From positions 1 through 39,838 of the forward strand of contig JACNGB010000039.1 of assembly GCA_014384345.1 (NCBI GenBank): a stretch of 39,838 nt of DNA, in the 5' to 3' direction. The notes under the pieces were generated by a model. It did not search any database. It was not told the origin of the DNA and saw only the letters and a list, made by a program, of their open reading frames with translations. Source of the stretch: Candidatus Thioglobus pontius. GTDB taxonomy: Bacteria; Pseudomonadota; Gammaproteobacteria; PS1; Pseudothioglobaceae. Positions 1-39,838 of this stretch are shown here, one piece after another. The position numbers and the translations under genes were made by a program. Every line of letters begins with the position of its first letter. Position 1 is the first letter of the stretch.

Positions 1-197
1 GACGGGTGTTGATGCTCGTCAATTGGGAGTTGTGCACTTATGAGTCGAATCCGCCATTTCCCTTCTTCAGATTTTTTTGGGGAGTCATGCGTTCCATCAG
101 CAACTTTATCACAAAAAATACTTGCCTTTACAGGCTTCCAATCTTCAGGAAGCAATCCAACTTCTGTCTCAATCCAGCCGTTTGGCAATTCACTCAT
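1..197 (-). CDS. hsdS: Type I restriction-modification specificity subunit, N-terminal fragment
   Basis: This is the start of a gene cut off by the window edge; about 65 residues are visible. HsdS carries the target recognition domains that direct the HsdM/HsdR complex to its DNA site. The visible protein starts MSELPNGWIETEVG and has the VADGTHDSPKK stretch typical of the first recognition domain. Its ATG lies within the last codons of the upstream RhuM-Fic gene as ATGAGTGA, an 8-base overlap that implies translational coupling. Residues encoded by roughly positions 1-52 look less like an HsdS domain to me, so a junction or frameshift there is possible. The call rests on a short stretch plus the hsdM context. 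Confidence 0.7.
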   Translation of the reverse strand, partial: MSELPNGWIETEVGLLPEDWKPVKASIFCDKVADGTHDSPKKSEEGKWRIRLISAQLPIDEHQHP

Positions 198-1170
198 GGT
201 GATTTCCTGTTAACAATACAACTACCAAGCCAATGACTTTGTCTTTATCCGTTGGATCACTTTGGGCAATCAGCAAGGTAATTGCTGTTAATGCTTCTGG
301 GGTGATTTTGGCTCTAAAATCAATTTGGGCTTTTTGCAAAAACCAGATAAATGTAAACGCGCCTGTGCGTTTGTTACCATCATTAAATGGATGATTTTTA
401 ACAATAAAATAAAGCAAATGTGCGGCTTTTTCTTCAATGGTTGGATAGGCGTCTTCACCAAATACTGATTGAAAAACATTGCCAAATATCCCTGCCAAAG
501 TGTCTTCTTTCTTTTCTTGGGCGAACAGTTGAGTGGCTTGATTATTGGCAATTAAACCTTGTTTTAATTGAGCTATAGCCTCATACAAAGTGCTGGATTC
601 TAACTGAATATCTTGTTTGGTTAAGCCACCTTTAGGTAGTTTGTCTTCATCAAATGATTCAAGTGAAAACCAAGTATGAGCAAAGCTTTTGATTAATACT
701 AATACATCATCCGCTTTAAGCAAGGTGTTATTACTGGTGAGTGTTTTTACCTCATCCACCGCTTGCATAAAGCTGGCGTAATTTTGCTCAATGCGTGATG
801 GGTTAATAGTGAAGCCTTTTGACAGATGATCTTTTAAAGTGCGTGTAGCCCAAATACGAAACTGCGTACCTTTAATTGAGTTCACCCTATAACCAACCGA
901 GATAATTGCATCTAAGTTATAAAAGTTAATTTTTCTTTTTACTTGTCTATTTCCTTCTTGACGAACTACCGAGGATTTCTCGGTAGTTGCCTTTTCTTTC
1001 AACTCGCCAGATTGATAAATGTTTTTCAGATGCAAACCTATCGTATCTGTATCTTTATCGAAAAGTTCTGACATATCAGCTTGAGACATCCAAATGGTTT
1101 CTTGGTTAACATCCAATCTAACCTCAATATCATGACCTTTTTCTTGATAAATAATTATATCTTTGCTCAT
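190..1170 (-). CDS. RhuM family protein fused to a Fic/Doc domain
   Basis: 326 residues in two parts. Residues 1 to about 145 match the RhuM (virulence protein) type of N-terminal domain. The C-terminal part carries a Fic/Doc core with HPFNDGNKR at residues 260-268. Fic enzymes transfer AMP or other phosphate-linked groups to a target protein side chain; Doc phosphorylates a translation factor. The last glycine of the usual Fic motif (GNGR) is lysine here (GNKR), as in Doc, so the chemistry could be Doc-like. The gene overlaps hsdM by 4 bases (ATGA) and hsdS by 8 bases, so it is made with the restriction-modification subunits. Its target and its link to the system cannot be read from sequence. 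Confidence 0.85.
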   Translation of the reverse strand: MSKDIIIYQEKGHDIEVRLDVNQETIWMSQADMSELFDKDTDTIGLHLKNIYQSGELKEKATTEKSSVVRQEGNRQVKRKINFYNLDAIISVGYRVNSIKGTQFRIWATRTLKDHLSKGFTINPSRIEQNYASFMQAVDEVKTLTSNNTLLKADDVLVLIKSFAHTWFSLESFDEDKLPKGGLTKQDIQLESSTLYEAIAQLKQGLIANNQATQLFAQEKKEDTLAGIFGNVFQSVFGEDAYPTIEEKAAHLLYFIVKNHPFNDGNKRTGAFTFIWFLQKAQIDFRAKITPEALTAITLLIAQSDPTDKDKVIGLVVVLLTGNHHE

Positions 1171-2672
1171 AGCTTAAAGCCTATTTTTGCCAATTGAATT
1201 TTGATGTTTTCATCAAGTAATTTTTCTTGTGTCATTTGCTTGGCAAGTGTTTGCGTTAGTTCTTGCATTTTATCCGCAAAGGGAATGCCGTCATCTTCTT
1301 CATCAGGAATGCCAACATAGCGCCCAGGTGTAAGCACAAAGTTGTGTTTTTCTAGTTCTGCACGTTGTGCAGATTTGCAATAGCCTTTGATGTCTTCATA
1401 GTCTGTGTTGTTTTTCCAATTATGATAAGTTTGCTCGATAGTCTGAATGTCTTCTGGGGCAAATTCCCTATGCACTCGGTCTTTCATAAAGCCCATTTCT
1501 GAAGCATCAATAAATAGCGTTTCGCCTTGGCGCTGCTGTTTATTGCGGCGCAGTATCCAAATAGTGGCTGGAATGCCTGTGTTGTAAAACAACTGTTTCG
1601 GCAAGGCAACAATGCAATCGACTAAATCAGCTTTAACTAGATTTGTGCGAATATCGCCCTCGCCAGAAGTATTGGAACTCAAACTACCATTTGCCAGAAC
1701 AGTTGCCATAACACCATTTGGCGCAAGGTGATAGAGCATGTGTTGCATCCAAGCAAAGTTGGCATTGCCTGCGGGCGGTAGGCCGTATTTCCAACGAGCG
1801 TCCTCAGCGAGAATATCATGCCCCCATTCTTTTTGATTAAATGGTGGATTGGCCAAAATGTAATCAGCTTTTAGATCAGGATGCGAATCGTGCAAAAAAC
1901 TGCCTTGAGTGTTCCACGATACAAACTGCGAGTTGATATTTCGAATTGCAAGGTTCATTTTTGAGAGCTTCCAAGTAGTCTGATTAGACTCCTGACCATA
2001 AATGGTAATATCAGAAATATTACCCTGATGCTCCTCAACGAATTTTTCACTCATGACAAACATACCGCCACTACCACAAGCAGGATCGTACACTCTGCCT
2101 TTGTATGGCTCAATCATCTCTACCATGAGTTTTACGATGGATTTTGGGGTGTAGAATTGCCCGCCTTTCTTGCCCTCTGCATTGGCAAATTCGCCTAAGA
2201 AATATTCATACACTCTGCCAAGTAAATCTTTTGAATGCTCGTCTTGAGCTTGAAGCTCGATATCAGAGATGACATCAATGAGCTGTCCGAGTGCTGTTTT
2301 ATCAAGATTAGGCTTGGCGTAAACTTTCGGCAATACGTGTTTTAGCTCAATATTTTCTTTTTCAATGGCAGACATGGCGTTGTCAATTTCAACGCCAATT
2401 TCGGGCAGCTTTGCCTTGGCTTGTAAGCTGCCCCAGCGCGCATCCTTTGGTACAAAAAATATATTCTCAGCTATGTACTCATCTCTATCTTCGGCATCTG
2501 AAAAATCGTCAGCATCAAGTCGGTTATAAAGCTCAGAAAATGAATCAGAAATATACTTAAGGAAGATAAGCCCTAAAACCACGTTTTTATATTCTGCAGC
2601 ATCAATATTTTTGCGCAATTTATCTGCGGTGTTAAATAGTGCTGATTCAAAGTTTTTGTTGTTTTCTGGCAT
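1167..2672 (-). CDS. hsdM: Type I restriction-modification DNA methyltransferase subunit HsdM
   Basis: 501 residues, close to the usual family length. HsdM uses S-adenosylmethionine to methylate adenine at the site selected by HsdS, and forms the M2S core that the HsdR translocase joins. The N-terminal HsdM helical domain covers about residues 8-145. The catalytic domain shows the SAM-binding motif DPACGSGG at 196-203 and the N6-adenine motif NPPF at 275-278. The start lies 12 bases after the radC stop, and the end overlaps the RhuM-Fic gene by 4 bases. No hsdR is in this window; it would be expected to the left of position 1. Confidence 0.95.
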   Translation of the reverse strand: MPENNKNFESALFNTADKLRKNIDAAEYKNVVLGLIFLKYISDSFSELYNRLDADDFSDAEDRDEYIAENIFFVPKDARWGSLQAKAKLPEIGVEIDNAMSAIEKENIELKHVLPKVYAKPNLDKTALGQLIDVISDIELQAQDEHSKDLLGRVYEYFLGEFANAEGKKGGQFYTPKSIVKLMVEMIEPYKGRVYDPACGSGGMFVMSEKFVEEHQGNISDITIYGQESNQTTWKLSKMNLAIRNINSQFVSWNTQGSFLHDSHPDLKADYILANPPFNQKEWGHDILAEDARWKYGLPPAGNANFAWMQHMLYHLAPNGVMATVLANGSLSSNTSGEGDIRTNLVKADLVDCIVALPKQLFYNTGIPATIWILRRNKQQRQGETLFIDASEMGFMKDRVHREFAPEDIQTIEQTYHNWKNNTDYEDIKGYCKSAQRAELEKHNFVLTPGRYVGIPDEEDDGIPFADKMQELTQTLAKQMTQEKLLDENIKIQLAKIGFKL

Positions 2673-2684
2673 TAAATTTTCCTT

Positions 2685-3344
2685 TTATAATTTGTTTTGC
2701 TCTTGCAGACTAACAAATCCATCTTTACTAAAAATAATATGATCCATCAAATCAACACCTAAAAGCTTCGCGCCATCTTTAAGACGATTAGTAATGTTAA
2801 TATCTTCTTTGCTAGCCTCAAGATTACCACTTGGGTGATTGTGTGCAATGATAATTCCAGCTGCTCTATCAGTCAGTGCATCGGCAAATACTTCGCGTGG
2901 ATGCACTAAAGAGCTATTCAGTGTACCAATAAAAACCACGCGTTTTTCAATAATATGATTTGCACCATCTAGTGTGATAACAATAAAGTACTCTTGTTGT
3001 TTGTTTTTAAAATCTCTAAGCTCATCGTATATTTGTACAGGTGAAGTGATTTTAGTATTTTGCTTAATGAGGTATCTTCGACTTAGCTCAATCGCTGAGA
3101 TAATTTTGCTGGCTTTAGCTTTGCCTAAGCCGCTAATTTTTAAAAGACTATCAAGCGTGATATTTTCAAAATCATTTTCAAAATTTTTAATGATTTCACG
3201 AGAGAGCTGGAGTACATCCTTATCCTTGCTACCAGAACCCATTAGTATTGCCATTAACTCATAATCTTTTAAGGCTGAAGCACCTTTAGTCTCAAGCTTT
3301 TCTCTGGGCTTATCAACAGCAACTAAATCGTTAATTTTTTTCAT
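2685..3344 (-). CDS. radC: RadC-family JAMM-domain protein
   Basis: 219 residues. The N-terminal part has a helix-hairpin-helix around residues 66-88 (ISGLGKAKAS). The C-terminal JAMM/MPN+ metalloprotease-like domain has E151 and the metal motif HNHPSGNLEASKED at 168-181, with H168, H170, S178 and D181 in place. Although named for DNA repair, the biochemical role of RadC is unsettled, and paralogues often sit in mobile or defence regions. Here it is the first gene of the radC-hsdM-rhuM/fic-hsdS transcription unit, 12 bases before hsdM. It could be either the core chromosomal radC or an island copy; its position argues for the latter. Confidence 0.9.
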   Translation of the reverse strand: MKKINDLVAVDKPREKLETKGASALKDYELMAILMGSGSKDKDVLQLSREIIKNFENDFENITLDSLLKISGLGKAKASKIISAIELSRRYLIKQNTKITSPVQIYDELRDFKNKQQEYFIVITLDGANHIIEKRVVFIGTLNSSLVHPREVFADALTDRAAGIIIAHNHPSGNLEASKEDINITNRLKDGAKLLGVDLMDHIIFSKDGFVSLQEQNKL

Positions 3345-3416
3345 AATGAGCTATTTAAATTTAAGTTCTAAATATACCCTATTTATCAAAAATCCATGCG
3401 GTCAATCTAATGCAAA

Positions 3417-3533
3417 TTAGGGCTGCACACCTTTTTTCTTCTGCTCTTTTTTCTTATCTTTAAATATTTTAGCTCTAAATAGCTTAGAGTGTCTAACCGC
3501 ATGTTTTAGCTTGTTCTTTACCTTGTATTTCAT
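3417..3533 (-). CDS. Small basic ORF resembling ribosome rescue factor ArfA
   Basis: A 38-residue ORF, rich in Lys and Arg. The stretch KHAVRHSKLFRAKIFKDKKK resembles the N-terminal LFR.RV.K.KK pattern of ArfA, the factor that recruits RF2 to stalled ribosomes without a stop codon. The KGKGSY-type segment common in ArfA is not recognisable (KKKEQKKKG instead), so the match is partial. There is no strong ribosome binding site. It lies 27 bases downstream of the AbiEii stop on the same strand. It could also be a chance ORF. Confidence 0.42.
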   Translation of the reverse strand: MKYKVKNKLKHAVRHSKLFRAKIFKDKKKEQKKKGVQP

Positions 3534-3560
3534 GAATATTTTTCGATTTTGTGGTTATTT

Positions 3561-4385
3561 TTACAATTGTTCAACTCTACTCAAAAATAGATCTACGCTC
3601 CATAAATTTAGCGACTCAACCTCTTCTGGCTTGATAAATCTTTCAACATCAGACCTTGCCTTATTCCAGTCAAGGTTTTCAATTTTTTTAGATAACTCCA
3701 TTTTCACAAACTCTTTATTAAAATTTGGAATATTTTGACCTTTATATGGGCCCATTTGAAACAGTGCATATTGCAATAGATCGTAATTAATCGAATGATT
3801 ATTTTTAACATACCACAGGAAGTCATACCAATCCCTACCCTTTACAAAGTCCCTGCAAAGTAATGCGTGCATTTTGCCTGCAAACAATGTCTCAATCGTA
3901 CCAATGCTGATTTTGTGCAGGATTGGAAAATCCAGAATCTTGTCAGTATAAATTGCACCTTCTGGTGGATTGGCATCAATCTCTAATTTAATAACCACCT
4001 TTGACAATGATGGAAAGCTCAGTTGCCATTTTTCTGAATCTTTTTTTAATTCTCTTTTTTTAACAAAAGTATTGTCTTTAGATTTTTTGATTTGCATATC
4101 CAATCCATACTGCTTAAGCACGTTCAACACATCTGACATATAATTGTCAAAATCAAAATTTTCATCGGGAGTATTTAAAGTGAAATCCAAGTCTTCGGAA
4201 AAACGCTCTAGTCCATAAATAATTCTCAGCGCCGTACCACCACAAAAATGCACATGCTCAAAAAACCTAGTAGTTGACAATGCATACAAAATAATCTCTT
4301 GGGTGATCTCCTTTACAGCATTAGTCTCTTCATCTTGAGTCCTGATGTTGTATCGACTCAGTCTTTGTTCAATTAAATTATTCAT
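3561..4385 (-). CDS. abiEii: AbiEii/AbiGii-type nucleotidyltransferase toxin
   Basis: 274 residues. The DNA polymerase beta-like nucleotidyltransferase fold shows GGTALR at 49-54, followed by SEDLDF at 63-68 with the metal-binding aspartates D65 and D67. This pattern defines the AbiEii family, the toxin of type IV abortive-infection systems; characterised relatives transfer nucleotides and block growth, some by modifying tRNA. Start and stop fit the operon: the ATG overlaps the antitoxin stop by 4 bases (ATGA). The pair most likely acts in phage defence or plasmid/island maintenance, an inference from family membership. Confidence 0.9.
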   Translation of the reverse strand: MNNLIEQRLSRYNIRTQDEETNAVKEITQEIILYALSTTRFFEHVHFCGGTALRIIYGLERFSEDLDFTLNTPDENFDFDNYMSDVLNVLKQYGLDMQIKKSKDNTFVKKRELKKDSEKWQLSFPSLSKVVIKLEIDANPPEGAIYTDKILDFPILHKISIGTIETLFAGKMHALLCRDFVKGRDWYDFLWYVKNNHSINYDLLQYALFQMGPYKGQNIPNFNKEFVKMELSKKIENLDWNKARSDVERFIKPEEVESLNLWSVDLFLSRVEQL

Positions 4386-5023
4386 AAATGATCCTTTATA
4401 CTTTTTAGAATGACTTGCAATCGATAGCTTTTGTAAATTTTTAACATGTTGTTAATTTCATCAATGTTCACAAACTCTTTGTAACCAACAAACTCATTCC
4501 AATCAAAACGTAAATCTTCAACCATATCACTAACTGAATCATACTCCTTACCTTTTAGAACGATAAAATCCATCAGTGCCTTTAAAGGTGTAGCAATCAA
4601 ATAAGCATCATTATCTTTTTTAATTTGATAAAAACCAAAATTAAAATAACCAATTTTTAAATGTGAGAATGAAAACAGTCCAACTGGTGTGTGTGTGTTT
4701 GAGGTTTTTCGAGTGGTTACTGAAGTGGTTGTGTAAACCGCTTCGGGAATTAAGCCATAAAAAGACAAGGCGGATTCTAGGCTAACATAAGACGGTGTAA
4801 TAATATAATTTGCCACTGAAAATGCATTGTAAACACTATTTTTTAAATCTGCGGCACGCAAGTACAATCCATTTTTTACTCTGATCAGTCTTCCATTTTG
4901 GCATGTGCGCTTAATAAAAGAACGCTTAGCATCACTAGATTTACCCACTAGAACGGTGTCAATAACCGATAATGGCAAAACATTAGAATGCGTTTTATTG
5001 TTAATTTTATTAAGTAAATCCAT
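4382..5023 (-). CDS. abiEi: AbiEi-family antitoxin / transcriptional repressor
   Basis: 213 residues from the chosen ATG at 5023. The reading frame can be opened 24 bases further with a TTG at 5047, but that codon lies inside a palindrome and no ribosome binding site supports it. The N-terminal part resembles the winged-helix domain of AbiEi (LPLSVIDTVLVGKSSDAKR, then a stretch on strand-forming residues giving RVKNGLYL). The rest matches the AbiEi C-terminal antitoxin domain (SYVSLESALSFYGLIPE at about 85-100). In characterised systems AbiEi represses its own promoter by binding inverted repeats and counters AbiEii without a stable complex. The next gene, abiEii, overlaps by 4 bases. Confidence 0.88.
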   Translation of the reverse strand: MDLLNKINNKTHSNVLPLSVIDTVLVGKSSDAKRSFIKRTCQNGRLIRVKNGLYLRAADLKNSVYNAFSVANYIITPSYVSLESALSFYGLIPEAVYTTTSVTTRKTSNTHTPVGLFSFSHLKIGYFNFGFYQIKKDNDAYLIATPLKALMDFIVLKGKEYDSVSDMVEDLRFDWNEFVGYKEFVNIDEINNMLKIYKSYRLQVILKSIKDHL

Positions 5024-5072
5024 TTTTATATGTATTAAATGTGTCAAATATTGACACTTTTTATATGTATTA
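5023..5072 (-). promoter_or_regulatory. Candidate AbiEi operator: palindrome between direct repeats
   Basis: GTGTCAAATATTGACAC at 5041-5057 is a perfect 7+3+7 palindrome. It is flanked by two copies of a 15-base direct repeat, TTTTTATATGTATTA, at 5023-5037 and 5058-5072. The array lies immediately upstream of the abiEi ATG. AbiEi proteins are known to bind inverted repeats in their own promoters, so an autoregulatory operator is the natural reading. The repeats are seen directly; the function is inferred. Confidence 0.6.
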
Positions 5073-5100
5073 GAATAACATAAACAGAAAATAATTTCAA
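5072..5100 (-). promoter_or_regulatory. Possible sigma-70 promoter of abiEi-abiEii
   Basis: On the minus strand TTGAAA (5095-5100) and TATTCT (5072-5077) are separated by 17 bases. The -35 is 5/6 and the -10 is 4/6 against consensus. The start site would fall just ahead of the palindrome, so AbiEi bound there would block early transcription. TATAAA inside the first direct repeat is an alternative -10. Confidence 0.35.
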
Positions 5101-5118
5101 CTTAGCTAGTTTAATTCT

Positions 5119-5141
5119 ATGCAATACTATCAATATTGCAT
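5119..5141. repeat. Inverted repeat in the abiEi / phosphoesterase gap
   Basis: ATGCAATA (5119-5126) and TATTGCAT (5134-5141) form an 8-bp stem with a 7-base loop. It lies after the metallophosphoesterase stop and upstream of abiEi. No T-run follows on either strand, so it is not a clear terminator. It might be an operator or a weak transcript end. Nothing else is recognised between 5100 and 5199. Confidence 0.4.
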
Positions 5142-5199
5142 AATCTTTATCCCTTTATGGAAGGCTGAAAGTACACAGAATCATACTTGCATACAAGGA

Positions 5200-5871
5200 C
5201 TAAATATTCCACTCAATATAATTTCTACCCAGTGAATACCTATAATCCTCGCCTAAGCAACTTGCATTAATATGGGTTGTTACTTCTCCATAACCATCCA
5301 TCACCCCTTGGGCAGAATGTATATGTCCGCATACATGTAATTTTGGATTTATCTTCTCAATGCGTTTAGCTAAACTTTTGTCGCCAAGATGCTCTTTTGT
5401 TGAATTAGCTGATACTGGATACTCTATTTTGTCTAAATATCCATATGCCGGTCCATGAGTGATGAGCACATCTACATCGTTTGGAATTTCTAACCATTTT
5501 TGCTCTGACTCTTCTTGTGACTTTAATGCAAACGCCCAGCCGCAGAATTCTGGTGTCCAGGGTGATCCATAAAATTTAATACCATTAATAACAACCTCGG
5601 AATCTTGAAGGTAAACAATAGAATCATCACCAAAACCATCGAGCAATCTTAATGCATTTTTTGGATCATACTCAAACATGCGATCGTGATTGCCCGCTAT
5701 AAGAATTTTATGTTGATAATCTTGTACAGCTAACCAATTAGCAAAATCCGCTATATCACCAACAACATGTCCGGAGTTCATAAAATCACCTGAATGGATT
5801 AGAATATCACCGCCAGGCAAGTCTAAATCTCTATGGCGCGTATGCGTGTCACTGATACAGGTTAATTTCAC
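5200..5871 (-). CDS. Calcineurin-like metallophosphoesterase
   Basis: 223 residues. The metal site motifs are all present: SDTH at 7-10, GD at 28-29, GNHD at 60-63, H139 in ITHGP, and GHIH at 182-185. This is the class-III-like small phosphoesterase family, whose members cleave phosphodiesters or phosphomonoesters with Mn/Fe; the substrate cannot be told from sequence. The start is GTG at 5871, and it shares one base with the yhaV stop (TAGTG), so the gene is coupled to the prlF-yhaV operon. It could be an unrelated passenger or a functional third component. Confidence 0.9.
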   Translation of the reverse strand: MKLTCISDTHTRHRDLDLPGGDILIHSGDFMNSGHVVGDIADFANWLAVQDYQHKILIAGNHDRMFEYDPKNALRLLDGFGDDSIVYLQDSEVVINGIKFYGSPWTPEFCGWAFALKSQEESEQKWLEIPNDVDVLITHGPAYGYLDKIEYPVSANSTKEHLGDKSLAKRIEKINPKLHVCGHIHSAQGVMDGYGEVTTHINASCLGEDYRYSLGRNYIEWNI

Positions 5872-6311
5872 TAATTAACGGACTCTATTAGCAATTTCTT
5901 CCAGCTATTTGGCGGATTGCCATTTTTTAGCATTTTTGAAAATGTATGATAAGCATCTGTTTTACTGCTATAAGCGCGTTTACTCTTTTCATCATTAACC
6001 CACACATATACAATTATTTTTGATTTGATATGGTATCGAAAAAATAGACGGTATTGCTGAAAAAATTTCGCTCTAAACCAATGCTTGTTATCTTTACCTA
6101 GTGTATTTCCTTGTCTATAAATTGATAGTGTTGGATCTTTAGGAATAACATCAAATGCTAGCTTATGAATAGCAGCTAATCTTTTAGTTGCGGCATTATT
6201 GACATAACCAGCTGAGTCTTTTTGTTTAAGCTTTTCAACTTGACTAGTTAGTTCATTTAGCTGATCAGTAAATAGCGGATGCACAAGAATCGTCCAGCCA
6301 TTACAAATCAA
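5871..6311 (-). CDS. yhaV: YhaV-family ribonuclease toxin
   Basis: 146 residues, near the length of the E. coli toxin. YhaV is a RelE-superfamily ribonuclease that cleaves mRNA and is held inactive by PrlF. The family pattern is clear: NGW..LVHPLF near the start, AATKRLAAIHKL in the middle, QQYRLFFRYH, then WVNDE..KRAY..KTDAYHTFSKMLK.G.PP..W to the end. The first in-frame start is a TTG at 6311 inside the prlF coding region, an 11-base overlap. No in-frame ATG is available nearby, and the TTG places the conserved NGW at the expected position. Confidence 0.92.
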   Translation of the reverse strand: MICNGWTILVHPLFTDQLNELTSQVEKLKQKDSAGYVNNAATKRLAAIHKLAFDVIPKDPTLSIYRQGNTLGKDNKHWFRAKFFQQYRLFFRYHIKSKIIVYVWVNDEKSKRAYSSKTDAYHTFSKMLKNGNPPNSWKKLLIESVN

Positions 6312-6603
6312 TCTTCACTCCTCCAACCAGCGATTCAATTCTACTAACTAATTTTTTATCAATCAATTTTAATTGACTAGGATTCTGCTTTATATCTTGA
6401 GCTAAAAATTCAAGAAACCCATCTAATATAGGATCACTTTCTGATTGCTTTGCACGTGACATTCGTACATCACCATTAGATTCAACGGTGTAGCGTATTT
6501 TCTCTCTTTTATTTAGATGTAGGGCCTTACGCACAACATCTGGTACGGTGGTTTGATAACGGTCTGTTAAAGTAGACTCGCCTGTTATGATTGCTTGAGA
6601 CAT
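6301..6603 (-). CDS. prlF: PrlF-family antitoxin (AbrB-like)
   Basis: 100 residues from the ATG at 6603. An upstream in-frame ATG at 6615 is possible, but the strong Shine-Dalgarno GGAGG lies between the two and is correctly spaced only for 6603. The N-terminal SpoVT/AbrB-type DNA-binding fold is seen in STLTDRYQTTVPDVVRKAL, followed by the PrlF-type tail. PrlF neutralises YhaV and the complex represses its own operon. It is the first gene of prlF-yhaV-phosphoesterase and is preceded by a good promoter with palindromes. Confidence 0.92.
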   Translation of the reverse strand: MSQAIITGESTLTDRYQTTVPDVVRKALHLNKREKIRYTVESNGDVRMSRAKQSESDPILDGFLEFLAQDIKQNPSQLKLIDKKLVSRIESLVGGVKIDL

Positions 6604-6621
6604 ATCGTCCTCCATTCAACG

Positions 6622-6663
6622 AATAATAAGTATTATTGTAATGCAATCGCATTGTCATGTCAA
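6622..6663 (-). promoter_or_regulatory. prlF promoter with overlapping operators
   Basis: On the minus strand TTGACA (6658-6663, perfect) and TACAAT (6635-6640, 5/6) are exactly 17 bases apart. Two inverted repeats overlap it: AATGC/GCATT (6640-6644 and 6649-6653) in the spacer, and AATAATA/TATTATT (6622-6628 and 6631-6637) across the -10 and start site. This layout suits repression by the PrlF-YhaV complex. Between 6664 and 6856 I see only AT-rich sequence with no gene. Confidence 0.7.
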
Positions 6664-6856
6664 ATTATATTCGGAATAACTGAAAAAAACATAAACAGCC
6701 ACAACTACAAAATTACATAGAAATATTTGAAATTAATAGACTGATTATTTAAGTGAAATTTTGACAATTTAACCACCTTAAAAAATAAATGTAGTTAAAT
6801 TGTAGTGAAACTTTTTTAGTGAATCCTTGTAAATCGTTGATTTTAAAGGAAAAATA

Positions 6857-6941
6857 TGGTGCGGAAGGAGAGACTCGAACTCTCACGTCTTACGACACTG
6901 GAACCTAAATCCAGCGTGTCTACCAATTCCACCACTCCCGC
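6857..6941 (-). tRNA. tRNA-Leu, anticodon UAG
   Basis: 85 bases including an encoded CCA (6857-6859). The acceptor stem GCGGGAG pairs with CTTCCGC (one G-U). The anticodon stem-loop is CTGGA-TTTAGGT-TCCAG, giving UAG, which reads CUA and other CUN codons. A long variable arm (TGTCGTAAGACGT), as in class II tRNAs, and the T loop GTTCGAGTC confirm the type. The 3' end faces the defence and toxin-antitoxin genes, consistent with use as an integration site. Confidence 0.97.
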
Positions 6942-6953
6942 GCGTTGTGTTGG

Positions 6954-6970
6954 CACCCCCTCGAGGGGTG
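6954..6970. repeat. GC-rich hairpin in the tRNA-Leu leader
   Basis: CACCCCCTCGAGGGGTG forms a 6-bp stem in an otherwise AT-rich gap. It lies between the tRNA-Leu promoter and the mature 5' end, so it would be in the precursor's 5' leader. It could aid processing or serve as a regulatory site for the divergent DUF2892 gene. There is no T-run, so a terminator is unlikely. Confidence 0.4.
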
Positions 6971-6981
6971 AAGAATTTGAA

Positions 6982-7010
6982 ATTATACCTAATTAATGGT
7001 AAAGTGGAAA
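6982..7010 (-). promoter_or_regulatory. tRNA-Leu promoter
   Basis: On the minus strand TTTCCA (7005-7010, 4/6) and a perfect TATAAT (6982-6987) are spaced by 17 bases. The start site would be about 35 bases before the mature tRNA 5' end. Confidence 0.65.
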
Positions 7011-7033
7011 CTTTCAAACATAGGAATAATCAA

Positions 7034-7252
7034 ATGACAATTACTAACGCAGTATCAGCAATGGCAGGTGTTTTCATCATGGGCTCTTTACTATTAAACG
7101 ACGCCAATCTATTTGCAGAAGCAAGCTGGCTGTGGCTAACGTTTTTTGTAGGCTTTAACTTATTTCAATCAGCCTTTACAGGCTTTTGCCCTGCTGCCAA
7201 AATCTTTAAAGCGGTTGGCTTTAAGGACAGTGATTGCTGCGTGAAAGACTAA
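7034..7252 (+). CDS. Small DUF2892-type inner membrane protein
   Basis: 72 residues from the ATG at 7034, chosen because AGGAA at 7022-7026 is suitably spaced; the frame also opens at 6947, but that would include the tRNA promoter. Two hydrophobic segments (about residues 5-25 and 31-50) flank a short turn, and the end GFCPAAKIFKAVGFKDSDCC matches the YgaP-like DUF2892 pattern of a C-terminal CP motif. Family members are small membrane proteins, sometimes fused to rhodanese domains; their function is unknown. The gene stands alone, divergent from tRNA-Leu and convergent with cysG (3-base gap). Confidence 0.75.
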   Translation: MTITNAVSAMAGVFIMGSLLLNDANLFAEASWLWLTFFVGFNLFQSAFTGFCPAAKIFKAVGFKDSDCCVKD

Positions 7253-7255
7253 TTA

Positions 7256-8641
7256 TTAGTCACTGGTATCAAACCAGTTAAGTTTTTCTCTAAGCTTAAC
7301 CACTTCGCCAACAATAATTAAGGTTGGTGCTTTAATGGGTTGCGTCGCGACAACGCTTGGCAATTCTCCTAGTGTTGTGGTCCAAACTTTGTGATCAGGT
7401 GTTGTGCCTTTTTCTACTAAAGCTACTGGCATATCACTGCGCATGCCGTGCTCAATCAACTTATCTGAAAGATGTTGTGCGCCTTTGAGTGCCATATAAA
7501 ACACAATGGTTTGCTGCTCAACTGCCAACTCACCCCAAGGTAAGTTCATACTGCCGTCTTTGAGATGACCGGTAACAAAGCGACAAGATTGGGAATAATC
7601 ACGATGTGTTAATGGAATACCTGAATAAGTTGAACAGCCAGATGCTGCGGTAATACCTGGAGCCACTTGGAATGGAACGCCATTTTCTGCAAGCGTTTCA
7701 ATCTCTTCGCCGCCACGGCCAAAGATAAACGGATCGCCACCCTTAAGGCGACAAACTCTTCTACCTTGCTTAGCCAAATCAACCAATAATTGATTAATGC
7801 CATCTTGTGGCACACTGTGGTTATCGCGCTCTTTGCCAACATAAATCAGCTCGGCATCACGACGCACAAGCTCCATAACCTCTTCTGATACCAAGCGATC
7901 GTACAAAATCACATCGGCTTGTTGCATTAAGCGCAATGCTTTAAAGGTTAATAAGTCAGGATCACCCGGGCCACCGCCAACTAAATATACCTCTCCCACT
8001 TCTGTATCAGCCGAACCATCAAGCTGTTCTTGCATATCTACTTTAGCCTCGTCCACTTTGCCTGAAAAAACCTTTTCCGCCACAATACCTGAAAAAACTC
8101 GCTCCCAAAAATAACGTCTATCTTCAATATTACTAAACTTTGCTTTAACTTGATCTCTAAATCCACCCGCCAATTCAGCCAACTTTCCATAAGCGTGAGG
8201 AATGGTGCTTTCGAGTTTTGCACGAATCAAACGAGCCAAAACTGGCGCCTTTCCAGCTGATGAAATAGCGATCACAATCGGTGATCTATCAACAATAGAC
8301 GGCATCACAAATGAACACAAGCTAGGTGAGTCAACCACATTAACCGGAATATTGGCTTCATTCGCCAATTGTGACACTTGAGTGTTAAGCTCAGTATCAT
8401 CTGTTGCGGAGACAATCAACACTTGCTGATCAATATCACCAGCTTCAAAATTTCTATCGATTAAATTAATTTTCCCTTCGTTAGCTAATGCTTTAACACT
8501 CTTACAAGCTGATTGATCAACACAATGGACCTGTGCATTTGCCTTTAACAATAGGGTGATTTTTCGAAAGGCAATGTCGCCACCACCCACAACTAAACAA
8601 GGCTTTTGCTGAATATTAATAAAAATAGGTAGGTAATCCAT
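7256..8641 (-). CDS. cysG: Siroheme synthase
   Basis: 461 residues, the full trifunctional length. The N-terminal part (about 1-210) is the precorrin-2 dehydrogenase/sirohydrochlorin ferrochelatase, with the NAD-binding [11 protein letters not shown] at 17-27 and the [11 protein letters not shown] segment. The C-terminal part (about 216-461) is the uroporphyrinogen-III C-methyltransferase, with [14 protein letters not shown] and [16 protein letters not shown]. The enzyme makes siroheme from uroporphyrinogen III for sulfite and nitrite reductases. In a sulfur oxidiser this could also feed dissimilatory sulfite reductase, an inference. It is monocistronic here. Confidence 0.97.
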
Positions 8642-8673
8642 TGGCTATTTAAGTGTTCTCAATAAAAACCACT

Positions 8674-8681
8674 ATTATAAT
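8674..8681. promoter_or_regulatory. Overlapping divergent -10 elements
   Basis: CTATTATAATG holds TATAAT on both strands (plus 8676-8681; minus 8674-8679). It lies between cysG and the Cys-rich gene. No good -35 is seen for either direction, so the site is tentative. Confidence 0.35.
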
Positions 8682-8719
8682 GTCCTAACATTACTCAAAT
8701 ACACAAAACGCCTATTGTT

Positions 8720-9127
8720 ATGGCTCAAGAGCACCATACCTGTCCTTTTTCTCATTTGATTCTTAGTGGCAGGTGCGCCTGTCAATTTAGTGCTAAAGAC
8801 TGTGTGGCTGAAAAAGAGTTTGGCTCATGTCTTAATGGTAATGCTTCTGAACAGTGTCAGTCGATTTATCACCACTTGCGAGATAATAGTGATTTTGTCT
8901 TAAAAACACACAATGTTAACAACCTATCAGTAGGCCAACAGTCCAAGATTAAAATGGGTGGATTGCTCGCCTTGCAAGAGTTACTAGGTATTGATAACGG
9001 CAATACAATTGATAATATTACTGAGCTGGTCAATCAAATTAACCGCGCTTACCCCCAGCTCAACGACATCCCATTTTCACAACTTATGCCTAGAATCGCC
9101 AAATTTAAATTTAGGCAAAAACCTTAA
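8720..9127 (+). CDS. Conserved-looking Cys-rich protein of unknown function
   Basis: 135 residues. I do not recognise a named family. Six cysteines lie in the first 46 residues (C8, C19, C21, C28, C37, C46), with His5, His6 and His12 also near, which suggests a metal or iron-sulfur site. The remainder (about 60-135) is a helical-looking region without Cys. No signal peptide or membrane segment. No clear ribosome binding site precedes the ATG. The stop overlaps the stop of hda by 4 bases on the opposite strand. Coding is supported by length, tight fit between neighbours and codon use like theirs. Confidence 0.75.
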   Translation: MAQEHHTCPFSHLILSGRCACQFSAKDCVAEKEFGSCLNGNASEQCQSIYHHLRDNSDFVLKTHNVNNLSVGQQSKIKMGGLLALQELLGIDNGNTIDNITELVNQINRAYPQLNDIPFSQLMPRIAKFKFRQKP

Positions 9128-9798
9128 ATATTGAGTGTTTTTTTAACGAACGGAATAGAGATGGCGTTTTTTTGTTGCAAGGATGCTTGATCCAATTGAT
9201 CGATTGTAGTCAAAACAACATTCAAATCTCTCGACACATAGTTAAACAAATAAGCATAAACTTTGTCATCAATATCTAGATTCTTATCTTGCATTTTTAG
9301 CTTAATGGAAGCCATTTTTTCCAAGTCTGTTAGCTGACCCAATAAGTAAGAGACTGACAATGATAAACGTGTCTTTAAATCTTTTAATAAATTTAACTCG
9401 CCAGGCGGTTTTGACGCTGAAACCACCAGCTTGGTTTTGGTGTGTTTAATTTGATTATAAAGATCGAATAACTCTTGCTGTTGAGTAGTGTTTAATTGAT
9501 CAATGTTGTCAACACAAACCCACTCATACTCAGATAGTGTATTGATAAATTCTGCGGGCAGTGCTTGTTCAATGTCCAAATAAACAGCAGACAAATTACG
9601 CGCCAAAGCATCAAACACACATCCTTGAAGCAGGTGTGTTTTACCACTTGAGCGATCACCTGAAACAAATAATACAGTAGATGACTCTTTGTTAAATAAG
9701 TCATCAATGAGCGCTAGCAATTGTTGATTTTCATCGCCTAAGAAATTATTTAAGCGCATTTTTGAATCAAGTGAGATTGGCAATCCAAGTTGTTGCAT
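9124..9798 (-). CDS. hda: DnaA regulatory inactivator Hda
   Basis: 224 residues, usual length. Hda, with the DNA-loaded sliding clamp, stimulates hydrolysis of DnaA-bound ATP and so limits replication initiation. The N-terminal clamp-binding motif is visible as QLGLPISL at residues 3-10. The AAA+ P-loop is SGDRSSGKTHLL at 46-57, and VCVDNIDQL is the Walker B region. The DnaA DNA-binding domain is absent, which separates it from DnaA. It follows pgsA by 9 bases on the same strand. Confidence 0.93.
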   Translation of the reverse strand: MQQLGLPISLDSKMRLNNFLGDENQQLLALIDDLFNKESSTVLFVSGDRSSGKTHLLQGCVFDALARNLSAVYLDIEQALPAEFINTLSEYEWVCVDNIDQLNTTQQQELFDLYNQIKHTKTKLVVSASKPPGELNLLKDLKTRLSLSVSYLLGQLTDLEKMASIKLKMQDKNLDIDDKVYAYLFNYVSRDLNVVLTTIDQLDQASLQQKNAISIPFVKKTLNI

Positions 9799-9807
9799 AA
9801 TCGATAT

Positions 9808-10365
9808 TTACTGTTTTTCTTGTGAAATTACTTTTTCAATCCAAATCCACACATAATCAGCGCCACTTAACACAGTGGAAGTAGCTACAATAATAAAAAA
9901 TATTGTCACCCATTGCTCTTGAATTGGATAAAGTTGCACAATGACCAAAAATAACACCAGGGCAATTTGCAAGGCGGTATTAAACTTTGATAGCTTTGAA
10001 GGGGAGAGCAACTCTTCCTTGGGTGTACCGGCACCAATAAAACACCCAACTGTGCCGGATACAATCATCACATCACGCAAGAATACCAAAATCAATAGCC
10101 ATCCAGGTAGCAATCCAATCACATACAAGGTGATAAAGCTACTCACCAATAATAGCTTATCAGCAGCCGGATCAAGAATAGAGCCTAATCGTGATTGAAA
10201 TGAATAGCGCTTGGCAATCCAGCCGTCTAATGCATCCGTAATACCAGCAATAAAAAACAGCACCATGGCCAAAAAATATTGATGATTTAATAATGTCATT
10301 ACAACAGGTACTGTTAAAATAATGCGTAAAATTGAAAGCGCATTTGGCACACTAGAAAAATTCAT
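9808..10365 (-). CDS. pgsA: CDP-diacylglycerol-glycerol-3-phosphate phosphatidyltransferase
   Basis: 185 residues, typical length. It makes phosphatidylglycerol phosphate, the committed step to phosphatidylglycerol and cardiolipin, at the inner membrane. The CDP-alcohol phosphotransferase motif DG..AKR........G...D...D is complete from about residue 46 (DGWIAKRYSFQSRLGSILDPAAD). Hydrophobic segments follow the family's membrane layout. The gene precedes hda, and its start is 53 bases from the divergent purM. Confidence 0.95.
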   Translation of the reverse strand: MNFSSVPNALSILRIILTVPVVMTLLNHQYFLAMVLFFIAGITDALDGWIAKRYSFQSRLGSILDPAADKLLLVSSFITLYVIGLLPGWLLILVFLRDVMIVSGTVGCFIGAGTPKEELLSPSKLSKFNTALQIALVLFLVIVQLYPIQEQWVTIFFIIVATSTVLSGADYVWIWIEKVISQEKQ

Positions 10366-10418
10366 TTTTTAGCAGGTTAAATCAAGTTTAAAAAAATTAA
10401 TTATACGGAAAAAACCTT

Positions 10419-11420
10419 ATGTCATCATTGACTTACCAAGACTCTGGCGTAGACATTACCAAAGGTAATGACTTAATCGAACAAATCAAACCGATTGCTA
10501 AATCAACCATGCGTGAAGGTGTGTTGGCTGGCTTAGGTGGTTTTGGCGCCATGTTTGAACTGGATCTTAAGAAATATAAAAACCCGGTTCTTATTTCTGG
10601 CACAGATGGCGTAGGCACCAAACTTAAAGTGGCTGAAATGCTAAACAAGCATGACACCATTGGTATTGACCTGGTGGCTATGTGCGTCAACGACCTTATT
10701 GTACAAGGTGCGGAGCCCTTATTTTTCTTAGATTACTATGCAACAGGCAAGCTCAATACAGAATTAGCCACGTCCGTTATCCACGGCATTGGCGAAGGCT
10801 GTAAGATTTCAGGTTGTGCATTAATTGGTGGAGAAACTGCCGAGATGCCGGGTATGTATCAGGGTGAAGAATACGATTTAGCTGGCTTTTGTGTTGGCAT
10901 TGCCGATAAAGACAAAGTGATTGACGGCACTAAAGTTGCCAATGGTGATCATATTATTGCACTGGGTTCTTCAGGTCCCCATTCAAATGGCTATTCTTTA
11001 ATTCGCAAGGTGTTAGAACAGTCTAAGCCTACAGACGACCAACTACAAGCTCTAATTGAGCCAACCAAGATTTATGTTAAATCTGTTTTATCGTTGATTG
11101 AACACTTTTCAGTACATGCTATTTCTCACATTACTGGCGGCGGCTTATTAGAGAACATTCCAAGAGTACTGCCAGATAATTTAGCGGCAAAACTAGACAA
11201 TACTTCTTGGCAATTGCCTGAAATTTTCCAGTTCTTACAAGACAACGGAAATATTGATATTATGGAAATGTATCGAGTGTTTAACTGCGGCGTTGGCTTG
11301 GTGCTGGTGGTGCCTGCAGAGCAAAGTGAAGCGGCCATTAAACACATGAGCGATCAAGGCGAAAACGCCTGGTTAATCGGTGAAATTGTTAACAATGATG
11401 GCGAGCAGGTTATTATTTAA
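10419..11420 (+). CDS. purM: Phosphoribosylformylglycinamidine cyclo-ligase (AIR synthetase)
   Basis: 333 residues. PurM closes the imidazole ring of AIR in purine synthesis, using ATP. Motifs include [23 protein letters not shown] and the [11 protein letters not shown] stretch near residue 140, all standard for PurM. The intergenic region to pgsA (10366-10418) has a TTATAC -10-like element but no convincing -35. The stop codon is followed immediately by the purN ATG, so the two are translated together. Confidence 0.97.
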
Positions 11421-12026
11421 ATGAAGGGTGTTGTCTTAATTTCTGGTAGTGGCTCAAACCTCCAGTCATTAATTGACAATGCTAATCATATTGGTCTTGA
11501 GATTGAAGCGGTTATTAGCAACAAAGAAAGCGCCTACGGGCTTGAACGCGCTCAACAAGCTAATATTCCTATCCATACAATTAATCATCAACAATTCTCT
11601 TCACGAGAAGAATTTGACCAAATATTAAGCCAAACCATTGACCAATATCAGCCAGAAATTATTATTCTCGCTGGCTTTATGCGTATTTTAACGCCGGAAT
11701 TTACGCAGAAATATACCGGGAAAATGTTTAACATTCACCCTTCTTTATTGCCCAAATTTCAAGGGCTAAATACTCATCAACGCGCACTTGATGCAGGTGA
11801 ATCTGAACATGGCGTGAGTGTGCATTTTGTAACAGATGAACTAGATGGTGGTCCCATTATTGCTCAATCTCGTGTTAATGTATTAGCTGACGATAGTGCA
11901 GATTCATTGGCAAAACGAGTTTTAGTAGAAGAACATAAACTCTTTCCAGAAGTGGTTCATTGGTTTACTCAAGGTAGGCTAACGCTTAAGGATAGTCAGG
12001 CATTTTTAGATGGTCAGGCTTTATGA
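11421..12026 (+). CDS. purN: Phosphoribosylglycinamide formyltransferase
   Basis: 201 residues. PurN transfers a formyl group from 10-formyl-THF to GAR in purine synthesis. SGSGSNLQSLID binds the substrate phosphate near the N-terminus. The catalytic set is visible in FNIHPSLLPKFQGL (Asn, His) and DELDGGPII (Asp). The start directly abuts the purM stop, and the end overlaps the DUF3108 gene by 4 bases (ATGA). Confidence 0.97.
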   Translation: MKGVVLISGSGSNLQSLIDNANHIGLEIEAVISNKESAYGLERAQQANIPIHTINHQQFSSREEFDQILSQTIDQYQPEIIILAGFMRILTPEFTQKYTGKMFNIHPSLLPKFQGLNTHQRALDAGESEHGVSVHFVTDELDGGPIIAQSRVNVLADDSADSLAKRVLVEEHKLFPEVVHWFTQGRLTLKDSQAFLDGQAL

Positions 12027-12760
12027 GATTTATTGCCATCTTAGCATTCCTTTCATTCATTCATACTTCTGTTTCGGCGTTTACACCACATGTTGCCAAC
12101 TATCAACTCTCCATTAATGGACTTAAAATCGCTGAAGAAGTTAGAACGCTACACCAACTAGAAGACGGCTACTTCTATACAGCAAACGCCAATACTTCAG
12201 GATTGGCTGCCATGATTAAAGATTACTCTATCGCTGCTAGTTCAACCTTTAACATAAATGATCAGGGGGTTAGTAGTGTTGCTTATCAAATCATGGAGCA
12301 AGAAGACAAGAAAATCAGCAAAAGCTACGTCATTGATATCAACTCTCAATCTAAAATTGTTTCATCTCAACTCACTAAAACACAACCAAAGATTAACACC
12401 TGGAAAGCTAACAAAGGCAATATTACTGATCCACTCAGTATATTTCTAGCCATTGCTTTTGATTTAAAAAAACACCCTGAACAAACTATTTTTAGCTATC
12501 AAATTGCTGACGGAAGCTCAGTTAAAACACAAGAATTTCAAAGATTTAACAATCAAACAGTTAATATTCAAGGTGAGAATTATGTGGCAACAAAAATGGC
12601 TCGAATTAACCATCAGGGTGACAACATTCAAGCCTATTTCTTAAAGGAGTATCAATATCTACCCGTTTTAATCAAACAAATTAAGAGTGGACGAAATTAC
12701 CTGTATGAAATAACCAATCTTAAAATGCCAGATATTAAAGGTTTACAGGTAACTCTTTAA
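12023..12760 (+). CDS. Secreted DUF3108 protein
   Basis: 245 residues. [19 protein letters not shown] is a good signal peptide, with cleavage likely after SVSA. The mature part matches the DUF3108 style: an early [13 protein letters not shown] strand, a central region, and a C-terminal [20 protein letters not shown]. Function is unknown; the family is periplasmic or outer-membrane associated and often follows purN. It overlaps purN by 4 bases and converges on uvrA with an 18-base overlap of coding ends. Confidence 0.85.
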
Positions 12761-15559
12761 ATACTCACCTGTGTAAGAGCCTTTGACTTCACTCACTACC
12801 TCTGGCGTGCCAGTAGCAATAATATAACCACCTTTATCGCCACCTTCTGGACCCAAGTCAACAATCCAGTCAGCGGTTTTAATCACATCTAGATTATGCT
12901 CAATAATAACAATCGTATTTTCCCGCTCGCGCAAGCGATTAATTACGCCTAGCAATTGCTTAATATCATGAAAATGCAAGCCAGTTGTTGGCTCATCTAA
13001 AATATAAAGTGTTTGACCAGTATCTAACTTAGATAATTCCTTAGCCAGTTTAATGCGTTGCGCTTCACCACCTGATAGGGTTGTTGCATTTTGACCTAGG
13101 GTAATATAAGTCAGCCCCACATCCATTAATGTTTGTAATTTTTGATTGATCTTTGGAATAGGCTGAAAAAATTCTACGGCCGTTTCAACCGTCATACCCA
13201 ATACTTCTGAAATATTTTTACCTTTGTAGGTTATTTCTAGAGTTTCACGATTGTAACGATCGCCATGACAAACATCACATGGTACATAAATATCAGGTAA
13301 AAAGTGCATTTCCACTTTAATTAGCCCGTCACCTTTACAAGCCTCACACCGCCCCCCTTTAACATTAAAACTAAAACGCCCTGCCTTATAACCTCGACTT
13401 CTCGCTTCTAATGTTTGTGAAAACAAATCTCGAACTAACGAGAAGATGCCTGTATAAGTTGCTGGATTAGAGCGTGGTGTTCGGCCAATTGGGCTTTGAT
13501 CAATATTAACAATCTTATCAACCTGGTCCAATCCTTTAATTGAATCAAATTCAGCTGGTGTTGTTTGTGCGCGGTTCAAATCTCGCGCTGCTAGTGCATA
13601 CAAGGTTTCGTTGATTAAAGTTGATTTTCCCGATCCTGATACGCCAGTGACACACGTTAACACACCAACAGGAATGGATAAATCAACATTATTTAGATTG
13701 TTACCTTTAGCGCCTTTAATCTCAATCCAACGATCTGAAGTTTTTCGCTGTGCAGGTACTTCAATGCTTTGTCTGCCACTTATGTAATCACCCGTGAGCG
13801 ATTTTGGATTATTAGCCACCTCTTCTGGTGTACCTGATGCAATTACCTCGCCACCATGCATGCCTGCACCTGGGCCGATATCGATTACATAGTCAGCTTG
13901 TTTGATCGCATCTTCATCATGCTCCACCACAATCACTGTATTGCCAATATCTCTTAAGTAAGTGAGCGTGTTTAATAGCTTTTGGTTGTCACGTTGATGA
14001 AGACCAATAGACGGCTCATCCAAAACATACAAAACACCCATCAACCCTGCGCCAATTTGGCTGGCTAGTCGGATGCGCTGAGCTTCACCACCTGAGAGTG
14101 AATTGGCTCGACGATCGAGGCTTAAATATTCCAAACCAACATTGATTAAAAACTCTAAACGCTGAATAATTTCTTTAAGGATCTTGTCTGCAATCTGAGC
14201 GCGTGAACCCTCAAGGGTTAGGTCTTTTAAAAACTCATAAATACTAGCAATAGATAATTTGGTAATGTGTGATAAATTTTGCCCGCCAATAAAGACGTTT
14301 CTGGCCGATTCATTCAGTCGATCACCTTCACATTCAACGCAATTCATACTCACCACATAACGTGACAACTCTTCTCGAACTGAGCGAATCTCACTCTCTT
14401 CATAGCGACGCATCATACGAGGTATTACCCCCTCAAAAGGCTTAGGCTTATTTGACCAGCCTTGCCTGCCTTTTATTTTAGAAAAATCAATTTCATCTTC
14501 ACCACTACCATACAGCACAATTTTTTTATGCTCGTCACTTAAATCTTCATAGGTGGTTTCAATATCAAATCCATAGTGCTGCCCAACCAGCATCAATACT
14601 TGATAAAAATAAGCATTTGAACGCCCCCAGCCATGAATGGCACCATCAGCCAAACTTAAACCCGGATTAGCCACTACCTTTTGCGCATCAAACATGTCCT
14701 TAACACCTAATCCATCACAAGTTGGACAAGCGCCAACAGGATTATTAAAAGAAAACAATCTAGGTTCAAGTTCAGTCAATGAATAACCACACTGCACACA
14801 AGAAAACTTAGCCGAAAAAACTAACTCATCCCAGCTGGGATCTTCACTCATAGGCGCAACTCGAACCAGGCCACTACTTAAATTAAGTGCCGTTTCCAAA
14901 GATTCTGATAGGCGAGAATTGATATCTTCACGAATTTTAAGTCGGTCAACCACAATTTCAATGGTGTGGTGGGTCTTGCCATTAAGCTCATCCATCTCAT
15001 CCATGTAAAGCACTTCGCCATCAACCCGTGCACGCAAAAACCCTTGATGAGATAACTCTTCCAATAATTTTTTATGGCTACCCTTTCGGTTTTGCACAAT
15101 TGGCGCCAACAGCATAATTTTTTCACCTTCAGGCAAAGCGATAATGCTATCCACCATTTGTGACACCGTTTGAGAGTCTAGGTCAATTTCATGCTCGGGG
15201 CATTTTGGTACGCCTGCTCGAGCAAACAACAATCGCAAATAATCATAAATCTCAGTGATGGTGCCCACAGTAGAGCGTGGATTATGCGAGGTGGCTTTTT
15301 GTTCAATAGAAATTGCCGGAGATAAACCCTCGATATGATCAACATCAGGCTTTTCCATTAACGATAAAAATTGCCTTGCATAGGCTGACAATGACTCAAC
15401 ATAGCGCCTTTGACCTTCCGCATAAATTGTGTCAAATGCTAAAGATGACTTGCCCGAACCTGACAAACCGGTAATCACTACCAGCTTATTTCTAGGAATA
15501 TTAATATCAATATTTTTAAGATTGTGAACGCGAGCGCCTTGTATGCTAATTTGATCCAT
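12743..15559 (-). CDS. uvrA: Excinuclease ABC subunit UvrA
   Basis: 938 residues, the normal length. UvrA, with UvrB, finds bulky DNA damage for nucleotide excision repair. Two ABC-type ATPase halves are present: Walker [10 protein letters not shown] at 31-39 and a second GVSGSGKST, with two LSGGEAQRI signatures. Zinc modules appear as CVQCGYSL...CPTCDGLG and CEACKGDGL...CDVCHGDR. The last 18 bases overlap the convergent DUF3108 gene. A perfect -10 (TATAAT) lies 30-odd bases upstream of its start. Confidence 0.98.
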
Positions 15560-15592
15560 GAGATGCAGAAATTATGTCGGACAAAGGGTTCA

Positions 15593-15600
15593 TTATAACG
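15593..15600. promoter_or_regulatory. Back-to-back -10 elements between uvrA and pyrH
   Basis: CATTATAAC holds TATAAT on the minus strand (15593-15598) for uvrA and TATAAC on the plus strand (15595-15600) for pyrH. Neither has a strong -35 at 16-18 bases. No LexA-type CTGT...ACAG site is seen, so SOS control of uvrA is not supported here. Confidence 0.4.
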
Positions 15601-15654
15601 AACAAGATAGGTAAAATCACTCTGTATTATTTAACCTTTAGCAATTCTCAACAC

Positions 15655-16368
15655 ATGAGCAAATATAAACGCATTTTATTAAAATTAAGTGGCGAAGCGC
15701 TAGCTAGCTCAGAAAATACCGTTGATCCTGCCACATTAGATAAAGTGGTTAGTATTATTAAGTCTGTGCAAGAGCAAGGCACTGAAGTGGGCATTGTTGT
15801 TGGCGGGGGTAATATTTTCCGTGGCGCAGCACTTGCAGAAGCCGGAATGAATCGCGTCACTGGCGATCATATGGGTATGCTGGCCACAGTCATGAATGCA
15901 TTGGCCATTTCGGACACCTGTAGCAAACATGATGTTGATGTATTGGTGATGTCCGGCTTTCCAATTGGTGGCGGTGTTTGCGAACCAATGGATCACAACA
16001 AGGCCAAACAAGCACTGAGCGAAGACAAAGTGGTTATTTTCTCAGCAGGTACGGGCGCACCATGCTTTACCACGGATACTGGCGCAACCTTAAGAGCAAT
16101 TGAAATTGGCGCAGAAGCGGTCTTTAAAGCCACTAAAGTTGATGGTGTTTATACAGCCGATCCTATGAAAGATCCAAATGCCACGCGTTACGACACAGTA
16201 ACTTTTGACGAAGCTATTGCCAACAATCTTCAAATTATGGACACGTCGGCATTTGCCATGTGCCGTGAGCACAACATTGAAATTTGTGTTTTTAGCATGT
16301 TAGAAGATACCAACACATTATCTAATATTTTAAAGGGTAACGCCCTAGGAACCATTGTAAGGAATTAA
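15655..16368 (+). CDS. pyrH: UMP kinase
   Basis: 237 residues from the ATG at 15655. The frame stays open to 15574, but [16 protein letters not shown] is the standard beginning of UMP kinase, and an earlier start would include the promoter region. It phosphorylates UMP to UDP and belongs to the amino-acid kinase fold ([12 protein letters not shown], then [15 protein letters not shown]). It comes directly before frr, a widespread pairing. An AAGGAA ribosome binding site for frr lies over its stop. Confidence 0.97.
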
Positions 16369-16370
16369 TT

Positions 16371-16928
16371 ATGTTAGCTGAAATTCAACAAGACGCTAAG
16401 GAGCGCATGGGCAAGAGTGTTGACTCTCTTGAAACTAATTTTGGAAAAATTCGCGCTGGTCGTGCACACCCTTCATTACTAGAGCAGGTTCAAGTTGAAT
16501 ACTACGGCTCTATGGTGCCATTATCTCAAGTGGGTAATATTGCCGCTGAAGATTCTCGTACACTTAAAGTATCAGTTTGGGAAAAAGACATGTCAGCAGC
16601 AGTAGAAAAAGCCATCATGACATCAGATTTAGGCTTAAACCCTCAAGCTATGGGCCAAGTCATTCGCATCCCACTGCCACCACTGACTGAAGAACGCAGA
16701 CGTGATTTGGTTAAAGTGGTCAGAGATGAAGCAGAAAACGCCAAAATTGCCATTCGCAATATTCGTCGTGATGCCAACAGTGATTTTAAAGATCTATTAA
16801 AAGACAAAGAAATCTCAGAAGATGAGGCTAGAAAAGCTGAAGAAAATATTCAGAAAATCACCGATGCTAGCGTTAAAGAAGTGGAAGCAAAATTAACTGA
16901 AAAAGAAAACTCTCTACTGGAAATTTAA
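16371..16928 (+). CDS. frr: Ribosome recycling factor
   Basis: 185 residues, exactly the usual length. RRF splits post-termination ribosomes with EF-G. Conserved features: [13 protein letters not shown] near residue 25, V.YYG...PL.QVGNI, and the long C-terminal helix with [30 protein letters not shown]. Two bases separate it from pyrH. A strong terminator follows. Confidence 0.98.
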
Positions 16929-16945
16929 CCATTTCTTTGGACGTT

Positions 16946-16984
16946 AAAAAAGGCCTGCACTCTTTCAATTGCAGGCCTTTTTTT
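16946..16984. terminator. Bidirectional rho-independent terminator
   Basis: AAAAAAGGCCTGCA pairs with TGCAGGCCTTTTTT around a short loop, giving an 8-bp GC-rich stem with A- and T-runs on both sides. It ends pyrH-frr on the plus strand and the small secreted gene on the minus strand. Confidence 0.93.
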
Positions 16985-17000
16985 AGCTAAACAATTAAGC

Positions 17001-17393
17001 CTACTGGCCTTTTACACAAGAAAAGTAATCCGCCCAACGCTCAGGTGAAAATAAAGTGCCCATAGCATCGATCGGCCCTGTGTTAAACAAGAAACCGCCT
17101 GCTAACGCATCTTTAAATCTTGCAATGTTGTCATCCGACAAGCCTAAAGTTGCTTGACACGCTTGGTGTGCTGATTCAGTTACTGCAAAACCAGAAGGTG
17201 TTTGACCAATCACTTTAGACGTGTCGCTCAATGTCATGGTATCTGGCGCCTGCTCGGTAATCACTGTTTTTTCAGCCACAGGCTGCATTGAATCTAGTGC
17301 TTCAACTGGACCCATATCACGATCATCGCCGCCAGCAATAAGGCCAGTTGTTAATGTAATTGCCGCTGCAAAAGTTAATGTTTTATTCATCAT
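17001..17393 (-). CDS. Small secreted protein of unknown function
   Basis: 130 residues from the ATG at 17393, or 129 from the adjacent ATG at 17390. A GGAG lies nine bases upstream; the further ATG at 17408 has none. MNKTLTFAAAITLTTGLIAGG is a likely signal peptide. The rest is acidic and low in recognisable motifs, with two cysteines (ACQATLG and YFSCVKG) near the C-terminal half that could form a disulfide. I recognise no family. It is monocistronic, ends at the shared terminator, and is divergent from cmoB. Confidence 0.7.
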   Translation of the reverse strand: MMNKTLTFAAAITLTTGLIAGGDDRDMGPVEALDSMQPVAEKTVITEQAPDTMTLSDTSKVIGQTPSGFAVTESAHQACQATLGLSDDNIARFKDALAGGFLFNTGPIDAMGTLFSPERWADYFSCVKGQ

Positions 17394-17458
17394 GTCTTTG
17401 ATCTCCAAATAATTTAAAATTCCTCTTTTAAAGCTATTTTATATCACTCTGGTTTTGT

Positions 17459-18412
17459 ATGCTTAAAGATTTTGAAAAACACTGCAAATCGAGCTCTTTA
17501 TCTCCCATTTGCACACAATTAATCAAATTATCCATTCAAGCTTTTGGCGTTAATAATGGCAACGTTCCCAAATGGGAAAATGCCATTATCGATCTTGAAG
17601 CCAATCAACCTGGTCCAGTTAGTTTCAAACACCCTTTTGTCGCTATCGATTCCGACATCGACCCCGACAAACTAGCCCAACTCCTAAAACAACTAATGCC
17701 GTGGCGAAAGGGTCCTTATCAAATTGGACAACTGAATTTAGAGAGTGAATGGCGTGGCGACATGAAATGGGATCGACTTAAAGATCACATTCAACCTTTA
17801 GCTGGAAAAGCGGTACTTGATGTTGGATCTGGCAATGGTTATTTCACCTATTTAATGGCCTTACAAGGTGCCGACTTGGCATTGGGTATTGAGCCATTTT
17901 TGTTGTTCAATTATCAATTTCAGGCCATTCGAACGCTAATAAGCAACCCACCAAAAGCTTATGTGCTGCCGTTAAAACTTGAACAGATGCCTGTAGAATC
18001 CATTTTTGATACGGTTTTCTCCATGGGGGTTTTATATCATCAAAAAGATCACATGCTACATCTTCAACAGCTTAAAGATGTGATGCAGAATGGTGGAGAA
18101 CTTGTACTGGAAACGCTCATTATTGATCAAACATATGGCGACCAAATCATTCCAGAAGATCGTTATGCTCGCATGCGTAATGTTTGGTGTCTGCCTTCTA
18201 CTGACACCTTGCGTACTTGGCTAGAGCAAGCGGGATTTAACAATATTAAACTGATTAATGTCACCAAAACCACGCCAAAAGAGCAGCGTGCCACACACTG
18301 GATTGGTGACAATACTCAATCGATTCAAGATTTTCTAGATCCGAATAATGATGATTTAACCATTGAAGGTCTGCCAGCGCCCAAGCGCGCTATCTTTATC
18401 TGTCAAAAATAA
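17459..18412 (+). CDS. cmoB: tRNA (U34) carboxymethyltransferase CmoB
   Basis: 317 residues. CmoB uses carboxy-SAM to make cmo5U at position 34 of certain tRNAs, widening codon reading. The N-terminal CmoB domain is followed by a class I methyltransferase core with VLDVGSGNGYF at 119-129. PWRKGPY and YHQKDHM segments are family hallmarks. CmoA, which makes carboxy-SAM, is not in the window. Ribosome binding site is weak. The next gene begins 12 bases on. Confidence 0.93.
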   Translation: MLKDFEKHCKSSSLSPICTQLIKLSIQAFGVNNGNVPKWENAIIDLEANQPGPVSFKHPFVAIDSDIDPDKLAQLLKQLMPWRKGPYQIGQLNLESEWRGDMKWDRLKDHIQPLAGKAVLDVGSGNGYFTYLMALQGADLALGIEPFLLFNYQFQAIRTLISNPPKAYVLPLKLEQMPVESIFDTVFSMGVLYHQKDHMLHLQQLKDVMQNGGELVLETLIIDQTYGDQIIPEDRYARMRNVWCLPSTDTLRTWLEQAGFNNIKLINVTKTTPKEQRATHWIGDNTQSIQDFLDPNNDDLTIEGLPAPKRAIFICQK

Positions 18413-18424
18413 ATACGTATAATT

Positions 18425-19342
18425 ATGCCGATGATTCGCCTTTTATCAATCACACTACTGTTGCTATCTAACAATGCAATGTCAGCACCCAGCCTTGTTG
18501 TTAGTATTGCACCAGTCCACTCTATAGTTAGCAACATTACTCACGGTATTACCAAGCCACAGCTATTACTTAAAGATAATCAATCTGCTCACCATTTTCA
18601 CCTAAAACCTTCGCAACTCTCTTTGGTTGAAAATGCAGATTTAGTTATTGCCATTCATCCACGCATGGAAGAAGGATTAAACAAAACGCTGAGCAATATA
18701 GAGTCAGATAAAAAAATCTATATTGCTTCTTATGATGAGCATGATGAGCATGATGAGCATGATGAGCATGATGAGCATGATGAGCATGATGAGCATGATG
18801 AGCATGATGAGCATGATGAGCATTCTCAGAATAGTCCAAACTATCACCTATGGCTAAGTATTAATCATATGCAAAACTTTGCTAAAAAATTAACCAATCG
18901 TTTGTCTAACTTAGATACCAAAAACTCAGCTATCTATCAGCAAAACTATTTAAAGCTTGATCGAAAATTAACCCTATTAAAACAAAACATTCAGCAAATT
19001 TTGAAACATTCCAACCAGTCTATTGCTAGCTATTCAAATGCGTTCGGACACTTTATCAAAGAGAATGAATTAAAACAATCAACACTCATCACTTCAAAAC
19101 ACGAAGAGCGTTTAAGTATATATAAAATCATTAAAGCCAAAAAATCCATGCAGGCCAATAAGGCTAAATGTCTTTTAGCATCTACAGGTGTTGCCCCTAA
19201 ACGCATCAATACACTAACTGAAGGGCTTAAGATTAACACAGTACAGATTGATCCTATAGGCTCTGAATTTAACTCAGGCAATAGGCAATATTTTCAACTA
19301 CTAAATAACGTGGCCATCCAAGTAAACCAATGTCTACAGTAA
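18425..19342 (+). CDS. znuA: ZnuA-like metal ABC transporter substrate-binding protein
   Basis: 305 residues with a signal peptide (residues 1 to about 20, cleavage near AMSA). ZnuA captures periplasmic Zn for the ZnuBC permease. Family segments: SIAPVHSIVSNI, SAHHFHLKPSQLSLVENADLVI with His56-58, then a metal-rich loop of ten DEH units (104-133), H141 in YHLWLS, and IDPIGS near the end. The usual third ligand position (His in HDAYGYF) reads SNAFGHF, so His is replaced by Ser with another His four residues on. It is about as long as typical ZnuA once the loop is counted. No znuB or znuC is adjacent. Its end overlaps bioC by 13 bases. Confidence 0.85.
   Translation: MPMIRLLSITLLLLSNNAMSAPSLVVSIAPVHSIVSNITHGITKPQLLLKDNQSAHHFHLKPSQLSLVENADLVIAIHPRMEEGLNKTLSNIESDKKIYIASYDEHDEHDEHDEHDEHDEHDEHDEHDEHDEHSQNSPNYHLWLSINHMQNFAKKLTNRLSNLDTKNSAIYQQNYLKLDRKLTLLKQNIQQILKHSNQSIASYSNAFGHFIKENELKQSTLITSKHEERLSIYKIIKAKKSMQANKAKCLLASTGVAPKRINTLTEGLKINTVQIDPIGSEFNSGNRQYFQLLNNVAIQVNQCLQ
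18734..18823 (+). repeat. Tandem repeat of GATGAGCAT, ten units
   Basis: Ten perfect copies of the 9-base unit GATGAGCAT, coding (Asp-Glu-His) x10 in the ZnuA-like protein. Absence of silent differences between units points to recent slippage expansion or strong constraint. The unit is in-frame, so changes in copy number keep the reading frame. Confidence 0.97.
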
Positions 19343-20118
19343 GATCTGCCTTCAATAAAGCATCAAACAACTACGACGATCACGCCTTTTTGCAAAAGGA
19401 AATCGCCTCTAGGCTTGATGAAAAACTCAATGTAATCACTACCAACTCTAACGTTATTTTAGATCTTGGCGCTGGCACTGGCCTGTTAAGCAGTAATTTA
19501 AACAAGCGCTTCCCAAATGCCAAAACGATTGCTTTAGATTTTGCGCAAAATTCACTCAAGAATAATCAATCAGCTAACAAGATTTGCGCCAACGCTAACC
19601 ACTTACCCTTGGCTGACAATAGTGTTGATATTGTTATTTCAAGCTTAATGATGCAGTGGTGCCCTGACCTTAAGCAATTGTTCTCAGAAATCCATAGAGT
19701 GCTCAAAAATGACGGATTAATCTTATTTTCCACCTTTGGCCCTGACACTCTCAAAGAGCTTAAAAAAAGCTGGTCAGCGGTGGACAATGAAACTCACGTT
19801 AACACCTTTGCTGATATGCACGATATTGGCGATCAACTGCTCGGTGCCGGTTTTCAATCACCAGTGATGGAAATGGAAACCCTCACCCTAACCTATCAAA
19901 CCGTTACCGATTTATTAAGAGACTTAAAAGCCATTGGCGCACAAACGGTTAGCACTCGCTCAAAATCTCTTATGGGCAAAGACAAGTTTCAACTCATGAT
20001 TAAGATGTACGAATCTTACCGACAAGATGGCAAGCTACCTGCTACCTATGAAGTGATTTATGGACACGCTTGGAAAAAAATATCAAATATTGGAAAAATT
20101 GATATAGATAACAACTAA
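19330..20118 (+). CDS. bioC: Malonyl-ACP O-methyltransferase BioC
   Basis: 262 residues. BioC methylates the free carboxyl of malonyl-ACP so that it can prime pimeloyl synthesis for biotin. VRSAFNKASNNYDDHAFLQ at the N-terminus and ILDLGAGTGLLSSNL at about 43-57 match BioC. It overlaps znuA by 13 bases, so the ATG is read from inside the upstream gene. No other biotin gene is in the window. It ends one base from the convergent nuoN stop, so there is no room for a terminator. Confidence 0.88.
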   Translation: MSTVRSAFNKASNNYDDHAFLQKEIASRLDEKLNVITTNSNVILDLGAGTGLLSSNLNKRFPNAKTIALDFAQNSLKNNQSANKICANANHLPLADNSVDIVISSLMMQWCPDLKQLFSEIHRVLKNDGLILFSTFGPDTLKELKKSWSAVDNETHVNTFADMHDIGDQLLGAGFQSPVMEMETLTLTYQTVTDLLRDLKAIGAQTVSTRSKSLMGKDKFQLMIKMYESYRQDGKLPATYEVIYGHAWKKISNIGKIDIDNN

Positions 20119-20119
20119 T

Positions 20120-21574
20120 TTAGAACAATGAGATTGACAACTTCATCCAAAAATCTGGGAACAAGCCAACCACCAAGATCAACACTGCATTGATAGATAG
20201 CACTAGCTGCATATCCATTGGCGCAGTTACAGCAACTTCCTTATCTGCATCTTCAAAGTACATTGATTTAATCACCTGCAAATAGTAGTAAGCACTAATC
20301 ACTGCAAAAATTACCGCGATTACAGCAATAGTCACAAAGCCGGCTGAGACTACTTGTTGCAGTATGAATAATTTAGAGTAGAAGCCAATAAATGGTGGCA
20401 CGCCAGCCATCGACAGCATAATAACTAACATCATCAAGGCGAACCAAGGTGAGTGTTTACTCAAGCCTTTAAAATCAGAAATTTGATCAGCTTCAAAGCC
20501 TTGTTTGTTAAGTAGAATAATCATACCAAAGGCTGCCAAACTCATTAGCACATATACCAATACATAAAATACCGCAGCGCCATAGCCAGTAATTACACCA
20601 GTGACAAAACCCAGCATAATAAAACCGATGTGCGAAATGGTGGAATACGCCAACATGCGTTTAATATTGGTTTGCATAAGTGCCACTACCGAGCCTAAGG
20701 CAATTGATAATATTGCTAACACCATAAATAGGTCTGACCAGTACGGCTGCATAGCGCCCAAGCCATCAACCAATATGCGCACCAACATAGCTACCGCGGC
20801 AATTTTTGGCACGGTAGACAAAAACATGGTTACTGAGGTTGGAGATCCTTGGTACACATCTGGCACCCAGTTGTGAAATGGCACTGCACCTAGCTTAAAG
20901 GCAATACCAATTACCAAGAATACTAGGCCAAAATTCGTTATTAAAGCTTCTCTTGAGTCTAGCGTTGAGCTTGAGGCAAAGTTGGCGATTTCATTAATAT
21001 TTAGACTGCCACTAATACCATAAATCATACTCATACCATATAGCAACAAACCTGATGCAATAGCACCTAATACAAAATATTTAAGCGCCGCTTCTACAGC
21101 ACCTGCACGCTCACGCGCAATGGCAATCAGTGTATAAAGTGACAACGATAAAATTTCCAAACCAAGATATAAAGTCAATAAGCTATAGCCTGACACCATA
21201 ACCATCATGCCTAGCACTGACAACAACACCAAAGTAAAGTACTCACCCCTGAATAAGGAATGCTGTATTAAATAGTGACGCGTATAGACCAAAGCCACCA
21301 TGGTGGCACCCGCCATAAAGACTTTAAATACCGATGCCATGTTGTCCATAATGAATGAACCGCCAAAGATAATAGCTTGCGGCTCATCAATTAAATTAAA
21401 AGCCAATAAACCCGTAACCAACAAACTTAATTGCGTTAAATAATAAGTCGCCTGTTTGAACTGCTTGGTTAGGAACAAATCTAATAACAGCACAACAACA
21501 ATTGCACTTAATAAAAAGATTTCTGGCATGGCTGCCGATAAGGTTGAAATGTCAAATGTAAATGAATTACTCAT
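20120..21574 (-). CDS. nuoN: NADH-quinone oxidoreductase subunit N
   Basis: 484 residues, many hydrophobic segments. NuoN is one of three antiporter-like membrane subunits of complex I, part of the proton-pumping arm. The family core includes a conserved Lys in the discontinuous helix region (GAVPFHNWVPDVYQGSP) and MKRMLAYSTISHIGF-type segment. It is the last gene of the operon, five bases after nuoM. The stop is one base from bioC on the opposite strand. Confidence 0.97.
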   Translation of the reverse strand: MSNSFTFDISTLSAAMPEIFLLSAIVVVLLLDLFLTKQFKQATYYLTQLSLLVTGLLAFNLIDEPQAIIFGGSFIMDNMASVFKVFMAGATMVALVYTRHYLIQHSLFRGEYFTLVLLSVLGMMVMVSGYSLLTLYLGLEILSLSLYTLIAIARERAGAVEAALKYFVLGAIASGLLLYGMSMIYGISGSLNINEIANFASSSTLDSREALITNFGLVFLVIGIAFKLGAVPFHNWVPDVYQGSPTSVTMFLSTVPKIAAVAMLVRILVDGLGAMQPYWSDLFMVLAILSIALGSVVALMQTNIKRMLAYSTISHIGFIMLGFVTGVITGYGAAVFYVLVYVLMSLAAFGMIILLNKQGFEADQISDFKGLSKHSPWFALMMLVIMLSMAGVPPFIGFYSKLFILQQVVSAGFVTIAVIAVIFAVISAYYYLQVIKSMYFEDADKEVAVTAPMDMQLVLSINAVLILVVGLFPDFWMKLSISLF

Positions 21575-21579
21575 AATGC

Positions 21580-23085
21580 TTAAAGTTTAGAGGTTAGCGC
21601 TTGGTTTAATAAATGCTCAATTGAGACATGCATGACATCAATTACCGGCTGTGGATACAAACCCATGGCAATTACAGCGATAGCCAATACGGCCATAATG
21701 CCAAATTCTCGGGCATTTAAGTCTGACAAAGTCTCTACTTCTGGATTGGTGATTGCACCCCAAAAGACACGTTTAACCATCCACAGTGTATAAGCCGCAC
21801 CAACAATCAAGGTGGTCGCTGCTAACACAGCATACCAAATATTAGCTTGCACCGCGCCCAAGATAACCATAAATTCACCGACAAAGCCTGAAGTACCAGG
21901 TAAGCCTGCATTTGCCATGGCAAATAACACTGCAAAACCCGTGAATCTTGGCATGGAGTTAATCACACCGCCATAGGTTGAAATCTCTCTTGAGTGCAGT
22001 CGGTCGTACAACACACCGACCACTAAGAACATCGCGGCAGAAATAAAACCGTGTGAGATCATTTGCACCATCGCACCCTCAAGGCCCAACAATGCACCTT
22101 CGGCAGCACCCGGCTGATAGGCTAAAAATAAAGCAAATACACCTAACGTTACAAAACCCATATGGGAAATTGAAGAGTAAGCAATGAGTTTTTTCATATC
22201 ACGTTGAACCAAGGCCACAAAGCCAATATAAACAATAGCAATCAACGATAGAATAATTACCACTTCTGAAAACTCTAACGAAGCATCCGGTGTGATTGGC
22301 AACGAAAAACGGAAGAAACCATAGCCACCCATCTTAAGCATAATTGCCGCTAGAATGACCGAGCCACCTGTTGGCGCTTGAACGTGTGCATCGGGTAGCC
22401 ATGTATGCACTGGGAACATTGGCACTTTCACCGCAAAAGCCATAAAGAATGCCCAGAAAATCCAAGCCTGCTCAACCGTTGTTAAACTTAGGTTATGCAT
22501 ATCTAAGATGGAAAAAGACCCGCCTTTGTTATACATGTAGATGAGCGATACCAGCATAAAGACAGAACCAAGGAATGTGTATAAAAAGAATTTAATTGCC
22601 GCATAAACACGATTATCGCCACCCCAAACGCCAATGATCAACAACATTGGAATCAGCGATGCTTCCCAGAATGCGTAGAATAAAATTGCATCAAGCGCTG
22701 CAAATACGCCAATAATCAGCCCTTCCATCATCAAGAAAGCGGCCATATAGTGCGCAGGACGTGTTTGGATTACCTCCCAACCTGCAACCACAACCAAAAT
22801 AGTTGAGAAGGTCGTCAGGATAATGAGCGGCATAGAAATACCATCAACACCCAAATGGTAATAAATGTTAAATTGTGAAATCCACGAAGATTTTTCTTCG
22901 AATTGCATCAAGTGTGTTGTTGAATCAAACTCTGTATACAGGCTAAGCGACATAATAAACACCAATACAGAGACGATAACACTAACCCATCTAGCGGTAT
23001 TAGCGCGTTCGTTACCCAGTAATATAACAAATGCGCCGGCAAAAATTGGCAGCCAAATTAGTACACTTAATAATGAATTATCCAT
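21580..23085 (-). CDS. nuoM: NADH-quinone oxidoreductase subunit M
   Basis: 501 residues, multi-pass membrane protein and antiporter-like proton channel of complex I. WEASLIPM carries the conserved Glu of transmembrane helix 5, and FPVHTWLPDAHVQAPTGGSV matches the helix 7 region. The Lys of DMKKLIAYSSISHMGFV is in place. It sits between nuoL and nuoN, two and five bases away. Confidence 0.98.
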   Translation of the reverse strand: MDNSLLSVLIWLPIFAGAFVILLGNERANTARWVSVIVSVLVFIMSLSLYTEFDSTTHLMQFEEKSSWISQFNIYYHLGVDGISMPLIILTTFSTILVVVAGWEVIQTRPAHYMAAFLMMEGLIIGVFAALDAILFYAFWEASLIPMLLIIGVWGGDNRVYAAIKFFLYTFLGSVFMLVSLIYMYNKGGSFSILDMHNLSLTTVEQAWIFWAFFMAFAVKVPMFPVHTWLPDAHVQAPTGGSVILAAIMLKMGGYGFFRFSLPITPDASLEFSEVVIILSLIAIVYIGFVALVQRDMKKLIAYSSISHMGFVTLGVFALFLAYQPGAAEGALLGLEGAMVQMISHGFISAAMFLVVGVLYDRLHSREISTYGGVINSMPRFTGFAVLFAMANAGLPGTSGFVGEFMVILGAVQANIWYAVLAATTLIVGAAYTLWMVKRVFWGAITNPEVETLSDLNAREFGIMAVLAIAVIAMGLYPQPVIDVMHVSIEHLLNQALTSKL

Positions 23086-23087
23086 CG

Positions 23088-25055
23088 TTATAGCTCAAGT
23101 AATGGGTGTTCACCTGCAAACAATACCCAAGTTAAAATAATTAATAAACTAACAATCATGAAAAAGGCGTAATGATAAACATAGCCTGTTTGAATTGGCC
23201 TAACCATGGCGCCAATGAAACCGACAAACCTAGCGCTACCATTAACAATCATCTTGTCAATCAACCCAGAATCTGACACCTTCCATAAGAAATTACCCAG
23301 TTTCTTGACACCCTGTACAAACACAATGTCATTGAAACGATCAAAACCGTAAAGCGATTCTAGAACATAATTGCTGCGGTGAAATTTAGTTTGAATCCAG
23401 GTAGCCCACTGTGCTCTATATAAAGTCAACACCCATGCACTGACAACACCACCGACCATCATCCAGAATGGAAGTGTTTGCAGCGCATGTGGAATCATGC
23501 CGCTAGCACCATGAAAACTTGCCTTCAGACTTGCCATAGAAGTATGTTGAGCGCTAACTGTAATGGCGTTATCAAGCCAACCATTAAACAACATTGGGTC
23601 AATAGTCAAATAGCCAATAGCGAGTGAAGGAATGGCCAGTGCGATCAGTGGCAAGGTAATGCTGACGGGTGACTCTTTAACATGTGACGCTGTATGTTCA
23701 TCCATTCTTGACTCGCCATGAAAGACCAAGAAAAACATTCTTAGCGAGTAGAAAGCAGTAATAAACACACCAGCCACTACTGCATAATAAACCCAATCTG
23801 CATACGGCAGGCTTGAGAAATGCACCGCTTCAATAATCATGTCTTTTGAGTAAAAACCCGCAAATCCCGGAAAACCAATGAGTGCCAGTGTACCAATGAG
23901 TGACGTCCAATAAGTAATCGGCATTTTTTTACGCAAACCACCCATCTCTCTTATGTCTTGCTTATGATGTAGCGCAACGATTACCGAGCCAGCCGCCAAG
24001 AATAATAACGCCTTAAAGAAAGCATGCGTCATCAAGTGGAAAATAGCAACCGAATAAGCGCTAACACCTAAAGCAACTGTCATATAGCCTAATTGTGACA
24101 ACGTCGAATAAGCCACCACTTTTTTAATGTCGTTTTGTACAATACCTAGCAAGCCCATAAATAGTGCTGTAATTGCACCTACAATCATCACCACAATAAG
24201 TGCTGTTTCACTCAACTCAAACATAGGCGACATGCGTGACACCATAAAGATGCCAGCTGTTACCATAGTTGCAGCGTGAATCAATGCAGAAATTGGTGTT
24301 GGACCTTCCATAGAGCCTGGCAACCAAACGTGCAAGGGCACTTGAGCTGATTTACCCATAGCGCCAATAAATAGCAAAATACAAATAACGGTAATCACCG
24401 ATGCGCCATCTAACATTGTTAAGCCAGCAACACCACCAAGACCTGCAAACACCTCTGCATAATCTAATGTACCAAAATACATCAATACTAAAGCAATACC
24501 CAATAAGAAACTAAAGTCACCAACACGGTTAACCAAGAAAGCCTTTAGATTTGCCTCAACCGCACTTTCTTTGTGGTGCCAAAAACCAATTAACAAATAA
24601 GAAACTAAGCCTACCGCTTCCCAACCAAAGAACAACTGCATGAAATTATTTGACATCACCAACATAAACATCGAGAAAGTGAACAATGAAATATAGCTGA
24701 AGAATTTAGTGTACCCTGCATCATCATGCATATAGCCAATGGTGTATATATGTACCATGAGTGAGACAAATGAAACCACGACCAGCATTACCGCTGTTAA
24801 ATTGTCAATCAAAAAGCCAACACTTACGTTGAGATCGCCAATTTGCATCCAAGTATAAATATTCTGGTTGAATACTTCAGCACCTTCAAGCACATGATGG
24901 TTAAACACATACAATGATAGTACTGTTGAAATTAAAACGCCCAATATAGTTACAACATTGGTTGCCATTCGACCCAAAAGTGAGCCAAAAAATCCTGCAA
25001 ATATTGCACCAACTAACGGCGCCAAAGCGATGATTAAATAAATCTGTTCCATCAT
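23088..25055 (-). CDS. nuoL: NADH-quinone oxidoreductase subunit L
   Basis: 655 residues, the largest membrane subunit, distal in the proton-pumping arm. WEAVGLVSYLLIGFW, PLHVWLPGSMEGPTPISALIHAATMV and DIKKVVAYSTLSQLGYM are the standard signatures. The C-terminal extension contains the long lateral helix and the final transmembrane segment (about 630-650). It shares one base with the nuoK stop. Start could be either of two consecutive ATGs; the first is used here. Confidence 0.98.
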   Translation of the reverse strand: MMEQIYLIIALAPLVGAIFAGFFGSLLGRMATNVVTILGVLISTVLSLYVFNHHVLEGAEVFNQNIYTWMQIGDLNVSVGFLIDNLTAVMLVVVSFVSLMVHIYTIGYMHDDAGYTKFFSYISLFTFSMFMLVMSNNFMQLFFGWEAVGLVSYLLIGFWHHKESAVEANLKAFLVNRVGDFSFLLGIALVLMYFGTLDYAEVFAGLGGVAGLTMLDGASVITVICILLFIGAMGKSAQVPLHVWLPGSMEGPTPISALIHAATMVTAGIFMVSRMSPMFELSETALIVVMIVGAITALFMGLLGIVQNDIKKVVAYSTLSQLGYMTVALGVSAYSVAIFHLMTHAFFKALLFLAAGSVIVALHHKQDIREMGGLRKKMPITYWTSLIGTLALIGFPGFAGFYSKDMIIEAVHFSSLPYADWVYYAVVAGVFITAFYSLRMFFLVFHGESRMDEHTASHVKESPVSITLPLIALAIPSLAIGYLTIDPMLFNGWLDNAITVSAQHTSMASLKASFHGASGMIPHALQTLPFWMMVGGVVSAWVLTLYRAQWATWIQTKFHRSNYVLESLYGFDRFNDIVFVQGVKKLGNFLWKVSDSGLIDKMIVNGSARFVGFIGAMVRPIQTGYVYHYAFFMIVSLLIILTWVLFAGEHPLLEL

Positions 25056-25360
25056 TACCCCTTTAGACTGTTGGTGACGTCAACATTAATAGAGCCACGC
25101 ACTCTAAATAACAACGTTAAAATCGCCAACCCAATGGCAACTTCCGCCGCTGCTACCGTTAAAATAAAGAAAACAAAAATCTGTCCTGCCTCGTTACCCA
25201 AAAAGTGCGAAAACGCAATAAAGTTAGTATTTACCGCCGCTAAAATCAACTCTACACACATCAGCAAAGTAATAATATTAGTACGATTAATAAAAATACC
25301 CACCAAGCCAATGCAGAAAATAATACTGCTTAAAATTAAGTAATCACTCAAACTAACCAT
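25055..25360 (-). CDS. nuoK: NADH-quinone oxidoreductase subunit K
   Basis: 101 residues, three transmembrane helices, usual length. The two conserved glutamates in the membrane helices (in [14 protein letters not shown] and [12 protein letters not shown]) are present and belong to the proton pathway. One-base overlaps with nuoJ and nuoL show tight translational coupling. Confidence 0.98.
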
Positions 25361-25971
25361 TACTTATTCTCCTTTGATGGTGAGGCAATAGACACAACTC
25401 TAACCCGATCTTTAGCCTTAACATTAACCTGTTCTGAAATTGATTGTTTCTTGCGATTAATCTCGTTTTTATGCACCAAAGTAATGGCTGCAATGATAGC
25501 AATTAATAATAATACTGCTGCCAATTCAAATGGGTATACATAGGTTGTGTAGAGCTGCATAGCTAGCACAGTAATATTACTATAATCAGCACCATGTTTG
25601 GCTGGTGAAGGCATTACCTCTAAGCCAAATTGAGCACCTCCTAGTACCAGTGTCATCTCAGCAATAATAATAAGTGCCACGATCAAGCCTAATGGTAAAT
25701 AGCCGGCAAATTTTGCTCGCAAGGTTGATTTGTCAATGTTGAGCATTTTAATCACAAACAAAAACAGCACCATAACAGCACCAACATAGACCAAGATTAA
25801 TGTAATGGCTAAAAATTCAGCCTCTAGCAAGATCCAAAGACTGGCTGCTGAAAAGAAACCTAGCACTAAAAATAGCACTGCCTTTGCCGCGTTACGGGCA
25901 AAAATCATTGCCAAGGATGAGGCAATAAACCAGAATGATAAAATATAAAAAATAATTTGTTCAGAACTCAT
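25360..25971 (-). CDS. nuoJ: NADH-quinone oxidoreductase subunit J
   Basis: 203 residues with about five hydrophobic segments, including [21 protein letters not shown], the helix that contains the pi-bulge in complex I. The cytoplasmic-looking C-terminal tail is polar ([16 protein letters not shown]), as often seen. It starts 11 bases after nuoI and overlaps nuoK by one base. Confidence 0.97.
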
Positions 25972-25982
25972 TGATCTTATCC

Positions 25983-26474
25983 TTATCGATATTTTGCATC
26001 TTGGGCTTTAGTTTTGCTAATAACTTGCTCATTATCATCACCTACTTTTAACAAACGCTCTTTGGTCATAATACTGCCATCTCTTGATTCAAATGCATAA
26101 TCAAAAATTTGCGTCTCAACAATGGCGTCAACCGGGCAGGCTTCTTCACAAAATCCGCAAAAAATACATTTAAATAAATCAATATCGTATTGAGTTGTAC
26201 GGCGTGTACCATCATCACGCATTTCTGATTCAATGGTAATCGCATTAGCTGGACATACTGCCTCACAAAGCTTACACGCAATACAGCGCTCCTCACCATT
26301 TGGATAGCGACGCAATGCGTGCAGACCTCTAAACCTTGGTGAAATAGGCGTTTTTTCCTCTGGATACTGAACGGTAATTTTAGTGTTAACAAACTCTTTA
26401 GCGGTAATTTTCATACCCGAGCGCAACTCGCTTAAAGTTAGGTTTTTTGCTAATTTTTTTATGCCGTCAATCAT
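25983..26474 (-). CDS. nuoI: NADH-quinone oxidoreductase subunit I
   Basis: 163 residues. It carries the two [4Fe-4S] clusters N6a and N6b. The eight cysteines are C64, C67, C70, C74 and C103, C106, C109, C113, each set in CxxCxxCxxxCP spacing. It links the peripheral arm to the membrane arm. It is 14 bases after nuoH and 11 before nuoJ. Confidence 0.98.
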
Positions 26475-26488
26475 CTATTTAATCCTTA

Positions 26489-27568
26489 TTAAGCAAACCA
26501 GGGGCCAATGTGCAACTGTGTCATTAATGCAACCACAAAAATCCAAATAATGGTCATTGGCAAAAATACCTTCCAACTTAGGCGCATAATTTGGTCATAT
26601 CTAAAGCGTGGAAATGTTGCTCTTACCCATAAATATAGAAACATAAAGAAGGTTGATTTTGCCAATAGCCAAACAATGCCTGGCACCCATGCAAAAACCG
26701 ATTCCAGAACGCCAAGTCCTTCAAAAGGAGAGTGCCAACCGCCAAAGAACATAATCACCGCTAATACCGCCATGAGAATCATGTTGGCATACTCAGCTAA
26801 GAAAAATACAGCAAACGTCATGCCAGAATATTCAACATGAGTACCGCCAACAATCTCTGATTCTCCTTCAACCACATCAAATGGGGCGCGGTTTGTTTCT
26901 ACCAGAGCCGAAATAAAAAAGATAATCATCATTGGAAATAATGGGATAAAGTACCAGTTAACTATACCGCCCTGCTGATCTGCTACAATCGTATTTAAAT
27001 TTACACTGCCGGCAATCATCACCACCGTTACTAACGCAAAACCAATAACAATTTCATAAGAAACCAGTAGTGAAGCACTACGCAATGCACCTAATAAAGG
27101 ATATTTTGAGTTAGATGCCCAGCCTGCCAAAATGATGCCGTATACACCAATCGAGCCAATCGCCAACACATACAACAAGCTGACGTCCAAGTTAGTAACA
27201 TAAATACCTTCATCAAATGGCACAACAGCCCACACAGCAATCGCTGGTGCAATGGCTAAAATTGGCGCTAATAAAAATAAATAGATGTTAGCTTTTGATG
27301 GAAAAATAATTTCCTTGGTCATAAGCTTTAATGCATCAGCAATAGGCTGCAACCAGCCTTTAGGGCCCACTCGATTTGGTCCAATACGCAGCTGCATATA
27401 GCCAATTACCTTACGCTCAGCATAGGTGAAGTAAGCCACGGTTAGCAACAGTGGCATAATCAAAGCAACTGCTTTAATTAAAATAATAACAATGGCCGCA
27501 ACATTGCCGTCAAACCAAGGCATAAGTTCGTTAACACCAAGCACAAACGATTGCCACAATTCCATCAT
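26489..27568 (-). CDS. nuoH: NADH-quinone oxidoreductase subunit H
   Basis: 359 residues, about eight transmembrane helices. It forms the quinone-binding junction with the peripheral arm. [21 protein letters not shown] in the first loop and [27 protein letters not shown] in the acidic loop are highly conserved. The start overlaps the nuoG stop by four bases. Confidence 0.98.
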
Positions 27569-29817
27569 GATAACCCTCCCATGTTAGTTGCTTGATTACT
27601 ACTGACAAACACACATTGATCGGCCGTAGTATCAGTAATATCAACTGGCACACCTAAATATCTATCGCCTGATTTTAGTGATAAGACATCGGCAGTAGCT
27701 TGACTCATCGATGCAGCATTCATTTGGCCAATTTTGCTTGCTTGCAACGAGCTAGCATGTCTTAATAATTCGTCTGTTTGATACGGCGAATGCATCCAAA
27801 TGGTTTCAATAGCTGGCGTAGCCTCGTCAAGGTTAATACTGCTATCGTACTCATGATCCACTTCCGACTGATGAGCCACTTCGCTTAACACTTGCGCAGA
27901 GCTTTCATAATGAAATCCTGGCAATTCAAGCAAATCTGCCAATACTTTTAAGATTTTCCAAGCAGGCTTTGCCTCACCTGGCGCGCTAACTGCTGCCGAG
28001 AATGATTGCAACTTATGGTCAATATTAATATGTGTACCTGATGTTTCGTACATAGCGGCCATTGGCAAAATAACATCAGCATACTGTGACACCAACTCAT
28101 TGCCAAAACTATTCAGCGACACCACAAATACGTCTTCCTTAGACAAGGCTGCTAGCGCACTATCTACATGATGAAAGTCGTATTCTGGTATCACATCTAA
28201 TAATAAAAATGCACTCATTTCAGCATTCAACATATCGTTCACATTCATGCCAGTGCTGTTTGGTGTAAAGCTAACACGCTGTGCACCTAATGCATTTGCT
28301 GTAGCACTCACATTAAGTGTTTTGCTGTTTGAATGTTTGGCTATTTCAGTGATTAGATTAGCAATGCTATTTGCTTGAGTATTGTTTAACACATGCTCGC
28401 CTAAAATAATCACAGCTTGCTCAGAATTAAGTAATGCATTAGCCAGGTCTGTTGCTTCACTACTTGGTGTTAGCGTAGATAAATATTCTGGAATTTCTTG
28501 ATTTTTAGCCTCTAATACATGCTTTAATACACCAGCCAATGTACTTGCGATCTGATTAGGCGATACGATAGTATTGCCAACTGGATAATTAAAATCAAAC
28601 TCTTTAACACTTAACGCATTCATGACTGCACCAGCAAGCTGCGCTTTACACAATCTATGATTAATCATTGGCTGTTCTAGGCGTAAATTTGCCCCGACTA
28701 CTAACGCGTAATCAACTTGTTCTAACTTGGCCAATTTGATATTAGAAGGCAAGTGAATCGTTTTATCTAAATTCTTAACATTAAGACGGTAATCCAAATT
28801 TTCACAACCTAATTCGCGCAACATTTTTTGCATCAAATACAACTCTTCTGTGGTTGCCGTGGCAGAGGCTAATCCACCTAATTTTTGTGCATTTCGACTA
28901 TTTAAAATATTATTTTTTAAACCTTTAACCGCATAATCTAGTGCAACACTCCACTCTACTTCTTTCCACTGTCCTTCGACTTTAATTTGCGGGTAAAGTA
29001 ATCGATCTTCATGCGCCAAACCCTCGTATGAAAAACGGTCTCGATCTGAAATCCAGGTTTCGTTAATGTTGTCATTGTCGCCTGAAACGACGCGCTTAAC
29101 CTTGCCTTTATAGGTTTGTGCATATAAATTTGAACCGGTTAGATCGTGGCGGGCAATACTTTCAACAGCATTCATCTGCCATGATCTAAGCTCGTATCTA
29201 AATGGCTTAGAAGTTAATGCGCCCACTGGACACACATCAATCATATTGCCAGAAAGCTCAGAAGTGATGCCTTCAGCTAAGAATGGCTCAATTTTTAAAT
29301 CTTCACCTCGACCGGTGCCGCCCATTTCCATAATGCCGGCAATCTCACTACCAAAACGCACACAGCGTGTACAGTGAATACAACGTGTCATGTCAGTTTG
29401 AATTAATGGGCCAATATCGCTTGGTGCAACAAGGCGCTTGCCTTCGCTAAAACGTGAGACATCAGAGCCGTATTCTACCGCCACATCTTGCAATTCACAC
29501 TCGCCACCCTGATCACAAATAGGGCAATCTAGCGGGTGATTTATGAGTAAAAATTCCATTACCGCTTTTTGAGAGGCTTTGGCTCGTTCATTTTGAGTAT
29601 GAATCTTCATACCATCAGCAATTGGCGTTGAGCACGCCGGCTGAGGTTTTGGCGCACCTTCAACATCTACCAAGCACATGCGACATGAAGCAGAAATGGA
29701 TAATTTCTTGTGATAGCAAAACCTTGGCACTGTAATTCCTTCTCTGTCTGTTACAGCGATTAGCATTTCACCCGGTTCAGCATTAACTAGCTGACCATCA
29801 ATTTCAATTTCTACCAT
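27565..29817 (-). CDS. nuoG: NADH-quinone oxidoreductase subunit G
   Basis: 750 residues, shorter than the about 900 of E. coli but within the family. The N-terminal [2Fe-2S] cluster uses C34, C45, C48 and C62. The [14 protein letters not shown] segment and [11 protein letters not shown]...VCPVGAL give the next two clusters. The rest is the molybdopterin-oxidoreductase-like domain without a cofactor. It passes electrons from NuoF towards NuoI. One-base overlap with nuoF and four-base overlap with nuoH. Confidence 0.97.
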
Positions 29818-31085
29818 TATCCTTTCACCATGCTTTTGCCGTGCTCAATATAGTATTCAAACTCTTCACGGAAATTTCTTAAGAAACTTTCAACAGGCAT
29901 TGCAGCAGCATCTCCTAGGGCGCAAATCGTATTGCCCATAATTTTTTCCTGCACACCCAATAATAAATCAATGTCGTCTGCCTTGCCTTTGCCGTCCATA
30001 ATGCGCTTTAGCACTCGATAAAGCCAGCCCGTGCCTTCGCGACACGGTGTACATTGGCCACAAGACTCATCATAGTAAAAATGCGCTAAGCGCGTTAACG
30101 CCTCAACCATACAAGTCGAGTCATCCATTACAATCACTGAACCAGCACCTAACATAGAGCCAGCTTTATCAATGCCATCATAATCCATGGTCATGCCCAT
30201 GGCTGCTTCTGCTGTTAATACTGGCGTCGATGAGCCACCCGGAATAACAGCTTTTAATTTGGCGCCATTACGCATACCACCAGCAAGCTCTAATAATTCT
30301 TTAAATGGCATACCCATAGATACTTCAAAGTTTGCCGGATTCGCCACATGACCTGAAACAGAAAACAGCTTGGTACCACCTGAATTTTCTACACCAAGAT
30401 CGGCAAACCACTGTCCGCCATTAGCCATAATATCTGGCACAGAGGCAAAACTTTCTGTATTGTTAATGGTGGTTGGCTTGCCAAATAAACCAACGTTAGC
30501 TGGGAATGGTGGTTTAAATCGTGGCTGGCCTTTTTTACCTTCAATTGATTCGAGCAAAGCCGTCTCTTCACCACAGATATAGGCGCCTGCGCCTAAATGT
30601 GCATACAAATCAAAATCAACCCCTGATTGATCAATATTTTTACCCAAAAGTCCGGCTGCATAAGCCTCTTTCAAAGCGCCTTCAAAACGATTAAACGGCT
30701 CCATAAACTCACCACGAATATAGTTGTAGCCAACCGTTGCGTTCATGACAAAGCTACCTATCGCCATACCTTCAATTACTGCATGTGGATTGTATCTAAG
30801 GATATCACGGTCTTTGCACGTGCCTGGCTCACCCTCGTCAGAATTACACACAATGTACTTTTGACCTTGTGCGTTGCGTGGCATAAAACTCCACTTAAGC
30901 CCGGTTGGGAAACCTGCGCCACCACGACCTCTTAAGCCTGAAGTTTTTAATTCTTCAATAATTTGCTCAGGGGTGTATTCGCCCTTAAGGATTTTGCGCC
31001 AAACACTATAACCACCGCTAGCCTCGTAGGTGGCTAATGACCAACATTGGTCTTTGTCTAGATTTTTAAAACAAACTTCATTCAT
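29817..31085 (-). CDS. nuoF: NADH-quinone oxidoreductase subunit F
   Basis: 422 residues. It holds FMN, the NADH site and one [4Fe-4S] cluster. [10 protein letters not shown] at 53-62 is the NADH/FMN glycine-rich loop. C342, C345 and C348 in [10 protein letters not shown], with C388, bind the cluster. It starts inside the end of nuoE (four-base overlap) and ends in the nuoG start (one base). Confidence 0.98.
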
Positions 31086-31555
31086 TTTAAGCCATCCACA
31101 ATTTCATCAATTTTTTCAATCGTTAGGTTTTCGTAGTACTGATCACCAATTTGAAACATTGGCGCACCCACACAAGCGCCTAGACACTCTACTTTTTTAA
31201 CGCTAACTAGGCCATCTTTACTAACTTCACCGGTTTTAACGCCTAGTTTGGTTTCAAGATGTGCAATTAGATCATCGGCACCATTTAACATGCAAGAGAT
31301 GTTATGGCAAAAACGAATTACGTGTTTACCCATCGGCTGATGATTGTAATTCTCGTAAAACGTAGCCACTTCAGCCGCAGCAATACCTGGCATATCCAAA
31401 TAATCAGCAACCGCTTGAATATTGTCGTGCGTTAATTGATTGTTATTTTCCGCCTGAACAATTTTCAAAGCCTCCATCACCGCAGAACTTTGACGTCCCT
31501 CTGGATATTTTGCTACCCAAGCATCGATTTGTTTTTTTGCTTTATTTGAAATCAT
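31082..31555 (-). CDS. nuoE: NADH-quinone oxidoreductase subunit E
   Basis: 157 residues, thioredoxin-like [2Fe-2S] protein of complex I. C83, C88, C124 and C128 form the ligands (CHNISC and CLGAC). A 151-base gap separates it from nuoD, filled by a palindromic element. Its own ribosome binding site is weak: AGGAAA lies about 20 bases upstream of the ATG. Confidence 0.97.
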
Positions 31556-31588
31556 GATTAATTAAACTTAAATTTCCTAAAAGGAGAA

Positions 31589-31703
31589 ACGAGTATTTTT
31601 ACTTTCTGCAAGGCAAGCGCAAGAATAAACAAAGGAGTGTAGTAAACGCTACATGACTGAGTGAATGATAAGCTTAACGCCGAAGAAGGTAAAAAGACGA
31701 AAT
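31589..31703. repeat. Structured palindromic element, copy 1 (nuoD-nuoE gap)
   Basis: 115 bases that share their two ends with a second copy at 39102-39219: ACGAGTATTTTTA then TTTCTGCAAGGC at one end, and AAAAGACGAAAT at the other. The ends are roughly inverted repeats. The centre has its own hairpin, TGTAG-TAAACG-CTACA (31638-31653). On the minus strand it begins four bases after the nuoD stop. No ORF is evident. It resembles REP/MITE-like elements in layout, with no transposase seen. Confidence 0.75.
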
Positions 31704-31706
31704 TTC

Positions 31707-32960
31707 TCATCGGTCTATTTCTCCAAATACAATATCTTGCGTACCAATAATAGTGACCACATCTGACAACATATGCCCTTTAGTCATTTCATCCATGGAG
31801 GCCAAATGTGCAAAACCAGGCGCTCTAATTTTTACTCTGTATGGCTTGTTAGCGCCATCAGAAATTAAGTAAATACCAAACTCACCCTTAGGATGCTCAA
31901 CCGCTTTATAAACTTCACCTTCTGGCAGTGAGTAGCCTTCAGTAAAGAGTTTAAAGTGATGAATTAATGACTCCATATCATCTTTCATGTCAGTGCGCTT
32001 TGGTGGCGCGACTTTTTTATCGTCACTCATCACTGAACCTGGATTCGCCTTAAGCCAATCAACACACTGACCAATAATTTTATTAGACTGGCGTAATTCT
32101 TCCATACGCACTAAATAACGATCATAACTGTCACCCGTGACACCTACTGGAATATCAAACTCAAGTTGATCATAAACCGCATACGGCTGATTTTTTCTTA
32201 AATCCCAAGCAACGCCAGAACCTCTCAACATAGGGCCAGTAAAGCCTAATTGCTTAGCACGTTTGGCAGAAACAATACCAATATTAACCAGTCTTTGCTT
32301 CCAAATGCGGTTCTCAGTTAATAAGTCATCATATTGTTTTATATGGCGTGGGAACTCTTTCACAAAATCATCAATAAAGTCTAGTAGCGAACCTTGGCGA
32401 TTCTCATTCATTACCTCTATTTCTTTGTCTGTACGCGTGTCTGTTTTCAGATATTTTGGCATCTGGTCTGGCAGATCACGGTACACACCACCTGGGCGGT
32501 AATAAGTAGCGTGCATACGAGAGCCTGAAACTGCCTCATAACAATCAATCAATTTTTCACGCTCACGGAATGCGTATAAGAAAATACTCATAGCGCCTAC
32601 GTCCAATGCGTGTGTACCTAGCCACATCAAGTGATTTAGAATTCGTGTAATTTCATCAAACATCACGCGAATGTATTTAGCACGCTCCGGCACCTCTAAC
32701 TCAAGCATGGTTTCAATCGCCATCACATAAGCATGCTCATTACACATCATCGAAACGTAATCTAGACGATCCATATAGCCAATTGACTGATTATAAGGTT
32801 TTGATTCAGCTAGCTTTTCAGTGCCACGGTGTAACAAGCCAATATGAGGATCAGCGCGCTCAATCACTTCGCCGTCAATTTCTAAAATGAGGCGGAGCAC
32901 GCCATGCGCTGCTGGATGTTGCGGACCAAAGTTAAGGGTATAGTTACGAATTTCCGCCAT
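31707..32960 (-). CDS. nuoD: NADH-quinone oxidoreductase subunit D
   Basis: 417 residues, the 49-kDa homologue that lines the quinone site with Nuo[16 protein letters not shown] near the start is the family's hallmark, and [14 protein letters not shown] is present in the middle. Separate nuoC and nuoD, rather than the nuoCD fusion of enterics, is the usual arrangement outside Enterobacterales. It follows nuoC by two bases. Confidence 0.98.
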
Positions 32961-32962
32961 CT

Positions 32963-33577
32963 TTATTTCCTAATTACCTTGGGTACACTAACGTTTGGCT
33001 CGATGCTTACTTTTTCATAAACAACACGGCCTAAGCTTTCATCATAGCGCATTTCAACTTCACCAATCAATGGGAAATCTTTTCTAAGCGGATGCCCGAC
33101 AAAGCCATAGTCTGTCAAAATTCGACGTAGATCTGTGTGGTTTTCAAACAAAATACCCATGAGATCAAAAGCTTCACGCTCATACCAATCTGCCGAAGCC
33201 CAAATACCAGTAACCGATTTAATAATTGGCTCAGCCTCATTAACAAAAGCTTTAACACGGATTCGGTAATTTTGACTGACTGACAATAAGTGATAAACCA
33301 CTGCAAAACGCTGCGGATGCTCATCTTCGCCGCCTTGCGCGCTGCGACCTCTAGAAAAGCCCGCGTTGCTTGCATCGTGTGCCCACTCTGATTGACCATA
33401 AGATAAATAATCAACGCCACATAAGTCAACCAAGGTATCAAAATCCAATTTGTCACGTAGCTTTAAGCAAGTATCAATGATATTATCACTATCCACAGTC
33501 AGGGTTAACTCGCCAAAAGCAGCGACTAAATCAGCACCTTCAAAAATCTCTTCTAATTGTTCTCTTAATTCTTCCAT
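32963..33577 (-). CDS. nuoC: NADH-quinone oxidoreductase subunit C
   Basis: 204 residues, the 30-kDa homologue. [40 protein letters not shown] is the conserved family region (shown here in outline; about residues 130-170). It acts in the peripheral arm. An extra acidic/basic loop, [14 protein letters not shown], at about 76-89 is within normal variation. Five bases after nuoB and two before nuoD. Confidence 0.96.
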
Positions 33578-33582
33578 AATTA

Positions 33583-34062
33583 TTATGTGCGAGCAATAGT
33601 ATTAGTACGACGAATTTTGTCTTGCAATTGCATAATACCGTAAAGCAATGCTTCTGCAGTTGGCGGGCAGCCTGGCACATAAACATCAACTGGAACAATA
33701 CGGTCACAACCGCGTACAACAGCATAAGAGTAATGGTAATAACCACCACCATTGGCACACGAGCCCATAGAAATTACCCAACGCGGCTCAGGCATTTGAT
33801 CGTAAACTTTGCGTAACGCTGGCGCCATTTTGTTGGTTAGTGTGCCAGCAACAATCATCAAGTCTGATTGGCGTGGCGTAGGTCTAAAAACAATACCGAA
33901 ACGGTCTAAGTCGTAGCGAGAAGAGCCGGCTTCCATCATCTCCACCGCACAACAAGCTAAGCCAAAAGTCATTGGCCAAAGGGATCCGGTTCTCGCCCAG
34001 TTAATAACGCTGTCTAGTGAAGTAGTTACAAACCCTTCTTTCATTAATCCTTCAATAGCCAT
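33583..34062 (-). CDS. nuoB: NADH-quinone oxidoreductase subunit B
   Basis: 159 residues. It holds cluster N2, the last electron carrier before quinone. C37, C38, C102 and C132 are in the standard arrangement ([21 protein letters not shown]). The start [11 protein letters not shown] is good, but the region between it and nuoA is unusual, with a 51-codon ORF that also begins MAIEG and overlaps nuoB by 11 bases. Confidence 0.98.
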
Positions 34063-34207
34063 AATTCAACATTTTTTTTAATTCTACTTTCTTATTTCCA
34101 AGTGAGGCAAAACCTCCCAAACTTAGACTATTTATAGCGATTTTAATTTCTATACTGACGTTCATCACTGGTAAGCGTGAGGAATTGCCTCGTCCTTCAA
34201 TGGCCAT
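34052..34207 (-). CDS. Possible 51-residue ORF filling the nuoA-nuoB gap
   Basis: It starts three bases after the nuoA stop and ends inside nuoB. The product begins [17 protein letters not shown] and shares its first five residues with NuoB (14 of the first 15 bases match). No other family resemblance. Small hairpins GAGG...CCTC occur in it (GAGGCAATTCCTC and GAGGTTTTGCCTC). It may be an inserted repeat that happens to be open, or a real small gene. I favour the former. Confidence 0.3.
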
Positions 34208-34210
34208 AAA

Positions 34211-34567
34211 CTACTCCCACTCCAGGGCGCCGTTTTTCCATTCAAAAATGAAACCCACCACCAATAGGAATAAAAAGATACTAATTGCCCCAAAGCCAAA
34301 CCAGCCCAAATCTGACTGAACCACTGCCCACGGAAAGACGAAAGCCACTTCCAAATCAAACAAAATAAACAAAATGGCCACTAGGTAATAACGTACATTA
34401 AAGTACATACGCGAGTCATCAAAAGCTGGAAAGCCACATTCGAACTGAGAATTCTTCTCTTCATCAGGCTTACTAGGGCCTAATAAATAACCAATTAACA
34501 TTGGTCCTGCGCCAAATCCAAGGCCCAGCAAGATAAATACAACAATAGGTAGATAGTTCTCTAACAC
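34211..34567 (-). CDS. nuoA: NADH-quinone oxidoreductase subunit A
   Basis: 118 residues from a GTG at 34567. The frame also opens at a TTG (34579), but GGAG spans that codon and sits six bases before the GTG, and MLENYLPI-like is the normal NuoA start. Three transmembrane helices, and [39 protein letters not shown] carries the conserved Cys loop (outline only). First gene of the operon. Confidence 0.93.
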
Positions 34568-34600
34568 CCAACGCTCCAAACTTTAATTTTCAATCTAAAT

Positions 34601-34606
34601 ATTATA
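34601..34606 (-). promoter_or_regulatory. -10 element of the nuo operon
   Basis: Perfect TATAAT on the minus strand 34 bases before the nuoA GTG. The -35 is weak; TTGACC lies only 11 bases upstream and TTGATA about 20. No terminator separates this from tldD, whose stop is at 34661, so the nuo operon may also receive read-through from yhdP-tldD. Confidence 0.45.
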
Positions 34607-34660
34607 TCCATTTTAGTGGTCAAATCTATCAATAAGTGCAAATACATTTAAACTGAAATT

Positions 34661-36085
34661 TTAGGTGTTTACCTGCGTCCCACCAACGGTTAACTCATCA
34701 ATTTTAAGACTTGGCTGACCCACACCAACTGGCACAGATTGGCCGTCTTTACCGCACACACCAATACCACCATCAAGCTTCAAATCGTTGGCTACCATGG
34801 ATATTTTCTTTAACACCTCATCACCTGCGCCAATTAATGTCGCGCCTTTAACCGGATGTGTGATTTTGCCGTTTTTGATTAAATATGCTTCATTGGCACT
34901 AAAAACAAACTTACCCGAAGTAATGTCCACTTGGCCACCATCAAAATTAAGTGCGTACAATCCATCATCAACTGAAGCAATCATGTCATCCACATTGTCG
35001 ATACCATTTAGCATATAAGTATTAGTCATTCTAGGCATGGGTATATGCGCATAAGACTCACGCCTACCATTACCGGTTGACTCAAGCCCCATTAGCCGAG
35101 CATTCATCTTGTCAAATAAATACCCTTTAAGCATACCATTTTCAATTAGTGTGGTATTTTGAGTGGGCACACCCTCATCGTCAATGGTTAAGCTACCACG
35201 TCTATTAGCCAGGGTGCCATTATCAACAATGGTGCATTTTTCACTCGCCACTTGCTCGCCAATTCTGTCTGTAAAAACAGACGAACCCTTACGATTAAAA
35301 TCCCCTTCCAAGCCATGACCTATCGCCTCATGCAATAAAACACCTGGCCAACCCGCACCCAAAATAACAGGCATGTTGCCTGCTGGTGCTTGTTTAGCTT
35401 CAAGTGCTACCAATGCTTGTCTAATCGCTTCTGACACATAAATTTCATCAAGATTATGATCAATAAAATAGCGATAATCATAACGCCCGCCGCCACCGCT
35501 TGAAGCCGACTCAATGCGCCCGTTATGCTCAACAATCACACTAACACTTACTCTAACCATAGGACGATAATCTCGTTGATAAACGCCATCACTAGAAGCA
35601 ATCAGCACTTCAGAATACGCACCTGAAATAGAGGCACTAACTTGCTTAACCTTAGGCTCTTTTCTAGCCAAGGCATCAATCCGATTCAAAAAGTCAACCT
35701 TCTCTTTAGAGCTCAAACTGTCCAATGGATTTAGCCCACTATATTTCGCAATTTCAGGCACTGATTGAAATGCTTGTAATTGAACGGGTTGGTCAGTTTT
35801 TCCTGTACCTTTGGCAAAATCAATGGCTTTTTCAATGGCGTTAATATTTAAATCATCCGAATAGGCAAAGCCGGTTTGCTCGTTATTAACTGAGCGTGCA
35901 CCAACACCATGGCTAATATTGTAAGTGCCTGACTTCACAATACTCTCTTCTAAAAACCAAGATTCAGCCACCGAATACTGGAAATACAAATCAGCGTAGT
36001 CTGGCGTCTTTGCTGATAAAGAATCTAACAATGAATAAATTTTTTCTTGAGTTAGATGATGATCATCTAGTAACTGTTCAATCAT
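34661..36085 (-). CDS. tldD: Metalloprotease TldD
   Basis: 474 residues, usual length. TldD with TldE (PmbA) forms a zinc protease that degrades unfolded peptides and matures some peptide antibiotics. The metal motif HEAIGH is at 252-257, with a following conserved GDFNRKGSSVFTDRIGE stretch. tldE is not in the window. Its start overlaps the yhdP stop by four bases, a pairing common in gammaproteobacteria. Confidence 0.96.
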   Translation of the reverse strand: MIEQLLDDHHLTQEKIYSLLDSLSAKTPDYADLYFQYSVAESWFLEESIVKSGTYNISHGVGARSVNNEQTGFAYSDDLNINAIEKAIDFAKGTGKTDQPVQLQAFQSVPEIAKYSGLNPLDSLSSKEKVDFLNRIDALARKEPKVKQVSASISGAYSEVLIASSDGVYQRDYRPMVRVSVSVIVEHNGRIESASSGGGGRYDYRYFIDHNLDEIYVSEAIRQALVALEAKQAPAGNMPVILGAGWPGVLLHEAIGHGLEGDFNRKGSSVFTDRIGEQVASEKCTIVDNGTLANRRGSLTIDDEGVPTQNTTLIENGMLKGYLFDKMNARLMGLESTGNGRRESYAHIPMPRMTNTYMLNGIDNVDDMIASVDDGLYALNFDGGQVDITSGKFVFSANEAYLIKNGKITHPVKGATLIGAGDEVLKKISMVANDLKLDGGIGVCGKDGQSVPVGVGQPSLKIDELTVGGTQVNT

Positions 36086-38565
36086 AAAATACTTGATATA
36101 TTTTCAATAGTAGGCTCGTCCCATGGGCCGGTAATTTTATATTTAAACTGCACCACCTCATCAATAAGTTGATCAATAAACTTACCATCAAATAAGCTTT
36201 GATCCACCAACCACACGCCCAAACCAATCAAGCCACCACCTGCTAAATAAGTGGCAGCGGGCACAGCGTCACTAATTGCCGGCGTTACTTTAGCTTCAAT
36301 ATCATACACTTCATCAATAATATGACTTTGTCCGGAAAGCGTAATGGCGCTCGAGCTTGCCGCTAGCTCAAAGTGGTTAATTTTGGCTAGTGCATCTTGC
36401 ACAGTTACCTGGGCATCAATACTGTCATAAACAAAGCCTTTGTCAGTCAAATCAGCAACATCAAGTTTCAAGCGCTTCGCAATGGATTTAATATTAAGCA
36501 AAGACAGTACGCGCCCAATGTTAGGGTCTTTATCGGTAAACACACCTTCTTTAACCTTCATTTTAGCAATGCCGCTAACATTTTTAAAACTCATATTCCA
36601 AGGTGTGCAGTTACAAAATAGGCGCACATCAAAATCAAATTCGCCACCCGTTACTTGCTCTTTAATTTTAAGCTTTTGTAAAAATTCATTCAAACCCTTA
36701 CCCTTGGCTGTAGCCAAAAGCCTGGTTTTTCCCGCCACCCAAGCACCATCAAAGGATAATTCCTGTTCACCCACGCCAATACCCTCAAAACTCAAGTCGG
36801 TAATTTTTAGCACATTATTGGCTGATTCTAATTTAGCACTAAAGTCAGGAATCTCTTGCTCATCTACAAAAACACCCTGTGTACTTAACCACATGTCAGG
36901 TAAATCATTTGGCTGAATATTCCAATCTCCTTTTAAAGTATCTGTAGATGCCGCCTGTAAACCCAGAACATTAACCTTAGGTAGTGTTTGCGTTAGCTCA
37001 ATGGCCAAATTTGTTTTTAGCGCTTCAGATTCAATCCTTGCACGCCAAGTTTGATCTAGGCGCTTGGTTAAATATAATTCAAACTCACTATCATTATTAA
37101 TCAACTCAACGGCGAATGACGCTTGTTGATCGTCACCTCTATTATGTGGGTTAATGCGAATATCAAAGGGAGTGTCACGAATATTACCTACACCCTTAGT
37201 GGTAATTTGATTATCATGAAAAGCGATTGTAGAATCGTAATCATTAATCACAATCGCACCATCCAATGTAGTAAGCTGATTATCTTGAATAATTAAGTCA
37301 ACATCTAATGTCGACTCGCGATCATCCAGTGGAATAATCAAATCCAGCTCACCTCTAAGCGGACCCACCAAACTAAATTGCTGAATAACCTCATGTACAG
37401 TTTTGCCTGAAGGTGCGTCTGCTAAAAATTGAATAAAATCTTTGCTATTAGTGGCAATACTACCGCGCAGTCGAACGTCTAAATCGTGTTGACTCATATC
37501 CTCAATTTCAAGCGCCATATCTGTTAATGGCAAATCATACAGCTCAGTACGATTAACCATTACCTGAATTTTTTTACCGTCAGTAATAATATCGGCATCC
37601 AGTCCTTTAAGGGTATTCCAATCTGAATTAAACAGCAACTCTGTCTCTGCTAGGTGCGCGGTAAAGTTAAGCGTTGCCGGTGCCTGATCAGATAAATTTT
37701 TAACTAAATGAATATGAGCATTATCCAGAACGCCTGACTTAAATCCGCGCTTCATCCAACGATTAGTTGACTCACCCACAATTGCTGCCGACACATAATC
37801 ATCAAGATCAACTGCTTGTATTTGATCAACAAAACCAGTAAATTCAACATAGTCTTGATTATTTTGCTGGTAAAGCTTGATATTCGATAATAGTGAAAAA
37901 TCCTCATTTTGAATTACCATTGGCACAGTAATTACGCCAGTTTTAGAAAACTGCTCGCTAGATAAAGCCAGTTTGACATCAACTATTTTTTCGCCAATAG
38001 GCTGACTAATAATATTCAACACCAATTGACCTTGATTATGACCAATAACTACCGGCGCAAGTTCAATAATTCGCTCGCCTTGAATACGTGTTTTTTCTAT
38101 CGCCAATGATTCAAAAAAATGCGCCATTTCAAGCGTCTCTTTGGCAACTAGCTGATCCACATCCCCAACTGACACCGACTCTGACGCCGATTGATTATCA
38201 GCATAAAGTGTTAATTCATCAATGGCAATTCGATTGGGATAGTAAATATCTTCAAACAAATTAGCCAGCTGCACTTGCCAATGTAACCCTTTAATATGTG
38301 CTAACGGTTGCGAAGTATTTTTTTGCCCGAACGTCAAATCATGAATTTTTAAAGAGATACCGCTATTAATTTCAAAACTCAATTTGGATATATCCACAGT
38401 TAAATCAGTAGCATCAGCCAATTGGGATTCAATCGGTGCTTTTAATAGGCTAGGAAAAGTCACAAAAAAACCAACAATCAGCACAATCAGCAGTGCAAAA
38501 AAAGCACTCAACCAAGTGCTTATTTTTAATACTTTAACGCCATTTGATAGTGTTTTCTTAATCAT
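36082..38565 (-). CDS. yhdP: YhdP/AsmA-family inner-membrane anchored protein
   Basis: 827 residues, shorter than the about 1,270 of E. coli YhdP but with both ends of the family. One N-terminal transmembrane segment (about 17-38) is followed by a long periplasmic part of beta-rich AsmA-like repeats. The C-terminal region has LAGGGLIGLGVWLVDQ and YKITGPWDEPTIENI, typical of YhdP just before tldD. AsmA-like proteins bridge the periplasm and move phospholipids to the outer membrane. Function here is inferred from family and context. Confidence 0.8.
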   Translation of the reverse strand: MIKKTLSNGVKVLKISTWLSAFFALLIVLIVGFFVTFPSLLKAPIESQLADATDLTVDISKLSFEINSGISLKIHDLTFGQKNTSQPLAHIKGLHWQVQLANLFEDIYYPNRIAIDELTLYADNQSASESVSVGDVDQLVAKETLEMAHFFESLAIEKTRIQGERIIELAPVVIGHNQGQLVLNIISQPIGEKIVDVKLALSSEQFSKTGVITVPMVIQNEDFSLLSNIKLYQQNNQDYVEFTGFVDQIQAVDLDDYVSAAIVGESTNRWMKRGFKSGVLDNAHIHLVKNLSDQAPATLNFTAHLAETELLFNSDWNTLKGLDADIITDGKKIQVMVNRTELYDLPLTDMALEIEDMSQHDLDVRLRGSIATNSKDFIQFLADAPSGKTVHEVIQQFSLVGPLRGELDLIIPLDDRESTLDVDLIIQDNQLTTLDGAIVINDYDSTIAFHDNQITTKGVGNIRDTPFDIRINPHNRGDDQQASFAVELINNDSEFELYLTKRLDQTWRARIESEALKTNLAIELTQTLPKVNVLGLQAASTDTLKGDWNIQPNDLPDMWLSTQGVFVDEQEIPDFSAKLESANNVLKITDLSFEGIGVGEQELSFDGAWVAGKTRLLATAKGKGLNEFLQKLKIKEQVTGGEFDFDVRLFCNCTPWNMSFKNVSGIAKMKVKEGVFTDKDPNIGRVLSLLNIKSIAKRLKLDVADLTDKGFVYDSIDAQVTVQDALAKINHFELAASSSAITLSGQSHIIDEVYDIEAKVTPAISDAVPAATYLAGGGLIGLGVWLVDQSLFDGKFIDQLIDEVVQFKYKITGPWDEPTIENISSIL

Positions 38566-38570
38566 TCTGA

Positions 38571-38599
38571 TATAATTCTGCCCTTCGAGAATTATAACT
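38571..38599. promoter_or_regulatory. Candidate -10 elements between yhdP and cytochrome c5
   Basis: TATAAT at 38571-38576 and TATAAC at 38594-38599 on the plus strand could serve the cytochrome gene; TATAAT on the minus strand (38591-38596) could serve yhdP-tldD. No good -35 is found for any of them. AAGGAAAC just before 38620 is a clear ribosome binding site for the cytochrome. Confidence 0.35.
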
Positions 38600-38619
38600 T
38601 ACTAAATAAGGAAACCACC

Positions 38620-39057
38620 ATGTACTTTAAAAACTCTGTTGCCGCCATTCTTGTTATCTTTGCAATTATTATTGGCGCTAAAACATTCTTCAGCAATTTA
38701 ATTCACGTAGGTTATGATGACAACTTAACGGTTGCGCAGCGTATTGCACCATTAGGCCAAGTATATTTAGAAGGTGACATTGACGTTAACGCCATTAAAG
38801 CTCCGGTTAAAACTGCTGCTAAAGCGCGTAGTGGTGAAGAGGTTTACACTGCAGTTTGTGCGTCGTGTCACTCAGTCGGTGTGATGAACGCGCCTAAATT
38901 TGGCAACAAAGCTGATTGGGCGCCAAGAGTTGAACGTGGCATTGCAGATTTAGTTAAGGTATCTATTTCTGGTAAAGGCGCTATGCCACCTAAAGGCACG
39001 TGTATGGATTGTTCGGATGATGAGCTAAAAGCAGCCATTGAGCACATGATCAAGTAA
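38620..39057 (+). CDS. Membrane-anchored cytochrome c5
   Basis: 145 residues. An uncleaved or signal-anchor helix at about 5-25 is followed by a linker and a class I c-type cytochrome. Heme is attached at CASCH (80-84), with H84 and M122 (GAMPPKG) as axial ligands. C128 and C131 (CMDC) are the extra pair typical of cytochrome c5. It likely carries electrons between the bc1 complex and a terminal oxidase or a sulfur-oxidising enzyme, on the periplasmic face; its partner is unknown. It stands alone, with a terminator after it. Confidence 0.93.
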   Translation: MYFKNSVAAILVIFAIIIGAKTFFSNLIHVGYDDNLTVAQRIAPLGQVYLEGDIDVNAIKAPVKTAAKARSGEEVYTAVCASCHSVGVMNAPKFGNKADWAPRVERGIADLVKVSISGKGAMPPKGTCMDCSDDELKAAIEHMIK

Positions 39058-39075
39058 AAAGTTTCTACAACTTTG

Positions 39076-39115
39076 CTCGTCTAACTTGCATATCAGTTTA
39101 GACGAGTATTTTTAT
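39076..39115 (+). terminator. Rho-independent terminator after cytochrome c5
   Basis: CTCGTCTAA (39076-39084) and TTAGACGAG (39098-39106) form a perfect 9-bp stem with a 13-base loop, followed by TATTTTTATTTT. The second arm overlaps the start of the palindromic element. Confidence 0.85.
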
Positions 39116-39219
39116 TTTCTGCAAGGCTTTTAAGATTTTTTGTCGACGGGAGTTTAGATTTTACTAAACGACCAAGTAAAAAATCTTAAGTAACGCAACA
39201 GAAAAACAAAAGACGAAAT
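39102..39219. repeat. Structured palindromic element, copy 2
   Basis: 118 bases, sharing ends with copy 1 at 31589-31703. Nested perfect stems: TTTTCTG/CAGAAAA (39115-39121 and 39199-39205), TTAAGATTTTTT/AAAAAATCTTAA (39130-39141 and 39178-39189) and GTTTAG/CTAAAC (39152-39157 and 39164-39169). On the minus strand it begins right after the asparaginase-like stop, as copy 1 does after nuoD. The stems differ in sequence from copy 1 but keep pairing, which suggests conserved structure. Confidence 0.8.
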
Positions 39220-39705
39220 CTAAATTTCTGTAAAAATGCCTAGGCTTTTGTCTTTCTTTACTTTGTCAAAATCAAACACTTGGCCATTCATAGCAATATA
39301 CACACCATTTGACTTAAGTTGCACTGCACTCAAAGCCACACCCAAATTAAACAAGGCATCAGAATTGTCAATTGAATATGGAATCATTGATCCAAACAAA
39401 ATCACAGTTTTGTCTTTAATGCTTTTAGCCAAAAATCGAGCCGTTTCCACCATAGTATCCGTACCATGTGTAATTAAGATATGTTGCTCATCACAAGACT
39501 GGCACTTATCCAAAATAAAAGAGCGATCTGCATCAGTCATTTCCAACGAATCTTTTAAAAACAATACCTCAGACAAGGTGTCAGCCATCGATCGTCCGCG
39601 ATTAAGCATATCCACTATATGCGTTTCAGTAAATGACAATTCACCAGTTAACTCCTTGTAGCTCTTGTCAATCGTACCGCCAGTGATTAAAACTTTGATT
39701 TTCAT
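39220..39705 (-). CDS. Asparaginase-like single-domain protein
   Basis: 161 residues, about half of a normal L-asparaginase. It has the N-terminal domain of the family with GGTID (9-13, T11 as nucleophile) and HGTDTM (80-85, T82 and D83). The second domain and the usual active-site lysine are missing. One-domain asparaginase homologues of this length occur in other bacteria, so it need not be a broken gene. Substrate unknown. No frameshift is seen. Confidence 0.8.
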   Translation of the reverse strand: MKIKVLITGGTIDKSYKELTGELSFTETHIVDMLNRGRSMADTLSEVLFLKDSLEMTDADRSFILDKCQSCDEQHILITHGTDTMVETARFLAKSIKDKTVILFGSMIPYSIDNSDALFNLGVALSAVQLKSNGVYIAMNGQVFDFDKVKKDKSLGIFTEI

Positions 39706-39718
39706 GCGCTCATCATAC

Positions 39719-39794
39719 CTTGACCCGGTATTAGATTTTTTCCTAATTACATCGCCCTTTACACAGCCTTTTCTAAAATTTAAATTGGGTCAAG
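39719..39794. repeat. Spaced inverted repeat CTTGACCC / GGGTCAAG
   Basis: Perfect 8-base arms at 39719-39726 and 39787-39794, 60 bases apart, in the gap between the asparaginase-like gene and the window end. Between them is AT-rich sequence without a gene. It may be a pair of operator half-sites or the ends of a small element. Confidence 0.35.
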
Positions 39795-39805
39795 ACAACT
39801 TAAGC

Positions 39806-39838
39806 ATGAATAAAAACCTGTTAAAGTACCGTCATGAC
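39806..39838 (+). CDS. Possible start of a further gene, cut by the window end
   Basis: ATG at 39806 gives MNKNLLKYRHD before the window ends. The KYRHD ending is like the beginning of OafA-type acyltransferases (YR.DIDGLRA), but eleven residues are too few to identify it. No strong ribosome binding site. Confidence 0.25.
   Translation, partial: MNKNLLKYRHD

Follow-up and report, generated by a model that had tools for sequence, protein, structure and literature searches.

We find that the palindromic element between nuoD and nuoE of Candidatus Thioglobus pontius is probably (with a probability of about 0.6) a mobile palindrome of SUP05/Thioglobus-type bacteria, ERIC-like and non-autonomous, which inserts at the 3′ ends of genes and in this operon parts nuoE from nuoD. 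Antisense pairing that is kept, polar landing at gene ends and patchy presence together argue that what selection maintains is the element's own movement as a folded strand; its nearest kin would be ERIC. Comparison reveals, in this ERIC-like family from small-genome bacteria, the placement at gene 3′ ends, the pairing of the antisense strand and the swaps of type between sister genomes. The placement of the CGTC end at gene and tRNA ends, the pairing of the antisense strand and the sharing of element types at dsrC and xerD go beyond an earlier note on this DNA. The window (the whole stretch analysed, 39,838 nucleotides) belongs to a genome of 1.25 Mb in 56 contigs. Its NuoD is 99% identical to that of a Candidatus Thioglobus MAG and 88 to 92% identical to Ruthturnera, Vesicomyosocius and Bathymodiolus symbiont records, which makes the host a gammaproteobacterium of SUP05/Thioglobus type, putatively of the Thioglobaceae. 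The features concerned are as follows.

31082 to 31555, minus strand: nuoE, named by NCBIfam
31556 to 31583, minus strand: spacer from the element to the nuoE start codon, missing where nuoD and nuoE overlap as ATGA
31584 to 31589, plus strand: left outer arm of copy 1, GAGAAA, pairing with 31703 to 31708 (by reading)
31590 to 31702, plus strand: element copy 1, 113-nt core, CGAG...GACGAAA on the plus strand, antisense to nuo
31703 to 31708, plus strand: right outer arm of copy 1, TTTCTC (by reading)
31707 to 32960, minus strand: nuoD, named by NCBIfam
39103 to 39218, plus strand: core of element copy 2, with the arms TTTAGA before and TCTAAA after it
39220 to 39705, minus strand: asparaginase-like gene, its stop 1 nt from copy 2

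The palindrome that the earlier note described between nuoD and nuoE is real, though imperfect: the plus strand of 31589 to 31703 folds at −32.8 kcal/mol (z −5.58), better than all 200 shuffles, whereas the minus strand, the sense of the nuo mRNA, reaches −18.8 kcal/mol (z −1.60), which 16 of 200 shuffles equal. Its extent had been given as 31589 to 31703 and is slightly larger, comprising the core and paired 6-nt arms. That copy 1 splits nuoD from nuoE is borne out, with gene identities from NCBIfam, and so is its start four bases behind the nuoD stop: the core edge lies 4 nt from the stop codon (31707 to 31709, minus strand), part of which is formed by the last two bases of the right arm. 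Copy 2, which the note held to be placed alike, is likewise a real element, its core 1 nt from the asparaginase-like stop.

The pairing of the element is maintained through compensatory changes. When 25 copies (both window copies included) are aligned, the ends and core are constant and the stems are variable yet paired, with both-side changes in 22 of 36 pairs. Among the 14 copies found at nuoD-nuoE junctions, 92.4% of pair cells hold standard pairs and 21 of 36 pairs have changed on both sides; none of 500 shuffles attains any of five pairing measures, and sliding the partner brings pairing down to 45 to 60%. The shuffle tests of fold and pairing, together with the compensatory changes, rule out a chance palindrome. 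The outer stem of 5 to 6 bp ends abruptly, with pairing of 0.93, 0.98, 0.98, 0.95, 0.82 and 0.65, then 0.30. In the 13 copies at a distance of 0 to 1 from their gene, one arm is the gene's own stop codon, and positions 1 to 5 are paired in all 13.

This pairing has a strand. On the plus strand, G·U outnumbers A·C by 89 to 7 in the 25 BLAST-found copies, by 355 to 40 in the 105 copies defined below and by 61 to 19 in the 14 nuoD-nuoE orthologs, and the excess is present in all stem segments. Note that the 105-copy alignment was fitted to a model that favours plus-strand pairing, whereas the 25-copy BLAST set was not so fitted. When the same gene was compared between genomes, single changes passed via G·U 33 times and to A·C 10 times, against a ratio of about 1.3:1 expected without selection, the pairs compared not being independent. 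The plus strand is more stable than the sense strand in 102 of 105 copies; the sense strand also folds, with z below −3 in 76 of the 105. The conserved pairing is thus that of the strand antisense to the adjoining gene. At nuo this counts against a simple mRNA hairpin.

The element is one of a dispersed family. BLAST with it found three further places in its own genome and matches in 11 of 57 relatives' genomes. We built a covariance model, R1, from 25 sequences that included both window copies; these two score 137 and 95 bits, as members of the building set, and the next-best place in the window scores 16.5 bits. At E ≤ 1e-3, R1 has 15 matches in the window's genome and matches 46 of 83 genomes of the host's family, with at most 27 per genome, leaving 37 without a match. 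At E ≤ 1e-4, 41 of 369 genomes in an even sample of the class match, three of them from the host's own family. No Rfam family reached its gathering score, the single match below threshold being Trp_leader_2 (24.2 bits, cut-off 100), and we found no account of such elements in SUP05, Thioglobus or vent symbionts in a literature search that covered subscription journals thinly. The comparisons below use 105 copies from 21 genomes, obtained from 115 matches by omitting the weakest 10, of which at least two are opposite-strand readings of counted copies and others may be real.

Several further arrangements were seen among the matches. Tandem copies occur at four loci (L106, L089, L088 and L091), with up to several in genome G014. 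In two genera (L102 and L157), an element-like match lies in the 16S-23S rRNA spacer, upstream of the apparent 23S rRNA start. R1 matches outside the host's family (L147, L149, L141, L153, L151, L152 and L158) have long perfect terminal repeats, for example TAGACTTCTTTCGAAACC, TAGGACTTACGCAAAA, GAGACCTTTGCACGA and CACCTCTAAAAA, which look like insertion-sequence ends flanking an ERIC-like core.

Placement of the copies is strongly polar. In 78 of 105 copies the right (CGTC) end is faced by the 3′ end of a gene or tRNA at most 16 nt away; the left end is so faced in 7 of 105. Counted by group, gene-end placement holds for 22 of the 30 groups of protein genes and for 10 of the 12 groups of tRNAs. 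The element sits 0 to 8 nt behind many stop codons, and the tRNAs, which precede 23 of the 105 copies, mostly end 5 nt from the element core. Adjoining genes named by NCBIfam include nuoD, the asparaginase-like gene, xerD, dsrE2, dsrC/tusE, rlmH and a KpsF-type isomerase; hisD, greA, secF, lysS and yidC were named by eye. There are exceptions: the element precedes gcvH in 9 genomes, and for several copies hundreds of bases separate the element from the next frame. At four loci (next frame 333 to 422 nt off) we looked for tmRNA as an unseen gene and did not find it. In the class sample outside the family, gene-end placement was absent (0 of 18 loci).

The nuoD-nuoE junction itself is variable among relatives. 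We located nuoE in 73 of the 83 family genomes and read 61 junctions, with 12 not read; two genomes (G097 and G021) have no nuoD upstream, leaving 59 junctions, the window's included. A full element is present in 14, a remnant in one, and the other 44, some of them in the window genome's own genus, leave no more than 6 nt between the genes, and in 33 of these nuoD and nuoE overlap. The filled set was reached by keeping 14 of 17 matches and omitting three opposite-strand ones. In all 14, which span six genera, the element has the identical place and orientation; one junction carries two elements in tandem, and two elements are low-scoring (66.8 and 64.2 bits) and look decayed. The remnant, in a gap of 64 nt, looks like an element that has lost its middle. 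Without an element, nuoD and nuoE overlap or lie almost end to end; with one, the nuoE start follows the element and a short leader. On a tree of NuoD and NuoE, the presence of the element requires at least 10 changes, and thus the element comes and goes. The earlier note had named an empty gap in relatives, together with unchanged coverage across the element, as what would refute its reading; the first of these two conditions holds, given the 44 short gaps.

An alternative is that the element is an RNA selected by the host within the nuo mRNA, whose stem behind the nuoD stop, opened by terminating ribosomes, would control attack by RNase E or RNase III, or nuoE translation, and so set the ratio of NuoA-D to NuoE-N. 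It would account for the compensatory pairing at the junction, for the position 0 to 8 nt behind many stops and for the greater likeness of the element than of nuoD four-fold sites between genomes: 0.98 versus 0.78 for G000 and G011, 0.93 versus 0.47 for G000 and G018, and 0.89 versus 0.43 for G000 and G026 (nuoE values for G004 were out of register and were excluded). An orientation-dependent effect of RNase E on mRNA stability, described for ERIC in Yersinia in the accessible parts of two reports (PMC2229807, PMC10969869), is a further point in its favour. Both the similarity of elements from distant genomes at one gene and the compensatory change at nuoD-nuoE are also expected of a host-selected element. 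However, 44 of the 59 junctions, the host's own genus included, do without the element, the pairing that is kept is on the antisense strand even among the 14 orthologs, and ribosomes do not explain the like placement behind tRNAs. Horizontal exchange can likewise produce high identity, and since unlinked copies of the family are already 0.66 alike, the identity at nuoD-nuoE is by itself no proof of selection at this site. For the same reason, although elements exceed four-fold sites in likeness in 117 of 119 pairs, we did not take this as proof of purifying selection. We regard a host-selected RNA as unlikely.

The mobile palindrome that we favour is also seen to turn over at other genes. Within the genus, the element is behind ansA in 1 of the 10 genomes read, with a remnant at one further gene copy (in G006), and behind rlmH in 4 of 12. 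At the KpsF-type (kdsD-like) gene, 6 of 12 sites are filled and three are empty, two hold a decayed element, and one is masked or ambiguous. The filled form of rlmH ends in ...HRD-TAG with the arm ATTAG and the empty form in ...HRE-TAA or TAG; because these gene ends differ, insertion has rewritten the last codons. Target sites read differently from gene to gene: filled and empty nuoD-nuoE sites both have ATGA, kdsD-like sites suggest CTAA on both sides, and at ansA and rlmH the gene ends are replaced. No clean target duplication was found at the nuoD-nuoE, ansA, rlmH and kdsD-like sites compared. The earlier note had offered three roles, namely tuning the amounts of the subunits, stabilising the nuoA-D message, or a mobile relic tolerated in an essential operon. 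The last is the best of these, given the short gaps in relatives and the occurrence, inside a single genus, of sites that are filled, decayed or empty; still, "relic" understates the copies whose pairing is kept by compensatory change.

Element types are shared at the same genes between genomes. A likeness of 0.85 or more is reached by 46 pairs of elements. Of these, 41 join different genomes, 37 of them at the same gene and often with unrelated distal flanks. At dsrC and xerD, an element type is common to different genera, yet differs between sister genomes. The sisters G000 and G011 (four-fold identity about 0.8) have elements 0.62 alike at dsrC and 0.66 alike at xerD, and each of these resembles that of a more distant genome: at dsrC, 0.96 to G032 and 0.91 to G002; at xerD, 0.80 to G006 for one, and 0.89 and 0.85 to G098 and G032 for the other. 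In the dsrC and xerD regions (L225, L103, L002 and L267), each convergent gap holds two facing elements, each by its own gene, and only one has been swapped. Inversion between the facing elements was considered as the cause and rejected, as the elements of the facing neighbours remain 0.95 and 0.96 alike between G000 and G011. The swaps could reflect either exchange at fixed sites or the sorting of old tandem copies. A more specific proposal, which we hold tentatively and think unlikely, is that of a gene-end homing element whose active form would be the folded single strand opposite the host transcript. It would land precisely after the stop codon of a gene or the CCA end of a tRNA, close a 5 to 6 bp stem across the border and be exchanged between genera at fixed genes without the adjoining gene, amounting to site-faithful cassette swapping.

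The strand-specific pairing would also fit transcription of the plus strand into a small RNA, antisense to the 3′ ends of genes, which would itself be the selected product. A weak promoter-like site on the plus strand at 31546 to 31574, just upstream of copy 1, could serve such a transcript; however, it is a 9-of-12 match that overlaps the nuoE start, and four sites of that grade were found where 1.3 are expected. Copy 2 has no such site, and the base frequencies in the left flanks of 102 copies show, by eye, no fixed −10/−35 pattern. We consider this very unlikely. Least probable of all is that the element is a bidirectional or Rho-type transcription terminator or attenuator within the nuo operon. 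Its location at gene ends and its pyrimidine-rich sense strand with C above G (core plus-strand frequencies: C 0.128, G 0.202) are what a terminator might show, but termination at copy 1 would cut off nuoE-N. A simple terminator was rejected, as our terminator scan found no hairpin followed by a T run within either window copy, and at dsrC and dsrE2 a classical terminator can be read downstream of the element, at places that the scan did not list.

A palindrome selected for its own movement would need an enzyme from elsewhere, and a REP mobilized by a REP-associated tyrosine transposase (RAYT) is one candidate. HUH enzymes act on one folded strand. Our transposase search covered Y1_Tnp, which occurs in 26 of the 46 element-bearing family genomes and in none of the 37 element-free ones, a count confounded by descent. 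One Y1 reading frame of the window's genome comes close to the REP_Tyr_transpos model (72.5 bits, cut-off 80). Against this, 20 element-bearing genomes have no Y1 match, and the flanks of the three Y1 genes (RAYT-like) of the window's genome hold no element (best scores 13.7 and 12.2 bits over 9224 bases). Two of the three have, by reading, GGCAAGGCC palindromes of their own instead. A RAYT-borne REP is weakened by these element-free flanks and separate palindromes, and we judge it distinctly unlikely. In the same genus, RAYT-like Y1 genes stand at L302, L303 and L304, and the second small palindrome, GGCAAGGCC, is also found in the rlmH gap of L323 and L325.

Among known systems, the closest is ERIC (also IRU or RU-1) of Enterobacteriaceae and Vibrionaceae. 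ERIC repeats serve in strain typing, and a 2011 study by Zo reportedly concerns, by its title, their divergence among Gammaproteobacteria. We located E. coli ERIC copies through the ERIC-PCR primer core, fetched three loci and searched two of them with R1 (the third is L161). R1, built from the element's own family alone, matches these two copies with 28.6 and 26.3 bits (E 6e-4 and 2e-3) in a search of 45,926 bases with filters off. Both matches span all 137 R1 positions in the same orientation, and the best non-element place scores 16.5 bits. This weak match from two copies is a lead to kinship, not proof of membership. ERIC is about 127 nt long, one long imperfect palindrome with a palindromic core; the element has a 113-nt core and 5 to 6-nt arms. 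It shares with ERIC the dispersed intergenic copies and the empty sites in relatives. The sequences are mostly unlike, however, and here the arms vary between copies but stay paired and the CGTC end is fixed at gene 3′ ends, a position for which ERIC copies are also on record in partly accessible sources. ERIC inserts into TA with TA duplication; at the element's own sites we see shared ATGA at nuoD-nuoE, possible CTAA flanks at kdsD-like sites and replaced gene ends at ansA and rlmH.

Integron attC sites, too, lie behind a gene as a variable palindrome whose folded strand is antisense to that gene, and in these respects they resemble the element. Their R boxes read RYYYAAC...GTTRRRY, whereas the ends of 102 element copies follow TTTRC...GYAAA, and element copies lie behind housekeeping genes and tRNAs. 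The CGTC- and GTAG-tagged REPs, in the parts of their description available (PMC3733652), are palindromes often found behind genes, with a CGTC motif at one end. They are described there with an 8 to 9 bp stem, a 4 to 5 nt loop and a tail like CCA, whereas the element is a single stem of about 123 to 125 nt. QMITE2 of Coxiella burnetii, as far as its accessible description goes (PMC5896051), is a 150 to 190 bp element mainly in 3′ untranslated regions; it differs in carrying a GTAG REP and 7 to 11 nt variable direct repeats.

As an ERIC-like mobile palindrome, the element would move, or would once have moved, as a folded single strand (the plus strand, opposite the RNA of the host gene). It would land behind gene ends and be tolerated there because the gene is left whole. 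Its arrival in nuo would remove the stop-start (ATGA) coupling of nuoE to nuoD, and the nuoD stop would then be followed by a stem that ribosomes can reach. The expression of nuo may be affected. With coupling lost and the stem accessible to ribosomes, any such effect would probably be slight and would bear on the start of nuoE or on mRNA decay, as reported for ERIC in Yersinia, and not on termination.

Two smaller repeats were seen in the window. At 39070 to 39102 the left end of copy 2 recurs once more, inverted (CTCGTCTAA...TTAGACGAG), and a remnant of the same kind lies behind the second asparaginase-like gene of G006. A tandem repeat of 9 bp (ATGATGAGC) occupies 18705 to 18848, within the reading frame 18425 to 19342.

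Follow-up and report, generated by a model that had tools for sequence, protein, structure and literature searches.

Two non-coding hairpin elements with the folded core of ERIC sequences, probable members of a MITE-like mobile family

ERIC sequences have been described since 1991, mainly in enterobacteria and vibrios, and their origin, transposase and function are unsettled. Their range in the literature covers Enterobacteriaceae and Vibrionaceae (PMC10969869). The element analysed here resembles ERIC (also IRU or RU-1) in size, in its single long imperfect hairpin, in its intergenic position and in the motif order GCAAGGC, GGAG-stem-TGACT, CAACGC, GACG. It also resembles MITEs such as RUP/IS630 and R0/R2 of Pseudomonas fluorescens SBW25, which are short and non-coding and have TIRs common with a resident IS (PMC2229807, PMC2718517), and it differs from such IS-mobilised MITEs in that the TIRs and target duplications vary from genome to genome around a conserved inner core.

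The window, that is, the whole stretch of 39,838 nucleotides that was analysed, carries two copies of a 115-118 bp hairpin element, copy 1 at 31589-31703 and copy 2 at 39102-39219, both with the model strand on the plus strand. Most probably, both belong to a small (~115-130 bp), non-coding and non-autonomous mobile element family, MITE-like in character and built on an ERIC folded core, whose copies would be mobilised in trans and whose fold would be kept by selection. Copy 1 is located between nuoD (ORF 31707-32960, minus strand), whose stop codon is 3 bases away, and nuoE (ORF 31082-31555, minus strand), which lies downstream of it. Upstream of copy 2 there is a cytochrome c-like gene (38620-39057, plus strand; an ORF with a CxxCH motif in its translation), which would transcribe the model strand, and its other side touches the stop codon of an L-asparaginase-like ORF (39220-39705, minus strand; identity by eye only).

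This adjacency to a stop codon in both places had been reported in the first-pass annotation, and it was confirmed together with the internal parts of the element. Three motifs are exact in both copies: ACGAGTATTTTTA (31589 and 39102), TTTCTGCAAGGC (31603 and 39116) and AAAAGACGAAAT (31692 and 39208). The conserved apical module, a stem with GA on either side, was read from the plus-strand sequence at 31635-31656 in copy 1 (stem GTGTAG/CTACAT, 31637-31642/31649-31654) and at 39150-39171 in copy 2 (stem GTTTAG/CTAAAC, 39152-39157/39164-39169, with the tandem G.A beside it). Copy 2 has a 12-bp variable arm, TTAAGATTTTTT/AAAAAATCTTAA, in which 39130-39141 pairs with 39178-39189, as judged from both sequence and fold. 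On the other hand, the extent had been set about 5 bp too short at each end. The outermost GAGAA of copy 1 (31584-31588) is complementary to TTCTC (31704-31708), which overlaps the nuoD stop codon at 31707-31709, and the outermost TTTAG of copy 2 (39097-39101) is complementary to CTAAA (39220-39224), which contains the stop codon of the L-asparaginase-like ORF; these flanks are copy-specific.

The left end of copy 2 had to be corrected as well. It overlaps an intrinsic-terminator-like hairpin recognized in the sequence 3' of the cytochrome c gene, CTCGTCTAA..TTTAGACGAG followed by TATTTTTATTTT (39076-39118, plus strand), and the first bases of the copy are the 3' arm end and the T-run of this hairpin. 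In the relative G006, a similar terminator-like hairpin is present without the rest of the element. Intrinsic termination was discarded as the main role of the element, since no T-run follows its hairpin on either strand and only the left end of copy 2 is common with a terminator.

When the 26 bases of shared motifs were joined, they gave a 96% match with E = 1.2e-5 in the whole 1.25-Mb genome; each single short motif was near chance at 2 mismatches. The fold of copy 2 was better than 200 shuffles on both strands (z −3.9 and −3.2), and that of copy 1 was better than shuffles on the plus strand only (z −2.0). A BLAST search with copy 2 retrieved further copies, both from the own genome and from relatives; some of these stand in tandem at a spacing of 124-129 bp. 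Twenty BLAST-found copies, all from the window's family, and a structure drawn by hand were used to build covariance model R1. Copy 1 scored 110.5 bits with R1 and 102.4 bits with the broader model R2 (E = 7e-22 in the window), and copy 2, which spans the full length of both models, scored 90.7 and 83.7 bits (E = 2e-17 in the window). With R1, the element was found in 41 of the 60 genomes of the window's family, with up to 25 copies per genome.

One tandem array (L048, 1445-2183, genome G014) lies beside a fabG-like gene, and its first unit has about 370 bp inserted in the apical loop. Integron attC sites were considered by eye for the tandem copies (L048, L049) and their kept pairing, and do not fit, given the core and the lack of cassettes. 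At L070 (1501-1617, C18 of the own genome), a 302-aa reading frame appears to continue into the element and to terminate within it, a situation also reported for gene fusions with ERIC. A 94-bp short form occurs in genome G182 (L190-L192) within a longer exact repeat of at least three copies.

In the alignment of the 20 copies, which was not fitted to the structure, 90.6% of the cells pair and two-sided changes occur in 22 of the 35 pairs. None of 500 shuffles reached any of these measures, and sliding the partners lowered pairing to about 50%. An alignment of 105 copies, whose fitting to the structure favours pairing, showed two-sided compensatory changes in 33 of the 35 stem pairs and a covariation score of 0.712, compared with 0.08-0.15 with slid partners. 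Base-pair covariation therefore goes beyond ancestry and composition, which is what characterizes a structured RNA. The first-pass annotation had proposed a MITE-like and/or structured-RNA family with compensatory stem changes, an idea to be abandoned if no further copies existed in the genome or the stems did not covary. It was right in substance, since about 14 copies were detected in the own genome by R1 (E ≤ 4e-4), the element looks mobile and the covariation is strong.

The core is one long imperfect hairpin with fixed motifs on the model strand, AGTATTTTT..TTCTGCAAGGC, GGAG-stem-TGAC and AACGCAG..GACG, and with arms free to change in sequence provided that pairing is kept. Template switching can make imperfect hairpins perfect, and arms nearly free in sequence would also be expected of neutral quasi-palindromes kept perfect in this way, where covariation would come from mutation and not from selection. 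However, the same mismatched internal loops (tandem GA and AAGGC/AACGC) are kept in many copies from different phyla. Since template switching would erase such loops, this explanation is very unlikely, and selection on the fold is preferred. Complementarity extends into the outer flanks, at 78, 92, 90, 72 and 54% for offsets 0-4 among 50 copies of the window's family, and falls to background from offset 5. These outer 5 bp are complementary across the two sides in the whole of the window's family, with a sequence specific to each copy.

The relation with ERIC was established with ten enterobacterial ERIC loci from Klebsiella, Pantoea, E. coli, Salmonella and Rahnella. R1 matched nine of them over the full length at 24.3-49.1 bits, with E values from 1e-3 to 1e-9 in 28.8 kb, and R2 scored these nine at 36-62 bits. 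The R2 seed contains no ERIC by BLAST, its best match to one being 36 bases long. Since a model made from the window's family only matches ERIC loci end to end, the core is common to ERIC, and in core sequence as well as in secondary structure the element corresponds to the 127-bp ERIC. The ERIC query matches 59,791 places in E. coli records, and it is very close to the RU-1 consensus for E. coli published in PMC2759123. Three of the ten ERIC loci lie directly after a stop codon (L201, L206, L209), another feature in common with the window's element.

Despite this homology, the element is not an ERIC in the strict sense because the TATACCC/GGGTATA ends are absent, and its outer 5 bp (GAGAA/TTCTC and TTTAG/CTAAA in the window) vary between copies. 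In addition, there is no long nucleotide identity with ERIC, the arms of the window's family are much more variable, and the host of the window is apparently outside Enterobacterales/Vibrionaceae, neither group being suggested by its genome of 1.25 Mb or by its genes. Of 50 family copies, 12 have TA on both sides (offset 0 or 1), against about 2 expected. An E. coli ERIC copy matched the Rfam family RF02818 (V_AS5) over its full length at 48.1 bits, below the 96-bit cut-off, and on the basis of this full-length match V_AS5 (Vibrio RNA AS5) probably represents the ERIC of Vibrio, listed as an RNA. Neither window copy matched V_AS5 even at E ≤ 1, and a known Rfam RNA was discarded for both, as they matched no Rfam family at the gathering score or above chance.

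The suggestion in the first-pass annotation that the element could be a new family stands only in part: the core is the ERIC/IRU core of enterobacteria, while the branch, its very wide distribution and the exchangeable terminal repeats seem undescribed. No paper joining these families was found in a literature search mostly of papers outside subscription, and a search with the core sequence returned unrelated papers only. Single families presented here may have been listed earlier as local repeats, for example R178 of P. fluorescens (101 bp, PMC2718517), which fits the Pseudomonas copies in size and genus, the two features by which it was compared.

At class level, R1 found the element in 50 of 369 genomes and 41 of 272 genera. 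R2, used on Pseudomonadota at E ≤ 1e-3 per genome, a threshold at which at most a handful of false genomes are expected even with rough calibration, found it in 126 of 398 genomes and 61 of 213 genera. A scan of named genomes with a pattern of the core returned at least 119 stretches, mainly in Pseudomonas, Stutzerimonas, Halomonas and relatives, Salinicola and Nitrosomonas, and also in Bacteroidota (Alistipes, Tidjanibacter, Tannerellaceae and Lentimicrobiaceae); an earlier pattern with fixed outer ends gave no match in the scan. R2 recovered all 37 pattern-scan loci submitted to it at E ≤ 0.1, with only two of them not reaching E < 1e-4. Because the apical core is fixed by the pattern, the outer stems alone count as independent evidence in these loci, and they are complementary.

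Some of the distant copies are associated with RNA genes or RNA elements. Copies in L116 (1501-1614, 1910-2023 and 2469-2582), L117 and L129 (1145-1258 and 1501-1614) are in the 16S-tRNA-23S spacers of rRNA operons, with three copies in one spacer in two related genomes. One distant copy (L124) lies within a stretch that matches the FMN riboswitch.

Beyond the window's family, the core is enclosed by terminal repeats, which are the same throughout one genome but not from one genome to the next (TAGACCTCTTTCCAAA, TAGGACTTACGCAAA, GGGCACCTCTAAAAA and GAGACCTTTGCACGAG, and GGAACCTCTGAAAAA in Nitrosomonas europaea). The elements of genome G261 have the TIR GAGACCTTTGCACGAG, and five of seven are flanked by 5-bp duplications (ATAAT, AAATT, ACATT, TACAT and TATTT). 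A 1204-bp IS of this genome has that TIR as well, is flanked by a 5-bp duplication (AATGG) and encodes, in a 334-aa ORF, an IS5-family transposase (267.5 bits against a cut-off of 140). G261 thus shows the MITE feature of a TIR and duplication common to a resident IS. The interiors of the IS and the element differ inside the terminal repeat, and therefore the element did not arise simply by deletion from that IS. In N. europaea, G261 and G386, there are elements with extra sequence in one arm and intact terminal repeats (L452, L451 and L455, respectively).

In the window's own family, no partner IS was found, and a search for direct target duplications gave no convincing direct repeat. A fixed TIR was likewise rejected there, the outer 5 bp being copy-specific. 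At orthologous sites, some relatives carry the element, and others have none or only one end of it. The L076 site is a clean insertion at or next to TA, without a certain duplication, and at the copy 2 site the difference from relatives is more than a clean insertion. Four or more distinct types of element occupy the nuoD site, which is filled in at least 11 genomes and empty in others. Mean identity was 71% between copies at the same site and 61% between others, indicating that many same-site copies were inherited vertically, a point against current mobility. The element is nevertheless short, non-coding and multicopy, with both filled and empty sites, as MITEs are.

The first-pass annotation had also suggested a REP-like unit served by a RAYT-type transposase. 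Y1 genes are present in 25 of the 60 family genomes, with three in the own genome, and copy number follows the Y1 count with a rho of 0.60, a value not corrected for ancestry. Movement by RAYT, a Y1 tyrosine transposase, is nonetheless highly improbable: 18 of the 41 copy-bearing family genomes, with 1-12 copies each, have no Y1 gene at all, no copy was seen beside the eight Y1 genes inspected, and an element of 115 bp or more with TIRs and target duplications (in other genomes) is unlike the 20-40 bp GTAG-tagged REPs. Such tagged hairpins flanking a RAYT gene were not what was found here. CGTC-tagged REPs (PMC3733652) are similar in that the reverse strand of the element starts with ACTTCGTC and no dedicated transposase is known for them, but they are simple palindromes of 20-40 bp with 8-9 bp stems and CCA-like tails.

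With respect to the preferred MITE-like reading, the DDE transposases of resident ISs would mobilise the copies in trans, acting on the outer terminal repeats. The repeats so recognized would differ between host genomes, the IS5-family partner being the one example, in one genome. A broader proposal, put forward tentatively and with somewhat less than even confidence, is that the ERIC core is an old portable module, folding as a single strand, which has repeatedly gained or swapped terminal repeats from different IS families in Pseudomonadota and Bacteroidota. If so, ERIC would be only the enterobacterial branch, the missing transposase would be whichever resident IS matches the ends, and the conserved core with its tandem G.A would contribute positively to transposition or host tolerance. 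The wide distribution of the core, the differing terminal repeats and one complete IS5-family partner make the question of the mobiliser directly testable.

Strand asymmetry was evaluated on the same alignments. On the model strand, G.T exceeded A.C by 58 to 13 in the unfitted alignment and by 270 to 60 in the larger one, and without the conserved apical G.T pair by 50 to 13 and 201 to 60. Tandem G.A, with GA on both sides of the apical stem, was present in 17 of 20, 76 of 105 and 37 of 38 aligned rows. Next in frequency among the flank states was a coupled change, GC/AA (13 of 105). These features suggest that the model strand is the one that folds, as RNA or as single-stranded DNA. The rows are related, so no probability was attached to the asymmetry, and base composition and shared ancestry could account for part of it. 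A covarying core with a strand-specific non-Watson-Crick motif offers a precise target for deciding between RNA and single-stranded DNA.

Most copies in the window's family directly follow a stop codon or an RNA 3' end, and they do so in one orientation. In 29 copies the reverse-strand 5' end has a gene 3' end within 40 bases, compared with 9 copies for the opposite end. For the own genome the figures were 9 and 2, mostly within 10 bases, and the bias was weak in the Pseudomonas/Halomonas set (12 and 8). Copies also follow tRNA and rnpB-like 3' ends, the RNAs being identified by eye. We infer that, in this lineage, positions directly behind stop codons and the 3' ends of stable RNAs retain copies because insertion there spares genes; copies at gene 3' ends may then act as 3'-UTR hairpins.

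This placement could also be expected of a domesticated 3'-UTR RNA element, kept by the host, whose transcript hairpin would control 3'-end processing or stability of the upstream mRNA, with mobility being ancient. The one-sided orientation, the positions after tRNA and rnpB-like ends and the inheritance of several sites with conserved pairing are in its favour, and so is the case of Yersinia, in which ERIC at gene 3' ends alters mRNA level through RNase E (review PMC10969869). However, the G.U/A.C asymmetry and the tandem G.A indicate the strand opposite to that which most upstream genes transcribe, many orthologous sites are empty, and elsewhere the same core is found in MITEs with exact target duplications. 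Domestication is thus rather unlikely as the main explanation. A role purely as single-stranded DNA, in which the core would be a replication-fork or transposition hairpin (e.g., bound by transposase or a host factor) and would never be used as RNA, fits the strand asymmetry as well as RNA does, and the core travels with different IS ends. We know of no protein that binds the core, which counts against this possibility, and it is considered unlikely. The MITE-like reading accommodates either form, since the core would be kept because one strand folds when single-stranded, whether as RNA or as DNA during transposition.

Other features of the window were noted by eye away from the two copies. 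Positions 190-6615 look like a defence and toxin-antitoxin cluster, with Fic/RhuM-like and HsdM-like genes, an AbiEii/AbiEi-like pair (3561-5047) and a YhaV/PrlF-like pair (5871-6615), and the cluster adjoins a tRNA at 6860-6941. An ORF at 18425-19342 is like ZnuA, metal-binding, and includes a run of tandem HDE repeats.
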